Shown here one piece after another: positions 1 to 64,000 of a DNA stretch of 64,000 bases. The DNA is from an uncultured Atopobiaceae bacterium (GTDB lineage: Bacteria; Actinomycetota; Coriobacteriia; Coriobacteriales; Atopobiaceae), in assembly GCA_947625405.1 (NCBI GenBank), contig CANQOF010000001.1, forward strand, positions 1-64,000, given 5' to 3'. The first letter of the stretch is position 1. The number at the start of each line of letters is the position of its first letter. Position numbers and translations under genes: made by a program. The notes under the pieces are model-generated. The model saw only the letters and a program-made list of their open reading frames with translations. It did not search any database and had not been told where the DNA came from.

Positions 1-954
1 CCCCACCGTTGAAGCCTTGAGCACCACCGGGCAGCCGATGGCGCTCTGGTTGCCGATGACCTTGAGCACAGGCCCCGTGCCCTGCGCGCCCGTGCCGTTT
101 TGGATCGTCACGCTCCCCGCGTTGATCCCGTTCGAAGAGAGGCCCGTGCCGCTCGCCGTGAGCGTGCCCCCGTTGATCTCCACGGTCGTCGCGTTTACCG
201 CGTTCGAGTTCCTGCCGGTCATCGTGGCGGAAACCACGCCGCCGTTGATGACGAGCGTTCCCGCGGAGATGGCCTGCTGATAGTTCGCCTCGTTTTCCGC
301 GTTGATGGTGCCGCCCTCAAACGTGAGGGTGCCGTCGAGGAGCGTGGAGCCCGCGCCGCGAAGGGTGCCGCCGAGGAGGAGCCCGTTGATCTCGGGGCCG
401 TCTTCGCCCTTCACGCCGATCGTGAGGTCCTTCGCGATGATCGAAACGGCCGCGTTTTGGTGGGATGCATCGTAGAGCGTGAGCGACGAGCTGGCGTCGC
501 CCGTGATCGTGAGGGCCTCGGGCGACCAAATCGCGGAATACCTGTTGCTCGCGTAAATCGCGTTCTGGCCGCTCACCACGAGGTGCGTGACGCCGTTCAG
601 CACGGTGGCGTGGCGCGCCTCGCCGCCGCCGAACTCGTCGATCCGCACGCCCGCGAGCTTGATCATCGCCCGATTGGCCGCGCTCACGTTGATCTGGCTG
701 AACTCGCTCGCGTTCGACGCGCCTGAGATGGAGAGCGTCCCCTCCGGGGCGTTCACGAAGATCACGCCGCCACTCGCCCTCACGTAGTCGCTCACGTCGC
801 CCGTGCCCTCGAACGAAAACGAGAGCCCGTAATGGCTCACGCGGTTTTCCGCCCTCGCGGGCCGGGCGAGCAGGACGCACGCGAGAAGCACGAGGAGAAA
901 TGAGAGAAGGCCAAAGCCGCGGCGCACACGACGATGCGCGGTGGGTGTGGTCAT
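1..954 (-). CDS. Secreted repetitive protein, N-terminal part (3' end beyond window)
   Basis: The frame is open from an ATG at 954 to the left edge, giving 318 codons without a stop, so the C-terminus is missing. An AAGGA Shine-Dalgarno lies about 8 bases before the ATG. Residues 1-36 form a signal peptide: Arg-rich n-region, hydrophobic LLSFLLVLLACVLLA, and a likely cleavage after ARA. The mature part is Ala/Ser/Thr/Gly-rich and carries repeated short beta-like units such as LVINGGVVSATMTG and VEINGGTLTASGTG. These resemble the carbohydrate-binding or right-handed beta-helix surface proteins of gut actinobacteria. No catalytic motif is visible in the part present. Secretion is well supported; ligand and function are not. 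The gene is separated from the downstream-facing lipoprotein by about 155 bases. Confidence 0.75.
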   Translation of the reverse strand, partial: MTTPTAHRRVRRGFGLLSFLLVLLACVLLARPARAENRVSHYGLSFSFEGTGDVSDYVRASGGVIFVNAPEGTLSISGASNASEFSQINVSAANRAMIKLAGVRIDEFGGGEARHATVLNGVTHLVVSGQNAIYASNRYSAIWSPEALTITGDASSSLTLYDASHQNAAVSIIAKDLTIGVKGEDGPEINGLLLGGTLRGAGSTLLDGTLTFEGGTINAENEANYQQAISAGTLVINGGVVSATMTGRNSNAVNATTVEINGGTLTASGTGLSSNGINAGSVTIQNGTGAQGTGPVLKVIGNQSAIGCPVVLKASTVG

Positions 955-1110
955 GAACCATCCTTTGATGGACGAATGGACGAACGTGAATGCGAGAAAC
1001 TCCGAACAACCACCATTTTACGGGCTCAGAGCCCCCGTTCCCCATACAATGCGGCCCTTCACCAAAAATGGCGAAGGACCGCACAATTTAGCCAAATATG
1101 GCGATGCGCG

Positions 1111-1746
1111 CTAACGCGCCATCGGCCCCACGAGCGCGGAGTTCAGCGCCTCGAGCCCGTTCATGCTCGGCTCCCACTCGTTATCGTCGTCGAGCATCAT
1201 CTCCACGCTCACCTGCGTGGTCTCGGGCTTGAGCTGCGTGATGGCGTCGGCGAACTGATTCGCCGTGAGCGCTCCGCCAGAGTTGTAGGCCGCGCCGATC
1301 TTTCGGCAGGTGATGGACACGTCGACCGTCGCGGTGGTCGCGCTCGTCTCCGTGGCGTCGCCCATCTCATAGCTGAACCCATCGAGCCACGCGGCTGCGA
1401 CGGCCGGCGTGAGGAGATCCATGTCGTCCAGCTGGTCGATCGAAGACGTGTCGATCTCATCCACGTCCCCGCGCGCGAAGTTGCCGAGCTCCAAGTCGAG
1501 TGCCTGCTTTGCGGCCTCGGCGCCCTTGCCGAGCGCCGTGGACTGGTTGGTGTTCGTCTCCTCCTGCACGAGGGTGTCCGCGTTCGCATCGGGCTGCGTG
1601 GTCTGCGTCGATGGCGCCGTCTCGCCGTCGCCGACGGGCTCGGGGACCGTCGCCGCGCAGGCCCCGAGGCTGAGGGCGAGGCCCAGCGCCACTGCCGAAT
1701 AGGCGATTCCCTTGAGATGATGTTTCTCCTGCCGCGTTTCGCTCAT
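1111..1746 (-). CDS. Putative lipoprotein (211 aa)
   Basis: The start at 1746 (MSETRQEKHH) is preferred because a GGAAG Shine-Dalgarno sits 6 bases upstream; a start five codons earlier lacks one. A hydrophobic stretch followed by LGAC at about residues 27-30 is a lipobox, so the protein should be lipid-anchored on the outer face of the membrane. A Thr/Gln/Asn-rich linker follows, then a compact domain of about 140 residues. This pattern (linker, helix, beta-rich domain with paired MLDDDNEWEPSMNG-like strand) resembles small actinobacterial extracellular domains of unknown function. No enzyme motif is visible. It is transcribed away from the aldo/keto reductase, with a shared region of about 190 bases between them. 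Confidence 0.8.
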   Translation of the reverse strand: MSETRQEKHHLKGIAYSAVALGLALSLGACAATVPEPVGDGETAPSTQTTQPDANADTLVQEETNTNQSTALGKGAEAAKQALDLELGNFARGDVDEIDTSSIDQLDDMDLLTPAVAAAWLDGFSYEMGDATETSATTATVDVSITCRKIGAAYNSGGALTANQFADAITQLKPETTQVSVEMMLDDDNEWEPSMNGLEALNSALVGPMAR

Positions 1747-1792
1747 GGCTCTTCCTTTCAATGGGGGCTTACGTCCTATAGGGTACCCAGCT

Positions 1793-1817
1793 CACCCTAA
1801 AGGCACCCTAAAGTGCC
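1793..1817. repeat. Short direct repeat plus small hairpin between divergent genes
   Basis: The ten-base word caccctaaag occurs at 1793-1802 and again at 1804-1813, an 11-base period. The second copy is flanked by GGCAC and GTGCC arms that can pair. The pair lies in the divergent promoter region between the lipoprotein and the aldo/keto reductase. One helical turn spacing suits a protein-binding site, but this is inference only. Confidence 0.35.
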
Positions 1818-1936
1818 CCTTTCTCGAGAACTCCACCGCGCGACGTCCGGAAAAGGCGGATGAGCGGCTCGACCTCCCGCGCGACGCGGCGCCCCTACAC
1901 TACGGTGAGAGCACTCGCACGTGGCAAGGAGGCACT

Positions 1937-3049
1937 ATGGAATCCATCGACGTCGCCCGCACCCCCAAGCTCGGCTTCGGCCTGATGCGCCTTCCCAAGA
2001 AGGGCGCCGGCATCGACATCGAGCAGACGTCCGCCATGGTGGATGCGTTCCTCGAGGCGGGATTCACGTACTTCGACACGGCCTACGTCTACCCCGGCTC
2101 CGAGCGCGCGATGGCAAAGGCGCTGGTAAAGCGCCATCCTCGCGAAAGCTACACCGTCGCCACCAAGCTCTTCGCCACCGCCGTCCCCACGGCCAAGCTC
2201 GCGAAAGGCGAGCTCGCGAAGAGCATGGAGAAGGCGGGCCTCGACTACGTGGACTACTACCTCCTCCACTCCGTCATGGAGGCGAACTACAAGAAGTACG
2301 AGCGCTTCGGGCTCTGGGACTTCGTGGCCGAGAAGAAGCGCGAGGGCGTGATCCGCCACATCGGCTTTTCCTACCACTCGGGCCCGAAGCTCCTCGACGA
2401 GCTTCTCACCAAGCACCCTGAGGTGGAGTTCGTGCAGCTGCAGATCAACTACGCCGATTGGGAGAACCCGACGGTGCAGTCTCGCGAGAACTGGGAAGTC
2501 GCCCGCGCCCATGAGAAGCCCGTCGTGATCATGGAACCCGTGAAGGGAGGACGTCTCGCCGATCCCCCGGCGAGCGTGAGGGAGCTCTTCCAAAGCGCTC
2601 GTCCCGATGCCTCTCCCGCCTCGTGGGCCCTTCGCTTCGCCTCCTCGCTCGACGGCATCCTCACGGTCCTTTCCGGCATGTCCACGCTCGCGCAGGTGGA
2701 GGACAACATCCACACGTTCAAGGACCTCGGGCCGCTTTCCGCGGACGAGCGCCGCGTGGTCGCCGATGCGATGGCCTTCATGGGCTACTCGAACCAGATC
2801 CCTTGCACCGCCTGCGGCTATTGCCTCCAGGGATGCCCACGGCAGATCCCCATCCCCGAGGTGTTCAAGGTGCTGAACGCCCTTCAGGCGGGGGCCTCGA
2901 AGGAGGAGTGCACGGCGAGGCTCGTCGAGGTCACTCAAGGCGTCGGCAAGCCCTCCGATTGCATCGCCTGCGGCAACTGCGAGGCCATCTGTCCGCAGCA
3001 CATCGAGATCATCGAGACCCTCAAGCGCGCCGTCGAGCTCGAAGACTAG
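1937..3049 (+). CDS. Aldo/keto reductase with C-terminal double 4Fe-4S domain
   Basis: This 370-residue protein starts at the ATG at 1937 behind an AAGGAGG Shine-Dalgarno. Residues 1-280 form an aldo/keto reductase barrel. The expected Asp-Tyr-Lys-His tetrad is visible in FDTAYVYPGSE, VATKLF and YYLLHSV. The C-terminal 90 residues carry two ferredoxin-like clusters, CTACGYCLQGCP and CIACGNCEAICP. This architecture is the widespread anaerobe group of ferredoxin-type aldo/keto reductases, whose substrates are mostly unknown. It probably couples NAD(P)H or ferredoxin to carbonyl reduction in the cytoplasm. It has no obvious operon partner; the GH4 gene follows 96 bases later with its own Shine-Dalgarno. 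Confidence 0.93.
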   Translation: MESIDVARTPKLGFGLMRLPKKGAGIDIEQTSAMVDAFLEAGFTYFDTAYVYPGSERAMAKALVKRHPRESYTVATKLFATAVPTAKLAKGELAKSMEKAGLDYVDYYLLHSVMEANYKKYERFGLWDFVAEKKREGVIRHIGFSYHSGPKLLDELLTKHPEVEFVQLQINYADWENPTVQSRENWEVARAHEKPVVIMEPVKGGRLADPPASVRELFQSARPDASPASWALRFASSLDGILTVLSGMSTLAQVEDNIHTFKDLGPLSADERRVVADAMAFMGYSNQIPCTACGYCLQGCPRQIPIPEVFKVLNALQAGASKEECTARLVEVTQGVGKPSDCIACGNCEAICPQHIEIIETLKRAVELED

Positions 3050-3145
3050 GAGCCTTCCTTCCCATGGCGTTTCCAAGGGAAACGCGGGGCGCTCTGCCAC
3101 AATAGGACGCGTAGCCCCATTGGCCCGTCACGAAGAGGAGCTCCC

Positions 3146-4549
3146 ATGGCCAAGAGACCCGTGAAGATCGTCACCATCGGCGGAGGCTCGAGCTACACCC
3201 CCGAGCTCATGGAAGGCTTCATCAAGCGATACGAGGAACTCCCCATCCGCGAGATCTGGCTCGTGGACATCGAAGAGGGACGCGAGAAGCTCGAGATCGT
3301 GGGGCAGATGGCCCAGCGCATGTGGGACGCCTCCCCCTACGACGTGAAGGTGCACCTCACGCTCGATCGTCGCGAGGCACTTCCGGGCGCGGACTTCGTG
3401 ACCACGCAGTTTCGCGTGGGGCTCCTCTACGCGCGCATCAAGGATGAGCGCATCCCCCTCTCCTTCGGCATCCTCGGCCAGGAGACGAACGGCGCGGGCG
3501 GGATCCTCAAGGCATTCCGCACGATCCCCGTCATCCTCGACGTCGTCGAGGACATGAGGGAACTCTGCCCCGACGCCTGGCTCATCAACTTCACGAACCC
3601 CTCGGGCATGGTCACGGAGGCGGTCGTGCGCTACGGGCACTGGGACAAGGTCGTCGGCCTTTGCAACGTGCCCATCAACGCGATCCTCAAGGAGCCCAAG
3701 CTCATCGACAAGGAGCCGGACGAGCTCATCTTCAAGTTCGCGGGGCTCAACCACTTCCACTGGCATCGCGTCTTCGATCTCGACGGCCACGAGGTCACGC
3801 AGGACATCATCGACAAGATGTGCGATCCGAACGTGGACGACGGCACGCCCGCGAACATCTTCCAGGTGCGCTTCTTCCCCGAGCAGCTCAAGCGCGCGGG
3901 ACTCGTCCCCTGCGGCTACCACCGCTACTACTGGCGTCAGGAGGAGATGCTCGCCCACGCGATCGACGAGTACAAGGATCCCGAGGTGGGCACGCGCGCC
4001 CAGCAGGTGAAGAGGACCGAGGACGAGCTCTTCGAGCTCTACAAGGACCCGAACCTCGACCACAAGCCCGAGCAGCTCGCCAAGCGCGGCGGCGCGCACT
4101 ATTCGGACGCCGCCTGCGAGACCATCAGCGCGATCTACAACAATAAGAACGACCACATCGTGCTCTCCACGAAAAACAACGGTGCGGTGCCCGACCTCCC
4201 GCCCGACTGCGTCGTGGAGGTCTCGGCGCACGTGGGCTCCGCGGGGGCGCTACCCATCGCCTTCGGGCCGCTGCCGCCCGCGGAGCGGGGCTGGCTCCAG
4301 GTGATGAAGAACATGGAGCTCTGCGTGTGCGAAGCCGCCGTCACGGGCGACTACGGCCTCGCGCTCGAGGCGTTCTTCCTGAACCCGCAGATCCCCTCGG
4401 GAGCCACGGCCAAGCGCGTGCTTGACGAGCTCCTCGTCGCCCACGCGAAGTACCTGCCACAGTTTGCGTCCGTGATCGCCGAGCTCAAGGCCGAGGGCGT
4501 GACCATCACCGACCCCGTGGCGCGCGAGCTCACGGAGGAGGGCCTCTAG
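3146..4549 (+). CDS. GH4 family 6-phospho-beta-glucosidase
   Basis: This 467-residue protein opens with VKIVTIGGGSSYTPELMEG, the NAD-binding Rossmann loop of glycoside hydrolase family 4. Further family hallmarks are QTNGAGG-type sequence (LGQETNGAGGILKAFR), NFTNPSGMVTEA, the metal-binding Cys in VGLCNVPI and GLNHFHW. Family members need NAD and Mn2+ and cleave phosphorylated disaccharides by an oxidation-elimination mechanism. The sequence best fits the 6-phospho-beta-glucosidase (LicH/CelF) branch, which acts on sugars imported by the phosphotransferase system. A GAGGAG ribosome site precedes the ATG. No PTS permease is adjacent. Confidence 0.93.
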   Translation: MAKRPVKIVTIGGGSSYTPELMEGFIKRYEELPIREIWLVDIEEGREKLEIVGQMAQRMWDASPYDVKVHLTLDRREALPGADFVTTQFRVGLLYARIKDERIPLSFGILGQETNGAGGILKAFRTIPVILDVVEDMRELCPDAWLINFTNPSGMVTEAVVRYGHWDKVVGLCNVPINAILKEPKLIDKEPDELIFKFAGLNHFHWHRVFDLDGHEVTQDIIDKMCDPNVDDGTPANIFQVRFFPEQLKRAGLVPCGYHRYYWRQEEMLAHAIDEYKDPEVGTRAQQVKRTEDELFELYKDPNLDHKPEQLAKRGGAHYSDAACETISAIYNNKNDHIVLSTKNNGAVPDLPPDCVVEVSAHVGSAGALPIAFGPLPPAERGWLQVMKNMELCVCEAAVTGDYGLALEAFFLNPQIPSGATAKRVLDELLVAHAKYLPQFASVIAELKAEGVTITDPVARELTEEGL

Positions 4550-4605
4550 GAGATGGAGCCTGAGCCCGCAAAACGACTGCGCGTCGCACGTGTGTGGGCG
4601 AAGTG

Positions 4606-5367
4606 ATGGATAAGCGGCTCGCGGAATCCACCCTCCACCTCACGGGCACCTACGACCGTCGCGCCCTGCGCAAGGCGTATGCCCGTGAGGCGAGGAAGTG
4701 GCATCCCGACCTCCAGCCCACGGAAAACGCCCGCTTTTCCGCCACGAAGCACATGGCGAGGATCAACGAGTCCTACTCGTATCTGAAATCGCTCTTCGAC
4801 GCGGGCGCGAAGACCCTCACGGCAAGCTCCGGCACGGGATCGGCCTACGCGCCTCGGAGCGGCTATTCGGTCTATTCGGGCTCGTCGGGCGCTCGGCGCG
4901 GCTCCGCGGGCCCTCGGACGACCTATGGCGCGAGGGGATCCACCGGAGCGCCTCCGCGGCCGCCCGTGGCCGTCCGCAACGAGCCCGCGGGGGCGCCGGT
5001 GGCTCCCGAGCCAGCGCCTGAGCCGGATCCTCCCTTTCGCCACTGCCTCGCATTTCGGCTGGTGGAGCACTTCCCCTGGAGGGTCTTCTTCCTCGCGGTC
5101 GTCCTCCTGCTCTTCATCTCCCCCGCCCATGCGGGGCTCGACTACCTCACGCACTTCGGGAGCTTCCAATTCGTGCTGCTCTACCAAGGGGGATTCCTCG
5201 ATTTCCTCCTTTGGCAGTGCCTGCTCGTGCCCCTGGCCATTTGGAACCTCTTCACGGGCACCATCACGAATCTCATCCAGCTCCTGCTCCTCGAGCTCAT
5301 CGCCTGGGCCGAGAGGCTCGTCCACCGCCTGCGCGCGCAATCACCCCGTTCGAGCACGCTATCCTGA
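4606..5367 (+). CDS. J-domain protein with C-terminal membrane segments
   Basis: I take the ATG at 4606 as start (253 aa); a GTG four codons earlier is possible and neither has a strong Shine-Dalgarno. Residues 10-70 look like a DnaJ J domain: helix II ALRKAYAREARKW, then the HPD tripeptide and a helix III with INESYSYLKSLF. A Ser/Gly/Ala/Pro/Arg linker of about 80 residues follows. The last about 120 residues hold strongly hydrophobic segments (FFLAVVLLLFIS, FVLLYQGGFLDFLLW, NLIQLLLLELIAW). There is no Gly/Phe zinc-finger region, so this is not DnaJ itself. It is probably a membrane-tethered Hsp70 co-chaperone. Its client is unknown. Confidence 0.75.
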   Translation: MDKRLAESTLHLTGTYDRRALRKAYAREARKWHPDLQPTENARFSATKHMARINESYSYLKSLFDAGAKTLTASSGTGSAYAPRSGYSVYSGSSGARRGSAGPRTTYGARGSTGAPPRPPVAVRNEPAGAPVAPEPAPEPDPPFRHCLAFRLVEHFPWRVFFLAVVLLLFISPAHAGLDYLTHFGSFQFVLLYQGGFLDFLLWQCLLVPLAIWNLFTGTITNLIQLLLLELIAWAERLVHRLRAQSPRSSTLS

Positions 5368-5411
5368 GCCGCGTACGATCCACATCCGCACCCCGCGCAC
5401 TAGGAGGACCC

Positions 5412-6077
5412 ATGGGAACCACCCAGCGCTTGATCGACGCGTCGATGGACGTGTGGAACCACTATCTCGAGCACCCCTTCATCCTCGGCATCCAAGACGG
5501 CACCCTCGACAGGACCCGCTTTCTCGATTACATCCTCCAGGACTACCTCTACATCCGTGAGTACACGCGCGTCTTCTCCATCGGCATCGCGAAGGCGAGG
5601 TCGAACGAGATCATGCGCCTCTTCACGGAGTACGTGGCCATGCTCGTGAAGTACGAGCTCGACACCCAAACCGGCTACATCGCCGATTGCGGGCTCTCCG
5701 AGGAGGCCGTGGAGGCCATCGAGCTCGCCCTCCCGAACCGCTCCTACACGTCCTACATGCTGAAGGTGGCCTACGAGGAGGGCGAGGCGGAGATCCTCAC
5801 CGCGCTCATGCCCTGCGCGCTCACCTACGAGTGGATCGCGCGAAAGATCCTCGAGGCCAACCCCGCCGCGGGCGAGCACGACTACTTCGGCACGTGGGTG
5901 AGTTCCTACGCAAACGACTACCACGACTACAACGTCGAGCTCACCGACGCCCTCGACGCGCTCACCGCGCACTACACCGAGCGCCAGCTCGCGCACCTCG
6001 AGGAGATCTTCGTGGCGTGCTCGCGCTATGAGCTCGGCTTCTGGGACATGGCCTGGCAAGGCCGAAGCGCCTGGTAG
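5412..6077 (+). CDS. tenA: TenA/THI-4 family protein (aminopyrimidine aminohydrolase-like)
   Basis: The start at 5412 follows a TAGGAGG-type Shine-Dalgarno and gives 221 residues, the usual family length. It is an all-helical TenA-type protein. Asp44 in LQDYLY and Cys135 in MPCALTYEW fall exactly where the catalytic Asp44 and Cys135 of Bacillus TenA lie. Glu207 in RYELGFWDMAW matches the C-terminal catalytic glutamate. Family members hydrolyse aminomethyl-hydroxymethyl-pyrimidine salvage intermediates of thiamine. No thiamine gene or TPP riboswitch is nearby, so the substrate here is inferred from family membership. It is convergent with proB. Confidence 0.9.
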   Translation: MGTTQRLIDASMDVWNHYLEHPFILGIQDGTLDRTRFLDYILQDYLYIREYTRVFSIGIAKARSNEIMRLFTEYVAMLVKYELDTQTGYIADCGLSEEAVEAIELALPNRSYTSYMLKVAYEEGEAEILTALMPCALTYEWIARKILEANPAAGEHDYFGTWVSSYANDYHDYNVELTDALDALTAHYTERQLAHLEEIFVACSRYELGFWDMAWQGRSAW

Positions 6078-6098
6078 GCGCCGCGCCGCCCCGAGGTC

Positions 6099-7226
6099 CT
6101 AGAACACGAGGAGCTCGTCTCGATGCACCGCGGGCGCGTCCGCCTTCTCGGGGAGGAAGCGCCCGATCACGTCGAGCTTGAGGCCGCGCGCCTTTGAGAG
6201 CTCGCTCGCGCTATAGCGTGAGACGCCACGCGCGATGAGGTGGCCCTCGGGATTGACGATGGAGACCACGTCGCCCGACGCGAAATCCCCGCGCACCTCG
6301 CGCACGCCCACCGGAAGGAGCGATGCGCCCCTCTCCACGAGCGCGCGTGCCGCCCCGTCATCGACGACGATCGTGCCTTTCGGAAGGCCGGCGAGTGCGA
6401 TCCAGAGCTTTCGCGCCGGCTCGCGGTTCTCCTCGCTTGGCGCGAAGAGCGTGCCGCGCACCTCGCCTCGCACCGCCGCGCTGAGGGCGCCGGGATCGCT
6501 TCCCGAGACGATCGCCATGGGAATGCCCGCCGCCATGAGCGCCCGCGCCGCATGGAGCTTCGAGCGCATGCCGCCGGTGCCGATCGCGGAGGCGCTGCCT
6601 CCCGCAAGCGCGAGGATGCGCTCGTCGATGGCCTCGATGCGATCGATGCGCTCGGCCGCCGAATCGCGCGTGGGATCCGCCGTGTAGAGGCCGTCGATGT
6701 CGGTGAGGATCACGTAGCGCTCCGCTCCCACGAGCGTGGCCACGATGGCGCCGAGGAGATCGTTGTCGCCGAACGAGAACTCCGTCACGCTCGTTGTGTC
6801 GTTCTCGTTCACCACGGCCACCACGCCAAGCTCAAGGAGACGCTCGAAGGTATGGCGAATGTGCAGGTAGCTCTCGCGATTGACCACATCGCGACGATTG
6901 AGGAGCACCTGTGCGCACGGAAGATCGAATTGCGCGAGCTCGCGAGCGTAGGCCTCCGTGAGCGCGGCCTGGCCCGCGGCCGCGGCCGCCTGCAGCCCCG
7001 GGATGTCGCGGGGGCGCTCCGAGAGGCCAAGGCGTCCCATGCCCACGGCGACCGCACCCGACGACACGATGATGGGCCGCCAGCCCTCGGCGGCGATCTT
7101 GGCGGCCTCGGAGGCGATGGCGACCACGCGTGCCGGATCGAAGGCGGCGCGCTCGTCCACGAGGGAGGAACTCCCCACCTTGCACACGATCACATGGTCG
7201 AGGTAGTCGGGATGTCGCTCGCTCAC
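6099..7226 (-). CDS. proB: Glutamate 5-kinase
   Basis: This 375-residue protein phosphorylates glutamate in the first step of proline synthesis. The amino-acid kinase fold is shown by VCKVGSSSLVD, IIVSSGAVAVGMGRLG, VVNENDTTSV and GTGGMRSKLHAA. A C-terminal PUA domain (about residues 285-365, with FASGDVVSIVN) gives the full-length form. The start is a GTG at 7226 that overlaps the obg stop codon as GTGA, implying translational coupling. An obg-proB order is common in Actinomycetota and many Firmicutes. proA is not in the window. Confidence 0.96.
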   Translation of the reverse strand: MSERHPDYLDHVIVCKVGSSSLVDERAAFDPARVVAIASEAAKIAAEGWRPIIVSSGAVAVGMGRLGLSERPRDIPGLQAAAAAGQAALTEAYARELAQFDLPCAQVLLNRRDVVNRESYLHIRHTFERLLELGVVAVVNENDTTSVTEFSFGDNDLLGAIVATLVGAERYVILTDIDGLYTADPTRDSAAERIDRIEAIDERILALAGGSASAIGTGGMRSKLHAARALMAAGIPMAIVSGSDPGALSAAVRGEVRGTLFAPSEENREPARKLWIALAGLPKGTIVVDDGAARALVERGASLLPVGVREVRGDFASGDVVSIVNPEGHLIARGVSRYSASELSKARGLKLDVIGRFLPEKADAPAVHRDELLVF

Positions 7227-8614
7227 ACGCCCTCCCCCTCGTCGAGTTCCTCGAGATCGGCGGGCCCCACGTAATCGAAGGCGATGTCGAGGATCTTCAC
7301 CTCGTCGCCGTTTTTGGCGTCCGCGTCGGCGAGGGCGTCGTCTATCCCGATCCTCGCGAAACGGCTCTGGAGGTAGGCGACCGCCTCCTCGTTATCCCAA
7401 TCCGTCTGCACCACCCAGCGCTCGATGGTCTCGCCGGAAAGGCGCCAGCCATCTTCCTCGCGCTCAAGCGCGAAGGGCGCGTCGTCCTTCTTCGCGGTGC
7501 CGCGCCACACCTGCTCGTAGGGGCTCTCCGTGGCGGCGAGTGCCTCCGCGCGAAGCGCGCGCTCTTCGAAGACGAGCGCGCCGAGTGCCTGCTTGAGGGC
7601 GCCGATCCCCTCTCCCGTGAGCGCCGAGACCGCGAAGAAGGGGCGCCCCAGCTCCCCCGCTCGCTCGCGTACGCGCGCCACGGCCTGCGCGGTGTCGGGC
7701 ATGTCCACCTTGTTGGCCACGATCACCTGCGGACGAAGCGCGAGCTCGGGATCATAGGTGGCGAGCTCGGAATCGATGATGGCGAGATCCTCCACCGGGT
7801 CGCGCCCCTCGAAGTCTCCCGTGGCGTCCACCACGTGCACGATCACCGAGCAGCGCTCGATGTGGCGAAGGAAGTCGTGCCCGAGGCCACGACCGTCCGC
7901 CGCGCCCTCGATGAGGCCGGGCACGTCGGCGACCACGTAGTCGTAGTCATCCGTGCGCACCGCGCCCAGGCTCGGAACGAGGGTGGTGAAGGGGTAGTTC
8001 GCCACCTTCGGGCGCGCCTTGCTCATCGCCGCCACGAGGGAGGACTTCCCCACCGACGGCATCCCCACGAGCGCCGCGTCGGCCATGAGCTTCATCTCGA
8101 GCTCGATCCATAGCTCCCTGCCTGGCTCTCCTCGCTCTGCAAAGCCGGGCGCGCGCCGCACGCTCGTCACGAAATGGGGGTTGCCGTATCCGCCCTTGCC
8201 CCCCTTGGCCACGATGAGACGCTCGCCCGCGCGCGTGAGATCTCCGAGCTCGAAGACCGGCTCCATCGTCTGCGCGTCAAGCGCGCGCACCTGCGTGCCG
8301 AGGGGCACGGGAAGGATCAAGTCCTCGCCGTCCTTGCCGTGCTTTCGCGCGCCTTGGCCATGCGTGCCCCTCTCCGCGGCGAAATGGTGCTTATAGCGGT
8401 AATCCACGAGTGACGACTTCTGGGGATCTGCCACGAGTACGACCGAGCCGCCGTCGCCGCCGTCGCCGCCGTCGGGACCCCCTTTGGGCACATGCGCCTC
8501 GCGGCGAAACGAGAGGCAACCGGCGCCCCCGTCACCCGCCCTCACGTGGATATGCACTCTGTCGGTGAAATCGGCCAGCTCACTCACCTCTTCGCCTCGG
8601 AGGATGTTCGCCAT
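7223..8614 (-). CDS. obg: GTPase Obg/CgtA
   Basis: 463 residues from the ATG at 8614 (MANILRGEEV). The protein has the glycine-rich Obg fold (residues 10-170, with GDGGAGCLSFRRE and PDGGDGGDGGSV). Its G domain contains GMPSVGKSSL, DVPGLIEGA and NKVDMPD, and it has a C-terminal OCT domain of about 70 residues. The longer frame upstream has no family similarity and is not used. Obg is an essential GTPase of late 50S assembly and stress signalling. It heads an obg-proB transcript and lies back to back with sdaA, with 60 bases between the starts, so both promoters are packed there. Confidence 0.97.
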   Translation of the reverse strand: MANILRGEEVSELADFTDRVHIHVRAGDGGAGCLSFRREAHVPKGGPDGGDGGDGGSVVLVADPQKSSLVDYRYKHHFAAERGTHGQGARKHGKDGEDLILPVPLGTQVRALDAQTMEPVFELGDLTRAGERLIVAKGGKGGYGNPHFVTSVRRAPGFAERGEPGRELWIELEMKLMADAALVGMPSVGKSSLVAAMSKARPKVANYPFTTLVPSLGAVRTDDYDYVVADVPGLIEGAADGRGLGHDFLRHIERCSVIVHVVDATGDFEGRDPVEDLAIIDSELATYDPELALRPQVIVANKVDMPDTAQAVARVRERAGELGRPFFAVSALTGEGIGALKQALGALVFEERALRAEALAATESPYEQVWRGTAKKDDAPFALEREEDGWRLSGETIERWVVQTDWDNEEAVAYLQSRFARIGIDDALADADAKNGDEVKILDIAFDYVGPADLEELDEGEGV

Positions 8615-8674
8615 TGTATCGTGGCTCCACGGGGGCTTATTCCCCTTCGGCGGTTTCGCGACGAAAGGACGCGC

Positions 8675-10294
8675 ATGCTTCCCTCGGCATTCGACGTGCT
8701 CGGCCCCATCATGGTAGGCCCCTCGAGCTCCCACACCGCGGGCGCCCTCCGCATTGGGCGCATGGCGGCGGAGCTCGCCCCGAGCGAGATCCAAGCGGCG
8801 TCGTTTTCGCTCTACAACTCCTTTGCGAGGACCGCGGAGGGCCATGGCACGGCAAAGGCCCTCGTCGCCGGCATCCTTGGCATGGACACCGACGACCCGA
8901 GAATACGAAGCGCCCTCGAAATCGCTGGGGAACGCGGCATCGATATAGCCTTCACGCTCGTGGATTCCGCCCCTGAGGTGCACCCCAACACCGCCGACAT
9001 CACCCTTTACTGCGAGGGTGGCTCCACGGTTGAGGTGCGCGGAGAATCGATTGGCGGTGGGAGGATCCGCCTCTCCGCCATCGATGGCGCGCCCATCGAG
9101 GTGACGGGAGACCTCCCCACCCTCTTCATCCGTCATCACGACGAACCGGGCGTGCTGGGGAGGCTTTGCACCGCGGTCGCGGTGGCCGGCGTGAACATCG
9201 CCACCATCAAGACCACGCGCAAGGCCCCTGGCGGCGACGCCTTCACGGTGATCGAATCCGACGAGGTCATCCCGGTCGAGCTCCTCGAGGCGCTCATGGA
9301 GGATCCCGAGGTCGTGTATGGGCGCGTGCTCTTCGTCGCGGGCGCGCGCCTCGAGGCCCAAGGCTCCTTCGAGGAGGATTTCACCTCGGCCTCCTCGCTC
9401 CTCGCGCTCTTCGAGGCGCTGCCGGGCTCCATCGGCGCCGTCATGCGCAGGCGGGAGATTGCCCTCGTGGCGCAAGACCGTCTCGCGAATGCCGAGGCCT
9501 CGGTGGATGCCTCGATGGCACGGGTCCTCGCCGTGATGGGAGACGAGGTGCGCGACACCCTCGAGGATCCTCGACCTTCCCTCGGCGGATTCCTCAATGG
9601 GGAGGCGCAGCGCGTCTTTTCACACCGGCGTGCGCTCGAGCTCCTCGGAGGCGACGTCGAGGGGCGCGCGATGGCCTACGCCATGGCCACGATCGAGCGC
9701 TCGGACACGATGGGCGTGATCGTCGCGGCACCCACCGCCGGAGCTTCGGGCATCGTGCCAGGTTCCTTGATCGCCCTCGGAGAGGCGCTCGCCGAAGTCG
9801 CGGGACTTCCACGCTCCCCCGCCGCCTCGCTTCCCCGCGTGGAGAAGGCGCTCTGGTGCGCCGCGGCGATCGGGGCCATCGCGCAGGGAAACGCCTCCGT
9901 CTCGGGCGCGGAGGCGGGGTGCCAGGCGGAGACGGGCGTTGCCGCGGCCATGGCTGCGGCCGCGCTCACGCAAATGCTCTATGGCTCCCCCGCCGCTTGC
10001 CTGAGTGCCGCTGCCATCGCCATCGCCAATACCCTCGGGCTCGTCTGCGATCCCGCGCTCGGACTCGTCGAATACCCCTGTCAACTTCGCAATGCGGGCG
10101 GCGTGGCGCAGGCCTTCTGCGCGGCGCGCCTCGCGCTCTCGGGGGTTGAGAGCCCCGTCGGGCTCGACGAGGCGCTTTCGGCCATGGACCATGTGGGCGC
10201 CGCGCTCCCCGCGTCGCTGCGCGAGACGGCCGGAGGCGGCCTCGCGCAGTGCCCGAGCATCCTCGCGCGCTGCAAGAGATGTCCGAGGTCTTAG
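8675..10294 (+). CDS. sdaA: L-serine ammonia-lyase, beta and alpha domains fused
   Basis: The ATG at 8675 lies 5 bases after AAAGGA; the product is 539 residues. The N-terminal beta domain begins LPSAFDVLGPIMVGPSSSHTAG. An ACT-like segment (about residues 145-220, IRHHDEPGVLGRLCTAVAVAGVNI) follows, then the alpha domain with TAGASGIVPG. Cysteines in SGAEAGCQAETG, LVCDPALG and EYPCQLRNA are the expected 4Fe-4S ligands. The enzyme converts L-serine to pyruvate and ammonia, is oxygen-sensitive, and suits an anaerobe. The C-terminus ends ILARCKRCPRS. In the family a C-terminal Cys can occupy the active site as a built-in inhibitor; here two lie close together. Confidence 0.95.
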   Translation: MLPSAFDVLGPIMVGPSSSHTAGALRIGRMAAELAPSEIQAASFSLYNSFARTAEGHGTAKALVAGILGMDTDDPRIRSALEIAGERGIDIAFTLVDSAPEVHPNTADITLYCEGGSTVEVRGESIGGGRIRLSAIDGAPIEVTGDLPTLFIRHHDEPGVLGRLCTAVAVAGVNIATIKTTRKAPGGDAFTVIESDEVIPVELLEALMEDPEVVYGRVLFVAGARLEAQGSFEEDFTSASSLLALFEALPGSIGAVMRRREIALVAQDRLANAEASVDASMARVLAVMGDEVRDTLEDPRPSLGGFLNGEAQRVFSHRRALELLGGDVEGRAMAYAMATIERSDTMGVIVAAPTAGASGIVPGSLIALGEALAEVAGLPRSPAASLPRVEKALWCAAAIGAIAQGNASVSGAEAGCQAETGVAAAMAAAALTQMLYGSPAACLSAAAIAIANTLGLVCDPALGLVEYPCQLRNAGGVAQAFCAARLALSGVESPVGLDEALSAMDHVGAALPASLRETAGGGLAQCPSILARCKRCPRS

Positions 10295-10312
10295 CCTGGG
10301 GGTCCAATCGCG

Positions 10313-10346
10313 AAAAAAGCGGGCCCGTCCGCTCGGACGAACCCGC
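10313..10346 (-). terminator. Rho-independent terminator of rplU-rpmA
   Basis: On the minus strand, arms 10319-10346 (GCGGG..CGTCCG / CGGACG..CCCGC) form a strong stem that runs into six Ts (complement of A-run 10313-10318). It lies 26 bases beyond the rpmA stop and also follows the convergent sdaA gene. Confidence 0.85.
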
Positions 10347-10371
10347 GAATATGCGTGCGATGAGGCCTCGC

Positions 10372-10635
10372 CTACGCGGCGTCCTCCTCGCCCGTGATCA
10401 CGCTTACGGTGTGACGCGCGCTTTGCACGAACTTCACGTGGCCAGCGGTCTTTGCGAAGAGCGTGTTGTCCTTGCCGATCCCCACGTTGTCGCCGGGATG
10501 GAAGTGCGTGCCGTGCTGGCGAACGATGATCTCGCCGGCCTTCACGAACTGCCCGCCGGAGCGCTTCACGCCAAGTCGCTGGCCGTTCGAATCGCGCCCG
10601 TTCCTTGAGGAGCCGAGACCCTTTTTGTGTGCCAT
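10372..10635 (-). CDS. rpmA: 50S ribosomal protein L27
   Basis: This 87-residue protein has the standard L27 sequence: [32 protein letters not shown] and KDNTLFA. It starts directly with MAHKKG and lacks the extra N-terminal cleavable segment of Firmicutes L27, supporting an actinobacterial origin. It is 34 bases downstream of rplU in the same transcript and is followed by a strong terminator. Confidence 0.98.
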
Positions 10636-10669
10636 GGTGTACGCCTCTCTTTACTCGCGATGAAGGAGC

Positions 10670-10981
10670 CTAGAGCTCGGGGATGCTCACGACCTCGAGC
10701 GAGGTGAGCTGCTGGCGATGGCCCCTCAGGCGGTGATAGCGCTTGCGCTTGTGGAACTTGAAGACGATCTTCTTCACGTCCTTATGATGGTCGAGCACCT
10801 TCGCGGTCACGGTCTTGCCCTCGAGCGCGGAGGGAGTGGCCTCGGTGGTGGAGCCATCGGAGACGAGAAGCACGGGAAGCTCCACCTCATCACCCACCTC
10901 AGCGGGAAGCTTCTCGACACTGAGGACGGTGCCCTCGCTCACGCGGTACTGTTTTCCGCCGGTCTTTACGATTGCATACAT
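10670..10981 (-). CDS. rplU: 50S ribosomal protein L21
   Basis: 103 residues from MYAIVKTGGKQYRV, the normal L21 length. The ATG at 10981 has AAGGAAC about 6 bases upstream, so the six-codon longer version is not chosen. Conserved C-terminal KRKRYHRLRGHRQQLT is the 23S rRNA-binding segment. It is first gene of rplU-rpmA, driven by the promoter at 11020-11048. In many bacteria this pair sits directly upstream of obg; here sdaA separates them from obg and they are placed upstream on the same strand. Confidence 0.98.
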   Translation of the reverse strand: MYAIVKTGGKQYRVSEGTVLSVEKLPAEVGDEVELPVLLVSDGSTTEATPSALEGKTVTAKVLDHHKDVKKIVFKFHKRKRYHRLRGHRQQLTSLEVVSIPEL

Positions 10982-11019
10982 GGACAGTTCCTTCGTCATC
11001 GGTTTTCACGCAAGGTTCA

Positions 11020-11048
11020 ACTATAAAGGCGCCGAGCTGGGGCGTCAA
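11020..11048 (-). promoter_or_regulatory. rplU: Sigma70-type promoter of rplU-rpmA
   Basis: On the minus strand, TTGACG (11043-11048) and TATAGT (11020-11025) are separated by exactly 17 bases. Transcription should begin near 11013, leaving a leader of only about 30 bases before the rplU ATG. Confidence 0.85.
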
Positions 11049-11102
11049 TGCACGTCACGGCTTTCGAGGAAGCCTTCATAGGCGGCGCCGTGCGTGCTTC
11101 GC

Positions 11103-12173
11103 CTATGCGTCGCCCATCGAAACGGTGCCACTCGGTCCGAGATGGATCCACGAGGGATTTGGAGCCGGAGTGGCCTCCTCGACATCGCCTTTGGATTTCG
11201 CGGAGACCTTCGCGTCCTTCGGATGGAAGTAGAGCGCATCGGGACCAAGCTTCACCACGTCGCCCGTGAGCTGGCCTATCTTCTCCGCGGCCGCGTCGCC
11301 GAGATCCTTCACCCTGGAAAGCACCTCGCCAAGCGGGCCTTGGAGGGTGCTTGGGCCCTCGAAGCGCGCCATGAGGATGTTGCCCGTCACCACCGCGCCG
11401 GCAAAGCCCGAGGCACCGCGAATGAGCCACCCGAGCTTGGGCACCGCCTTCTCCGCAACGCCCGCAACCGTGCGAACGACCGCGCCGAACGCCACGATCG
11501 AGATGATCTCCGGCAGGCGCTCGAGGGAGATCTTTTGGTCGTAGATCGACGCGATGTCGAGGGCGAGCTTGAACTCGTTTGCCGTCACCATCGCGAAATC
11601 GAAGACGCCGGGAATGAAGTTGAACGTGGCCACCGCGGCGTTCGAGAGCGCGACGGCGTGGATGAGGTTCTGCGTGACGGCCCTGCGGCAGAACGGGAAA
11701 TTCGCCGCGAACGCCACCTCCTTGCCGGTGCACGCCACGATCCAATGGCCGAGGCGATCGATGAGCTCGGCGGGGTCGGAGGAGATGAGGCGAGAGGCCA
11801 CCGCTCCCCCGAGCGTGCAGCCGGGCACCTCCACGCTCGATCGCCCCACCATGAGCGTCGGCACGTTTGCGTTCAACCACGCGATCCCAGTGTCATGACA
11901 AAGCCCCGTCGAACCACCGCAGAGCACGAGCGCGACATCGCACGAGGGATCGGCCGCAAAGGGCTTTCCCGCCTCGATCCTATTCACGCAGACCATGGCC
12001 TCGGCGGTCTCGGGCACGAGCGCGTCCTTTATCGTCGAGGCGATCTCAGGCGGGGTTTCGGGATCTACGGACACCGCCACGCGAACGGGCTGTGTGCGGT
12101 CCGCCTCGGCCTGCTTGCCCTGATGGAAGAGCTCCACGAGGTTCGCCGCGTTCAGAAAATCCATAATGCCCAT
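11103..12173 (-). CDS. YcjF/DUF697-like membrane-associated protein
   Basis: The start MGIMDFLNAA at 12173 follows GAGGAG by 6 bases, giving 356 residues. The N-terminal part (about 1-80) is a DUF-like alpha/beta segment. The central part (about 95-130, VALVLCGGSTG) has Gly-rich loops. From about residue 170 the sequence resembles the helical DUF697 region found behind GTPase domains: FCRRAVTQNLIHAVALSN, FNFIPGVFDFAMVTANEFKL, and a paired hydrophobic stretch FGAVVRTVAGVAEKAVPKLGW. No complete G1 P-loop is visible, so GTPase activity cannot be claimed. The C-terminal tail is Lys/Glu/Pro-rich. Function unknown, possibly envelope-related. Confidence 0.7.
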   Translation of the reverse strand: MGIMDFLNAANLVELFHQGKQAEADRTQPVRVAVSVDPETPPEIASTIKDALVPETAEAMVCVNRIEAGKPFAADPSCDVALVLCGGSTGLCHDTGIAWLNANVPTLMVGRSSVEVPGCTLGGAVASRLISSDPAELIDRLGHWIVACTGKEVAFAANFPFCRRAVTQNLIHAVALSNAAVATFNFIPGVFDFAMVTANEFKLALDIASIYDQKISLERLPEIISIVAFGAVVRTVAGVAEKAVPKLGWLIRGASGFAGAVVTGNILMARFEGPSTLQGPLGEVLSRVKDLGDAAAEKIGQLTGDVVKLGPDALYFHPKDAKVSAKSKGDVEEATPAPNPSWIHLGPSGTVSMGDA

Positions 12174-12245
12174 AGCTCGCTCCTCGGATATCCCTTCACT
12201 ACCGATCCTAGTGTAGCCCCAGCGTGATGCGAGGACGTCCATGGC

Positions 12246-12368
12246 CCCCACGCTGGAATGTCATCTGGGGTCGTGCGCCTATAGTCCCCGCGCTAGGATG
12301 TCTTCTGGGGTCGGCGTCCCTATAGTCCCCGCGCTGGGATGTCTTCTGGGGTCGGGGGTGCCTATAGT
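12246..12368. repeat. Three tandem copies of a 40-42 base repeat
   Basis: Copies start at 12246, 12286 and 12327. Each follows the scheme CCCC(A/G)CGCT.GGATGTC.TCTGGGGTC, a variable 5-7 bases, then CCTATAGT, and runs into the next CCCC. The last copy overlaps the left arm of the long inverted repeat that follows. Each unit can itself form a small hairpin (CCCC..GGGG). There are no spacers of constant length between copies, so this is not a CRISPR array. Confidence 0.85.
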
Positions 12369-12544
12369 CCCCGGAGCCCGGTTCCCGCTCATTCGGGTTA
12401 TCGGCTTTCACCGGCCCTTTTTCTCGGGTGACACACCTCCAATTGGCATACGGCTTTGGCTCCGGCGGACCACTCCTCCGGTCCGAGAAAAAGGGCCTAC
12501 TCTTTTGCGGCTCCCACAGGGCTCCGGGGACTATAGGCACCCCC
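12354..12544. repeat. Nested long inverted repeat (26-bp outer, 15-bp inner arms)
   Basis: The outer arms 12354-12379 and 12519-12544 are perfect reverse complements over 26 bases (core CCTATAGTCCCCGGAGCCC). Inside them, 12413-12427 and 12483-12497 are perfect reverse complements over 15 bases (GGCCCTTTTTCTCGG). The enclosed loop holds no convincing coding sequence. The structure could be a small non-autonomous mobile element, a structured RNA, or a bidirectional transcription barrier between the rodA end and the DUF697-like gene. No target-site duplication was recognised. Confidence 0.85.
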
Positions 12545-12565
12545 GCCCTCGCAAGGCATTACGAC

Positions 12566-12728
12566 AACAAGCTACGAGCGATGGACGAGCAAAACGTCAG
12601 CGAGACCCCCCATTAATCCTCGCTTCAACAAGCAGCGAGCCAGGGACGTGCAAAACGTCAGCGAGACCTCCCATTAATCCTTGCTTCAACAAGCAGAGAG
12701 CCAGGGAATCAGCAAAACGTCAGCGAGG
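12566..12728. repeat. 61-base direct repeat, two full copies and one partial
   Basis: Copies begin at 12566, 12627 and 12688, each opening with AACAAGC. All contain GCAAAACGTCAGCGAG, and the first two continue through CCCATTAATCCT and GCTTC. Divergence between copies is low. The third copy breaks off after the AACGTCAGCGAG word. The repeat is unrelated to the 41-base units to its left. Confidence 0.85.
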
Positions 12729-12748
12729 CTTTTCAGAGTGCCCGAGAT

Positions 12749-12806
12749 AGGGCCGATCGCGAAGACGCGGCGTACTAAGGGTACGTAAGTCTTCGGGATC
12801 GGCCCT
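12749..12806. repeat. Large hairpin (18-bp stem, one mismatch)
   Basis: Arms 12749-12766 (AGGGCCGATCGCGAAGAC) and 12789-12806 pair with a single mismatch, and a further GTAC/GTAC pair extends the stem into the loop. It lies about 60 bases beyond the rodA stop. No T-run follows on either strand, so it is not a classical terminator, although it could act as a transcript-end or RNA-stability structure. The rodA stop codon itself lies in a second small hairpin CCGGCC-TTA-GGCCGG (about 12870-12884). Confidence 0.7.
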
Positions 12807-12865
12807 AGATTGGGTGCTATGGAAAGCCGCAGCGTCGACAACGAGGCAGCGTCGACCGTGTAGTT

Positions 12866-14092
12866 TCATCCGGCCTTAGGCCGGTGAAAATACACGCTCT
12901 GCACCATGCCGACGGCTGCGAGCTGCACGACCATCGACGAGGCGCCGTAGCTGATGAACGGCAGGGGGATGCCCGTGATGGGCATGATGCCGAGACACAT
13001 GCCGATGTTTTCGAGCACCTGGAACGACCACATGGCCACGACGCCCACGAGCACGAGCTTTCCGAAGGGCGCGTCCACCACCTGCGCAAGCTTGATCGTG
13101 GAGAAGATGAGCCAGGCGAAGAGCCCGAGGAGCACGCACGCGCCAAGGAAGCCGAACTCCTCGGCGAGCAGCGCGAAGACGAAGTCGGTGTGCGCCTCGG
13201 GAAGGAAGCCCTGTCCCGCTTGCGTGGCGTTGCCGATGCCCTTGCCGAAAAGGCCGCCGCTTCCGACGGCGATCTTTGCCTGCTGGAGGTTATAGCCATC
13301 GCCCGCGGGATCCACGGAGGGGTCTATGAAGACGATGAGGCGCTTCACCTGGTAGTCCTTGAGGATGTTTGGGAGGCCCTCCGTCACCGAGCAGAAGATC
13401 ACCACGCCCACCACGAGGACGACGAGCACGATCGTCGCGATGACCCACTCCGCCTTGGCGCCCGAGCAGATGATGATCGCCGCACCCGCCACGAGCACGA
13501 TGAGGGAGGAGCCGAGGTCCTGGGTCACGAGCAGCACGAAGGGGATCGCGAGCATCCCGCAGAGCTTGAGGTAGTCCTCGAACTTCTTGATGCGCCCGTT
13601 GTAGGAGGCGCCGAGGGCGGCCATGAGGTAGATGGTGACGAGCTTCATGATCTCCGACGGCTGTATGCGCAGCCCGATGATCGGGATTTGGATCCAGCCG
13701 GTCATGCCCTTCGCGGAGTAGCCGAGCCCGGGAATGAGCGGAAGGATGAAGAGCACGATGTCGGCGATGAGGAGCGCGTGGGTGAAATTCGCGAGGTCGC
13801 GATAGTCGTAGCGCCAGATGACGACGGCCGCCGCAAGCCCGAGGGCGACTCCCACGAGCTGGCGCGGAAGCGAGGCGTCGCTTATGGAAAGCGAAGCCGA
13901 CCACACCACGAGGAGTCCGAAGAGCACGAGGAGCACCGCCGGAATGAGCACCGGAAGGGAGAGCTCCTTCACGATCTTCGGCCTCGCGAGCGCCCGGGTC
14001 TTCGGGCCCTGCGGGCTCGCACCGCTATCGAGTGGGCGCGCGAGATCGCCGAGCGTGTGGGGCCGAGGGGCTGTCTTCGAGTGCGTTGCCAT
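12866..14092 (-). CDS. rodA: Rod-shape SEDS glycosyltransferase RodA
   Basis: 408 residues from MATHSKTAPR at 14092, 10 bases after the PBP2 stop. A Pro/Ala/Arg-rich cytoplasmic N-terminus precedes about ten transmembrane helices. SEDS signatures are visible: GMTGWIQIPIIGLRIQPSE, VTQDLGSSLI, GDGYNLQQAKIAVGSGG, LPEAHTDFVFALLAEEFGF, and the ending GIPLPFISYGASSM. RodA polymerises lipid II into glycan strands and works with the class B PBP encoded just upstream. Placement after mreBCD and PBP2 identifies it as RodA rather than FtsW. Confidence 0.95.
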   Translation of the reverse strand: MATHSKTAPRPHTLGDLARPLDSGASPQGPKTRALARPKIVKELSLPVLIPAVLLVLFGLLVVWSASLSISDASLPRQLVGVALGLAAAVVIWRYDYRDLANFTHALLIADIVLFILPLIPGLGYSAKGMTGWIQIPIIGLRIQPSEIMKLVTIYLMAALGASYNGRIKKFEDYLKLCGMLAIPFVLLVTQDLGSSLIVLVAGAAIIICSGAKAEWVIATIVLVVLVVGVVIFCSVTEGLPNILKDYQVKRLIVFIDPSVDPAGDGYNLQQAKIAVGSGGLFGKGIGNATQAGQGFLPEAHTDFVFALLAEEFGFLGACVLLGLFAWLIFSTIKLAQVVDAPFGKLVLVGVVAMWSFQVLENIGMCLGIMPITGIPLPFISYGASSMVVQLAAVGMVQSVYFHRPKAG

Positions 14093-14102
14093 GGTGGCTA
14101 GC

Positions 14103-16130
14103 CTAGCGCGCGCCCACGGAAGAGACGGCTTCCGAGGTATCCGGCGTGTCGTAGATGGCGCCGAGCACATCGCGCACGGCGTACATGGCGGACGTGGAGC
14201 CGAAGCCGCCTTCCTCGATCACGGCGCAGGCCACGTACTTGGGATCGTCAGCCGGCGCATAGGCAATGAACCAGCCGGTGGATTGGGAGTAGCCCTGGCG
14301 CTCGGCCGTGCCGGTCTTTCCCGCCACCGTCACCGGCAGGTTCGCGAAGTGCGAGGCCACGGCGGCGTCCTCCTCGTAGATCACGCCCTCCATCGCATCG
14401 CGCGCGAAGGCGAGGTACTCCTTGGATTCGTCGATCGGCGTGCTGGTGGGCTCATAGGCGAGCACGGAGCCGGCGGCGTTCGAGTTCTGCACCTCTTTCA
14501 AGATGTGCGGCGTCCACATCGTGCCGTCGTTGGCGATGGCGAGGTAGACGGACGCCATCTGGAGCGGGGTCACGAGCAAGTCGCCCTGCCCGATCACGAG
14601 GTTCGTGGTGTCGCCGCCATGCCACACGCGATCCTCGTCCGTATAGGAGGTGAAGTAGTCCCACTTCCACTGCGCGTCGGGGATGCGCCCCGCCTCCTCG
14701 CTCGGGAGGTCCACGCCGAGCTTCTCGCCGAGCCTCCATTGGCGATACTTCGCCTGGAGCGCCTCGGGCGTGTCAGAGTAGAAGATTGCCTTGCCGATCT
14801 CGTAGAACACGCTGTCGCACGAATAGACGATGCCGTTTCGCATGTCCATCGCGCCGTGGCCGTTATGGTTCCAGCAATACTGCCCCGACGCCTCGCCGAA
14901 TCCGGTCCAGAAGCCCGGGCAGTTGTAGACGGATTGGATGGTGGAGACGCCGGAATCGAAGGCGGCGAAGGCGGAGAGCGGCTTGATGGTGGAGGCGGAG
15001 GGGTAGGTGCCCGACACGCAACGGTTGAGCAGCGGATATCCGCTCTTCTCGTCGTTCAGCTGCTCCCAATCGGCCGTGGCGATGCCGCCCACGAAGACCG
15101 AGGGCTCGAAGTCCGGCGCGCTCGCCATGGCGAGGATCTCGCCGTTCGTCGCATCGAGCACGAGGCACGCGCCGCGGCCCACGCCGCTTGACGCGGCGGC
15201 GTTGGACACCTGGATGGCGTGCTGGAGTCCCTCTTCCGCCGCCTTTTGGATCTTCGCGTCGAGGGTGAGCACCACATCCGAGCCTTGGATGGGCGCCACC
15301 TCGGAGGCCACGCCCGTCACCTCACCCGCCGCGTTCACATAGACCGTACGCTCGCCGCGAATGCCCTGGAGCAAGGTCTCGTACTGGTACTCGACGCCCG
15401 CCTGGCCCACCACGTCGCCGGATTCGTAGTTGATCTTCTCGCGATCGTCGGTGTCGGCCTCGAGCTGCTCGGCGGTCACCGGGCCGGTGTAGCCGAGCAC
15501 GTGAGCCGCCAGCGTGCCGTGGGGATATGAGCGCTCGCTGCGTTCCTCGATCGTGATGCCGGGGAAGAGATCGGGGTGCTCCTCGATGTAGGCCACCGCC
15601 GTGCGGGAGACGTCCACCGCCACCGTGCGGTTGCTCTGCATGCCCTCGGTGGCGTCCTGGATGTTTCTCCGAACGGCCATGTAGGGCATGCCGAGGAGGT
15701 TCGCGAGGAGGCGCATCTCCTGCTCGTCATCCACCACGTCGGGCGTGGCCACGAGGGCGAGCGAGGGACGGTTCCCCACGAGTTCCACGCCGTTCCTGTC
15801 GAGGATGCGGCCCCTCGGCGCGGGGCTCGTGACGGCGCGCGTGCGGTTGAGCTCGGCTTGCTCCACGAACTCCTCGGAGCCCACGAGCTGCATGGACCAG
15901 AGCCGTGCGAGGAGCACGCCGAAGATCGTGCCCGAGAAGATGCCAAGGCCGAGGATGCTTCGCTTGAAGCCCTTTTCGGTGGATTCGCCCTCCCCGCCCT
16001 TTGCCTGCGGTGTCTGGCCACCGATGTCCACCTTGATGGGGTTCTTGTGGCGATTCACCACGAACCACAGCAAGAGGCCCACGAGGGCGATCACCACGAT
16101 GGCGAGGAATATGAGGAGCGAACGGTCCAT
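14103..16130 (-). CDS. mrdA: Penicillin-binding protein 2 (elongasome transpeptidase)
   Basis: This 675-residue class B PBP has a short hydrophobic N-terminal helix (residues 4-25) and a second one at about 57-80, which is unusual; PBP2 normally has a single anchor. A pedestal or dimerisation region follows (APRGRILDRNGVELVGN, ERSYPHGTLAAHVLGY, GQAGVEYQYE). The transpeptidase domain has STIK as the SxxK motif with the acylated Ser, SCD in YSCDSVFYEIG at the second motif position, and KTG in VAGKTGTAER. It cross-links peptidoglycan with RodA during lateral growth. mreD ends 18 bases upstream. Confidence 0.94.
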   Translation of the reverse strand: MDRSLLIFLAIVVIALVGLLLWFVVNRHKNPIKVDIGGQTPQAKGGEGESTEKGFKRSILGLGIFSGTIFGVLLARLWSMQLVGSEEFVEQAELNRTRAVTSPAPRGRILDRNGVELVGNRPSLALVATPDVVDDEQEMRLLANLLGMPYMAVRRNIQDATEGMQSNRTVAVDVSRTAVAYIEEHPDLFPGITIEERSERSYPHGTLAAHVLGYTGPVTAEQLEADTDDREKINYESGDVVGQAGVEYQYETLLQGIRGERTVYVNAAGEVTGVASEVAPIQGSDVVLTLDAKIQKAAEEGLQHAIQVSNAAASSGVGRGACLVLDATNGEILAMASAPDFEPSVFVGGIATADWEQLNDEKSGYPLLNRCVSGTYPSASTIKPLSAFAAFDSGVSTIQSVYNCPGFWTGFGEASGQYCWNHNGHGAMDMRNGIVYSCDSVFYEIGKAIFYSDTPEALQAKYRQWRLGEKLGVDLPSEEAGRIPDAQWKWDYFTSYTDEDRVWHGGDTTNLVIGQGDLLVTPLQMASVYLAIANDGTMWTPHILKEVQNSNAAGSVLAYEPTSTPIDESKEYLAFARDAMEGVIYEEDAAVASHFANLPVTVAGKTGTAERQGYSQSTGWFIAYAPADDPKYVACAVIEEGGFGSTSAMYAVRDVLGAIYDTPDTSEAVSSVGAR

Positions 16131-16148
16131 GTGCCTCGTTCTTTTGCG

Positions 16149-16706
16149 CTAGAGCTTGTAGCGCTTTCCGGGGAAGCTCTGCTTCGCGCTACCGCCGAGC
16201 GTGAGCACGTCGCTCTTCGTCCGCGCGAGAACGAGCACAAAGGGTACTAGGCAAAGCCAATCGAGGAGAGACGCGGGCAACCATCGCAAAAACAACACGT
16301 CGAAGATCGGCACCCCCGGCTCCACGATGAGCAGCATGAGCTGGTAGAGCAGCTCCACGCCGAGCACCATCACCGCGCCATCGCGAAGGCAGCGCACCGG
16401 TTCGTCGAGAATGCGATCGCGATCCCCGAGATTCAACACGAAGGCCGCGAGCACGAGCAGGAGCGTCATGAGCCCCACCGGCGTGGTGGAGGTGAGGTCG
16501 AAGAAGAGCCCCGAGATGAACGCCACCCATAGCGGCGTCGAACCTCCGCCCATGAAAGCCGCCGCGAACGCGCAGACGAGGCAGAAGTTCACATGCCCCG
16601 CGCCAATCACGATGAAGGGGGCGAGCGCGAGCTGCAGCGCGAAGCAGATGACGCAGAGGATGACGACGCGTCGCGTGCGCTGGCTCTGGTCGTTCACGAT
16701 CATCAT
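16149..16706 (-). CDS. mreD: Rod shape-determining protein MreD
   Basis: 185 residues, about five transmembrane helices (VVILCVICFALQLALAPFI, ALFFDL-type segment FISGLFFDLTSTTPVGLMTLLLVLAAF, MVLGVELLYQLMLLIV). The GLFFDL-like motif after a WVAFISG stretch is typical of MreD. The ATG at 16706 overlaps the mreC stop as ATGA. It bridges MreC and the cytoplasmic machinery in the elongasome. Confidence 0.9.
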   Translation of the reverse strand: MMIVNDQSQRTRRVVILCVICFALQLALAPFIVIGAGHVNFCLVCAFAAAFMGGGSTPLWVAFISGLFFDLTSTTPVGLMTLLLVLAAFVLNLGDRDRILDEPVRCLRDGAVMVLGVELLYQLMLLIVEPGVPIFDVLFLRWLPASLLDWLCLVPFVLVLARTKSDVLTLGGSAKQSFPGKRYKL

Positions 16707-17698
16707 GAGGACTCACCCCCCGAGGCTGCGTCCCCTGTGCCCGAGTCCTCGCCCTCATCCACATCCTCGTCCGTGCTCTTACTCGCGTTTTGCGAGGCGT
16801 CGATGTCCTGCCGCTCCGCCGCCTCGGCCTCCTCGGCGCTCGCATGCTGGCCATCGGAGAGCTCGGTTACGACGAGCACCTCGTCGAATGGCGAGGACAG
16901 CGCTACGGGTCGCATGATGATCGTCTGGTAGAGATCCCCGTTTCCGCGGTTCACGGAGGTCACCACGCCGAGCGGCAGGCCCTTGGGAAACACGCCGCCG
17001 AGGCCACTCGTGACCACGAGATCGCCGACCTCCACCTTCTGATCGCTCGACACGAGCGCGAGGCGGAGGCTTCCGTCGGCGGCTCCCTCCGCCTGGCCCT
17101 GGGCGCGGCTCTCCTGGACGATGGCGGAGACGCCGGAGCGCTCGTCGGTGATGAGGCGCACGATCGAGGTAGTGGGTGTGACTTCGGCCACTTGCCCCAC
17201 GAGCCCGAGCGAATCGGTGACGGGCATGCCCACCTCGATGCCGTCGAGGCTCCCCTTGTCGATGGTGATGGAGGAGGTCGCGGAGTCCACCGAGCCGGAG
17301 ATCACCCGCGCGCCCACGGACGTGAGCTCGTGCGTGTTCTTGAGCTCGAGCAGCGCTTCGAGGCGCTCGGCGGCGAGCGCCTGCTCCTTCAGGAGCGCGT
17401 TCTCCGCGATGAGCTGCTCGTTTTGATCCCTGAGCTCGGAAAGCGTCGACTCGGGTGCCGTGATGTTGCCCATCATGTTCGCGAGCCCCTGGAAGGGAAG
17501 CGAGGCGAGCGTCCCCACATAGCGCACCGGCGCCGTGATGGTTTGGGAGATACCCTTCGCCGCGTCGAAGGCAGGCTTCGTCTCGGGCCTGCACGAGAGG
17601 GTGAAGAGCACGATCGACACCACCACGAGGACGATGAAGGTGCGAAGCCTTCCGTCATCGTTTTTGCCCAAGCCGGAAAGGGACGAATTCAGTGCCAC
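16703..17698 (-). CDS. mreC: Rod shape-determining protein MreC
   Basis: The GTG at 17698, just after GGGGG and 14 bases after the mreB stop, gives 331 residues. It has a short cytoplasmic N-terminus, one transmembrane helix (LRTFIVLVVVSIVLFTLS), and a coiled coil (about 75-115, ELRDQNEQLIAENALLKEQ). Two beta-barrel domains follow (GSLDGIEVGMPVTDSLGLVG, VGDLVVTSGLGGVFPKGLPLG). The last about 50 residues are an acidic Glu/Asp/Ala/Ser tail absent from the core family. MreC links MreB to PBP2 and RodA outside the membrane. Confidence 0.95.
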   Translation of the reverse strand: MALNSSLSGLGKNDDGRLRTFIVLVVVSIVLFTLSCRPETKPAFDAAKGISQTITAPVRYVGTLASLPFQGLANMMGNITAPESTLSELRDQNEQLIAENALLKEQALAAERLEALLELKNTHELTSVGARVISGSVDSATSSITIDKGSLDGIEVGMPVTDSLGLVGQVAEVTPTTSIVRLITDERSGVSAIVQESRAQGQAEGAADGSLRLALVSSDQKVEVGDLVVTSGLGGVFPKGLPLGVVTSVNRGNGDLYQTIIMRPVALSSPFDEVLVVTELSDGQHASAEEAEAAERQDIDASQNASKSTDEDVDEGEDSGTGDAASGGESS

Positions 17699-17712
17699 GA
17701 GGGCCCCCGGCG

Positions 17713-18771
17713 CTAGTAGCCGCTGCTCTGCACGAACCCGCCGGAGAGCGCGTTGGCCTCGAGGACTCGGAGGCATCCGTTCACCACGTTCTCGAGGGCC
17801 GTGGGGCTCACGTTGACCGGCACGCCCGTCTCCTCGCGAAGCCTCGTGTCGAGGCCGCGCAGGAGGCCGCCGCCTCCGGTGAGCATGATGCCGTAGTACA
17901 TGAGGTCCGACGCAAGGTCGGGGGGCGTGCGATCGAGCGCCGCCTTCACGGCCTTCGTGACCTCATCGAGTGGCTGGTTCAGGCAGCGACGGATCTCCTC
18001 GGAGGTGATGTGCACGGTCTTCGGGAGCCCGCTCGTGGCATCGAGGCCGTTCACCTCCACGTCGAGCTCCTCGCGCTGGGGCGCGGCGGAACCCACCTTG
18101 ATCTTGATATCCTCGGCGGTGCGCTCGCCAATCAGCAGGTTGTGGGCGTTCTTCACGTGCTCGAGGATCGTCTCGTCGAACTCGTCCCCCGCCGTGCGGA
18201 TGGACTGCGAGACGACGATGCCGCCCATGGCGATCACGGCCACCTCTGACGTGCCGCCTCCGATGTCCACCACCATGGAGCCCGTGGGCTCTTCGATGGG
18301 AAGGTCCGCGCCGATCGCGGCGGCCATGGGCTCCTCGATGAGATAGGCGCGGCGCGCGCCCGCCTGGATGGTGGCCTCGAAGACGGCGCGCTTCTCCACG
18401 GACGTCACGCCCGAGGGAACGCACACGACCACGCGCGGCCTTGGCGACCACGGCCAGCGACGCGAATCCCCCCGCGCCTTCTCGATGAAGTAGCGAAGCA
18501 TCACCTCGGTGACGTCGAAGTCGGCGATCACGCCGTCCTTGAGCGGGCGGAAGGCGGTGATGGAGCCCGGAGTGCGCCCGACCATGCGCTTCGCGTCGAT
18601 GCCCACGGCGAGCACGCGCTCCTCGTTTTGATCGATGGCCACCACCGAGGGCTCGTTCAGCACGATCCCCTCGCCCCGCACGGCCACGAGCGTGTTCGCC
18701 GTGCCGAGGTCGATGGCGAGGTCTCCCCTGTCACCCAGGGAATCGCTCAGGAATTGATCGATGAAGCCCAT
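17713..18771 (-). CDS. mreB: Actin-like rod shape protein MreB
   Basis: 352 residues with all actin-fold signatures: GDLAIDLGTANTLVAVRG (phosphate 1), VVVCVPSGVTSVEKRAV, EEPMAAAIGA, VVDIGGGTSEVAVIAMGG (phosphate 2) and MLTGGGGLLRGLDTRL (adenosine). The short hydrophobic N-terminus MGFIDQFL probably helps membrane binding. It is the first classical shape gene in the leftward run and starts 27 bases after the TPR gene ends. Presence of the full mreBCD-PBP2-rodA set predicts a rod-shaped cell. Confidence 0.97.
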   Translation of the reverse strand: MGFIDQFLSDSLGDRGDLAIDLGTANTLVAVRGEGIVLNEPSVVAIDQNEERVLAVGIDAKRMVGRTPGSITAFRPLKDGVIADFDVTEVMLRYFIEKARGDSRRWPWSPRPRVVVCVPSGVTSVEKRAVFEATIQAGARRAYLIEEPMAAAIGADLPIEEPTGSMVVDIGGGTSEVAVIAMGGIVVSQSIRTAGDEFDETILEHVKNAHNLLIGERTAEDIKIKVGSAAPQREELDVEVNGLDATSGLPKTVHITSEEIRRCLNQPLDEVTKAVKAALDRTPPDLASDLMYYGIMLTGGGGLLRGLDTRLREETGVPVNVSPTALENVVNGCLRVLEANALSGGFVQSSGY

Positions 18772-18797
18772 GCTCGGCCGCCCCGTCTCGCTTGCCG

Positions 18798-20309
18798 CTA
18801 CGCCGTCGGCTGCTCGGCTTCGCCCTCGGTGCCCGTCGTGTCGGCGGGAGCCTCGGCGCCGGTTTGGTCGGTGGTCGACGCATCGGGCGTCCCCTCGGTG
18901 GTCGTGTCCACCGTCATCGAGGTGTCCACGGGGTTCGTGTCCACCGTCACGTTCGTGTCCTCAACGGGGGTCGTCTGCTCCGTCGTGGTGGCCGAGGATT
19001 CGTCGTTTTCCGTGTCGAGGAGCGATTCGAAGGTGAGCTGGACGTCGGAGACCTTCCAACCGATGCCCTCGCGCACGAGCGTGACGAGATAGGTCTGGGT
19101 GCCACCCTCGGCGAGCGTTGCCGTGAGGGTGACGGTGGAGCTGTTCGCCGTGCGATCGACTCCGTCGATCTGCACCATGGCGCCCGCGGGGAGGATGGCG
19201 GTGATGGCCTGGATCTGCTCATCTGAAAGGCCGCTCGCGAGGTACATGGAGGGGTCCTCGCCCGAATCCTCGGAGGCGAAGAGGCCGTTCACCACGTCCT
19301 CCTGCATCGGCCAGCCATAGCCCGCGAAGTAGAGCCCTGCGCCGCACGCGGCGAGGATGCCCAGGATCACGAGGATCGCGATGAAGACCTTGAGGCCGGT
19401 GTGCTTCTTCTTGCGCTCCACCTTGGCCTGCTTCTTCGCGTTCTCCACGATGTCCTGCTCGGAGATCTCGAAGAAGCCCGTGTCCTCGGGAGACGGGATG
19501 AACTCGCCCGAGGAGCCGAGGGGATCAAGCGGATCCACGGCGCCGGCGCCGGTGCCGCCATAGCCCGCGGCCGCGAGCATGGCATCCGTCTCACTGCGAC
19601 CCGCGGCGCCGAGCGCGCGCATGGCGTTGGCCGCCGCCGCGTAGGCCGCTTGTTGGTTCGGGGTGAGCTGATAGGTGCCATCGGCCATGGCCTGGCTGAA
19701 GGCGTCCGCGGCCTCGGTGAGGCGATTCGCCTGCACGTAGGCCTCGCCGAGCTCCGCGTGGATTGCGTTTTGATCGGCCTGGGGAGCCGCGAAATCGAGC
19801 GCCGTGCGATAGGCCTCCACGGCGTCCATGGGACGCCCGAGCTGCATGAAGCACGCGCCGAGCTTGGAGAGCGCAAGCGACGGGTTGGGGTTCGATTCGT
19901 CGATCGCCGCGTTCCTCCACGCCGCGCCGGCCTCGCGTGGCTGGCCGAGGCGCTCGTAGGCCTCGCCTAGCGCCGCCTGGGCTTTGTACGGGGTGGGGTA
20001 CGAGGAATCGGAGAGCGCTTGCGTGAGCGAGGCCACCGCCGCGTCGGGCTGCCCCGCCGCGAGGTAGGCGCGACCGCGGTTCGTGGCGAGGGCTCCCACC
20101 CTGCCGTAGCGCTCATCGGCGAGCGCCTCGCCATATGCCTGGGCGGCGTCGTTGAAGAGCCCGAGACGCATGAGGGCATTGCCTCGCAGGTGATCGATCG
20201 CACCGTTCACCTCGCCCGGCGCCTTTGCCTGTGCGAGAAGTGCCTGCGCGGTTGCGAAGTCGCCGTTTTGGTAGGCGGTTCGTCCTGCCTCAAATGCCTG
20301 TGAATCCAC
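18798..20309 (-). CDS. TPR membrane protein with Thr-rich C-terminal tail
   Basis: The start is a GTG at 20309, 5 bases after AGGGGAG; the product is 503 residues. Residues 1-230 are about six tetratricopeptide-like repeats (AFEAGRTAYQNGDFATAQALL, NRGRAYLAAGQPDAAVASLTQAL and so on). A basic cytoplasmic segment KKQAKVERKKKHTG precedes one transmembrane helix (about 315-335). An outside domain of about 120 residues follows (AMVQIDGVDRTANSSTVTLTATLAEGG). The last 65 residues are mostly Thr, Glu and Asp. The topology places TPRs inside and a sensor-like domain outside. It sits directly upstream of mreB, so a role in envelope growth is plausible but not shown. Confidence 0.8.
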   Translation of the reverse strand: MDSQAFEAGRTAYQNGDFATAQALLAQAKAPGEVNGAIDHLRGNALMRLGLFNDAAQAYGEALADERYGRVGALATNRGRAYLAAGQPDAAVASLTQALSDSSYPTPYKAQAALGEAYERLGQPREAGAAWRNAAIDESNPNPSLALSKLGACFMQLGRPMDAVEAYRTALDFAAPQADQNAIHAELGEAYVQANRLTEAADAFSQAMADGTYQLTPNQQAAYAAAANAMRALGAAGRSETDAMLAAAGYGGTGAGAVDPLDPLGSSGEFIPSPEDTGFFEISEQDIVENAKKQAKVERKKKHTGLKVFIAILVILGILAACGAGLYFAGYGWPMQEDVVNGLFASEDSGEDPSMYLASGLSDEQIQAITAILPAGAMVQIDGVDRTANSSTVTLTATLAEGGTQTYLVTLVREGIGWKVSDVQLTFESLLDTENDESSATTTEQTTPVEDTNVTVDTNPVDTSMTVDTTTEGTPDASTTDQTGAEAPADTTGTEGEAEQPTA

Positions 20310-20453
20310 GTTCTCCCCTTTTCAGCTCTCCCCAGATCATCGAGCGCGCCGGCTGCCCATGGGGATTCCCCCCTTGTGCGAACACAAGAAAGCCGCCCGC
20401 AAGCATACCAGCCTTGCCGCGCTTTCACAGGATACGCACGGAGCGGGAAGCAT

Positions 20454-21404
20454 CTACGCCTCAGGTTCCTCGAGCGTAAAGCCATCCCGGGCCTCTTGAT
20501 AGAGGCTCGAGAACGCCCCGTCGGATGCGCGCGCCTGGTCGATGGCCGCTTGCGCATCGTCCTCGGAGGCGCCGGGCGCGAGGATGGCCTGCCAGGCGCT
20601 CGTGAGGGCATCGGCGCGATTTCGCAGATAATTGCCCATGGTGACGAGCTCATCACGCGAGCTTGCGTAGGTGCCCGTGGTCACGTCTGCCGCCTGCACC
20701 TCGGTGATGAGGTTCGAGATGCGGATGGACGTGGCCTCCGCTTGCTTGGCCCACGTCTCACGCGTCTCGTCGCTCGCGGACGGGGCGGCGCTCAGATCCT
20801 GCATCTCTTGGTTGAGCTCGTCAGAAAGCGTGTCCGCGGTTTCGAGCGCGCCCGTGAGCGCCTCGAACGTGGCCTCGTCCGCCGTGAGCGGCTTCGTTTC
20901 CTCCGCGGTCTTGTCCTGTGCGCTGAGCCGCTCGACGGTGCCCGGGAAGCCCTCCATGGACGTGTCCGCCGGCGTGCTCGCCCGCGTGTCGTAGAGGTGC
21001 GGGTCCCATGGGTGCGCGAGCACGAGCACCGTGGCGAGCACGACGACTCCCACGGCCACGCAGGCGATGAGGAGGCTCTTCGCGGCACGGGGGCTCTTGG
21101 GCTCGTCATCCTCTTGCAGCTCGGGAAGCGGGATCGCGTTTTGCATGCGCGGCAAGAGCCGCGTGTCGCGCTCGGCGGGATCCACGGGCTCCGCGCTCGA
21201 GGGATCGAGGGGATCGGATTGTCCGAAGAGGGGAAGTCCGCAATAGGGACAGGCGGCCATCTCGCGTGAGACCACGCTCCCGCACGCGGGGCACCACGTG
21301 AGGTCCTCGGCCGTGGGCGCGCTCAGGGGGCGCACGTCGCCGCCGCAGGAAGGGCACGACGTCGCGTCATCGGGAAGCGGGTGACCACAGCGAGGGCAGA
21401 GCAC
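20454..21404 (-). CDS. Double zinc-ribbon, single-pass membrane protein
   Basis: The start is GTG at 21404 with AAAGGGAGG upstream; 316 residues. Residues 3-60 hold two zinc ribbons: CPRCG..CPSCGG and CPACG..CPYCG. An acidic linker leads to a transmembrane helix (about 112-135, SLLIACVAVGVVVLATVLVLA). The outer part of about 180 residues is predicted mainly helical, with ETADTLSDELNQEMQDLSA and a conserved-looking AITSAWQAIL stretch. Similar zinc-ribbon membrane proteins of unknown function are common in Coriobacteriia. It is upstream of the TPR gene on the same strand, and both have the same inside-TM-outside plan. Confidence 0.8.
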   Translation of the reverse strand: MLCPRCGHPLPDDATSCPSCGGDVRPLSAPTAEDLTWCPACGSVVSREMAACPYCGLPLFGQSDPLDPSSAEPVDPAERDTRLLPRMQNAIPLPELQEDDEPKSPRAAKSLLIACVAVGVVVLATVLVLAHPWDPHLYDTRASTPADTSMEGFPGTVERLSAQDKTAEETKPLTADEATFEALTGALETADTLSDELNQEMQDLSAAPSASDETRETWAKQAEATSIRISNLITEVQAADVTTGTYASSRDELVTMGNYLRNRADALTSAWQAILAPGASEDDAQAAIDQARASDGAFSSLYQEARDGFTLEEPEA

Positions 21405-21495
21405 GCCGAAACCTCCCTTTGGGACGAGGCCCCCATGGGGCCCGTGGGCGTTTATGGTGCGTTTTCGTTCCCGCGAGGAGCCTGGCGCTCGCGCG

Positions 21496-24225
21496 CTAGG
21501 CCATATCGCTCAGCACGTAGGGTAGGATACCGCCTTTTGCCATGTAGAGGGCCTCGGTGGGCGTATCGATGCGCACGCGGCACGCGATCCTGCGCTCTGC
21601 GCCATCCTCGGAGACGATCGTGAGGGTGGTCTTCGGCGCCGGCTTTCCGAAGGCGACCTCAACCGGCTCGACGGTGAAGGCCTCCTTGCCGCAGAGATTC
21701 AGGTCGTCGAGCGTCACGCCATCCAGCTCGAGCGGGAGGATCCCCATGCCCACGAGGTTCGAGCGGTGGATGCGCTCGAAGCTCTCGGCCACTACGCACC
21801 GTACGCCGAGGAGCGCGGGGCCCTTGGCCGCCCAGTCCCTCGAGGAGCCGGATCCGTACATCTTGCCCGCCACGAGGATGAGCTCCACGCCCGCCTTGCG
21901 CGCGCTCTCGGCGGCATCCCAGATGCTCATGAGCTCGCCCGTCACCGGGTCCTCCGTGAGCCCACCCGCCTCGCTGCGCGCAAGGGCGTTTTGGAGCCGC
22001 GGGTTCGCGAACGTCCCTCGCTCCATCACCTCGTGGTTTCCCCGTCGCGCGCCGTAGGTGTTGAAGTCCTCCCGCTTCACCCCGCGTTCCTCGAGGTAGA
22101 GGGCCGCGGGCGAGCCTTGGGCGATCGTGCCTGCGGGAGAGATGTGGTCGGTCGTCACGAAGTCGCCGAGAAGCGCGAGGCAGCGGGCATCCGCGCACCC
22201 CACGCGCTCCGCCGGGCGCGCGTCCTCGAAGTACGGGGGGCGACGAATGTAGGTGGATGCGGGATCCCAGGGATAGGTCGTGCCCTCGGGAGTCACGAGC
22301 GCGTCCCACGAGGAGCCCCCCGAGGCGAGATCCGCGGTCTCCTTGAAGAGCTCGGGGGTGAGGTGCGCCTTCAGGATCTCCCCGACCTCCGCGGGATCGG
22401 GCACCACGTCGGCGAGCATCACGGGATTGCCCTCGGCATCGAAGCCGAGCGGCTCCTCCGCGAGGTTCGCGACCATCGTGCCCTTGATGGCGTAGGCCAC
22501 CACGAGCGAGGGAGCGCAGAGGTAGTTCTGCGCCACGTCGGGGGAGATGCGCCCATCGAAGTTGCGATTCCCCGAAAGCACGCTCGTGAGCTCCACCTCG
22601 CTCGCAAGCTCGTGGACGGGCGCGGCGAGCGGGCCCGAGTTTCCGATGCAGGCAAGGCAACCCCAGCCGGAAAGCGAGAATCCGAGCTCGGCGAGCGGCT
22701 CCGCGAGCCCCGTCTCCTCGAGCAGACGCGAGGTGGCCTTCGAACCCGGGCCGAGGATGCACTTCACCCATGGGGCCGCGACGAGACCGCGCTCGCGGGC
22801 GTTTTTCGCGAGGAGGGCGGCGGAAACGACCATCGCGGAATCAGTGGCGGTGGTGCAGCTCGTGATGGCCGCGAGCGCAAGCGATCCGTGCGCGAGCTCG
22901 AAGCTCCCCTCGGGGAGCTCCACCTCGAAGCGCGCCTCGGCGTCGCCATGACCGTGCGAGGCGGAGGTGCTGAGCACGCGATCGCGAAGCCCCGCGATGC
23001 TCACGCGGTTATGGGGACGGGAGGGGCCGGCGAGACAGGGCTCCACCGTCGAGAGGTCGAATTCGACTACCTCGGAGTACACGCGCGGCACGTCGCGACC
23101 CTCGCCGCCGAAGATGCCCTGCGCGCGGTAATATGCCTCGGCGAGCGCCACCTGCTCGGCGCTCCTCCCCGTGAGCGCGAGGTAGGAAAGCGTCTCCTCG
23201 TCCACCGGAAAGAGCGTGGCCGTGGCGCCGTATTCGGGGGTCATGTTCGCCACGCAGGCGCGCTGGGTGGCCGAGAGCGTCGAAACCCCCTCCCCCGACA
23301 CCTCGACGATCTTTCCCACGACGCCCTTCTCGCGAAGGAGCTGGGTGAGGGTGAGCGCGAGGTCCATCGCCTGCACGCCCTCGGGAAGCGCTCCTTTAAG
23401 GGTGAGGCCGACCACCTCGGGCACGCGCATGGGAAGCGAGAGCCCGAGCGCCGCCGCCTCGCACTCGATGCCGCCCAAGCCCCAACTCATCACGCCAAGG
23501 CCGTTTGCGGTGGTGGTGTGGGAATCCGAGCCCACGAGCGTGTCGAAGCCCCAGAGCCCTTCCTCGGAGAGCGCGTCCTCGGCGACGAGCGTCCAGAAGC
23601 GCTCGACGCCGAGCTGATGGCAGATGCCCTGGCCGGGTGGCACGATCTCCACGTTGTCGAAGCTCTTGGAGGCCCACTTGAGGAAGCTGAAGCGCTCGGC
23701 GTTTCGCCTCGCCTCGATGGCGAGGTTGAGCTCGGCGGCCCCCTCCTCGCCCGTGCAGTCGGCCTGCACGGAGTGATCCACCACGAGCACGCAGGGGATC
23801 TTCGGGTTCACCGTCTCGGGATCGCCCCCCTCGGCGACCATCGCGTCGCGCATCGCCGCGAAGTCCACGAAGATCGGCACCCCGGTGAAGTCCTGGAAGA
23901 GCACGCGGGAGGGCGAGAACTCGATTTCCTCGCCCGCGCGCCCCTCGAGGCCCGCCTCCACCACGCGGCGGGCGGCCTCGATTGCGGCCTCGTCGGAGGG
24001 AGCGCGACGGATGACGTTTTCGAGGAAGCGCACGGAGGCTCGCGGGATGCGAAGCGCGCCCGGCACCTTCGCCACGTCGATCATCCGCACCACGCGTCCA
24101 GCGACCTCGAGCTCCCTCGGCACGCGCGCTCGGCGCACCTCCTCCTCGAAGGCGTCCCCGTAGACGGCGCGCTCGATGAAGGCGCGATCGGGATTGCTAG
24201 AGGCTCCGCTGGCTTGCCTTTCCAT
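21496..24225 (-). CDS. acnA: Aconitate hydratase
   Basis: The start at 24225 (MERQASGASS) has GAGGAG 7 bases upstream and gives 909 residues, standard for AcnA. Recognisable features are VLVVDHSVQAD, GVGGIE-type GLGGIECEAAALG, the cluster ligand Cys in ITSCTTATDS, two further ligands in GCLACIGNSG, and YGSGSSRDWAAKG of the swivel domain. It isomerises citrate and isocitrate with a 4Fe-4S centre. The first 29 bases of the gene lie inside the end of the P-type ATPase gene in another frame, so the two are probably cotranscribed and coupled. Confidence 0.96.
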   Translation of the reverse strand: MERQASGASSNPDRAFIERAVYGDAFEEEVRRARVPRELEVAGRVVRMIDVAKVPGALRIPRASVRFLENVIRRAPSDEAAIEAARRVVEAGLEGRAGEEIEFSPSRVLFQDFTGVPIFVDFAAMRDAMVAEGGDPETVNPKIPCVLVVDHSVQADCTGEEGAAELNLAIEARRNAERFSFLKWASKSFDNVEIVPPGQGICHQLGVERFWTLVAEDALSEEGLWGFDTLVGSDSHTTTANGLGVMSWGLGGIECEAAALGLSLPMRVPEVVGLTLKGALPEGVQAMDLALTLTQLLREKGVVGKIVEVSGEGVSTLSATQRACVANMTPEYGATATLFPVDEETLSYLALTGRSAEQVALAEAYYRAQGIFGGEGRDVPRVYSEVVEFDLSTVEPCLAGPSRPHNRVSIAGLRDRVLSTSASHGHGDAEARFEVELPEGSFELAHGSLALAAITSCTTATDSAMVVSAALLAKNARERGLVAAPWVKCILGPGSKATSRLLEETGLAEPLAELGFSLSGWGCLACIGNSGPLAAPVHELASEVELTSVLSGNRNFDGRISPDVAQNYLCAPSLVVAYAIKGTMVANLAEEPLGFDAEGNPVMLADVVPDPAEVGEILKAHLTPELFKETADLASGGSSWDALVTPEGTTYPWDPASTYIRRPPYFEDARPAERVGCADARCLALLGDFVTTDHISPAGTIAQGSPAALYLEERGVKREDFNTYGARRGNHEVMERGTFANPRLQNALARSEAGGLTEDPVTGELMSIWDAAESARKAGVELILVAGKMYGSGSSRDWAAKGPALLGVRCVVAESFERIHRSNLVGMGILPLELDGVTLDDLNLCGKEAFTVEPVEVAFGKPAPKTTLTIVSEDGAERRIACRVRIDTPTEALYMAKGGILPYVLSDMA

Positions 24226-26620
24226 GGCTTCGCTCCTCGACTTTCTTGGCAAAGCGCCCGTAGATGCCCTCGGGCGTCTCGTTTCTCCTCGCGTGGCGCC
24301 ACAGCACCTCGAAGATGATGATCGTCACGACGCTCACCGCGGCCAGGAATCCGACCATCGGCCAGGTGAGGGGCGCCATCTCGAAGAACCATCCGAAGAG
24401 CGTGACCCCGAAGACGATCTCGAGGATGGTGGCCACGAGAAGGGCGCTTCGAAGCAGGTTGAGCGGCTGGGAGAGGCGCCAGATGAGCCAGATGCCCACC
24501 ACGCTCGTCACGCAGGTGGCGATCGTGGAGACCTGCTCGGTGGAGAGTCCGAGGAAGGTGCGCGCGACCACCACACAGGCAAGCCCGATCGTCACCGCCA
24601 CCGAGGCGGGCATCGAGCGCGAGAGCACGTGGGCGAGGAAATTGCCCTCTACGCGGTCGTGATTCGGCTCAAGGGCGAGCACGAAGGACGGGATGCCGAT
24701 GAGGCTCCCGGAGATGAGCGAAAGCTGGATGGGCAGCATCGGGTAGGGCGGCAAGAGGATGCAGAGCACGCCCACGGCCATGGAGAAGACCGTCTTCTCG
24801 AGGAAGAGCGAGGCGGAGCGCTGGAGGTTGTTGATCGAGCGCCTTCCCTCGTCCACCACCTCGGGCATGTGGGCGAAGTCGTTATCCACGAGCACGATCT
24901 CGGCGACGGTGCGCGCCGCGTCGGAGCCCGACGCCATGGCCACCGAGCAGTCCGCCTCGCGAAGGGCGAGGACGTCGTTCACGCCGTCGCCCGTCATGGC
25001 CACCGTGTGACCATGCGCCTTGAGCGCGAGAAGGAGCCCCTTCTTCTGCTGCGGCGTCACGCGACCGAAGACGGTGTAGCGAAGCGCCGCGTCGGCGAGC
25101 GCCGCGTCATCGGCGAGCGTGGAGGCGTCCACCCAGGAATCGGCGCTCTTCACGCCGGCTTCCTTGGCGATGGCGGCCACGGTTGCGGGATCGTCGCCCG
25201 AGATGATCTTCAGCGTCACGCCCTGGCGGCGGAAGTACTCGAGGGTCTTGGGGGCTGATTCGCGCACGTGATCGGAAATGGAGACGATGCCGAGCACCTC
25301 GGGCTCTCCGATGATGGCGTTTTCCCCGTCGAATCCCTCGCAGCGGCAGACGACGAGCACGCGCGAGGTTGCGGGGAAGCTCCTCACGTCCGCCTCTACT
25401 TCGCCGAAGCGGTCGCGCAGCACGAATTGCCCCGCGCCAAACACGAACGCCTCCCCCGTCTGCGTGACGCAGCCGGAGTACTTTCGCTCGCTCGAGAACG
25501 GGATGGCGCGCGCGATGGGCGCGATCTCCACGTCATGCGAATTCGCGTATTCGAGCACCGCCATCGCGGTTTCGTTCGCGTCGGCCTCGTTGGCCTTGGC
25601 CACCGTGGCCATCGCGGCGAGCACGTCCGCCTCCGAGACGTCGGAGAGCGCCCTCACGTCGCGGATCTCCATCACGCCCGCCGTGATCGTCCCCGTCTTG
25701 TCGAGGCAGAGCACGTCCACGCGCGCGAGAGTCTCGATGCAGTAGAGCTGTTGCACGAGGACCTTGTTCAGCGCGAGGCGCATGGTGGCGATGGCGAGCA
25801 CGGTGGAGGTGAGGAGCACGAGGCCCTGGGGGATCATGCCGATGACGTCCGCCACCGTGGAGAGGATCGAATCGTTGAGGCCGATGCCGGAGAAATACGA
25901 GCGCAGGAAAAGCGCGATGCCCACCGGCACCAAGACCCACGTGCCGAAGCGGATGATCATCTTGAGGGTGGTCATGATCTCCGAGTTCACGGGCTTCGCC
26001 TGCTTGGCCTCGTCGTTGATGCGCGCCGCGTAGGAGGCGGCACCCACGCGCATAGCCTCGGCCTTCACCGCGCCCGACGCCACGAAGGAGCCCGAGAGGA
26101 GCTCGTCGCCCACGTGCTTTTCCACCGGGCAGCTCTCGCCCGTGAGGAGCGATTCGTTCATGTAGACGTCGCCCTCGCGCACGCAGAGGTCGGCCGGCAC
26201 TTGGTCGCCATGCGAGAGCACCACGAGATCGCCCTGCACGATCTCGTGGGGCGGCACCTCCACTTGCGCTCCGTCGCGCACGACCTTCGCGGGACGCTCC
26301 GCGAGGATGGAGAGCTGGTCGACCGCCATCTTCGAGCGGATCTCCTGGAAGATGCCGATGGCCATGTTCGCGAAGACGATGAGCAGGAAGAGCATGTTGC
26401 GGTAGCTGCCGGTGATGAACACGAGGGCCGCGAGGAGGATGTTCACCGCGTTGAAGAGCGTGAAGGCGTGATCGGCCACGATCTGGAGAATGCTCTTCGT
26501 CTTGGGCGAGGCATCCACGTTCACGAGCCCTTGGGCCACGCGATCGGCCACCTGGGCGCTCGTGAGGCCGCTGAGCGGCGTGGGCGCGGAGCCCTGCGTG
26601 CGCGCCTCTTCCTGAGCCAT
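24197..26620 (-). CDS. Cation-translocating P-type ATPase (CtpE-like)
   Basis: 807 residues from MAQEEARTQG at 26620. The actuator loop LTGESCPVEK, the phosphorylation site DKTGTITAG, and TGDGVNDVLAL are all present, so the catalytic cycle should be intact. About ten membrane segments are visible; M4 contains the sequence GMIPQGLVLLTS, which recalls CtpE-type ATPases of Actinomycetota (calcium or related cation transport). There is no heavy-metal CPC motif. Ion specificity is inferred only. Longer frames upstream run into tRNA-Arg and are not credible starts. The 3' end overlaps acnA by 29 bases. Confidence 0.9.
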   Translation of the reverse strand: MAQEEARTQGSAPTPLSGLTSAQVADRVAQGLVNVDASPKTKSILQIVADHAFTLFNAVNILLAALVFITGSYRNMLFLLIVFANMAIGIFQEIRSKMAVDQLSILAERPAKVVRDGAQVEVPPHEIVQGDLVVLSHGDQVPADLCVREGDVYMNESLLTGESCPVEKHVGDELLSGSFVASGAVKAEAMRVGAASYAARINDEAKQAKPVNSEIMTTLKMIIRFGTWVLVPVGIALFLRSYFSGIGLNDSILSTVADVIGMIPQGLVLLTSTVLAIATMRLALNKVLVQQLYCIETLARVDVLCLDKTGTITAGVMEIRDVRALSDVSEADVLAAMATVAKANEADANETAMAVLEYANSHDVEIAPIARAIPFSSERKYSGCVTQTGEAFVFGAGQFVLRDRFGEVEADVRSFPATSRVLVVCRCEGFDGENAIIGEPEVLGIVSISDHVRESAPKTLEYFRRQGVTLKIISGDDPATVAAIAKEAGVKSADSWVDASTLADDAALADAALRYTVFGRVTPQQKKGLLLALKAHGHTVAMTGDGVNDVLALREADCSVAMASGSDAARTVAEIVLVDNDFAHMPEVVDEGRRSINNLQRSASLFLEKTVFSMAVGVLCILLPPYPMLPIQLSLISGSLIGIPSFVLALEPNHDRVEGNFLAHVLSRSMPASVAVTIGLACVVVARTFLGLSTEQVSTIATCVTSVVGIWLIWRLSQPLNLLRSALLVATILEIVFGVTLFGWFFEMAPLTWPMVGFLAAVSVVTIIIFEVLWRHARRNETPEGIYGRFAKKVEERSHGKASQRSL

Positions 26621-26713
26621 GGAAGCCTTTCCGCCCTCTTCGTCCCCCTCCATGGGCGAGCGCGGGATTTCCCCTGCTAGTGCAGCTAGAAGTGTTGTTC
26701 GCGCCCGAAACCC

Positions 26714-26790
26714 ATGGTACCCTCGGCGGGATTCGAACCCGCGACCTCTCGCTCCGGAGGCGAGCGCTCTGATCCACTGAGCTACGAGGG
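26714..26790 (-). tRNA. tRNA-Arg(CCG)
   Basis: The 77-base cloverleaf has acceptor GCCCTCG pairing with CGAGGGT and discriminator A, with CCA encoded. Anticodon loop CTCCGGA gives anticodon CCG, reading CGG. The T-loop GGTTCGAATCC is standard. The first acceptor pair is a G-T wobble. Confidence 0.96.
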
Positions 26791-26805
26791 CTTTTGCCAC
26801 GGAGC

Positions 26806-26811
26806 GATTAT
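26806..26811 (-). promoter_or_regulatory. -10 box TATAAT upstream of tRNA-Arg
   Basis: A perfect minus-strand TATAAT ends 15 bases before the tRNA 5' end. No good -35 hexamer lies at the usual spacing. Confidence 0.6.
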
Positions 26812-26850
26812 AGAACAGCAATCACGGCCTCCCGAAGCGCGCCAAGCCCT

Positions 26851-26877
26851 ACCCTTAAGGGTTGCGTCGTGAGACGC
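26851..26877 (+). promoter_or_regulatory. Palindrome and hairpin in the aro operon leader
   Basis: ACCCTTAAGGGT (26851-26862) is a perfect 12-base palindrome, and GCGTC/GACGC arms (26864-26868, 26873-26877) form a small hairpin just after it. Both lie 33-59 bases ahead of the first aro gene, so the palindrome may be an operator for the whole operon. Confidence 0.45.
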
Positions 26878-26909
26878 GCACGCGAGGACACGAACCGATA
26901 GGGACCTCA

Positions 26910-27929
26910 ATGATCGCCATCGTCAAACCGACCGCTACGCCCGAACAGCTGAACCACCTCATCGCCTGGATCGAGTCGAAGGGCCTTTCGGCCTACGTCT
27001 CCGAGGGCACGAACGAAACGGTCGTCGGGCTCGTGGGCGACACCTTCTCCATCGACCCCTTCCTCTTGGAATCGATGGACATCATCGAGCGCGTAACCCG
27101 CGTCTCCGAGCCCTTCAAACTCGCCAATCGCAAGTTCCATCCCGAAGATTCCATCATCGACTGCGGCTTTGGCGTGAAGATCGGCGGCGGGAACTTCCAG
27201 GTGATCGCCGGGCCGTGCTCGGTGGAGGGCGAAGAGCTCGTGGAAATTGCACGCGAGGTGAAGGCCGCGGGCGCCACGATGCTTCGCGGAGGCGCCTACA
27301 AGCCCCGTACCAGCCCCTACGCGAACCAGGGCATGGGCGCCGAGGGCCTGAGGATCCTCGCGGAGGCGAAGGACGAGCTCGAGATGCCCATCGTCTCCGA
27401 GGTGATGGATCCACGCGACGTCCAGCTCTTCGTGGACATGGACGTGGACGTGATGCAGATCGGCGCCCGCAACATGCAGAACTTCCCGCTTCTGAAAGAG
27501 GTGGGCAAGACGAGCGTGCCCGTACTCCTGAAGCGCGGCTTCTCGGCGACGATCGACGAGTTCCTCATGGCCGCCGAGTACGTGATGAGCGAGGGCAACG
27601 AGAAGGTGATCCTCTGCGAGCGCGGCATCCGCACCTTCGAGACGCACACGCGCAACACCTTCGACACGAACGCGATCGCCGTCTGCCACCAGCTCTCGCA
27701 CCTGCCAATCGTCGGCGATCCCTCGCACGCGGCCGGCTACACGCGCTATGTGGTCTCCGCGGCGCTCGCCGCCACCGCCGCCGGCGCCGACGGCCTCGAG
27801 ATCGAGGTCCACCCCGAGCCCTCGCGCGCGTGGTCCGATGGCGCCCAGGCGCTCACGCCCTCCCAATTCAAGAACGCCATGCGACGGATCGCCCTCGTGC
27901 GCCAGGCGGTGGAAATGGAGGACGAGTGA
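26910..27929 (+). CDS. aroF: 3-deoxy-7-phosphoheptulonate synthase with N-terminal regulatory domain
   Basis: 339 residues starting MIAIVKPTATPEQ. Residues 1-70 form the ferredoxin-like regulatory domain of the type I-beta group (Thermotoga/Bacillus kind); the catalytic barrel follows, with VIAGPCSVE, MLRGGAYKPRTSPYANQG, IGARNMQNF, LLKRGFSAT and DPSHAAG. It condenses phosphoenolpyruvate and erythrose-4-phosphate, the entry step of the shikimate pathway. In relatives the N-terminal domain mediates feedback by tyrosine or phenylalanine; this is expected but not proved here. The stop overlaps the tyrA GTG. Confidence 0.95.
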   Translation: MIAIVKPTATPEQLNHLIAWIESKGLSAYVSEGTNETVVGLVGDTFSIDPFLLESMDIIERVTRVSEPFKLANRKFHPEDSIIDCGFGVKIGGGNFQVIAGPCSVEGEELVEIAREVKAAGATMLRGGAYKPRTSPYANQGMGAEGLRILAEAKDELEMPIVSEVMDPRDVQLFVDMDVDVMQIGARNMQNFPLLKEVGKTSVPVLLKRGFSATIDEFLMAAEYVMSEGNEKVILCERGIRTFETHTRNTFDTNAIAVCHQLSHLPIVGDPSHAAGYTRYVVSAALAATAAGADGLEIEVHPEPSRAWSDGAQALTPSQFKNAMRRIALVRQAVEMEDE

Positions 27930-28816
27930 GCGGAAACACCCGAGAGGGTCTCGCCGGCACGTCCATCGTGCCGGGCCGCATCGGAGTCGTCGGGCTCGGG
28001 CTCATGGGCGGTTCCTTCGCCAAAGCGTTCCACGATGCGGGTTGCGAGACGTACGTGTGGAACCGCACCCGCTCCACCTTGGAGTTCGCCCTCATCGAAT
28101 CCGCCACGGGAGAGCTCACCGACGACCTCGTCGGCACCTGCGAGCTCATCGTCCTCACCACCTATCCCGAGCACCTCGTGGGATGGCTGAGGGAGCGCGC
28201 TCGCCTCGTGAGCCCCAAGGCGATCGTGATCGACACGGCTGGCGTGAAGCGCTCGGTGTGCGCGGAGCTCTGGCCGCTCGCGCGCGCGCACGGCTTCTCC
28301 TTCGTGGGCTGCCACCCCATGGCGGGCACGCAGTACTCGGGATTCGCGCATTCGCGTGCCACGATGTTTCGCAAGGCGCCCATGGTGCTCTGCCCCGACC
28401 CCGAGGTGGACGAGATCGAGCGTCTCTGGACCCTCGACCGCCTGACCGCGCTCCTCGAGCCACTCGGCTTCGGATCCTTCACCGTGGCCACCCCCGCCGA
28501 GCACGACGAGATCATCGCCTACACCTCGCAGCTCGCCCACGTGGTGTCGAACGCCTACGTGAAGAGCCCGCGCGCGCTCGTGCACAAGGGCTTTTCCGCG
28601 GGCTCCTACCTCGACCTCACGCGCGTGGCACGCCTGAACGCGGCCATGTGGGCCGAGCTCTTCATGGACGACGCCGACAATCTCGTCGCCGAGATCGACG
28701 GGCTCCGAGCGCGTCTCGGCGCGTATGCCGATGCGCTGCGCGCGGGCGACCGCGATCGCCTCCAGGAGCTCCTCGCTGAGGGCGATCGCGCGAAGAGGGA
28801 GGCCGAGGGCAGATGA
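27926..28816 (+). CDS. tyrA: Prephenate dehydrogenase
   Basis: The start is a GTG overlapping the DAHP synthase stop as GTGA; 296 residues. The Rossmann motif is RIGVVGLGLMGGSFAKAFHD. Further TyrA features are WNRT, VDTAGVK-like VIDTAGVKRSVC, and GCHPMAGTQYSGF, with the catalytic His in CHPMAG. No ACT domain follows. It turns prephenate into 4-hydroxyphenylpyruvate; use of arogenate cannot be excluded. Its stop overlaps aroB as ATGA. Confidence 0.92.
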   Translation: MSGNTREGLAGTSIVPGRIGVVGLGLMGGSFAKAFHDAGCETYVWNRTRSTLEFALIESATGELTDDLVGTCELIVLTTYPEHLVGWLRERARLVSPKAIVIDTAGVKRSVCAELWPLARAHGFSFVGCHPMAGTQYSGFAHSRATMFRKAPMVLCPDPEVDEIERLWTLDRLTALLEPLGFGSFTVATPAEHDEIIAYTSQLAHVVSNAYVKSPRALVHKGFSAGSYLDLTRVARLNAAMWAELFMDDADNLVAEIDGLRARLGAYADALRAGDRDRLQELLAEGDRAKREAEGR

Positions 28817-29934
28817 GCGAACACGCCGCGCACGAGGTGGTGCACGTCCCCGCCGCGTCGAGGACCTACGACGTGGTGTGCGGCCGGGGCGTGCTCGCGG
28901 ACCTCGGGGAGATGGTGCGTCCGCTCATCACGGGCCACACCCTCCTCATCGTGACCGATTCGCACGTGTGGCCGCTCTATGGGGAGCGCGTCGCCGACTC
29001 GCTTCGGAGCCAGGGCTTCGCCATCAACATCTTCGTCTTCGAAGCGGGCGAGGCGAGGAAGACCCTCCAAACCTACGGCACCTGCCTCGAGGTGATGGCC
29101 CAGTCCGGCCTCACGCGAGACGATGGCGTCATTGCGCTCGGGGGCGGCGTCGTGGGGGATCTCGCGGGCTTTGCCGCCGCCACCTACATGCGCGGCATCA
29201 CGGTCGTGCAGGTGCCCACGAGCCTCCTCGCGATGGTGGATTCCTCGGTCGGCGGAAAGACGGCCGTCGACCTCAAGGGCGGCAAGAACCTCGCGGGCGC
29301 ATTCCTCCAGCCGGCGCTCGTCGTCGAAGACGTCGACACCTTGGCAACCCTCTCCCCCGCGCTCCTCACCGACGCCTTCGGGGAGATCATCAAGCATGGC
29401 GTGCTTTCGGGGCCCGGGCTCTTCAACGAGATCGCCGATCATCCGCTGAACGCGGGGCTCATGGGGGCGCGCGATTGCGCGACGCTCGATTTCGATCGCA
29501 TGGTCTCGCTCGTGGCGGCAAACGTCCGCGTGAAGCGCGACGTCGTCGTTGCCGACGAGCGCGAGCGCGGCCTCAGGCAGACCTTGAATCTCGGCCATAC
29601 GATCGGCCACGCCATAGAGGCGGCGAGCAACTACTCGCTCGGCCACGGTTCCTGCGTGGCAGCCGGCCTCGCCATCCTCTGTCGCGGAGCCACTTCGCTC
29701 GGCCTCACCCCCGCGCCCGTCACCCGCGCCATCGTGCGCTGCGTCGAATCCTACGGCCTGCCCACGACGGCCCACGCGCCCGCCGAGGGCATCATCGAAC
29801 GCCTTCGCGCGGACAAGAAACGCCATGGCTCCACGGTGAACGCGGTGATCGTGCGCTTCCTCGGCGAGGTGGAGGTCGTGCCCATGGACATCGACCGCTT
29901 CGCCCAGATCGTGCGCGCTGGCCTCATCCCCTAG
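28813..29934 (+). CDS. aroB: 3-dehydroquinate synthase
   Basis: 373 residues. NAD-binding EAGEARKTLQTY, ALGGGVVGDLAGFAAATYMRG, PTSLLAMVDSSVGGKTAVD, and the zinc-binding motifs TDAFGEIIKHG and NLGHTIGHAIE / GHGSCVAAG are present. It is the second step of the shikimate pathway. ATGA coupling to tyrA and a 21-base gap to aroA place it firmly in the operon. Confidence 0.97.
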   Translation: MSEHAAHEVVHVPAASRTYDVVCGRGVLADLGEMVRPLITGHTLLIVTDSHVWPLYGERVADSLRSQGFAINIFVFEAGEARKTLQTYGTCLEVMAQSGLTRDDGVIALGGGVVGDLAGFAAATYMRGITVVQVPTSLLAMVDSSVGGKTAVDLKGGKNLAGAFLQPALVVEDVDTLATLSPALLTDAFGEIIKHGVLSGPGLFNEIADHPLNAGLMGARDCATLDFDRMVSLVAANVRVKRDVVVADERERGLRQTLNLGHTIGHAIEAASNYSLGHGSCVAAGLAILCRGATSLGLTPAPVTRAIVRCVESYGLPTTAHAPAEGIIERLRADKKRHGSTVNAVIVRFLGEVEVVPMDIDRFAQIVRAGLIP

Positions 29935-29955
29935 AGAAAGGCGAGGTAGGCACTC

Positions 29956-31326
29956 ATGGACGTCACCATTCGAGCCACATCCCTCGCGGGCACCGTGCGC
30001 GCGCCCGCCTCGAAGTCGATCGCCCAGCGCCTGCTCATCCTCTCCGCGCTCGCCAACGCGCCCACGTTCCTCGCGCTCGAGCACGCCTCGGCCGACATCG
30101 AGGCCACCATCCGCTGCCTGAGGGCGCTCGGGGCGCGCGTCCAACCCGTGGATAGGCGCGATCCCTCGGGACTCTCCACGCGCGGGCTTCGCGTCACTCC
30201 CCTCCCGCACGACCCTTCGGGGAGGCCCGTCGCCCTCTCCGACGTGAGCTTGGATTGCGGGGAATCGGGCGCCACCCTGCGCTTCCTCGTGCCCGTGGTG
30301 TGCGCGCTTTCCTCGCACGCCCGTTTCGAAGGCGAAGGCCGCCTTCCGGAGCGCCCCCTCGCGCCCCTCACGGACGAGCTCCTTCGCCATGGCGCCACGA
30401 TCGAGCGCAAGAGCGCACGGGAGCTCCCCCTCGTGGTCGAGGGACCTCTCACCGGCGGGCGCTACGACATAGATGGAGGCGTGAGCTCGCAGTTCATCTC
30501 GGGACTCCTGCTCGCCTCGCCGCTCCTTCCCGAGGGCCTCGACCTCCACGTGCACGATCCCTTCGAATCCAAGCCCTACGTGCGCCTCACCGCCGAAGCG
30601 CTCGAGCGCTTCGGCGTGCACGTGCTCTCCGATCGCCTCGACGGAGGGCACGGCGACGCGCAGGCCATCGCGGGGGCGCATTTCGAGCACGCGACCCGCT
30701 TCATCGTCGAGGCGCACCAGCGTCTCATTTCCCCCGGCGATCTCGACGTGGAGGGGGATTGGTCGCAGGCGGCCTTCTGGCTCGCCGCGGGCGCGATCGG
30801 CGCGGAGGTGCGCGTCTCGAACCTCAATCTCACAAGCGTGCAGGGCGATCGCGCGATCCTCGCCGCTCTCGCGCTCATGGGCGTGCGGGTGAGCCGCGAG
30901 GGGGGCGTGTGCGAGGCCCAGGGCAAGGGCCTTCGAGGCGCCGCCTTCGATCTCTCCGACATGCCCGACCTCGTGTGTCCCCTCGCCGCGGTGGCTGCCC
31001 TCGCCGAGGGAAAGACGCGCTTCTTCGGCACTCGCCGCTTGCGGCTTAAGGAGAGCGACCGTTTGGAGAGCGTGAGGGCCGCGCTCGCGAGCCTTGGGGG
31101 CAAGGCGACGCTTCTCGGGGATGAGCTCGAGATCGAGGGGGTCCCCGAGCTTTCCGGCGGCACGGTGGACGCGGCAAAGGACCACCGCATCGCGATGATG
31201 GCCGCCATCTGCGCGCTTCGCGCGAAGGAGCCGGTGACGATCCTCGGGGCGGAGTGCGTCTCCAAGAGCTATCCAACCTTCTTCGAGGTGCTGCGCACGC
31301 TCGGCGCCGGCGTTGAGGAGGCGTGA
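29956..31326 (+). CDS. aroA: 3-phosphoshikimate 1-carboxyvinyltransferase (EPSP synthase)
   Basis: 456 residues. Substrate-binding APASKSIAQRLLI (PASKS with Lys-Ser) and LDCGESGATLRFLVP, ERPLAPL, GGVSSQFISGLLLASPLL, DWSQAAFWLAAGAIG, and KESDRLESVRAAL with KDHRIAMMAA are all in place. The Gly pair of the PEP site (ESGATLR) is of the class I-like ESGA form rather than the class II NAGT form; no claim about inhibitor sensitivity is made. It is followed 6 bases later by aroC. Confidence 0.96.
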   Translation: MDVTIRATSLAGTVRAPASKSIAQRLLILSALANAPTFLALEHASADIEATIRCLRALGARVQPVDRRDPSGLSTRGLRVTPLPHDPSGRPVALSDVSLDCGESGATLRFLVPVVCALSSHARFEGEGRLPERPLAPLTDELLRHGATIERKSARELPLVVEGPLTGGRYDIDGGVSSQFISGLLLASPLLPEGLDLHVHDPFESKPYVRLTAEALERFGVHVLSDRLDGGHGDAQAIAGAHFEHATRFIVEAHQRLISPGDLDVEGDWSQAAFWLAAGAIGAEVRVSNLNLTSVQGDRAILAALALMGVRVSREGGVCEAQGKGLRGAAFDLSDMPDLVCPLAAVAALAEGKTRFFGTRRLRLKESDRLESVRAALASLGGKATLLGDELEIEGVPELSGGTVDAAKDHRIAMMAAICALRAKEPVTILGAECVSKSYPTFFEVLRTLGAGVEEA

Positions 31327-31332
31327 TCTTCG

Positions 31333-32481
31333 ATGAACACTTTTGGGCGCGCGCTCAACGTGAGCGTCTTCGGCCAATCGCATAGCAAGGCAATCGGCTG
31401 CGTGATCGACGACTTTCCTGCGGGGCTCGCCGTCGACGAGATGGCGCTCGCCGCGTTCATGGCACGCCGGGCTCCCGGCAGGGGACCTTGGGCCACGAAG
31501 CGCAGCGAAGGCGACGTCGTGCGCGTCCTTTCCGGCCTGAACGCCGAGGGAAGAACCACCGGCGCGCCGCTCGCCCTCGTGATCGAGAACACCGACACCC
31601 GCCCCCAGGACTACTCCGCCATGGGAAAGGTCCCGCGGCCCGGCCATGCCGATCTCGTGGCGTGGCGACGCTGGGGAGGCGATTGGGATCGCTCGGGAGG
31701 CGGCCAGTTCTCGGGACGCCTCACGGCGCCCCTCTGCGCGGCGGGCGCGCTTTGCCTCCAATGGCTCGCGGATCGCGGCGTGCGCGTGGCGGCCCACCTC
31801 GCCGAGGTCGCGGGCATCGAAGACGAGCCCTTCTGCGCGCGCATGCTCGACCTCGAGTCGAAGATGCGGCTCGAAGGCCAGATGGATTCGCTTGCCGAAA
31901 GTGATTTCCCCGTGCTTTCCGAGGCGGCGGGAAAGGAGATGCGAGACGCCATCGAAGGGGCCGCCCGTGAGGGCGATTCGGTGGGCGGCATCGTGGAGGT
32001 CGTGGCCACGGGCGTGCCCGCCGATCTCGGCGATCCCATGGCGCTCGGCGTCGAGAGCGAGGTGTCCTCCGCGCTCTTCGGCATCCCCGCGGTGAAGGGC
32101 GTGGAGTTCGGTGCGGGCTTCTCGGCTGCCCGCATACGCGGCTCCGCGCACAACGATCCCTACACGCTCGACGCGCGCAACGAGGCCGTACCGGCGAAAA
32201 ACGACGCGGGCGGCATCCTCGGCGGCATCACCACCGGAGCTCCCCTCGTGGCACGCGTCGCCATCAAGCCCACGTCATCCATCGCCATGCCCCAACGCTC
32301 GGTGGACCTCGAGGTCATGGAGGAAACCGAGCTCAAGGTGCGTGGGCGCCATGACCCCTGCATCGCGCCACGTGCGGTGCCCGTGGTGGAGGCCGTCCTC
32401 GGCATCACGATCATGGACCTCATGCTCCGGAAAAGCGCCTACGCCTCACCCGCCTCGTCGCGCATGCGCACCGCGCGATGA
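31333..32481 (+). CDS. aroC: Chorismate synthase
   Basis: 382 residues. Signature regions GQSHSKAIGCVIDDFPAG, RRAPGRGPWATKRSEGD, RPGHADLVAWRRWGGDWDRSGGGQFSGR-type substrate and FMN region, KNDAGGILGGITTG and RHDPCIAPRAVPV are clear. It forms chorismate from EPSP using reduced FMN. The His in VFGQSHS and His in RPGHAD are the expected catalytic residues. Its end is followed by a small inverted repeat (GCTAGGCTAGC) and then pheA. Confidence 0.96.
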   Translation: MNTFGRALNVSVFGQSHSKAIGCVIDDFPAGLAVDEMALAAFMARRAPGRGPWATKRSEGDVVRVLSGLNAEGRTTGAPLALVIENTDTRPQDYSAMGKVPRPGHADLVAWRRWGGDWDRSGGGQFSGRLTAPLCAAGALCLQWLADRGVRVAAHLAEVAGIEDEPFCARMLDLESKMRLEGQMDSLAESDFPVLSEAAGKEMRDAIEGAAREGDSVGGIVEVVATGVPADLGDPMALGVESEVSSALFGIPAVKGVEFGAGFSAARIRGSAHNDPYTLDARNEAVPAKNDAGGILGGITTGAPLVARVAIKPTSSIAMPQRSVDLEVMEETELKVRGRHDPCIAPRAVPVVEAVLGITIMDLMLRKSAYASPASSRMRTAR

Positions 32482-32533
32482 ATTCGCTAGGCTAGCCTTA
32501 GCTCCTCCCACCCGCTCAACCGAAGGACGTCCC

Positions 32534-33679
32534 ATGGAAGACCTTTCCGCCATCCGCGAGCGCATCGACGCCATCGACGACCAGATCATCGCGCTCTTCC
32601 GCGAGCGCATGGCCGCCACCACGGAGGTGGGCGCCTATAAGAGCGCCCATGGCCTTCCGGTGCTCGATCGCATGCGCGAGCGCCAGAAGCTCGCCTACGT
32701 AGCGGAGAAGGTGCCCGACGACCTCCGCGATTACGCGATCGTGCTCTTCAACCTGCTCTTCGAGGTGGCGCGCGCGAACGAGGCCACCCTCTCGCCGGCG
32801 AAGAGCGAGCTCGTGCAATCCATCCACGCGGCGATCGACGACACGCCGGACCTCTTCCCGCAAGAGGCGTTCGTGGCGTGCCAGGGCGTGGAGGGCGCGT
32901 ACTCGCAGATGGCGGCGGATCGCTTCTTCAAGCATCCCTCCATTGCGTACTTCTCCACCTTCGAGGGCGTCTTCAAGGCCGTTGAGCAGGGTTTCTGCTC
33001 CTATGGCGTGCTCCCGCTCGAGAACTCGACCGCGGGCACGGTGAACCAGGTCTACGACCTCATGGCCTCCTACGACTTCCACATCTGCCGCACGGTGCGC
33101 TTGAAGGTCGACCACAACCTCCTCGCGAAGCCCGGCACCACGCTCGAGGGCATTCGCCACATCTACTCCCACCAGCAGGCGATCGAGCAGTGCGCGGATT
33201 TCCTCGCCTCGCTTGCCGACGTGACGGTGCACATCGTGGAGAACACCGCGGTCGCCGCGAAGATGGTGGCCGAATCCGACGATCCGACCGTCGCCGCGCT
33301 CGGGAGCCGCTCGTGCGCCACGCTCTACGGCCTCGATATCGTGAGGCGCGGCGTGCAGGATATGGGTAACAATTACACGCGCTTTGCCTGCATCTCGAAG
33401 AACCTCGAGATATATCCCGGAGCCGATCGCACCTCGCTCCAGGTGATCACCGCCGACGAGCCGGGCGCGCTCTACAAGGTGCTCGCGCGTTTCTATAGCT
33501 TCGACATCAACCTCTCGAAGCTCGAGAGCCGCCCGCTCCCCGACCGCGATTTCGACTACTCGTTCTACTTCGACATGGACTGCCCGGTGAGCGCGCCGGA
33601 GTTTTGGCGCCTCATCTCGTCGCTCGACGACGTGTGCGAGGAGTTCCGCTACCTCGGCTCCTACTCCGAGGTGCTGTGA
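32534..33679 (+). CDS. pheA: Chorismate mutase-prephenate dehydratase (P-protein)
   Basis: The start at 32534 follows AAGGA; 381 residues. Residues 1-90 form an AroQ-type chorismate mutase (LSAIRERIDAIDDQIIALFRERM, VGAYK). A prephenate dehydratase domain follows from about residue 110 (QGVEGAYSQMAADRFF, GVLPLENSTAGTVNQVYDLM, SHQQAIEQC, NYTRFACISKN, with its catalytic Thr), and an ACT domain (about 305-375, TADEPGALYKVLARFYSFDINLSKLESRP) binds phenylalanine for feedback. It commits chorismate to phenylalanine. The stop overlaps the next ATG by one base (TGATG). Confidence 0.96.
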   Translation: MEDLSAIRERIDAIDDQIIALFRERMAATTEVGAYKSAHGLPVLDRMRERQKLAYVAEKVPDDLRDYAIVLFNLLFEVARANEATLSPAKSELVQSIHAAIDDTPDLFPQEAFVACQGVEGAYSQMAADRFFKHPSIAYFSTFEGVFKAVEQGFCSYGVLPLENSTAGTVNQVYDLMASYDFHICRTVRLKVDHNLLAKPGTTLEGIRHIYSHQQAIEQCADFLASLADVTVHIVENTAVAAKMVAESDDPTVAALGSRSCATLYGLDIVRRGVQDMGNNYTRFACISKNLEIYPGADRTSLQVITADEPGALYKVLARFYSFDINLSKLESRPLPDRDFDYSFYFDMDCPVSAPEFWRLISSLDDVCEEFRYLGSYSEVL

Positions 33680-35094
33680 TGCCCGAGGGCGGGAAGGAGG
33701 AGGACGTCTTCTTCGAGCAAGCGCCAGGGCTCACGCCCGACGAGGAGCTCATCGCCCCCGAGGTCGACGTGATGGCCGCCGAGCTCGACGCGAAGCGCGA
33801 CGCGGAAGAGGCCGCGAAGCACGGCGTGGTCGAAGCGCGCTTTGGCCTCCTCGGCCGCACCCTCGGCCACTCCTTCTCGCCCAAGATCCACGCGCTCCTC
33901 GGAAGCGCGCCCTATGCGCTCTTCGAACGCGAGCCTGAGGAGGTCGAGGGATTCCTCAGAGGCGGGGCGTGGCGCGGACTGAACGTGACCATCCCCTATA
34001 AACGCCGCGCGTTCGAGCTCGCCGATGAGTCAAGCGACATCGCGCGAGCGCTCGGAGCCGCGAACACGCTCGTAAAACGCGAGGATGGGACGATCTTCGC
34101 CGACAACACCGACGTCTTCGGCTTCTCGTGGCTCCTCTCCCGGTTCACGGAGCGCGTGTTCGGCTATGCGCCCGAGAAGGCGCTTGCGGGCAGGAAGGCC
34201 CTCATCCTTGGCTCGGGAGGCGCGCAGGAGGCGGTGAGAGCCGTCCTCTCTCGGGCGGGAGCCCGCGTGGTCGTCGTCTCTAGGCGCGGCCCGGAGGCCT
34301 ATGAAGGGCTCACCGAGCGCCATCCGGACGCCTTCATCATCGTGAACACGACTCCGGTGGGGATGTTCCCCCACTCGCCGCAAAGCCCGCTTCAAGACGG
34401 CACGCTCGAGCGCTTTTCTCAGCTCAAGGGCGTCATCGACATCGTCTACAACCCGCTTCGCACGAAGATCCTCCTCGACGCCGAGTGCCAGGGCATCGCC
34501 ACCGAGGGAGGGCTCGGGATGCTCGTGGCCCAGGCCTTCGCCTCGAGCGAGGCCTTCCAGGCCCGCACGCTCGATCCCGATCTCATCGAGCGGATCCTCG
34601 GCCGCCTCGTCAAGGAGACTCAGGACATCTACTTCATCGGCATGCCCGGCGCCGGCAAGACGGGGGCGGCGCGGCGTCTCGCCCACCTCATTCGACGCCC
34701 GTTCGTGGATCTCGACGACACCTTCGAGGTGACGCTCGGTTGCTCCGCCGCCGCCTTCATCGAAGCGCGCGGCGAAGCGGCGTTCCGACGCGAGGAGACA
34801 AAGATCCTCGATGAGGTTTCCCGGCGTCAGGGGCTCGTCGTCGCGTGCGGTGGTGGCGTGGTCGTGAGGGATGAGAATCGCGCGCTCCTTCGCCAGAACG
34901 GCTACGTCGTGATGCTGAACCGGCCACTCGAGGAGCTCTCGATGCTCAATCGCCCGGTGAGCGCGGCCAAGGGGCTCGAAACCCTCGCCGAGGAGCGCAT
35001 GGGGCTCTATCGCGACTGGGCGGACCTCGAAATCGCCTGCACCGGCAGCGCCGACGGCGACGCGCTCCTCGTGAGGGAGCTCTTGGACCTCTAG
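33679..35094 (+). CDS. aroE-aroK: Fused shikimate dehydrogenase-shikimate kinase
   Basis: One 471-residue frame encodes two pathway enzymes. After an acidic N-terminal tail of about 45 residues, the shikimate dehydrogenase domain runs to about 305, with LLGRTLGHSFSPKIHALLG, LNVTIPYKR with the catalytic Lys, DNTDVFGF and NTTPVGMFP. The kinase domain spans about 315-471: P-loop GMPGAGKTGAARRLA, DLDDTFE, EARGEAAFRREE and VVACGGGVVVRDENR. It covers steps 4 and 5 of the pathway in one polypeptide, while aroB and aroA flank as separate genes. I see no frameshift or internal start that would separate the domains. Confidence 0.94.
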   Translation: MPEGGKEEDVFFEQAPGLTPDEELIAPEVDVMAAELDAKRDAEEAAKHGVVEARFGLLGRTLGHSFSPKIHALLGSAPYALFEREPEEVEGFLRGGAWRGLNVTIPYKRRAFELADESSDIARALGAANTLVKREDGTIFADNTDVFGFSWLLSRFTERVFGYAPEKALAGRKALILGSGGAQEAVRAVLSRAGARVVVVSRRGPEAYEGLTERHPDAFIIVNTTPVGMFPHSPQSPLQDGTLERFSQLKGVIDIVYNPLRTKILLDAECQGIATEGGLGMLVAQAFASSEAFQARTLDPDLIERILGRLVKETQDIYFIGMPGAGKTGAARRLAHLIRRPFVDLDDTFEVTLGCSAAAFIEARGEAAFRREETKILDEVSRRQGLVVACGGGVVVRDENRALLRQNGYVVMLNRPLEELSMLNRPVSAAKGLETLAEERMGLYRDWADLEIACTGSADGDALLVRELLDL

Positions 35095-35141
35095 CCCGCG
35101 CGGCGATGCGCATCCCGTCTCCACAACATATCCATAAACCT

Positions 35142-35175
35142 CGATAAAACGCCGCTCAGATTTGTGCATTTATCG
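35142..35175. promoter_or_regulatory. AT-rich inverted repeat CGATAAA/TTTATCG upstream of EIIB-AroQ gene
   Basis: In the 229-base gap between the aroEK stop and the EIIB-AroQ start there is a locally AT-rich patch. CGATAAA (35142-35148) and TTTATCG (35169-35175) are inverted with a 20-base gap. This is probably the promoter/operator of the last gene, which therefore may be expressed separately from the aro operon. Confidence 0.4.
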
Positions 35176-35323
35176 TGGCCTTTGCGCGGTGGGGAGCACC
35201 CGGATACCGCTCACATACCTGAATACCCGGCCCCTCCGCTTTCATGCGACCGTACAACCCAAACATGGCTTTACGCCGTCGCACGCCTCGGTGCGACCAC
35301 TTCGCGAGACGGGCGGCCTCATC

Positions 35324-36253
35324 ATGGAGACCACCACATATTCACAGGCGCTCCTCGATGCAACGGGAGGCGTCTCCAACATCCGATCCCTTGCCATGTG
35401 CATGACGCGCTTGCGCCTCGAGCTGCATGACATCTCCCACGCGAACCTCTCCTCCATCCGCGCGATCCACCACGTGCTTTCCGTGCGTCGCAGAGGGGAT
35501 TCGGGCGTGGAGGTGGTCTTCGGGCCGGCAATCGTGAACAGCGTGGCGGAGGACCTGTCGAATCGACTCAACATGCCCATCACGAGAAAGAACGCGACGG
35601 CCGTGGTGAAGCTCACTCCCTCGGGGCCGAGGCGGGAACGCGCGCGCACCACCGGCTACATAGGGAGAAGGCACGTCACCGAGCACGCGCCTACCCTGCT
35701 CAGCAGAGACGATCTCGAGCACCTCAAGGAGCTCTTGGAATCCGTCGACTTCCCCGACGAGGAGGAGGGCCACGTCGAGAGCGAGCTCAGCGATTCCGCG
35801 GTGCTCGTGCTGAACGGCCCGAACATGAACCTCCTAGGCGTGCGCGAGCCGGGCATCTACGGCGAGCAAACCTACGACGATCTTGTGGAACTCTGCCACC
35901 GGACCGCGCTCGCCGAGGGCTTCGGCGAGGTGCGGTGCTACCAGTCGAACCACGAGGGCGACCTCGTGGACGCCATCCAGGAAGCGCGCCTTTCCTTCGA
36001 CGGCATCGTCTTGAACCCCGCCGCCTACACGCACACCTCCGTCGCGCTTCTCGACGCGCTCAAGGCCGTGGGGCTTCCCACCGTCGAGGTGCACATGTCG
36101 GCAGTCATGGAACGCGAGGACTTCCGCCAGACGTCCTACGTGCGCGAAGCGTGCATCGCGCTCGTGGCCGGCGAGGGCCTCCAGGGCTATGCGCACGCCA
36201 TCCGCATCCTCGCGGACCATCTGCGGGGAGCTCAAGATCCGTCACGGAAATAG
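35324..36253 (+). CDS. aroQ: PTS EIIB-like domain fused to type II 3-dehydroquinate dehydratase
   Basis: I choose the ATG at 35324 (METTTYSQAL), giving 309 residues. Residues 6-85 match the glucose/sucrose-family phosphotransferase EIIB domain: TGGVSNIRSLAMCMTRLRLEL with Cys26 at the phosphocysteine position, and SGVEVVFGPAIVNSVAEDL. A basic linker follows (about 90-155). Residues 157-309 are a complete AroQ: VLVLNGPNMNLLGVREP with Tyr179 in GIYGEQTYD, QSNHEGDLVD, LNPAAYTHTSVAL, and catalytic His257 in VEVHMSA. The enzyme dehydrates 3-dehydroquinate, the one shikimate step missing from the operon upstream. The EIIB domain suggests control by PTS phosphorylation, an inference. The 3' end overlaps the convergent dGTPase gene by 22 bases. 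Confidence 0.85.
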   Translation: METTTYSQALLDATGGVSNIRSLAMCMTRLRLELHDISHANLSSIRAIHHVLSVRRRGDSGVEVVFGPAIVNSVAEDLSNRLNMPITRKNATAVVKLTPSGPRRERARTTGYIGRRHVTEHAPTLLSRDDLEHLKELLESVDFPDEEEGHVESELSDSAVLVLNGPNMNLLGVREPGIYGEQTYDDLVELCHRTALAEGFGEVRCYQSNHEGDLVDAIQEARLSFDGIVLNPAAYTHTSVALLDALKAVGLPTVEVHMSAVMEREDFRQTSYVREACIALVAGEGLQGYAHAIRILADHLRGAQDPSRK

Positions 36254-37473
36254 GGGTGTTGCGGGAGCTTTGCCGTGAGGTGAGGATCGATCTTCGACGC
36301 GAGCGCGATGAAGTAGTTGTCGCTCATCGACGCGAGGTAGTCCACGCACGTCTGGTCGAAGTCGCTCTGCCAGTCGTAGTGCTGGCCGTAGTAGCTGCTC
36401 TCGCGCTCGAGCTGCGCGATGTGGTGGCGAAAGATCGGCGAACTCTCATCTCCCGCCTCGAGCCAGCCGATCGCCGTGTCGTAGACGGCGTGGAAGAGCT
36501 CCCCCACGAGCTCGGCGGTTTCGCCCGAGAGCTCGGTCGTCTGGTAGATCGTGGCGTAGTTCTCCGCCTTTGCGCGAGCGAGCTCGTGGAACGCCTCATC
36601 GCTCATGGCGATCCAGCCATGCGGGCCCGCGCCCCTCGCCGTGCCCTCGAGGGAGTGTTCGACGATGTCAGCGATGAAGTAGCCGAGCGCAAAGGCGTTG
36701 TAGTCGCCCGCCTGGCCACGATGGAAATCCCCCGCGGACACGTGGTGCGCGCGGATGGCATCGGCGCGATCCTTGCCCACGTAGGCCACGATGTCGGAGA
36801 TGCGCACCACGCAGCCCTCGAGCGTCATCGGCACGAGGTGCGACACCACGCGATCCCCCTCATGGATGGCCGCACGCACCGCCCCGTCGAGCGCCTCGAA
36901 GCTCGTGATGCCGGTCGGCGTGAAACGACGTCGCTCGTACTCGCCGTTATGGCAGAGCGCGCCGTCGAGCGTCTGCAGCGTGAGGTTGCGATGATAGAGC
37001 GCGTTGAGCACGCGCACCGAATGGACGTTGTGGAAGAAGTAGCGACCGCATCGCTCGTGGAGGATCGCGTTCAAGAAGCGCTCACCCGCGTGGCCGAAGG
37101 GGGTGTGGCCGATGTCGTGGCCGAGCCCGATGGCCTCGATGAGCTCGAGGTTCAAGCCCAGCGCGCGCCCGATGTCGCGCGCCACGCGCGAGACGAGTTG
37201 CACGTGGAGGCCGCGTCGCGTCACGTCGTCGTTCGAGGCGAACGAGAAGACCTGCGTCTTTCCCGCAAGGCGGTTGTACGCGGGCACGTTCAGGATCTTC
37301 TCGACGTCGCGCTGGTACGCGGGGCGAAGGACGGTCTGCTCGTCACGCACCATATCCCTTCGCACCGCGTCCTCGTCACGCGCGGCGTAGGGGCTCGCGA
37401 AGTGCGTCGAGATGCGCCTCGCCACCTCGGCTGACGCCCCTTGGGAGAGCCACTTGTCGTCGCGCATGTTCAC
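36232..37473 (-). CDS. HD-domain deoxynucleoside triphosphohydrolase (dGTPase-like)
   Basis: The GTG at 37473 overlaps the upstream stop as GTGA and has GGAGGGGAG before it; 413 residues. His90, His119-Asp120 (LGHDIGHTPFGH) and a later Asp (VVRISDIVAYVGKD) form the HD metal site. RDEQTVLRPAYQRDVEKILNVPAYNRLAGKTQVFSF is typical of the dGTPase N-terminus. Enzymes of this group remove triphosphate from dNTPs. It is the last gene of a three-gene leftward operon with the ATP-grasp and SGNH-GNAT genes. Confidence 0.9.
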   Translation of the reverse strand: MNMRDDKWLSQGASAEVARRISTHFASPYAARDEDAVRRDMVRDEQTVLRPAYQRDVEKILNVPAYNRLAGKTQVFSFASNDDVTRRGLHVQLVSRVARDIGRALGLNLELIEAIGLGHDIGHTPFGHAGERFLNAILHERCGRYFFHNVHSVRVLNALYHRNLTLQTLDGALCHNGEYERRRFTPTGITSFEALDGAVRAAIHEGDRVVSHLVPMTLEGCVVRISDIVAYVGKDRADAIRAHHVSAGDFHRGQAGDYNAFALGYFIADIVEHSLEGTARGAGPHGWIAMSDEAFHELARAKAENYATIYQTTELSGETAELVGELFHAVYDTAIGWLEAGDESSPIFRHHIAQLERESSYYGQHYDWQSDFDQTCVDYLASMSDNYFIALASKIDPHLTAKLPQHPYFRDGS

Positions 37474-38873
37474 GCGCGCTCCCCTCCCACCACGAAGCAG
37501 CCCATGTTCAGGCGATCCGTCCACTCGCCGATCGTGGCCTCGCGTCCGCACCGCGTGAAGACGCCCGCAAACTCCCCGCGGAAGAGGAAGAGCCCCTCCA
37601 TCATGGATTCCTCGCGGCATATGAGCGGATCCTCCCCTTGCGGGAGCTTGCCGCCGAGGTAGACGGGGCTTCGAAACTGCGGAGCGTAGCGCTGGATCAC
37701 GCACCTCGTCTCAGCCGCGCGCAGGAGCACCTCCTGCCAGGCCTTCGGCGTCTCGTCGAGGCCCGCCACGACGCCCATCGCGTTGTAGCCATCCTGCGGC
37801 TTCACGATCCACGCGTCCTTTTCGACGAAGCGCGAGAGGTCGCTCTCGGGGCCGAGGATCTCGGTGTAGGGCACGTGATCCTCCACGAAACGGCGCTCCG
37901 CGCCAGTGAGGAGGTCCCTCAGCGCGGGGTTCCTCAGCGCGGCGAAGACGGTTTTCGTAGCGCAGGGCCACGTGCGAAAGCCGCCCACGACGCAGGCGAG
38001 TCGCTCCGCCTGGGCGCGCACGAGCGCCTCCGAACCCTCACAGGGCTTCTCGAGCATCTCCGAGAGCACCGCGCGCCGCCAGACGACGTCGAGCGGCCCC
38101 TTCGCGTCGGCAATTTCAAGCCCCCGCGCGCCTTCACGTACCCTGAGCTCGCGGATTTCCGAGAAACGGCATGTGACGCCCATCTCGCGGAAGATCTCGA
38201 CGAAGTGCGCGACCTCGTCGGCGGAGATCGATTCGCCGTAGTCCACGACGCCGATGACCGGGCGCTCGGCGGGATGGCCGCCCGTGCCGCAGCCTTCCCA
38301 ATCGGAGTACGTGGCGAGGATCGCCCTCGCGCAAGCGCGCACGACATCGAAGGTTTCCGCCTTACCATGGCGCCTCGTGAAGGCGTCCCAGGTGGCGGAG
38401 CGCGAAATCGCCTCGCTCACCTCGACCGCGCTCGTCATGCCCGCGGAGCCGTCGGTGTTGAGCTCGCAAAACCAAAACTCGCCCGTGCGCTCGTTCAAGA
38501 AGATGTCCACGCGCGCAAGCGGGATCTCCAAGTCGTAACCCGTGGGAATCAGGCACAGCTCCTCGACGGGCTTCGGAAGGTTGAAGGCCGCGCGCACCTC
38601 TTCGCGCTCCCGGAAGCCTCGCGTGACCTTCGCCATGATCCGCCCCATGGTCTCGGCGATCCCCTTCAGGTACGCCGCGCCCTCGGGGGTGAAGATCTTC
38701 GGGGTGAAGGCCCATGAAAGCGGCTGGCCGTGGTAGAGGGCGTGCGTGGTCGCGAGATAGTCGTCGCCCGCGGAGCGACTCTCCACATCTCCCCCGAGCC
38801 CCGCGCACAGGGCGTTGAACTCATCCTCGAGCGCGAGCCCCGCGCGCGTCGCGGGGCACTCCGAAGCGCTCAT
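37470..38873 (-). CDS. Glutathionylspermidine synthase-like ATP-grasp ligase
   Basis: 467 residues. It resembles the permuted ATP-grasp family that includes glutathionylspermidine synthase C-terminal domains: FWFCELNTDGSAGM (metal and substrate site), DAWIVKPQDGYNAMGVVAG with the ATP-binding Lys, and the terminal FTRCGREATIGEWTDRLNMGCFVV. The amidase half of the E. coli enzyme is absent. The substrate is probably a peptide carboxylate plus an amine, but it is unknown. ATGA and GTGA overlaps tie it to both neighbours. Confidence 0.8.
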   Translation of the reverse strand: MSASECPATRAGLALEDEFNALCAGLGGDVESRSAGDDYLATTHALYHGQPLSWAFTPKIFTPEGAAYLKGIAETMGRIMAKVTRGFREREEVRAAFNLPKPVEELCLIPTGYDLEIPLARVDIFLNERTGEFWFCELNTDGSAGMTSAVEVSEAISRSATWDAFTRRHGKAETFDVVRACARAILATYSDWEGCGTGGHPAERPVIGVVDYGESISADEVAHFVEIFREMGVTCRFSEIRELRVREGARGLEIADAKGPLDVVWRRAVLSEMLEKPCEGSEALVRAQAERLACVVGGFRTWPCATKTVFAALRNPALRDLLTGAERRFVEDHVPYTEILGPESDLSRFVEKDAWIVKPQDGYNAMGVVAGLDETPKAWQEVLLRAAETRCVIQRYAPQFRSPVYLGGKLPQGEDPLICREESMMEGLFLFRGEFAGVFTRCGREATIGEWTDRLNMGCFVVGGERA

Positions 38874-41041
38874 CGCGTGCCCTCCATGGGGATGTAGATC
38901 TGGCGCGTCTTCACGACCTCGAACCCCACCGCCTTGTGGAGCGCGAGAGACGCGTCGTTTGCCGCCATGACCTGGCTAAACGGCGTCCAACCCTTCGCGA
39001 GGTGCTCGTTTGCCTTCGCGGCGAGAAGCGCCGAGCCATAGCCGCGCCTACGCGCTCGCGGGAAGACCTCGAGCATGCCAAGGGCGCCATCTGGATGCTC
39101 GCCGATGAAGCCGATGAGCTGGTTGTCGAGGTCGAAACCGCCGAGGATCTGCCCTTTCGCGAGGAGATGCGCGATCTCCGCGGCGCTCGCCCCCTCCGGG
39201 AAGCTGTAGGCCTTGCGGATGACGCTCGCCCAACTCGGCGCGAGCGTGCGGATGTCGAGTTCCGCCTCCACGGGCAGCGGCTCCGTGCCCTCGTAGACCA
39301 CGAGCGTGTAGGGCATGCTCGCCTCGTTTGCCGAGAACGTGCGGCGGAGCACGCCCTCGAGCTCGGGAGAGAGCACCACCGCCAGAGACGGACGCGTCTG
39401 GCGCGCCATCGCGCGCTTCGCCTCGATCACGTCCGTGCCCCAGAAGTAGCGCGTGCCATCGGGAAGGTCCACCGTCGCAAAGCCCTCGCTCGCGTAGCTC
39501 ATCTTCCCGAGCCCGCGAATCACGATCTGCTCCATGGGCACCGAATCAAGCGGTCCCTCGGCGAAGAGCGAGAGCACCGAATCGACGTCTTCCTCGCGGA
39601 CCCGCCCTGTGCCGCGGGAGGGCCCGCCCTCCTTGAGGGCCTTCCTGAGGGCGCGCGCATCGAGCACCGCCGTGGCCTCCGCGCTGGGCGGCTCTTCCAC
39701 CTCGACCCCCGCCTCGAGGATCTCCTCGCCAACGGCGGCCACCTCATGCCCAGAGCCGAAGAGCGTGAGCGCCTCCCCGGCCGCCTCATCCCCCGCCTCG
39801 GCGATGGGCGCGACTTCTGCGGGCTCGGCGAAGGCCCCGTCCTCGAGGATCTCCGCGGCCGCGCGATCCTTCGGATCGGGCGCCGGTGCGGGGCGGTTCA
39901 CGGCGCCCATGCGGCTCCGTTCGCGAAGGAAGCTCGGGAGCGAGCGATCCTCGCGTTCGCGCTCCGTGATGGGAGGCTTTCCCTCGAGCACGCGGTGGAT
40001 GCGCGTCGCCATCTGCGCGTGGCCCGCCGCGTTCGGATGGTCGGCGTCGTCCATCAGCGAGGGGTCCGCGTCGAGGAGGTCCTCGCCATCGACGAGCTCG
40101 AACTGCGGCCAGCGATCCGAGATGCTCGAGAGGATGCGCGGCAGCTCGCGCCAGCAGCTCTTTTGCATGGAGGGGCGCTGATTCTCGTCATGGGGCGTGG
40201 GGGTTTGGATCCACGTGGGACGATCGCGCCACAGGCGCCTGAGCACGCCAAGCGCCGCACGCGCATCGCGCTCGACGGAGCCGGCGTAGCACTCCTCGTG
40301 GCGATACGCGCCACCGTAGGCCACCCACACGAGATCGGGGTCCACCTCGCCCGCCAAGGGCGAGAGCGCGCTCGGCTGGAAGACCTGCGAGAGAAGACCC
40401 TGGTTGAGCACATCGAGCTTCGCGTCTCGGCGAAGCGACTGCGCCCATCCGAGGCCGGGATCATGCGCGTTTTGCCCCTGGGCCACCGAGCCGCCGAGCA
40501 CGAGGAGGCTCCGTCGCGGGGGGAGCGGCGCGACGTCGGCCGACGCAAAGAGACCGCGCACGCGGCAGGGGGAAAACGCCGGGAGCCAGAGGCGCACGGT
40601 GCGCTCGGCCGCCTTTCCCTCGCCGGAGAGGTCGATAACCACCACGCCCTCGCCGTGCACGTCGAGCACGTCCTCCGCGTGCGTTCCGTCTACGTCGAGG
40701 GAGAAACCATCCTCGGAGACGTCGGCCATCTCATCGCCCGCTCGCGCGATTCCCGTCTCGCGCAAGACCTCGACGCCGAGGCGCGCAGCGCTCGTCACCA
40801 CCTCGACGCACACGCCGGCCGTCGACGTGGCCTGCGAGCGATAGAGTGCCGGGTGCCACGCCGCGACGCTCGAAAGCGCGCGAATCTGCTCGCGCGTGAA
40901 GCGGAGCGGGCGCACCCACGCCGCACCCTCGCCTGATGGATCCTCCTCGAGGGTGATGTAGCCGGAAAGAAAGTCCTTGGCCCGTGCCTGGAGGGTCCAG
41001 GGGCCGCTGGTCTCGAGCGTCTGCCACTGAAGCGTTGCCAT
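38870..41041 (-). CDS. SGNH hydrolase-GNAT acetyltransferase fusion
   Basis: The start at 41041 follows GGGGAGG; 723 residues. Residues 1-170 are a beta-sandwich-like N-terminal domain typical of SGNH esterases of the SsfX3 type. The hydrolase domain (about 177-375) has LLVLGGSVAQGQ with Ser185 as nucleophile (GGS instead of GDS), an Asn/Gly block and DADHPNAAGH as the Asp-His pair. An Ala/Glu-rich linker of about 100 residues follows. A middle segment (about 500-590) has IVIRGLGKMSYASEG. The last about 130 residues form a GNAT fold with VFPRARRRGYGSALLAAKANEHL as the acetyl-CoA loop. Deacylation and acylation activities in one chain suggest a modifying enzyme for a small or surface molecule; the substrate is unknown. 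Confidence 0.82.
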   Translation of the reverse strand: MATLQWQTLETSGPWTLQARAKDFLSGYITLEEDPSGEGAAWVRPLRFTREQIRALSSVAAWHPALYRSQATSTAGVCVEVVTSAARLGVEVLRETGIARAGDEMADVSEDGFSLDVDGTHAEDVLDVHGEGVVVIDLSGEGKAAERTVRLWLPAFSPCRVRGLFASADVAPLPPRRSLLVLGGSVAQGQNAHDPGLGWAQSLRRDAKLDVLNQGLLSQVFQPSALSPLAGEVDPDLVWVAYGGAYRHEECYAGSVERDARAALGVLRRLWRDRPTWIQTPTPHDENQRPSMQKSCWRELPRILSSISDRWPQFELVDGEDLLDADPSLMDDADHPNAAGHAQMATRIHRVLEGKPPITEREREDRSLPSFLRERSRMGAVNRPAPAPDPKDRAAAEILEDGAFAEPAEVAPIAEAGDEAAGEALTLFGSGHEVAAVGEEILEAGVEVEEPPSAEATAVLDARALRKALKEGGPSRGTGRVREEDVDSVLSLFAEGPLDSVPMEQIVIRGLGKMSYASEGFATVDLPDGTRYFWGTDVIEAKRAMARQTRPSLAVVLSPELEGVLRRTFSANEASMPYTLVVYEGTEPLPVEAELDIRTLAPSWASVIRKAYSFPEGASAAEIAHLLAKGQILGGFDLDNQLIGFIGEHPDGALGMLEVFPRARRRGYGSALLAAKANEHLAKGWTPFSQVMAANDASLALHKAVGFEVVKTRQIYIPMEGTR

Positions 41042-41199
41042 GGTGTACCTCCCCTGCCCCATGTTCCCACGAACGCACGCATGTCCGGGCCCGCATTGCG
41101 CTCGCACCCACCAATCTAGCGTCGATGCGGCGCCAACGGCGAGGAAGCTCGTAGAATCTGCGGGGAAACATCGATCGCTTGCGAAGATGGGAGACGTCC

Positions 41200-42627
41200 A
41201 TGGCGCCTTGGTTTGAGAGCGCGCGCTTCTACCACATCTACCCCCTCGGGCTTTGCGCCTGCCCTCGCGAAAACGACTTCCAAAGCGCCCAATCGCAGCT
41301 CGCGCGAGGTGCGCGGGAACACGGCGTTCCCCTGCCGCCCATGCCCTTTACGCGGCTCGCCGAATGGGCCGATCACGCGGCTTCGCTTGGCTTCACCGCC
41401 CTCTACGTCGGCCCGCTCTTCCAGAGCTCGACGCATGGCTACGACACGGTGGACTACCGAATGGTGGATAGTCGACTCGGCACCAACGAGGATTTTCGCG
41501 CTTGGGTGGCGCACTGCCATCGCATGGGCGTGAAGGTCGTGGTGGACGGGGTGTTCAACCACACGGGACGCGATTTCTTCGCCTTCCGCGACCTCCGCGA
41601 GAAACGCTGGGATTCCTGGGCGAGGGATTGGTATCGCGGCGTGAACTTCGACTGGCAGGGCCCCTTCGGCGACGGCTTTGGCTACGAGGGGTGGCGAGGG
41701 GTCGACATCCTTCCCGCACTCAATCTCCAAAACCAGCAGGTGAGGGACTACCTCCTCGACGTGGCGCAGTTCTGGCTCGAAGAGTTCGACATCGACGGCA
41801 TACGCCTTGATTCGGCTGATGTGATGGACTTCGAGTTCCTGCGCCAGCTCGTGGGGCGCATGAAGGGCCTTCGAGGCGATTTCTGGCTCATGGGCGAGGT
41901 CATCAACGGCAACTACGAGCGCTGGCTCAACGAGGCGCATCTTGATTCCGTGACGAACTACGAGCTCTCGAAGGCCATCTGGAGCGGGCACAACTCCCAC
42001 AACTACTTCGAGATGGGCCACAACGTGCTGAGGCTCTTCGGACCCTACGGCCTCTGCCAGGGTGCCTACCTCTACACCTTCTGCGACAACCAGGACGTCG
42101 AGCGCATCGCCTCGAAGCTGAACGACGAGCGCGACCTCGTGCCCGTTACGATCTTCCTCTTCACGATCCTCGGGATCCCGAGCGTCTACTACGGCTCGGA
42201 GTTCGGCATCCAAGGGCGAAAGGGCCAAGGAGCGCTCGCGGACGAGCCGCTTCGCCCCGCGCTCGACCTCGCCACGCTCGAGGTGCCCCACCCCGAGATC
42301 GCGCCCCTCATCCGCGCCCTCTGCGACGCGCGAGACGAGCATCCCGAGCTTTCCTTCGGCCGCTATCAGGAGGTTTCCCTGCAAACGGAGACCTACGCCT
42401 TCGCGCGCGTGCTCGACGCAGGGCATCCGGAGAACCACTTCGGGCGCGACATCGCCTGTCTCACCGCCCTCTCGAACGCGGACGATGAGCGCGAGCTTTG
42501 GCTCGACCTACCCGTGGGCGCGAGCGAGGCCCGCGTCATCGCCGGATCGGGCGAGGCGGCGCTTCGCGATGGCAAGCTCTGGGTGCGCCTCGCGCCCCAT
42601 GGTGGATGTGTTTTCGAGCTCATCTAA
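41200..42627 (+). CDS. GH13 alpha-amylase family glycosidase
   Basis: 475 residues from the ATG at 41200 (GGGAG upstream). Barrel regions: VKVVVDGVFNHTG (I), GIRLDSADVMD (II, Asp nucleophile), GEVINGNYERW (III, Glu acid/base), and TFCDNQDVERIAS (IV). Region IV has Gln where His of the usual NHD is expected; the catalytic Asp is kept. No signal peptide is present, so it acts in the cytoplasm, probably on imported alpha-glucans or maltodextrins. The EIIB-ROK gene follows 81 bases later. Confidence 0.9.
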   Translation: MAPWFESARFYHIYPLGLCACPRENDFQSAQSQLARGAREHGVPLPPMPFTRLAEWADHAASLGFTALYVGPLFQSSTHGYDTVDYRMVDSRLGTNEDFRAWVAHCHRMGVKVVVDGVFNHTGRDFFAFRDLREKRWDSWARDWYRGVNFDWQGPFGDGFGYEGWRGVDILPALNLQNQQVRDYLLDVAQFWLEEFDIDGIRLDSADVMDFEFLRQLVGRMKGLRGDFWLMGEVINGNYERWLNEAHLDSVTNYELSKAIWSGHNSHNYFEMGHNVLRLFGPYGLCQGAYLYTFCDNQDVERIASKLNDERDLVPVTIFLFTILGIPSVYYGSEFGIQGRKGQGALADEPLRPALDLATLEVPHPEIAPLIRALCDARDEHPELSFGRYQEVSLQTETYAFARVLDAGHPENHFGRDIACLTALSNADDERELWLDLPVGASEARVIAGSGEAALRDGKLWVRLAPHGGCVFELI

Positions 42628-42684
42628 TGGCCATCGGTTCGAAACGCATCGTCGCTACACTGATCTCAGATCGAACGTTCCCTC

Positions 42685-42698
42685 GCACTCGAGAGTGC
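42685..42698 (+). promoter_or_regulatory. Palindrome abutting the Shine-Dalgarno of the EIIB-ROK gene
   Basis: GCACTC-GA-GAGTGC sits immediately before AGGAGG (42699-42704). GAACGTTC, another palindrome, is at 42673-42680. Both lie between the GH13 stop and the ATG at 42709. They may be an operator or an RNA hairpin controlling ribosome access. Confidence 0.5.
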
Positions 42699-42708
42699 AG
42701 GAGGTCCC

Positions 42709-44148
42709 ATGCCCAAGTCCTATGAGGCGTTTCGCTCGTGGATCCTCTCTCGCGTGATCGATGGCTGCACCATCGAGGCGAAGGGCGATGACGAGATCGT
42801 CCTTTCCACGGACGCCGCCGAAGCGAAGGTGACGTTCTACAAGGTGGACGACACGCAGCCGCGCATCGTGGAGTTCCTCATCCAACGCGCGCACCGCGAG
42901 AACTCCGAGCCGATCTTCCACCTCCATTTCGAGCTCACCGACCTCCCTCGCGCCCATGAGCTCTTCGAGGAGATGCTCGAGGTGCTCCTCGAGCAGGGCT
43001 CCCGCAAGACCGAGACGGTGCTTCTCTGCTGCACGACCGGCCTCACGACGATGATGTTCGCCGAGAAGCTCAGCGTCACCGCCACCTCGCTTTCGCTTGG
43101 CTACACCTTCGTGGCGAAGCCCCTCGAGGAGGCCCTGGAAGAACATGGCACCTACGCGGCCGTGATGCTCGCGCCGCAGGTGGGCTACCTGCGCAAGAAG
43201 GTGGCCGAATCCTTCCCCGCCACGCCCGTCTTCGAGATTCCCGCCAAGATCTACGGTGCCTACGACGCCGCGGGCACGATCCGCCTCCTCCTCGACGCCC
43301 TCGACGCCACCACGCCCGACGCGCCCGACCTCCGCATCGTGCGAAAGGTGCTGAGCGACAAGCGCGTGCTCGTGATCTTCGTGAACCTGCACACGAACCG
43401 CACCACCATCCGCTATCGGCTCTATGAGGACAACGAGGTGAAGGCCTCCGGACGCGTTGCCAAGCGCCACGTGGACTTCCGCGACGTGAGCGATCTGCTC
43501 GTTTCGTTGCGCTCGTCGGGAATTGACGCGGGGGCGGTGGACTCGGTGGGGATCGTCGTACCGGGAGTCGTGGACGGGCTCGTCGCGACGTTCCCTCCCG
43601 ATTCAGATACCACCTACGACTTCGCCGAGATCCTCGAGCAATACCCGGACGCGCGCGTCTTCGTGGAAAACGACGCGAACGCGGCGGCGGTGGGCTGCTA
43701 CGCCTCGCAGAAGCTCTACGAAAACGTGTCGCTCTACCAGCAGCAGGCGGGACACGAGACCGGCGCCGCGGGCACGGTGATCGATGGGAGGCTCGTGAAG
43801 GGCCATCGAGGCTTTGCGGGCGAAGTCGGCATCGTCCAATCGCTTTGGCCCATCGACATCGACACCGACGACCTGCGATGGAGCCCGGAGGCCGCACTCA
43901 AAACCGCCTCCGCCCACGTGGTGGCCGCGAGCTGCATTGCGGCACCAGACGCGTTCTACCTCTCCTGCGATCTCGTGCCCGACATGGACGCCCTCAAAAG
44001 GGAGGTGGCCGAGCATCTCCCCGAGAAGTTCGTGCCCGACCTCATCAAGCTCGATGACCTTCGCGAAGCCATATTCACGGGCATGCTCGCCCTCTGCCTC
44101 CAGCGCCTCGAGGCGGAAACCATGTTGGTGGAGGCCCCGGAAGGCTAG
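42709..44148 (+). CDS. Protein with EIIB-like domain and ROK sugar-kinase fold
   Basis: 479 residues; ATG at 42709 behind AGGAGG. Residues 1-100 are an unassigned alpha/beta segment. Residues 102-168 resemble the lactose/cellobiose-type PTS EIIB: TVLLCCTTGLTTMMFAEKLS, with Cys108 at the phosphocysteine position, and AAVMLAPQVGYLRKKV, the usual D.ILLGPQ.-like strand. From about 218 to the end is a ROK fold: VGIVVPGVVDG, VFVENDANAAAVGCYAS, TGAAGTVIDGRLVKGHRGFAGEVGI. The ROK zinc-binding CxC motif is not seen. No helix-turn-helix is obvious. It could be a sugar sensor or a kinase whose activity is tied to PTS phosphorylation; function is unproved. Convergent with the next gene, sharing CTAG. Confidence 0.78.
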   Translation: MPKSYEAFRSWILSRVIDGCTIEAKGDDEIVLSTDAAEAKVTFYKVDDTQPRIVEFLIQRAHRENSEPIFHLHFELTDLPRAHELFEEMLEVLLEQGSRKTETVLLCCTTGLTTMMFAEKLSVTATSLSLGYTFVAKPLEEALEEHGTYAAVMLAPQVGYLRKKVAESFPATPVFEIPAKIYGAYDAAGTIRLLLDALDATTPDAPDLRIVRKVLSDKRVLVIFVNLHTNRTTIRYRLYEDNEVKASGRVAKRHVDFRDVSDLLVSLRSSGIDAGAVDSVGIVVPGVVDGLVATFPPDSDTTYDFAEILEQYPDARVFVENDANAAAVGCYASQKLYENVSLYQQQAGHETGAAGTVIDGRLVKGHRGFAGEVGIVQSLWPIDIDTDDLRWSPEAALKTASAHVVAASCIAAPDAFYLSCDLVPDMDALKREVAEHLPEKFVPDLIKLDDLREAIFTGMLALCLQRLEAETMLVEAPEG

Positions 44149-45080
44149 CGTCCGGCGTCCGCCTCGCTTGTCTTTTCCGTCGGCCGCATGAGCACGCTCA
44201 CGTCCGCGACCTCGGGGAATCGCTCTTCGAGGAGCTTTTCCGCCGATCGCGCGATCTCGTGCGCCTCGCGCAGGGTCATCTCGGGGTCGAGCAACACGTG
44301 GAGATCCACGTAGACCTCGCCCTCCGTGCCGCGGCTTCGCACCTCATCCACCCCCGCGACTCCGGCGACGCCCTCCACGACCTCGGCGACTTTGCCCGCG
44401 TCCAAGCGCGAGACGTCGGCGAGCGTGCGGTTTGCCTCGCGGAAGATGGAGATCGCCGAGGCGAGGACCGCAAGCGCGACGATGAGGGAGACGAGCGCGT
44501 CAGCCGCTGGATAGCCAAGTTGCACGAAGATGAGGGAGCAGATGACGGAGACCGACACGTAGACATCGGTCCAGGTGTGCTTGGCATCGGCGGTGAGCGA
44601 TTCGGAGCGCAGCTCGCGGCCCCACCGGCCCTCCCACCAGGCGACCCAGATGTTCAGCGCCATGGTGCCGAGCATGATCACGTAACTCGCCCAATCCACC
44701 ATCACATGGCTTCCGCCCTCGAGAAGCGAGGTGATGGCCTCGCGCGCGATGTCGCCCGCCGCGATGATGAGGATGACGCCGATCGCCACCGACGCGTAGG
44801 TCTCGTACTTCGCGTGGCCATAGGGGTGTTTCTCAGAGGGTGGCCGGCTCGCGATGGAGACCCCGGCGAGGCCTATCAGCGTGGAGCCGGCATCGAGGAA
44901 GCTCGCAATGCCGTCGTTGGTCATGGACATGGAGCCGGTGACGGTGCCGTAGACGAACTTGAAGACGGCAACGACCACGTTCAGCGCGAAGCCGATCCAG
45001 AGGATACGTTTGAGCGTGCGCGCCCGCCCTGCGGCATCGACGCGCGCCGTCGCCGTATTCGCGTTCCGAGTGTTTGCCAC
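44145..45080 (-). CDS. Cation diffusion facilitator transporter 1
   Basis: The GTG at 45080 is preferred because GGGAGG lies 4 bases upstream; a GTG six codons earlier has poorer spacing. 311 residues, six predicted transmembrane helices (IGFALNVVVAVFKFVYG, SMTNDGIASFLDAGSTLIGLAG). HPYGHAKYET and DAKHTWTDVYVS hold the HxxxD metal-site residues, and there is a C-terminal cytoplasmic domain with EVYVDLHVLLDPEMTLREAHEIA. It exports divalent metal (Zn, Mn, Fe or Co) in exchange for protons; the specific metal cannot be read off. It is a clear paralogue of the gene at 46228-47160. Confidence 0.93.
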   Translation of the reverse strand: MANTRNANTATARVDAAGRARTLKRILWIGFALNVVVAVFKFVYGTVTGSMSMTNDGIASFLDAGSTLIGLAGVSIASRPPSEKHPYGHAKYETYASVAIGVILIIAAGDIAREAITSLLEGGSHVMVDWASYVIMLGTMALNIWVAWWEGRWGRELRSESLTADAKHTWTDVYVSVSVICSLIFVQLGYPAADALVSLIVALAVLASAISIFREANRTLADVSRLDAGKVAEVVEGVAGVAGVDEVRSRGTEGEVYVDLHVLLDPEMTLREAHEIARSAEKLLEERFPEVADVSVLMRPTEKTSEADAGR

Positions 45081-45146
45081 CGCGCCTCCCGCCGCCACTG
45101 CCTCTGCCGGGCTTGTACCCCGAAGGCGGCGCTTAGACGACGATCG

Positions 45147-46184
45147 CTACGGGGTGACGATGACCTTGATGCTTTCCGGACCCTCCTGCGTGAGGATGGC
45201 CTCTTCGAGCTCGTCGATGCCGAAGCGATGCGTGATGAGCTTCGAGACGTCCACCAGTCCAAAGTCCAGCAGGTTCACCGCCCTTTGATGCGTGTCGGGA
45301 TTGATCCTCGAACCGAAGATGCTGAGCTCCTTGGCGTAGACGTCAAAGAGCGGCAGCTCAACCGTGGCATCCACCTGCGGCACGCTGAAGAGCACCACCC
45401 GGCCGCACGGCCCCGCCGCATCGATGGCCTGGCGCACCGCGCGCGGATTGCCCACGCATTCGATGACCACGTCGGCACCGTCCGTCCCGCAGATCTCGCT
45501 CACGGAAGCCAGGAGATCCTCGTGCACGGGGTCGATCGCGAAGTCCGCGCCGAGATCGAGCCCCACCTCGCGGCGAAGCTTCACCGGCTCGGAGAGGATG
45601 ACGCTTGAGGCGCCGGAGGCCTGCGCGAGTTGGCACATCATCTGCCCGAGCGTGCCGCCACCAATCACGAGCACGTTCTCGCCAGAGCGAATCTCCGCGC
45701 GATCGATGCCGTGGATCGCGCAGGCGAGTGGCTCCACCATCGCCGCCGATTCAAAGCTGAGGTCCTTGGAGACCGGATAGCACTGGGCATCCGGGCAGAG
45801 GGCCACCTCGGCGAAGCCGCCGTTCACGTTCACGCCGAGCGCGAAGAGGTGCTCGCAGCACTGCTTCTTCCCCATGCGGCACGGCCGACATCTCCCGCAG
45901 TAGATGTTCGGATCGAGCGTCACGTGATCCCCCGGTGTCACGACATCCACCTCGGAGCCCACCCGCAGCACGCGCCCGGAGAACTCGTGCCCGAGCACCA
46001 CGGGAGGCGTCACGTCCGCCGAGCCCTTCTCGCCGTGGTAGATGTGCACGTCGGTGCCGCATACGCCACACGCCCTCACCTCGACGAGTACGTCATGGGG
46101 TCCGAGCTCGCCGAACTCCATCTCGCGCACCTCGAAGACAGGATCCGACTCCGCCCCAAGGAAAAACGCTCCCTCTGCCTTCAT
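45147..46184 (-). CDS. Zinc-dependent medium-chain alcohol dehydrogenase
   Basis: The ATG at 46184 (MKAEGAFFLG) sits behind GGAGGAGG; 345 residues. Catalytic zinc ligands are in RACGVCGTDVHIYHG and LGHEFSG, with the structural zinc in IYCGRCRPCRMGKKQCC. The NAD-binding loop is VLVIGGGTLGQMMCQLA. It belongs to the sorbitol/threonine dehydrogenase branch, with polyol or amino-alcohol substrates likely. It lies between the two cation transporter genes on the same strand. Confidence 0.9.
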   Translation of the reverse strand: MKAEGAFFLGAESDPVFEVREMEFGELGPHDVLVEVRACGVCGTDVHIYHGEKGSADVTPPVVLGHEFSGRVLRVGSEVDVVTPGDHVTLDPNIYCGRCRPCRMGKKQCCEHLFALGVNVNGGFAEVALCPDAQCYPVSKDLSFESAAMVEPLACAIHGIDRAEIRSGENVLVIGGGTLGQMMCQLAQASGASSVILSEPVKLRREVGLDLGADFAIDPVHEDLLASVSEICGTDGADVVIECVGNPRAVRQAIDAAGPCGRVVLFSVPQVDATVELPLFDVYAKELSIFGSRINPDTHQRAVNLLDFGLVDVSKLITHRFGIDELEEAILTQEGPESIKVIVTP

Positions 46185-46227
46185 GGGTGCCTCCTCCATG
46201 CACTCGCGCACGCGAACGCCTCAGACT

Positions 46228-47160
46228 CTACTCCTCACGCGACGCACCGGGCCCGATCGTCTCCCTGCGCTCTTGCGGCACATCCGGCTCCATGTGCACC
46301 ACCACATCCGCCACTTCGGGGTACACCTGCGTGATCACCCGCTCCACCTCGGTGGCCTTCTCGTGGGCATCGAGGAGCGTCATCGTGGGATCGAGCAGGA
46401 TGTGGAGGTCCACATAGACCTCGCCCTCGCTCCCCCGGCTTCGCACCTCGTGCACGGAGCACACGCCCTGCACCGTCTCCACCAGGCGCGCGACTTCTGC
46501 GCTGTTCAGTCGCGAGGCATCCCCAAGGGTGCGCGAGGCCTGGCGGAAGATGGATATCGCCGAGGCGAGCACCGCGAGCGCCACGAGGAGCGAGACGACG
46601 GCGTCCGCCGCGGTGATGCCGAGCTGCACGAAGATGAGCGAGCAGATCACGGAGATCGACACGTAGGCGTCCGAGCGCGTGTGCTTGGCGTCTGCCGCGA
46701 GCACCTCGCTCTTCAGCCGCGCGCCCTGCCTCGCCTCCCAGAAGGAGACGCCGAGGTTCACCACGAGCGTACCCGCCATGATGGCGTAACTCACCCAGTC
46801 CACGAGGATGGCGCTCTCGCCCGCCACCAACGTCGAAATCGCCTTGGTGGCGATCTCGCCCGCCGCGACGAGAAGCGCCACGCCGATGGCCGCCGACGCG
46901 TACGTCTCGTATTTCGCGTGGCCATAGGGGTGCGAGGCATCAGGGGGTTTCGAGGCGATGCGCACCCCGAGGAGCCCCACGAGATTTGAAACGCCATCGA
47001 AGAAGCTCGCGATGCCGTCGTTGGCCATGGCCATGGAGCCCGAGAACGTGCCCCAGCCAAACTTCGCGAGCGCCACTAGCACGTTGAGCCCGAGGATGGC
47101 CCAGAGGATCCTCTGGACCTCCCCATAGCGAGCCGTAGTGCCTCGTGGCGCGTGTTCCAT
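46228..47160 (-). CDS. Cation diffusion facilitator transporter 2
   Basis: 310 residues, with the same architecture as the paralogue at 44145-45080: six helices, MANDGIASFFDGVSNLVGLLG, HPYGHAKYET, DAKHTRSDAYVS and EVYVDLHILLDPTMTLLDAHEKA. Identity between the two is high along the whole length, notably in the cytoplasmic domain RSRG.EGEVYVDLH.LLDP.MTL. It starts 3 bases after the sbcC stop, so it is probably translated from the same transcript as sbcDC. Duplication followed by insertion or retention of the dehydrogenase between the copies is the simplest history. Confidence 0.93.
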   Translation of the reverse strand: MEHAPRGTTARYGEVQRILWAILGLNVLVALAKFGWGTFSGSMAMANDGIASFFDGVSNLVGLLGVRIASKPPDASHPYGHAKYETYASAAIGVALLVAAGEIATKAISTLVAGESAILVDWVSYAIMAGTLVVNLGVSFWEARQGARLKSEVLAADAKHTRSDAYVSISVICSLIFVQLGITAADAVVSLLVALAVLASAISIFRQASRTLGDASRLNSAEVARLVETVQGVCSVHEVRSRGSEGEVYVDLHILLDPTMTLLDAHEKATEVERVITQVYPEVADVVVHMEPDVPQERRETIGPGASREE

Positions 47161-47162
47161 GC

Positions 47163-49991
47163 CTAGACCTCGACGGTAAGCGACGAGCCCTCTCGCCCGG
47201 AGCTCACGACGATGCGCGTGTCGATGGATTCCCGCAGCGCGTCGACATGGCTGATGATACCCACGAGCTTGTCCTCGGGCGTGAGGCTCGTGAGCATCCG
47301 AATGGCGCTCTGGAGCGCCTCGGAATCAAGCGAGCCGAAGCCCTCGTCTATGAAGAGGGTATCGAGGCGAATGCCGCCGGAATGGGCCTGCACGACGTCG
47401 GAGAGCCCGAGCGCGAGCGAGAGCGCGGCTTCGAAGGATTCTCCTCCGGAAAGCGTGGCGACGTCTCGCTCCTTGCCGGTGCGATGGTCGTGGACCGAGA
47501 GCTCGAGGCCGCTTTGCTGCTGGTAGTTCCTCGGATCGCGCCTGCGCGTGAGCTCATATCGGCCGTTGGCGATCACCGAGAGCCGTCGGTTCGCCGCTGC
47601 GATCACGCGATCGAGATAGGTTTGCTGCACGAAGGTTTCGAACGTCACCTTCGCGGCACCGTGCAGGGTGCCGTTCGCAGTGTTGGCGAGGGCGTCGATG
47701 ACGGCATGCTCCTCGAGTTGCCTCGCATAGCGCTTGAGCCATCCCTTGAACTCGCGCATGGCCCGCTTGTTCGTCGATCGACGGGCGCGCACGACGTCGC
47801 GCGCGCCATCCACCTCGCGCTGCCTCGAGGCGAGCTCTTTCCTCTGGAGCCCAAGAGCGTCCTCGTCATGCTCGGGAATCTCCTCGAGGTGCTTTTCCTG
47901 CACGGCTACGCGCGTCTTCGCGCTCGCGAGATCCGCGGAGGCCGCTTCGAAGGACTTTTGCGCCTTCGATCGCGCGTCTTCGAGGAGCTTGATCCGCTCC
48001 GTCGCGGACGCCATCAAGGCCCGTGCCTCGGCAAGGCTTTCCGCGGGCAGGCCCTTGCGCAGTGTCTCCGCTTGGGCGCTCAGGCTCGCCTTCCGGTTCG
48101 CAAGCTCGCGCGCCCGTGCGCTGATCTCGTCTCGCGCGGATGCGACGCTTTGTATGGAGGCCTCGAGCACCCCTGAATCCTTGAGCGCCTTCCCGCGCTC
48201 CACGCACTGCGCGTGGAGGCGCTCGACGTCGCGCTCCTTCGCCACGGTCTTATCGCGGAGATCGCGGAGCGTGCCCTCGAGCCCTTCGGCACTGCCGTAC
48301 CTCTCCATGAAGCTCGCGCGCGACTCACGCAGGGCCATCGCGCTCGCGGCCATCTCGCCGGCTCTCTTCGAGGCCTCTGCCGCCGCATCCCGTTCGCGCT
48401 CCGAGCGCGCACGCGCGCGATCGACATCAGCCTCGCTCGGGCATTCCCTTGAGCGGGATGCCGGCGAAGGATGGCCAAGCGATCCGCACACGGGGCATGG
48501 CTCGCCCGGTTCAAGGTCCTCCGCGAGGATGCCCGCCTGCTCGTCGAGGAACCTGCGCTCGAGCGTGCGATAGGTGGCGTGCGCCTCGTCGGCGCGCGTG
48601 CGCGCGCGCTCGTAGGCTTGGGAGGCGCTCTCGCGACTCGCCTCGGCCTTTCGCACGCGCATCTCAAGATCGGCGAGCTCCTTCTGGCGCGCCGCCACCT
48701 CCTCGCGCTTCCCCTTGAGGGCGTTGAGCTCGGATTCCGCGCGCGCGTGCGCGGGAAGCGCGCCTTCGAGCTCGCCTGCGCGGGTGCGCAGGGCGCCGAG
48801 GCGCGCTTGGGACGCGCGCAGCGCCTCGTCGAGCCGCTCCGAGGCGCTTGCCTGCGAGATGGGCGCGGGCGCGTCCGTGCCCATCGCGTGAACGAGCGCT
48901 TTGAGGGCATCGTCGAGCTTCGCCTCGAGGGCGCGCTCTTCGGCCGCGAGTGCCGAGAGGCTCGTCGTCGCGCTCTCCAGCTCCTCCAAGCCGGCAAGCG
49001 ACGAGGTGAGGGTTTGCACCTCGAGGTTCAGCTTGGAGATCTCCGGCGCAAAGCCCTCGGCTTGCTCGCGCGCGTCCTTCGCGCGGGCGAGCTCGGTCTC
49101 GCGTGCGGTGACCTGCGCCTTGGCCTCGGCAAGTTCCGCTAGGCCGCGACGGGCGCGCTTCGCCTCCTCGAGGGCCCGATCCACCTCTCCCAGGCTCTCC
49201 GCGAGGCTCTTGAGCTCGGCGTTGAGCCTCGCCTCCTCGACTTCGTCGTCCCTCTCCTGGGCGCCAATGAGCTCGAGGAGCTCCTCGCCCCGCACCGCCG
49301 CGTGCGGCGCCAATTCCCCGAACGCCTCCACACGCTCCGTGCCCATGAGATCCACGAGCTGAAGCGTGGCGGAGATGGCGGTCCTCGCCTCCGCGTCCGC
49401 CTTGAAGAGCGCGGATTGCCGGTTCTTGAGCTCGTATTGCACGAACTCATACGGAGCCGTGCCGAAGAGCTCGCGGAATATGCGCCCGCGATCCTTGGAG
49501 GACGAGGTGAGGAGCGCGCGGAACTTTCCCTGGGCGATCATTGCGATCTGGCGGAACTGCCTCGCGTTCATGCCGAGGATGCGCGCGATCGCCTCGTTCA
49601 CCGTCGTGACTCCCTCGACTTCCTCGCCACCGGGGAGGCGCAGCCATGCCGCGGGATTGTGGGTCGTGGTGCCTTTCCCACGCCGCTTGGGACGCTCCTG
49701 CGCGGGCGAGCGGCGGATCTCGTAGCGCTCACCCGCATAGGCGAATTCGAGCTCGACCTCAGTGAGGAGTTCCGGAGCCGCGAAATCGCTCCGAAGCGCC
49801 GCGGCCGGGCGATCGTCGTCCGACGTCTCGCCGAAAAGCGCATAGGAGATGGCGTCGAAGATCGTGGTCTTGCCCGCGCCCGTGTCGCCGGTGATGAGGT
49901 AGATGCCGCGCTCGCCAAGCTCGTCGAAGGGCACCTCGACCGTGGCTGCATAGGGCCCGAACGCGCTCATCGTGAGCTTGAGCGGCCTCAT
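47163..49991 (-). CDS. sbcC: Exonuclease subunit SbcC
   Basis: 942 residues. Walker A is GDTGAGKTTIFDAISYALFGE, preceded by LTMSAFGPYA, the SMC-like start. A long Ala/Glu/Arg/Leu coiled coil is interrupted near the middle by the zinc hook EPCPVCGSLGHPSP (CxxC). C-terminal signature SGGESFEAALSLALGLSD and Walker B TLFIDEGFGSLD are present. It works with SbcD as an ATP-driven nuclease for hairpins and blocked DNA ends. The ATG overlaps the sbcD stop as ATGA. Confidence 0.97.
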   Translation of the reverse strand: MRPLKLTMSAFGPYAATVEVPFDELGERGIYLITGDTGAGKTTIFDAISYALFGETSDDDRPAAALRSDFAAPELLTEVELEFAYAGERYEIRRSPAQERPKRRGKGTTTHNPAAWLRLPGGEEVEGVTTVNEAIARILGMNARQFRQIAMIAQGKFRALLTSSSKDRGRIFRELFGTAPYEFVQYELKNRQSALFKADAEARTAISATLQLVDLMGTERVEAFGELAPHAAVRGEELLELIGAQERDDEVEEARLNAELKSLAESLGEVDRALEEAKRARRGLAELAEAKAQVTARETELARAKDAREQAEGFAPEISKLNLEVQTLTSSLAGLEELESATTSLSALAAEERALEAKLDDALKALVHAMGTDAPAPISQASASERLDEALRASQARLGALRTRAGELEGALPAHARAESELNALKGKREEVAARQKELADLEMRVRKAEASRESASQAYERARTRADEAHATYRTLERRFLDEQAGILAEDLEPGEPCPVCGSLGHPSPASRSRECPSEADVDRARARSERERDAAAEASKRAGEMAASAMALRESRASFMERYGSAEGLEGTLRDLRDKTVAKERDVERLHAQCVERGKALKDSGVLEASIQSVASARDEISARARELANRKASLSAQAETLRKGLPAESLAEARALMASATERIKLLEDARSKAQKSFEAASADLASAKTRVAVQEKHLEEIPEHDEDALGLQRKELASRQREVDGARDVVRARRSTNKRAMREFKGWLKRYARQLEEHAVIDALANTANGTLHGAAKVTFETFVQQTYLDRVIAAANRRLSVIANGRYELTRRRDPRNYQQQSGLELSVHDHRTGKERDVATLSGGESFEAALSLALGLSDVVQAHSGGIRLDTLFIDEGFGSLDSEALQSAIRMLTSLTPEDKLVGIISHVDALRESIDTRIVVSSGREGSSLTVEV

Positions 49992-51154
49992 CGCGCATCC
50001 CTCCCCTCTTCCGCCACGAGGCACTTCTCGAAGACCTCCTCGAGGATCGCGCGCTGCTCGCGGGAGACGGGGCGCGCGTTTTGCTCCTCGAAGAAGCGCT
50101 CGAAGAGCTCGAGCGGGTCGTCTTCCTCGGCGCAGAGCTCGATCTCCGAGAGATCGGCTTGGTGCCGCGTGAGCGAGTTCTCGACGTCCATGGCCATGAG
50201 CCGCGGAAACACCGCGCGCAGGCGCGCGAGGGCGTCCACCGGTGGCTCCTCGTCGGTGAGGATCACGTGGAGATAGTCCTCGGGGTCCGCCTTCGCGAGC
50301 GTCTCCGGGGAGATGAGCTCGACGAGCGGGCCCTTCACCTCGCGAAGGTCGTGCGGGGGGCGAAGGGGCACGAGCGACCAGGAGACTTCGCCCTTCTCCC
50401 CGAGCTCCACGAGCACGGCCGACTTCTCGCCACGCGCCTCGGAAAACGAGTACTTCATGAGCGAGCCCGCGTAGCGAACCACGTCACGTCCCACTTTCTG
50501 GGGATGATGGAGGTGCCCAAGCGCCACGTAGTCGAAGTCCGCGAAGATCGCGACGTCCACGCCATCCACGCCACCAATCGCGATCTCCGAATCGCTCCTT
50601 TCCGGTTCCACGCCCCCCGAGATGGCGAATTGGTGCGCCACGAGGACGTTGCGCGCGGCGGGATCGATCTCTTGGGCCTCGAGCACCACGCGAAGCGCGG
50701 AGGTGTAGTCCCCTCCGAGCTCCTCATCTTCGAAGAGGGGCCGCACGCCACTCGGACGCAAGAACGGCATGAGCCAGAAGCGCACCTCGCCAAACTCGTC
50801 CTCGAGGGGGACTGAGATGAGCGAGCCGTCAAAGGCGGGCGGCACGTGCACCCCCTGACGCTCGAGGAGCGTGGACGCATAGCCCACTCGCTCCGCGGAA
50901 TCGTGGTTTCCCGGAATTGCGAGCACCTCGAAGCCTCGCTCCGAGGCCTCCGTCAAGAACCAGTCGAGGAGCGCCACCGCCTCGGCGGAGGGTTGCGAGC
51001 GATCGTAGAGATCCCCCGCGAGGACGAGCGCGTCCACACCCGCCTCCTCGGCGTCATCGAGGAGGCGCGCGAGCGTCACGCGCTGATCGTCAAGCATGGA
51101 GAAGCCGTGCACCACCTTGCCAAGATGGAGATCGCCCACGTGCAAGAACCTCAT
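49988..51154 (-). CDS. sbcD: Exonuclease subunit SbcD
   Basis: 388 residues from MRFLHVGDLHLGKVV at 51154 (GAGGAG upstream). Calcineurin-like metal motifs are HVGDLHLGK, LVLAGDLYD and IPGNHDSAERVG, and VALGHLHHPQKVG. The C-terminal region contains the capping domain with IELCAEEDDPLELFERFF. It is the nuclease subunit paired with SbcC; first gene of sbcD-sbcC-CDF2. Confidence 0.96.
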   Translation of the reverse strand: MRFLHVGDLHLGKVVHGFSMLDDQRVTLARLLDDAEEAGVDALVLAGDLYDRSQPSAEAVALLDWFLTEASERGFEVLAIPGNHDSAERVGYASTLLERQGVHVPPAFDGSLISVPLEDEFGEVRFWLMPFLRPSGVRPLFEDEELGGDYTSALRVVLEAQEIDPAARNVLVAHQFAISGGVEPERSDSEIAIGGVDGVDVAIFADFDYVALGHLHHPQKVGRDVVRYAGSLMKYSFSEARGEKSAVLVELGEKGEVSWSLVPLRPPHDLREVKGPLVELISPETLAKADPEDYLHVILTDEEPPVDALARLRAVFPRLMAMDVENSLTRHQADLSEIELCAEEDDPLELFERFFEEQNARPVSREQRAILEEVFEKCLVAEEGRDAR

Positions 51155-51361
51155 CTCGCGCTCCTCGATCGCACGCGAGGCAGCCACGCGCCTCGCCCTT
51201 GCCCTTGCCTTGCCGAGATAGTGAACCACACAAGCCCAACAACAATTACGGACTACGAAACCGCAGGTAGCCTGCTAGCCGGGCGGTCCGGCACTCAAGC
51301 CCACATTGATCGGCGACGCTCGAGTGCGCACGCGCGGGAGCCGCCATACCCCGTCGATAGG

Positions 51362-51484
51362 ATGGAGGCGGAGGTCAGAGACGAGCTCCACGTGAGCGAG
51401 ATCGCGGCCATTTCCACTGTGCTCAAGCACGTGATCGACCACCAGCGCGAATCCGCGATCGAAGACGGCGCTCCCCAAAAGTAG
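51362..51484 (+). CDS. Possible small protein (40 aa)
   Basis: ATG at 51362, sequence starting MEAEVRDELHVSEIAAISTV and ending DGAPQK. It is acidic at both ends with a probable amphipathic helix in the middle. There is no good Shine-Dalgarno at normal spacing, which weakens the case. In its favour is a strong terminator 16 bases after the stop, which otherwise has no gene to serve, because sbcD points the other way. The gene is unrecognised. Confidence 0.4.
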   Translation: MEAEVRDELHVSEIAAISTVLKHVIDHQRESAIEDGAPQK

Positions 51485-51499
51485 GCGTCGCTTCGGCCC

Positions 51500-51540
51500 A
51501 AGGCCAAAAGGGCCGCTCGAAAACGGTTGGCCTTCTTTTT
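51500..51540 (+). terminator. Rho-independent terminator
   Basis: AAGGCCAA (51500-51507) pairs with TTGGCCTT (51527-51534), and CTTTTT follows. An alternative GGCCC/GGGCC pairing overlaps the left arm. Confidence 0.75.
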
Positions 51541-51550
51541 GCGACGGGGT

Positions 51551-51621
51551 AAGTTGAAGGTGCAACTTGGCGCACCTTGATCCCTCGGCTCGGTTAGAAT
51601 GCGCGAGGTTGAAATATCAAC
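51551..51621 (+). promoter_or_regulatory. Cluster of palindromes and -10 box before the ADH-ALDH fusion
   Basis: AAGTTG-6-CAACTT (51551-51568) overlaps AAGGTGC-8-GCACCTT (51557-51578). GTTGA-AATA-TCAAC (51608-51621) follows. A TAGAAT -10 box lies at 51595-51600 between them. The arms GTTGA and AAGTTG share the core GTTG, so one regulator could bind both sides of the promoter. Confidence 0.5.
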
Positions 51622-51684
51622 TAGCGAAACCAGCTCCAAAGACCGCGCGCACGTCCGAAACCGCTCCCCCGGAGGTCCCACCCC

Positions 51685-54306
51685 ATGAACCCAGTTGAAA
51701 GCGCTTATTGCCGCACGTTCCAGACGGGGCTTGCGGCTTCCATCCCCGTGCTTCCCTATCATCGCCCCGAGGTCCTGCATTCGGTGGATGACGTTCCCGA
51801 GGTGTTGCGCAAGGAAGGCGCCAAGCGGCCGCTTATCGTCACGGATCCGGGGGTTTTCGAGCTCGAGGGCACCAAGGAGCTCATCTCCGCCATCAATGAC
51901 ATCGGCATCGGCTGTGCGATCTTCACCGATGTGCGCGCCAATCCCACCACGGAAACGGTCGAGGCGGCCTACGAGTTCTACAAGGCCGAGGGCTGCGATG
52001 CGATCGTGGCCGTGGGCGGCGGTTCGTCGATCGACTGCGCGAAGGGCGTGGGCATCCGCGTCGCTCGCCCCGGCACGCCGCTTTCCAAGCTCGCGGGCAT
52101 CCTCAAGGTCATCCACCCGCTCCCCCTCCTCATCGCCATTCCCACCACCGCCGGCACGGGCTCCGAGGTCACGCTTGCCGCCGTCATCGTGGACGCGCGC
52201 ACGCGCCACAAGTACGCCATCAACGACTTCCCGCTCATCCCCCGCTACGCCGTGCTCGACCCCGAGATGACGAGGACGCTCCCGCCCTCGCTCACCGCCA
52301 CGACTGGCCTCGACGCCCTCACGCACGCCGTGGAGGCCTATATCGGGAACTCCACCACGAAGCAGACGCGCGAGGACGCGCTCAACGCCGTGCGCCTCAT
52401 CTTCGAAAACCTCGTGGAGAGCTACGAGCACCCGGCGGACCTCGAGGCGAGGCGCGCCATGCTCGAGGCCGCCTACCTCGCGGGATGCGCGTTCACCGTG
52501 TCCTACGTGGGCTACGTGCACGCGGTGGCCCATGCGCTCGGAGGCGCCTACGACGTCCCGCATGGCTACGCGAACGCGGTCGTCTTGCCCCTCATGCTCG
52601 AGATTTACGGCGACGCGATCGACGATAAGATGAAGGATCTCGCCATCGCCGCGGGCCTCGCGAACGAGGCCACGCCTCCCGCGGCGGCGAGGGAGCGCTT
52701 CATCTCGGCCATCGTGGAGATGAAGGTGCGCTTCGGCATCCCCGACACCTTCCCCGAGATCCGTCGCGCCGACATCCCCCAACTCTCGCAGTGGGCCGCC
52801 GCCGAGGCGAACCCGCTCTATCCCGTGCCCGTGCTCATGGACGCCCACGAGCTCTCGCACGTGTTCCGCTCGCTCATGGCGCCCAACGAGGAGCCGCGTG
52901 AGCACGAGGCTCCCACGGACTCCACGACACGCGCGGAGGAGATCTCCGAGATCGTCTCGCGCCAGAGGGCGTGGTTCGCCGAACGTCGCACGCTCGAGCT
53001 CGGCTTTCGCAAGCGCGCCCTCGAGCAGCTCGAGCATGCGATCCTCGAGCACGAGCAGGACATCTACGCGGCGCTCGGGGCGGACCTCTCGAAGAGCCGA
53101 TTCGAGAGCTACATGTGCGAGGTGGGGCTCGTGCTTTCCGAGCTCCACTATCAGCAGCGCCATCTCGTGGGAAACATGGCCGACAAGCTCGCCTGGACTC
53201 CCCTCGCGCAGACGGCGTCCGTCTCCTACACCACGCGCTCGCCCTTTGGCGTGACGCTCATCATGAGCCCGTGGAACTATCCCTTCCTCCTCACGATGGA
53301 CCCGCTCGTGGATGCCATCGCCGCGGGGAACTGCTGCGTGGTGAAGCCGAGCGCCTACTCCCCCGCCACGAGCGCCATCATCGAGAAGATGATCTCCGAG
53401 GCCTTCGGGCCCGAGCACGTGACCTGCGTCACCGGCGGCCGCAAGCAGAACAAAGCGCTTCTCGACGAGCCCTTCGACCTCGTGTTCTTCACGGGGAGCC
53501 AGGCCGTGGGCAAGGAGGTGCTGCGCCACGCCGCGGAGCGCCTCACGCCCGCGGTCCTCGAGCTCGGTGGCAAGAGCCCCTGCATCGTGGAGCGCACGGC
53601 CAACGTGGCCCTCGCCGCGCGCCGCATCGTCTGGGGCAAGTTCCTGAACTCCGGGCAAACGTGCGTGGCACCGGACTACCTCCTCGTCGACCGCGAGATC
53701 GAGGGTCGCCTTATCGACGAGATCCAAGGCGAGATCTGCCGCCAGTTCGGAGCGAACCCGCTCGAGGATCCCGATCTCGTGGCGATCGTGAATAACAAGC
53801 ATTACGAGCGGCTTCTCGGCCTCATCGACCCCATGAAGGTCATCATCGGCGGCGAGGCCGTGGCCGCGGAGCGAAAGATCGCCCCCACGGTGATGCGCGG
53901 CGTCACGTGGGACGACGCGTGCATGGGAGAGGAGATCTTCGGCCCCATCTTGCCGATCATCGCCTACGACGACCTCGACGAGGTCCTCGCCGAAGTGGAC
54001 GCGCGTCCGCACCCCCTCGCCTTCTACTTCTTCAGCGAGGATCCCGTGCTCTCGCACAAGGTGATGCGCGAGCACCAATTCGGCGGCGGCTGCGTGAACG
54101 ACGTCGTGATCCATCTCGCCACCTCGTCCATGCCCTTCGGGGGCGTGGGCGCGAGCGGCATGGGCTCCTACCACGGTAAACGTGGCTACGAGACCTTCAC
54201 CCACGAGAAGAGCGTCGTGAACAAGCTCACGTGGATGGATCTGCCGCTTCGCTACCAGCCTTATCGCGAGCTCTCAGAAAAGCTCGTGCGTCTCTTCGTG
54301 CGCTGA
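51685..54306 (+). CDS. Iron alcohol dehydrogenase-aldehyde dehydrogenase fusion (reverse of AdhE order)
   Basis: 873 residues. Residues 1-410 form an iron-dependent alcohol dehydrogenase: AVGGGSSIDCAKGVGI, PTTAGTGSEVT, metal residues in TGLDALTHAVEAYIG and HAVAHALGGAYDVPHGYANA. Residues 415-873 are a full aldehyde dehydrogenase of the class 3 (non-CoA) kind: SPWNYPFLLTMDPL, FTGSQAVGKEVL, Glu626 in LELGGKSP, nucleophile Cys660 in NSGQTCVAPDY, and SMPFGGVGASGMGSYHGK. AdhE has ALDH first and a CoA-acylating type; here both order and type differ. A predicted two-step oxidation or reduction between alcohol and acid could be channelled. The joint region is hydrophilic (EEPREHEAPTDSTTR), and I see no frameshift. 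Confidence 0.93.
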   Translation: MNPVESAYCRTFQTGLAASIPVLPYHRPEVLHSVDDVPEVLRKEGAKRPLIVTDPGVFELEGTKELISAINDIGIGCAIFTDVRANPTTETVEAAYEFYKAEGCDAIVAVGGGSSIDCAKGVGIRVARPGTPLSKLAGILKVIHPLPLLIAIPTTAGTGSEVTLAAVIVDARTRHKYAINDFPLIPRYAVLDPEMTRTLPPSLTATTGLDALTHAVEAYIGNSTTKQTREDALNAVRLIFENLVESYEHPADLEARRAMLEAAYLAGCAFTVSYVGYVHAVAHALGGAYDVPHGYANAVVLPLMLEIYGDAIDDKMKDLAIAAGLANEATPPAAARERFISAIVEMKVRFGIPDTFPEIRRADIPQLSQWAAAEANPLYPVPVLMDAHELSHVFRSLMAPNEEPREHEAPTDSTTRAEEISEIVSRQRAWFAERRTLELGFRKRALEQLEHAILEHEQDIYAALGADLSKSRFESYMCEVGLVLSELHYQQRHLVGNMADKLAWTPLAQTASVSYTTRSPFGVTLIMSPWNYPFLLTMDPLVDAIAAGNCCVVKPSAYSPATSAIIEKMISEAFGPEHVTCVTGGRKQNKALLDEPFDLVFFTGSQAVGKEVLRHAAERLTPAVLELGGKSPCIVERTANVALAARRIVWGKFLNSGQTCVAPDYLLVDREIEGRLIDEIQGEICRQFGANPLEDPDLVAIVNNKHYERLLGLIDPMKVIIGGEAVAAERKIAPTVMRGVTWDDACMGEEIFGPILPIIAYDDLDEVLAEVDARPHPLAFYFFSEDPVLSHKVMREHQFGGGCVNDVVIHLATSSMPFGGVGASGMGSYHGKRGYETFTHEKSVVNKLTWMDLPLRYQPYRELSEKLVRLFVR

Positions 54307-54357
54307 CGGGGGACATGCGCGCGAAGTCCGCAGAGCAGAGACTTCGCTAAGGGAACG

Positions 54358-54392
54358 CAGGCCGCATCTCGCTTGTGGGATGCGGCCTGATT
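54358..54392 (+). terminator. Hairpin terminator after the ADH-ALDH gene
   Basis: CAGGCCGCATC (54358-54368) pairs with GATGCGGCCTG (54379-54389) followed by ATTT. The T-tract is short, so efficiency is uncertain. Confidence 0.6.
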
Positions 54393-54486
54393 TCGCACCA
54401 CTCGCAAAGGGCGCGGTGAAACGCCCGCGCGTCGTGGGTAGATTCGAACCGGTACGTCCGCACGATCGAAAGCCGAGGCACTTCCC

Positions 54487-55122
54487 ATGAGCCCGCAGAA
54501 GTCCGCCAGCTCCCTCACGCCGGCTCGCCCGTCAACCTCCCTTAAACCGCACCCCGCCGTGCCAGGTCTCAAGCTCCGCCGCGCCAACGCCTACATCGCC
54601 CTCGCGACGATCCTCGCGCTCTGCTACCACTCGTTCACCATGGGCTATTCCATGTGGACCGGCTGGTACAACCGCGACGTCTCCGTGAGCTCGGCATGGG
54701 TCATCGCCGGCTTCGTGATCGCGCACGTCTTCCTCGTGCTCGTGCTGTTCTTCTTCTTTGCCGAGGGCGGCGCCCTCACCTACAAGAAGGACCCGAGGTC
54801 GATCCTCATCCAGCGCGTGAGCGCGATCGCGATCATCATCCTGCTCCACTTCCACATCAAGGCCTTCACCGCCGTGGCGACGGGAGAGAAGCTCGACCTC
54901 CTGATGTTTCTCTTCTACGTGGCCACCGAGCTCGCGTTCTTCGGCTTCGTGATGATGCACGTGGCCGTTTCGCTCGGCCAGGGCCTCATGCTCGTGGGTT
55001 GGGTGAAGAAGCCCGACGTCCTCAAGACGATCGACACCGTCGCGTATTGGGCGTGCGGTATCCTCTTCGCGCTCTACGTGGGCGGCATGATCCACTTCTT
55101 CCTCGGCGCCCTCGTGCTCTAG
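54487..55122 (+). CDS. Polytopic membrane protein, possibly cytochrome b-like
   Basis: 211 residues from the ATG at 54487. A Pro/Ser-rich cytoplasmic N-terminus of about 30 residues precedes about five hydrophobic helices. Histidines occur in YHSFTMGYSMW, LLHFHIKAF, VMMHVAVSLGQG and GMIHFFLG, mostly inside or at the edge of helices. An IQRVSAIAIIILLHFH segment recalls the heme-binding helix of succinate dehydrogenase/fumarate reductase cytochrome b subunits. No flavoprotein or iron-sulfur subunit is adjacent in the window, so the assignment is weak. A terminator follows. Confidence 0.6.
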   Translation: MSPQKSASSLTPARPSTSLKPHPAVPGLKLRRANAYIALATILALCYHSFTMGYSMWTGWYNRDVSVSSAWVIAGFVIAHVFLVLVLFFFFAEGGALTYKKDPRSILIQRVSAIAIIILLHFHIKAFTAVATGEKLDLLMFLFYVATELAFFGFVMMHVAVSLGQGLMLVGWVKKPDVLKTIDTVAYWACGILFALYVGGMIHFFLGALVL

Positions 55123-55148
55123 CCGCGCCGCGCCGCCAGTCAGGGAAT

Positions 55149-55179
55149 AAGGGCCGCGGTCCGAAGACCACGCCCTTTT
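55149..55179 (+). terminator. Rho-independent terminator
   Basis: AAGGGCCGCGGTC and GACCACGCCCTT form a stem with a CGAA tetraloop and end in TTTT. It closes the membrane-protein gene at 54487-55122. Confidence 0.8.
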
Positions 55180-55200
55180 CGAGTCGCCTATGCCAATCGG

Positions 55201-55395
55201 CTAGTCGTTGCCGTCGATGAGGTGCATCTCGGCATAGCCGTCGAGCGGGTCCTCCTCCGTGAGGGGATCGGCGAAGGTCTCCTCGTTTGCGGCGTCGGGA
55301 TCATCCTTCACGTCCTCGAAGACGGGCGCGCCGTCGGGATCGATGAAGAAATCATCCTTTTCCTGCTTCGCATCGTTCTTGGGATCGTCAGCCAT
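55201..55395 (-). CDS. Small acidic protein (64 aa)
   Basis: ATG at 55395 (MADDPKNDAK) behind GGGGG; a start four codons earlier is possible. The protein is very rich in Asp and Glu, contains DDFFIDPDGAPVFEDVKDDP and TFADPLTEEDPLDGYAEM, and has no Cys. It is probably intrinsically disordered. Family unrecognised; convergent with the preceding membrane protein. Confidence 0.65.
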   Translation of the reverse strand: MADDPKNDAKQEKDDFFIDPDGAPVFEDVKDDPDAANEETFADPLTEEDPLDGYAEMHLIDGND

Positions 55396-55515
55396 GGTGG
55401 CCCCCATTTCTCGATTGGAACGCTCATCTCGATCTCTGTATACGCGATTTGTTCCCCTCGAGCGCCCGTCCTATCGCCCAGCGAGTCCGGAGTGCACGCC
55501 CAGAGCGCAGGCGCC

Positions 55516-56421
55516 CTAGTCGCGCTTCGCGTCGCGGTCGAGCCAGCGCAGACACTCCCCCACCCAATGCGCCGAGTAGGGCTGGAAGTCCTGAGGCGAT
55601 CCCTCGCTCGACCAGTCGCAGAGCGAGGTGCCGTGCGGCCCCGTTTGGTACATGTGGAGCTCGCAGGGCACTTCCTTCTCCCAAAGCGCCTTCACGAAGT
55701 CGAGGGTGTCCGTGGGTGGGAGCGCCTCGTCCTCGGCGGAGAGCCACACGAAGGTGCGCGGCATGTCCGATCGCGCGTGGAGCGCGAGATCGATCTCGAC
55801 TTCCTGCTCGACGGTGGGGTCGTCCGTGCCGAAGATCGCAGGCGGCATGAGCGCCGCGACCGCGGCAAGCCAAGGGGCGTTGCCGTGGCGCGAGCCAGTG
55901 GGATCGCTCGCGCCCACCATCGGATAGCCGAGCACGATGCCCGTGGGCTTCACCGCATCCGCCGTCGTCTCGGCGCACTTCAGGAGCTCGGCGTCGTCGA
56001 AGCGCTCGGCGAGGGTGCCCACCACGTGGCCGCCCGCGGAAAAGCCCATGCAGTAGACGCGATCGACATCGATCGCCCAGTCATCGGCGTGCTCGCGCAC
56101 GATCGCCATCGCGCGCATGAGGTCGATCGTCGGCTCGGGGTAATGCGCGCCGGGATCGATGGTGGGCTCGGGATGGTCCGGCGTGGGATCTGCCACCACG
56201 TAGTGCTTGTACATCACGACGAAGCACTGGTAGCCGTAGCCCATCCACCTCGCCGCCACCGGCTCGCCCTCCTTGTTCGAGAGCGAGAGGTAGGCGCCGC
56301 CAGGGCAGATGAGCATGGCGGGGCGGATCTTCTTTGTCTTGCTCGAGACCATGGGGTCGAGGAGATAGCAGCGAAGCGTCGCCGTACCGTCCTCGCGCAG
56401 CGGAATCTCCTCGTAGTGCAT
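55516..56421 (-). CDS. Alpha/beta-hydrolase esterase
   Basis: The ATG at 56421 follows GGAAGGA; 301 residues. Family features: oxyanion-hole LICPGGAYLSLSNKEGEPVA, nucleophile elbow VYCMGFSAGGHV (GFSAG), acid region WLSAEDEALPP, and His in GPHGTSLCDW. It resembles acetyl-xylan or other cytoplasmic carbohydrate acetyl esterases of the BD-FAE/AXE type. There is no signal peptide. It lies divergently from the GNAT gene, with 187 bases between the starts. Confidence 0.85.
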   Translation of the reverse strand: MHYEEIPLREDGTATLRCYLLDPMVSSKTKKIRPAMLICPGGAYLSLSNKEGEPVAARWMGYGYQCFVVMYKHYVVADPTPDHPEPTIDPGAHYPEPTIDLMRAMAIVREHADDWAIDVDRVYCMGFSAGGHVVGTLAERFDDAELLKCAETTADAVKPTGIVLGYPMVGASDPTGSRHGNAPWLAAVAALMPPAIFGTDDPTVEQEVEIDLALHARSDMPRTFVWLSAEDEALPPTDTLDFVKALWEKEVPCELHMYQTGPHGTSLCDWSSEGSPQDFQPYSAHWVGECLRWLDRDAKRD

Positions 56422-56608
56422 GGTGCGTCCTTCCGCGAGCAACCATCGCTTGGTTTGTTCCCAGTCTAGGCCCCCTCTCACGGAAAACACCCACACAAGT
56501 GGATGTGCGGGCGTAGGAGAGAGGACATCGGATACGTCGAATGCAAGGGGCAAGGCGCCTCCGCATATCATTCACGTGTCGCATGGCTTCGCTGAAAGGA
56601 AGTCGCCC

Positions 56609-57130
56609 ATGGATGTCACCTTCCGCCCCGTACGCTCTCGCGAGGTGCCCGAGCTCGCTGAACTTGCCCATGAGATTTGGTTCGAGTACTGGCCGCCACG
56701 CATCGGGCAAGACCAGACGGCCTACATGGTGGAGCTCTTCCAAAGCGAGGACGCAATCACCCGCGCGATGGCCGAGGACGCCTACGAGTACTGGTTCATC
56801 GTCGAGCGCGGTACGGACGGCGCAGAGCGCATCGTGGGCTACACCGGGGGGCACGTGGAACCGGAGACGAATCGTTTCTTCATCTCGAAGATCTACGTGC
56901 TCGCATCCGAGCGTGGACGCGGCCTCGGCAAGAAGGTCGTGCGGTTCTACGACGAGCTCTGCCGAGAGCGCGGCCTCCGCGCGATGTACCTCACGGTGAA
57001 CAAGGGCAACGAGCTCGCCATCCACGCCTACGACGTCACCGGCTTCCGCGTCATCGAGAAGGCCGTCACCAGAATTGGCGGCGGCTTCGTGATGGACGAC
57101 TACATCATGGAGCGCGAGGTGAGCGCCTAG
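56609..57130 (+). CDS. GNAT family N-acetyltransferase
   Basis: 173 residues; ATG at 56609 with AAAGGAAG upstream. An N-terminal MDVTFRPVRSREVPELAELAHEIWFEYW leads into the fold. FISKIYVLASERGRGLGKKVV is the acetyl-CoA-binding motif A, and YLTVNKGNELAIHAYDVTGFRVIEK is motif B. The acceptor is unknown. Confidence 0.9.
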   Translation: MDVTFRPVRSREVPELAELAHEIWFEYWPPRIGQDQTAYMVELFQSEDAITRAMAEDAYEYWFIVERGTDGAERIVGYTGGHVEPETNRFFISKIYVLASERGRGLGKKVVRFYDELCRERGLRAMYLTVNKGNELAIHAYDVTGFRVIEKAVTRIGGGFVMDDYIMEREVSA

Positions 57131-57230
57131 ATCCGAGTGACCGGCGCCCGCGCGCTGATTCTTGATGAATCCGCGCCCTACAATGGCAGGCACACTCCCC
57201 CGCCCGCGTGCGTGCATAAGGAAGGCCCCC

Positions 57231-58634
<1,404 letters not shown>

Positions 58635-58669
58635 GAGCGCATCGCCACGCGCCCCGCGCTCAGCACACG

Positions 58670-58703
58670 AAAGCGGCCGCCCGGGGACCGAGCGACCGCT
58701 TTT
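58670..58703 (+). terminator. Terminator between asnS and tRNA-Cys
   Basis: AAAGCGG (58670-58676) pairs with CCGCTTT (58696-58702) across a GC-rich loop, with Ts on the plus side. On the minus strand it would also end the tRNA transcript, so it probably works in both directions. Confidence 0.6.
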
Positions 58704-58710
58704 GCGATCT

Positions 58711-58784
58711 TGGAGGCGATGCCCAGATTCGAACTGGGGATAAAGGCTTTGCAGGCCTCTGCCTTACCACTTGGCCACATCGCC
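58711..58784 (-). tRNA. tRNA-Cys(GCA)
   Basis: 74 bases with CCA encoded. Acceptor GGCGATG pairs with CATCGCC, the anticodon loop is CTGCAAA, and the T arm is CCCAGTTCGAATCTGGG. It is downstream of tRNA-Gly on the minus strand. Confidence 0.96.
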
Positions 58785-58788
58785 GTTT

Positions 58789-58816
58789 AAAAAAGGCCGG
58801 TCGGATGACCGGCCTT
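58789..58816 (-). terminator. Terminator between tRNA-Gly and tRNA-Cys
   Basis: On the minus strand AAGGCCGGTC pairs with GACCGGCCTT and runs into TTTTTT. It lies between the two tRNA genes, so tRNA-Cys is either read through or has its own promoter. Confidence 0.8.
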
Positions 58817-58825
58817 CGAATGGCC

Positions 58826-58901
58826 TGGAGCGGACAACGGGGTTCGAACCCGCGACCCCCACCTTGGCAAGGTGGTGCTCTACCAGCTGAGCCATGTCCG
58901 C
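58826..58901 (-). tRNA. tRNA-Gly(GCC)
   Basis: 76 bases with CCA encoded. Acceptor GCGGACA pairs with TGTCCGC, anticodon loop TTGCCAA gives GCC, and the T arm contains GGTTCGAACCC. Confidence 0.96.
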
Positions 58902-58912
58902 GTGCGGAGGCT

Positions 58913-58941
58913 AGTGTACGGTATTTGGCGAAGCGTCGCAA
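58913..58941 (-). promoter_or_regulatory. Promoter of tRNA-Gly
   Basis: Minus-strand TTGCGA (58936-58941) and TACACT (58913-58918) are separated by 17 bases, ending 12 bases before the tRNA 5' end. Confidence 0.75.
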
Positions 58942-58958
58942 GGTCGAAGGGAACGGTC

Positions 58959-59945
58959 ATGAGTTCTGGGAACCACGAGCGTATGGAAGCCGAAGGGCAG
59001 CCGAAAGACGACGGCGCTTCCACCGAACCCACATCATTGAGCGATGTCTTCCCCACCGCCGCCTGCACGCTCGCGCCCCAAGAGGCGCCTGGCGAGGCGA
59101 GCATCGAACAGGCGCGCGCCTTCATGGGTCGCGGTTTCGGCTATCTCGGACTCAAGGGCATCTCAAACGCGCGCGACCTCGGCGGCATGCCCGCCGCGGA
59201 CGGTCGCGTGATCGCCTCTGGAAGGCTCCTGCGCTCGGGCCTCCTCCACGGCGCCACCAGAGCCGACATCGAGCGCCTGAGGGAGATTCCGCTTGCCGCC
59301 GTCGTGGACCTTCGCACGGATACCGAAATAGAGCACGAGCCCGACCCCGCGAGGAAGCTCGAGCCCGCCTCGTGGGAGCATCTCTCCGTGCTCTCGAGCT
59401 CCGCCCTCGGCATCACCGATGACGAATCGCTTCGCACGCTCATGCCGAAGGTCGAGGAGTACCTCGCCTCCCCCATGGGGCCCTCGATCGAGTTCTATCC
59501 CTCGATGGTGCTCTCGAAGACGAGCATCGCCATCTGGCGGCGCTTCTTCGAGATCCTCCTCACCACGGAGAAGGGCGCGGTGCTTTGGCACTGCACCGCC
59601 GGCAAGGACCGCACGGGAATCGCGGGCTTCCTCACGGAAACCGCCCTCGGCGTGCCGCAAGATCTCGTGATGGAGGACTACCTCGCCTCGAACGCCCATA
59701 CCGAGCCACTCTTCGAGGAGGCCGTCCGCGTGAACGGTTTCGGCCACGTGGCGCCCAAGACGCTCGAGATGATCCATGTGCTCTACACCGTGAGCGCGGG
59801 CTACCTGCAGGTGGCGATCGCCGCGATCCTCGCCCACTATTCCACGCTCGACGCGTACTTCGAAGAGGCGCTCGGCCTCGACCACGCGAAGATCGAGCGG
59901 CTCCGCGAGCTCTACCTTGTGGAGGCGCCAAGTGTGGAGGCGTGA
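58959..59945 (+). CDS. Tyrosine phosphatase-like protein (CX5R, Y-phosphatase3 type)
   Basis: 328 residues from MSSGNHERME (GAAGGGAA upstream). After a disordered N-terminus of about 60 residues comes ISNARDLGGMPAADGRVIASGRLLRSG, the usual opening of this group, then VVDLRTDTEIEHEPD. The active site is WHCTAGKDRTGIAGFL, a CX5R loop with the AGKDR form typical of atypical bacterial phosphatases that act on phosphotyrosine or phosphoinositides. The physiological substrate is unknown. No signal peptide is seen. tRNA-Val follows at 40 bases. Confidence 0.88.
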   Translation: MSSGNHERMEAEGQPKDDGASTEPTSLSDVFPTAACTLAPQEAPGEASIEQARAFMGRGFGYLGLKGISNARDLGGMPAADGRVIASGRLLRSGLLHGATRADIERLREIPLAAVVDLRTDTEIEHEPDPARKLEPASWEHLSVLSSSALGITDDESLRTLMPKVEEYLASPMGPSIEFYPSMVLSKTSIAIWRRFFEILLTTEKGAVLWHCTAGKDRTGIAGFLTETALGVPQDLVMEDYLASNAHTEPLFEEAVRVNGFGHVAPKTLEMIHVLYTVSAGYLQVAIAAILAHYSTLDAYFEEALGLDHAKIERLRELYLVEAPSVEA

Positions 59946-59984
59946 GCGCGAACGCAGCTGCTATACTGCTACCCGCACGAACAC

Positions 59985-60059
59985 GGGCGTTTAGCTCAGG
60001 GGGAGAGCGCTTCCCTGACACGGAAGAGGTCACAAGTTCAAATCTTGTAACGCCCACCA
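59985..60059 (+). tRNA. tRNA-Val(GAC)
   Basis: 75 bases with CCA encoded. Acceptor GGGCGTT pairs with AACGCCC, anticodon loop CTGACAC gives GAC, and the T arm is ACAAGTTCAAATCTTGT. A -10-like TATACT lies at 59962-59967. The accessory-looking region begins immediately after its 3' end. Confidence 0.96.
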
Positions 60060-60442
60060 GCATTTCCGCAGGTCATCGGGCTCGTCCCGGTGGCCTGTTC
60101 TCGTGCTCAGGGTTGATTCCTACGCTATCAACCGCCAGCGTTTCCACTAATCACCGCCACCCCCGATGCTCATTCCCGCCATGGGTGGGCGCGATTGAAG
60201 AGTATCATGGCGCTCACGAGGACGTTCTCCACGGGCTCACGGACATTTAAGCCTTGCTTCGTTATGCGCCCCCAGCCTCGCGAGGATCCCTTGATCCGCG
60301 AGGACATCCTCCGCGCATGCGTTCATAGCGTCTATGCCAGCACTCGCTCAACCAAGGCACAATGAACCGTTCAGCGGGTGCCGTCGAAGCAGCCTCGCCG
60401 AGATATGACGCAAATGCGCCTGATGGTTCCGCGTGGGAGGCG
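60060..60442. other. Non-coding interval with a palindrome beside tRNA-Val
   Basis: No credible gene lies in these 383 bases. A GC hairpin at about 60071-60094 (GGTCATCGGG / CCCGGTGGCC) may end the tRNA transcript. GGTTGAT (60111-60117) and ATCAACC (60127-60133) are perfect inverted arms with a 9-base gap, a layout seen at regulator or recombinase sites. Short frames on the minus strand (for example around 60262-60380) have no start signal. Confidence 0.5.
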
Positions 60443-60814
60443 CTAGCCGAGGAACTCGCAGGAGATCGTGTCGCCACTCGAGGTCGACGCGCCGCCGTAC
60501 AGGAAGCAGCCGCAGCCCTTGAGCATGCCGATGATGGCGCATCCGCACTGGGTGCCGCCGGCAACGGCCTCGAGTTCGTCCTCGGAGAGCTCGCCCTCTT
60601 CCCGAGTCTCGGCGTCCACGGCGAGGACGTCCTCCGCCGCGAGGTCGAGGTCGTGCTCGGCCGCGAAGGCGGCGATGGCCTCGGCCATGGCGGCGCGGGC
60701 CTCGTCCTCGGTGATGCCCTCGACGTTCACGCCATCCGTAACGGAGGTGAGCTCGGCCTGGAGCGCTCCGTCGGCGGACACTGCCTCGTAGAAGGCCTTT
60801 ACCTTTTCGTTCAT
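60443..60814 (-). CDS. RiPP precursor with Nif11-type leader and Cys-rich core
   Basis: The ATG at 60814 lies 6 bases after AAAGGAG; 123 residues. Residues 1-87 are a leader like the nitrile-hydratase/Nif11 classes: NEKVKAFYEAVSADGALQAEL, then AFAAEHDLDLAAEDVLAV, closing with GELSEDELEAVAGG, the double-glycine cleavage site. The core of 36 residues (TQCGCAIIGMLKGCGCFLYG and 16 more) has five Cys (core positions 3, 5, 14, 16, 32) and seven Ser/Thr, mostly in ASTSSGDTISC. It could become a lanthipeptide or another thioether peptide; the modification type is unknown. It is the most downstream gene of the leftward peptide locus. Confidence 0.85.
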   Translation of the reverse strand: MNEKVKAFYEAVSADGALQAELTSVTDGVNVEGITEDEARAAMAEAIAAFAAEHDLDLAAEDVLAVDAETREEGELSEDELEAVAGGTQCGCAIIGMLKGCGCFLYGGASTSSGDTISCEFLG

Positions 60815-61110
60815 CGAAAACTCCTTTGGATCGATAGAGGAACTGGCGTTTATTATCTCCCGGAGATCCGGCGGCTCCTCCCCTATCCACAATTGGTGGA
60901 GACAACACTGCGTTCATGGCACTATTTGCGACGTTCGTGCGCGTTACCTACACGGAGAGAGTGTCGGGTGTGGCTCGCGCGCCACTTCGAAGCGCATCGC
61001 CCCCACACGCTTCCCCTGTGCGAGTTCGCCCAGCTCGTCCGTACCGCGAGCTAAGCGGCTTTTGCGAGATCGTGGCTAGATGAGGTGCATCTAGAGTGCC
61101 GCGGCGTCGA
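60815..61110. other. Intergenic leader of the RiPP precursor
   Basis: 296 bases between the phosphatase stop and the precursor ATG. A minus-strand GATAAT at about 60855-60860 is a possible -10 box. No -35 at normal spacing and no coding frame with a start signal were found. Confidence 0.35.
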
Positions 61111-62964
61111 CTACGGAAGCCAGCGGAAAGCCAACGCCGTGATGTCGTCTGATTGCGGGGCGCCATTCACGAAGTCGTGGACGTCGGCGAGCACCGCGTC
61201 CACGAGCTCCTTCGAGGGAGCCTCCCCCGCGACCTCCTCCTCGGTCTTGGCGAGCACCTCATGGAGGCGCGGGTCGCTATAGAGCTCGTCCTCGGGGTTC
61301 ATGGCCTCCGTCACGCCGTCGGTGTAGAGGAAGAGGCCACCGCCGGGCTCCAGCTGCAGCGTCTCGGTCTTGTACTGGACCATGTCCATGATGCCCAGCA
61401 CAAGGCCTTTGCGAGCCTTCAACCAAGTGCCGTTCGCGCCAAGCTGCCAGGCGGGATTGTGCCCCGCGTTCGCGTAGGAGAAGACGCCCGTCTCCACGTC
61501 GAGGATGCCGATGAAGGCCGTCACGAAGAGCATCGCGTCGTTATTCACGCACAGGGCCTCGTTCGCGCGGGTGAGCGCAAGGCCCACGTTCTCGGGATGG
61601 CTGTGCATCTGCTCGCGGAGGTCGGCGAGGGCGCGCATCATGAAGAGCGCGGCGGGCATTCCCTTGCCAGAAACGTCGGCCATGATCACGCCGAGGTGCG
61701 TCGGATCGATCATGAACGCGTCGTAGAAGTCGCCGCCCACGTCGCGCGCGGGCGTCATCGAGGCCGCCACCTGCACGGAAAGGCGACTGTCGATCTCCCG
61801 GAAGTCGTGCGGCACGGCGCCCTGTTGGATCTGCGACGCGATGTCGAGCTCGGCCTTCACGCGTTCGTTTTCCGACGTGACGGTCTTCAACTCATCGAGG
61901 TAGTTGACGATGGAGGAGCGCATGGTGTCGGTGTCCGCCACCAGCTCGGCCACTTCGCCCGAGGGCTCGAGCCCCTCGAGGGGAACCGGCGCCTCGGCCT
62001 CGAGCTTCGCCTCCTCGATGCGCGCGGGGTCCTCGTCCCCCTCAGCGGCGTTCTGGTAGTCGGAGAGCGCGTCGGGGAAGCGCCGCGTGACGCCCGCGAG
62101 GATCTCGATCGGGCGCGTGAAGCGACGCTCGAGGTACCAAAGCACCCCGCAGACGAAGATCCAGAGGAGGCACGCCGTCTCGCCCGCGTAGAGGAAGTTG
62201 GAGACGAGCATCACGGTGATGTCGAAATACGTGAGAGTGGAGAAGTCGGCGTTGGCAAGGTAGGGCGGGAACGAGAAGATCACCATGAACGTCATGAAGA
62301 GCGTGCAGACGAGAATGAGGCGCTGGGTGAGGTTCATGCGCGGCCTCTGCTCGAAGGGGGTGCGCACGAAGCTCGGCGCCCGTGGCACGATCGCGCTTCG
62401 GTCGAGCGCGAGGAGCGAAAGGATCCCGAGGATGCTCGCGAGGTCGAAGGTGATGAAGAAGCAGAACGTGAAGAGGTCCATGAAGCTCGAGCCCTGGGCC
62501 TCCTCGAAGAGGAAGATCGTGACCATCAAGCCCCAGATGAGCGAGATACAGGCCAAGAACGCAAGGACGACGACGAGCTCGACGGCCCTTTCGAGCCGCG
62601 GATAGGGATGGTCGCTCCTGCCGAAGATGGCGTACCAGCCCACGTAGGGCAGCGCGTTGAACACGAACTCCGTCCCGAGCGCGATCCAGAAGGCCACAGG
62701 GCCCAGGGGCTGCGCGAATATGAGGAGCAGCACCTCTGCCCCCATGCATCCCGCGACCGCCGGCCAGCCGAGGTAGAGGCAGATGATGGGCGAGATGTAT
62801 TGGATGGGCGAGCGCGGGAATGTCGGCGGATGCTCGGGGACGAGATAGAAGAGCCAGGTGATCGCCAAATAGAGCAGGAACGTGATGATGATGGTGAGGG
62901 CCACCCTCGCCGCGCGGGAACCTCCCTCGCCATGCTCCCCAAGCGCCGCGTCAACTTCGGCCAT
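61111..62964 (-). CDS. Membrane-anchored SpoIIE-type (PP2C) protein phosphatase
   Basis: 617 residues from MAEVDAALGE at 62964 (AGGAGG about 10 bases upstream, a long spacing). Residues 30-320 carry about eight transmembrane helices in a putative sensor module. A HAMP-like/coiled-coil linker follows (about 330-385). The phosphatase domain starts near 390: DIASQIQQGAVPHDF, ARDVGGDFYDAF, IMADVSGKGMPAALFMMRAL, FSYANAGHNPAWQL, LFLYTDGVTEAMN and QSDDITALAF, so all metal-binding Asp residues are kept. These enzymes usually dephosphorylate anti-anti-sigma factors. None is in the window. It lies between two peptide genes. Confidence 0.92.
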   Translation of the reverse strand: MAEVDAALGEHGEGGSRAARVALTIIITFLLYLAITWLFYLVPEHPPTFPRSPIQYISPIICLYLGWPAVAGCMGAEVLLLIFAQPLGPVAFWIALGTEFVFNALPYVGWYAIFGRSDHPYPRLERAVELVVVLAFLACISLIWGLMVTIFLFEEAQGSSFMDLFTFCFFITFDLASILGILSLLALDRSAIVPRAPSFVRTPFEQRPRMNLTQRLILVCTLFMTFMVIFSFPPYLANADFSTLTYFDITVMLVSNFLYAGETACLLWIFVCGVLWYLERRFTRPIEILAGVTRRFPDALSDYQNAAEGDEDPARIEEAKLEAEAPVPLEGLEPSGEVAELVADTDTMRSSIVNYLDELKTVTSENERVKAELDIASQIQQGAVPHDFREIDSRLSVQVAASMTPARDVGGDFYDAFMIDPTHLGVIMADVSGKGMPAALFMMRALADLREQMHSHPENVGLALTRANEALCVNNDAMLFVTAFIGILDVETGVFSYANAGHNPAWQLGANGTWLKARKGLVLGIMDMVQYKTETLQLEPGGGLFLYTDGVTEAMNPEDELYSDPRLHEVLAKTEEEVAGEAPSKELVDAVLADVHDFVNGAPQSDDITALAFRWLP

Positions 62965-63087
62965 GCTAGTGCCGCCTCCTCGATCGTGCATGCGTGCGTC
63001 CAAGGGTAGCCCCTTAGAACCCAACGAGGGAGGAACCCGAAGCCCGGGCTCCTCCCTGAAGTGTCGTGCTTGACGTCGAATGAACCG

Positions 63088-63243
63088 TTACTTGCGGAAC
63101 AGCGGCTTCGCAACGGCCTTGACCGCCATCGCCCTGGCGACGGCCTCGTTGGGGGTCAGATTGACGCCGCCGATGACGCTATCGAGCTGCGGATCGGTGA
63201 GCTTGATGCCGTCGTACTTACGGTCCTCTTGCTTCTTGTCCAT
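63088..63243 (-). CDS. 51-residue double-glycine peptide (candidate bacteriocin or signal)
   Basis: ATG at 63243, excellent GAGGAGGTG Shine-Dalgarno at 6 bases, stop TAA at 63088. The leader-like N-terminus ends LTDPQLDSVIGG, close to the ELSDEELxxVxGG ends of peptides cut by C39 peptidases. The remainder, VNLTPNEAVARAMAVKAVAK plus PLFRK (25 residues), is cationic, Cys-free and probably an amphipathic helix. It may be an unmodified class II-like bacteriocin, a signal, or a leader/helper peptide. It is downstream of the exporter and the 58-codon gene on the same strand. Confidence 0.8.
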   Translation of the reverse strand: MDKKQEDRKYDGIKLTDPQLDSVIGGVNLTPNEAVARAMAVKAVAKPLFRK

Positions 63244-63286
63244 GGAGGCACCTCCTCAAAAATCGACGCCGAACCCACTGCTGCGT

Positions 63287-63292
63287 ATATTA
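63287..63292 (-). promoter_or_regulatory. Possible -10 box for the 51-residue peptide gene
   Basis: Minus-strand TAATAT at 63287-63292, 44 bases before the ATG. No matching -35 hexamer is seen. Confidence 0.35.
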
Positions 63293-63410
63293 CCGTGCCC
63301 TGCTCGAGATAGCTCGTAGAACCTGGCGAAACCACCACTTCCACGCGCTCATGTTCGTTTATCGCCCATTCGTGCAACCGGAAGAAGGCATGCGGCCTTG
63401 TCCACACGGT

Positions 63411-63587
63411 TTATCCACCCGACCACGATACCCGCGTGTTCCAGTGATCTCGATCAGCTGAAGCTGCCATCCCGAATTGGCTGTTGCACATGGAGAGCTC
63501 GCACCACCGGCCCTGTCCTGAGCAGTGCCGCCTGCCGCCATCGATGACGGCGACCAGCTCCTCGTCGTCGACGAGGTCCTCGACCAC
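63411..63587 (-). CDS. Candidate 58-residue Cys-containing double-glycine peptide
   Basis: The GTG at 63587 is preceded by GAGGAGG at 5 bases; stop TAA at 63411. The N-terminus is MVEDLVDDEELVAVIDGG, short and acidic with a GG end like NHLP leaders. The putative core of 40 residues starts RRHCSGQGRWCELSMCNSQF and has three Cys (22, 29, 34), two later Trp, and ends WSGG. The reading frame lies in phase with the upstream exporter but after its stop, so it is not an extension. Codon composition in the leader is repetitive GAG/GAC/CTC/GTC, which can create mirror frames by chance. It is real only if expressed; moderate support. Confidence 0.5.
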   Translation of the reverse strand: MVEDLVDDEELVAVIDGGRRHCSGQGRWCELSMCNSQFGMAASADRDHWNTRVSWSGG

Positions 63588-63665
63588 GAGATCCTCCTCA
63601 ACGAGCTCGAGACTCTTCTCGCGGGCGACGGCGAGGACGCGGGATGGTCGCGGACGGTCGCTCCC

Positions 63666-64000
63666 CTACTCGTCCTCCAACTGCTGGCGCCGGACGAGGT
63701 CGTAGAACTTGCCCTTCTTGGCGATGAGTTCTTCGTAGGTGCCGTCTTCGGCGATGCCGCCGTTCTCGAGTAGCACGATGCGGTCGCACGTCTTGATCGT
63801 CGAGAGGCGGTGCGCGACCACGATGCGGGTGCAGTTGAGCGAGTCGAGCGAATCGGCGACGATGCGCTGGGTGATGTTGTCGAGCGCGCTCGTGGCCTCG
63901 TCGAAGATGAGGATCTTCGGCTTCGGCGCGATGGCGCGCGCGATCATCAGGCGCTGGCGTTGCCCGCCGGAGACGCCGCCCCCTCCCTGCGAGACCATCG
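63666..64000 (-). CDS. NHLM/NHLP-type peptide-exporting ABC transporter, C-terminal part
   Basis: The frame is open through the right edge, so only the last about 111 residues are present. Signature QGGGGVSGGQRQRLMIARAI, Walker B ILIFDEATSALD, H-loop VVAHRLSTI and GTYEELIAKKG are all standard for an ABC nucleotide-binding domain. The GGGG before the signature and LDNITQ after the D-loop are typical of the bacteriocin-exporting NHLM family. The membrane and possible C39 peptidase portions lie beyond the window. It is upstream of the two short peptide genes in the same direction and is the likely exporter for them. Confidence 0.88.
   Translation of the reverse strand, partial: MVSQGGGGVSGGQRQRLMIARAIAPKPKILIFDEATSALDNITQRIVADSLDSLNCTRIVVAHRLSTIKTCDRIVLLENGGIAEDGTYEELIAKKGKFYDLVRRQQLEDE

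Follow-up and report, generated by a model that had tools for sequence, protein, structure and literature searches.

The gene at positions 51685-54306 of the window (the whole stretch of 64,000 nucleotides analysed here, from an uncultured Atopobiaceae bacterium) joins an iron-containing alcohol dehydrogenase (ADH) to a class-3 aldehyde dehydrogenase (ALDH) in a single chain. With a probability of about 0.6, we consider the product to be a membrane-associated, two-headed fatty-aldehyde enzyme that would turn aldehyde into alcohol on one head and into acid on the other, the pair having been tied originally to plasmalogen turnover. Both catalytic heads belong to known families. The novelty lies in their pairing, and most of all in the repeated joining of this pair to a lysoplasmalogenase of the YhhN family, which is seen in related Clostridia.

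ORF reading of the window gives an uninterrupted frame of 873 codons followed by a stop on the plus strand, with a ribosome-binding site (GGAGG, 51671-51675, +) that can be read directly 9 nt ahead of the ATG. Pfam places Fe-ADH at residues 33-193 (E 5e-44), ADH_Fe_C at residues 204-396 (E 7e-41) and Aldedh at residues 415-844 (E 4e-85). The ADH thus spans residues 33-396 (51781-52872, +; PF00465, PF25137; also supported by a fold match) and the ALDH residues 415-844 (52927-54216, +; PF00171), an ADH-first order, reverse to that of AdhE, as the original prediction had it. The standard Fe-ADH fold is preceded by an N-terminal helix (residues 1-27, 51685-51765, +) with a YCRxFQ...PxLPY motif. 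The two domains are separated by a disordered linker (residues 397-414, 52873-52926, +), and the C-terminal tail (54217-54303, +) has a short amphipathic helix at residues 862-872, RYQPYRELSEKLVRLFVR, according to the model and moment calculation. The structure prediction, built on 46 relatives, has a mean pLDDT of 87.8 and contains two well-formed domains, a helix at residues 3-22, a C-terminal helix and a loose linker at about 402-410 (pLDDT <50). A long antisense ORF (51295-54204) was taken to be a shadow ORF of GC-rich coding DNA. Elsewhere in the window (44145-47160) there are two similar cation-efflux-type membrane proteins of 317 and 310 aa on the minus strand, between which sits a zinc-type alcohol dehydrogenase-like gene (45147-46211, -).

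On searching the model with Foldseek, the best PDB matches by fold were class-3 ALDHs and iron ADHs. By sequence, the closest matches of the ADH half are 1,3-propanediol oxidoreductase and methanol dehydrogenase. This half is about 30-36% identical to the B. methanolicus methanol dehydrogenase, 1,3-propanediol oxidoreductase and FucO and shares their metal ligands, but differs from them in that the fusion adds the N-terminal helix and the ALDH. By homology with FucO-type ADH the predicted ligands are D210 (52312-52314), H214 (52324-52326), H279 (52519-52521) and H293 (52561-52563), all on the plus strand and each conserved in 88 of the 89 aligned relatives; on the domain match and these four predicted ligands the half is classed as an iron-containing ADH. 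D54, the residue that determines NAD use in ADHs of the FucO type, is invariant in this alignment as well. The ALDH half is nearest, both in sequence and in fold, to S. aureus AldH (6k0z), ALDH3A1 (3sza) and the human fatty aldehyde dehydrogenase ALDH3A2 (4qgk). It is 39-43% identical to them in the fold alignment and has the same catalytic residues, but differs from them in being fused to an ADH and in having an Ala in place of the Glu after KPS. N531, the general base E626 (53560-53562, +) and the catalytic C660 (53662-53664, +) are present in 89 of 89 relatives; together with the nearest relatives in sequence and fold, this bears out the earlier assignment to a class-3-type, non-acylating ALDH with Cys and Glu intact. 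This half is closest to the fatty-aldehyde-type class 3 enzymes, and long-chain activity is predicted for it. The changed residue, A557 (53353-53355, +; KPSA for KPSE), occupies the site of the NAD-ribose-binding Glu of other ALDHs; it is Ala in 81 of the 89 relatives and may make the ALDH half tolerant of NADP.

AdhE likewise has an iron ADH and an ALDH-superfamily domain in one chain of about 870 aa, but in the opposite order and with a CoA-acylating ALDH, and the fusion reaches only 255 bits against the PRK13805 cut-off of 951. The two are therefore distinct, as had been proposed. A separate AdhE-type protein of 879 aa with the usual order is encoded on another contig of the window genome. 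The best NCBIfam scores were those of MdlD benzaldehyde dehydrogenase (NF045701, 425 against a curated cut-off of 550), the regulatory ADH ErcA (NF041833, 302 against 550) and lactaldehyde reductase (286 against 523). Such matches would suit an aromatic or short-chain aldehyde enzyme with no lipid role, acting from benzyl alcohol to benzoate or in propanediol or fucose fermentation. Yet all three scores lie far under their cut-offs, none of the recurrent neighbours was recognised as a gene for aromatic or propanediol metabolism or for a microcompartment, and YhhN would be left unexplained; we regard this role as improbable.

The fusion occurs in all six genomes of the genus (four complete copies and two truncated by contig ends), and the named relatives at 76-91% identity are uncultured Atopobiaceae with the sample label 'Lapin'. 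Compared with three congeners, the ADH half has a dN/dS of 0.12-0.27 and the ALDH half one of 0.13-0.36. Both halves are under purifying selection, and the linker evolves fast and is loosely constrained. Presence throughout the genus, together with these dN/dS values, rules out an assembly error or frameshift artefact. The original prediction would have been overturned by related strains with two genes separated by a frameshift; none were seen, as the split relatives have normal genes with their own starts, and in the genus of the window the fusion is fixed.

Such split pairs, with ADH always first, were found as adjacent genes at about 60 clostridial loci (Lachnospiraceae, Oscillospiraceae and others) and also in three genomes of the same family as the window (G056, G058 and G059), their spacing ranging from small overlaps (4 bp being common) to a few tens of bases. 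It may be noted that a survey table had given the impression of a fusion throughout Lachnospiraceae, and that ORF reading showed two adjacent genes there. In trees built from the ADH half alone and from the two halves combined, the genus of the window groups with a split pair from Oscillospiraceae (support 95/93 and 96). Vertical inheritance from the split operon that G056, G058 and G059 carry is rejected by the tree and by the AU test (p 0.003). A single origin of all fusions is rejected too (p 1e-7, with G381/L166 excluded from the test as a very long branch), and even without this further fused lineage the trees call for four or more fusions. Since the split operons have the order ADH-ALDH and fusion has happened repeatedly, the domains stand the other way round from AdhE because the internal stop of an operon was lost on several occasions. 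The order is thus historical, a copy of the pre-existing operon, and the 'reverse AdhE' layout requires no special mechanism.

The link to YhhN comes from the Clostridia. In one uncultured clade (L030) the fused protein has 220-230 extra N-terminal residues that form a membrane domain recognised as YhhN by Pfam (E about 1e-23). We surveyed 248 genomes of that clostridial order and then read the loci. A second, separate YhhN-ADH-ALDH fusion is present in G353/L164, and at L161 a YhhN-ADH fusion is followed by a separate ALDH gene. YhhN-ADH with no ALDH attached is found at L162 and L163, separate genes in the order ADH-ALDH-YhhN at L034, L178 and L179, ADH followed by YhhN at L167, and ADH-ALDH fusions lacking YhhN at L165 and L166. 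One genome of the L030 clade, labelled Mycoplasmataceae (L042), reads TGA as a codon, and its YhhN-ADH-ALDH protein (5323-8592) is full length only under code 4. In an alignment read by eye, the five putative active-site residues of YhhN (K, D, H, D and Y, named in PMC9052158) are apparently kept in the fused domains, whose function is assigned by homology and would be that of a lysoplasmalogenase. YhhN/TMEM86 is thus a fused domain or operon partner in relatives, but YhhN was not found in the window genome or its genus, nor around the pair at about 60 loci of Lachnospiraceae, in which the only gene often found nearby encodes a MarR regulator.

Most family members begin with an amphipathic, cationic helix (mean moment 0.45 against 0.27 in shuffles, charge +3.7). 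In the three-domain proteins this helix would come immediately after the final membrane helix of YhhN, a placement suited to a substrate in the membrane, and contact of the fusion with the membrane is suggested by it. In the genus of the window the same helix is weak and neutral (moment 0.22, charge 0); its loss of positive charge and the absence of YhhN from this genus are evidence against the fatty-aldehyde reading, as is the lack of YhhN around the Lachnospiraceae pairs.

Other arrangements were noticed while the loci were read. Four loci from two phyla (L031, 762-2015; L100, upstream of ADH; L038; L040) have a gene for a choloylglycine-hydrolase/NAAA-like amidase (PF02275) immediately ahead of the ADH-ALDH fusion or gene pair. 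At L170 (3809-6559, -) an iron ADH of the family is preceded in frame by about 510 aa with, as judged by eye, GtrA-like membrane and PfkB-like kinase parts, possibly another fusion. Also, the Atopobiaceae genus g35 has a protein of about 930-980 aa with an apparent signal peptide, a class-3 lipase domain and a C-terminal YhhN (L123, 3430-6231, -; L124, 3725-6547, -; L125, 1579-4389, +; L126, 3545-6475, -; L127, 2046-4697, +). Lipase_3 was confirmed in L125 and a GFSRA motif is present in the other loci; the protein is likely a cell-surface phospholipase fused to a lysoplasmalogenase.

Plasmalogen synthesis in anaerobes became known only recently (plsA/plsR). The pls genes have been reported in Coriobacteriales (PMC9702350), and the window genome has a PlsA-like protein with BadF and DUF2229 domains, its gene truncated by a contig end; DUF2229 is a mere proxy for PlsA. 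It was matched in 3 of the 6 genomes of the genus and in 130 of 140 Atopobiaceae genomes. Its co-occurrence with the pair is therefore uninformative inside this family, and PlsA-like genes being near universal there show only that endogenous plasmalogens are plausible. In the clostridial order, DUF2229 accompanies the pair more often than expected: 12 of 18 pair-bearing genomes, chosen by eye among the matches listed, have it, compared with 66 of the other 230 (Fisher p 0.002, a value that ignores kinship). It was not matched in several YhhN-ADH genomes (G300, G287, G312, G357, G377 and G388), where the lipid may therefore come from other organisms or YhhN may have a different substrate; this tells against the plasmalogen reading.

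The YhhN proteins of humans, Legionella and Mycobacterium are lysoplasmalogenases, which cut the vinyl ether of lysoplasmalogen to give a fatty aldehyde and glycerophospho-ethanolamine or -choline (PMC9052158). The laboratory assay adds an NADH-dependent alcohol dehydrogenase to reduce this aldehyde (PMC9052158), the same coupling as is made by the YhhN-ADH fusions. In mammals, plasmalogen-derived aldehydes are oxidised by fatty aldehyde dehydrogenase (PMC9471318), a class-3 ALDH and among the closest structural relatives of the C-terminal half. The mammalian route (TMEM86, fatty aldehyde dehydrogenase and fatty alcohol oxidation) shares the logic of vinyl-ether cleavage followed by a class-3 ALDH (PMC9471318), but it uses separate proteins, and the bacterial ADH is of the iron type; the assembly is convergent. 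Our literature searches returned nothing relevant on an ADH-first fusion or on YhhN with ADH, and nothing on plasmalogen breakdown, or on handling of the released reactive aldehydes, in gut anaerobes.

The recurrent YhhN link, including YhhN-ADH without ALDH, suggests that what the two halves share is an aldehyde, supplied from outside and able to leave as alcohol or acid. The Fe-ADH half would use NAD(H) to interconvert long-chain aldehydes and alcohols, and in a fermenting anaerobe it would most likely run towards reduction of the aldehyde; the class-3 ALDH half would oxidise the same aldehyde irreversibly to free fatty acid. The original job of the pair would be to dispose of, or recover, the fatty aldehydes freed when YhhN cleaves the vinyl-ether bond of a (lyso)plasmalogen.

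The original prediction was of direct conversion between alcohol and acid, with aldehyde passed between the active sites. Its acid-to-alcohol direction is unlikely on general biochemical grounds, because free acids are not normally reduced by non-acylating ALDHs. The opposite direction, in which a primary alcohol (fatty or shorter) is oxidised to acid and the aldehyde is handed from the ADH site to the ALDH site, is possible, though we rate it unlikely. Two intact, joined active sites, the common oxidative pairing of ADH with ALDH and the invariant D54 all speak for it, and in mammals fatty alcohol:NAD oxidoreductase activity depends on fatty aldehyde dehydrogenase. But the YhhN-ADH proteins that have no fused ALDH seem to take in aldehyde rather than alcohol, oxidation through to the acid would burden a fermenting anaerobe with two reduced cofactors for each alcohol, and the loose, fast-evolving linker lends no support to a fixed channel. 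The comparative evidence favours the aldehyde-centred lipid enzyme.

A redox-neutral dismutase, in which the ALDH oxidises one aldehyde while the ADH reduces another from a common nicotinamide pool and short, aromatic or fatty aldehydes are detoxified, overlaps this preferred reading but, unlike it, would need one cofactor common to both halves and products in a 1:1 ratio. In its favour, aldehyde is a substrate of both halves, and their fusion would link the two reactions. The genes are also preceded by a regulator of the MarR type, a family whose members often sense small lipophilic or phenolic compounds, in 24 loci and in 7 loci of another set, which shares some members with the first. However, the cofactors may differ (D54 pointing to NAD and Ala 557 perhaps to NADP), and the loop would then need transhydrogenation. 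We hold strict dismutation to be somewhat unlikely.

Returning to the two-headed fatty-aldehyde enzyme, some Clostridia would have the entire route in one protein, YhhN-ADH-ALDH, whereas in the genus of the window an ADH-ALDH operon related to the clostridial ones would have become a two-domain fusion without YhhN. The aldehyde must therefore have another source there, which may be plasmalogen cleaved spontaneously or in some other way, the diet, or neighbouring organisms. We give about even odds to the fuller proposal that gut Clostridia own a one-protein plasmalogen-catabolic enzyme, in which the aldehyde from YhhN would go to a tethered iron ADH (alcohol) and class-3 ALDH (fatty acid), and that the fusion in the window is an offshoot which lost, or never had, YhhN. 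The YhhN linkage hints at a plasmalogen-breakdown pathway that would be new for anaerobes. Repeated, independent fusion of ADH and ALDH with a lysoplasmalogenase is a strong pointer to this missing route, and the YhhN-ADH-ALDH proteins make it directly testable in purified form.
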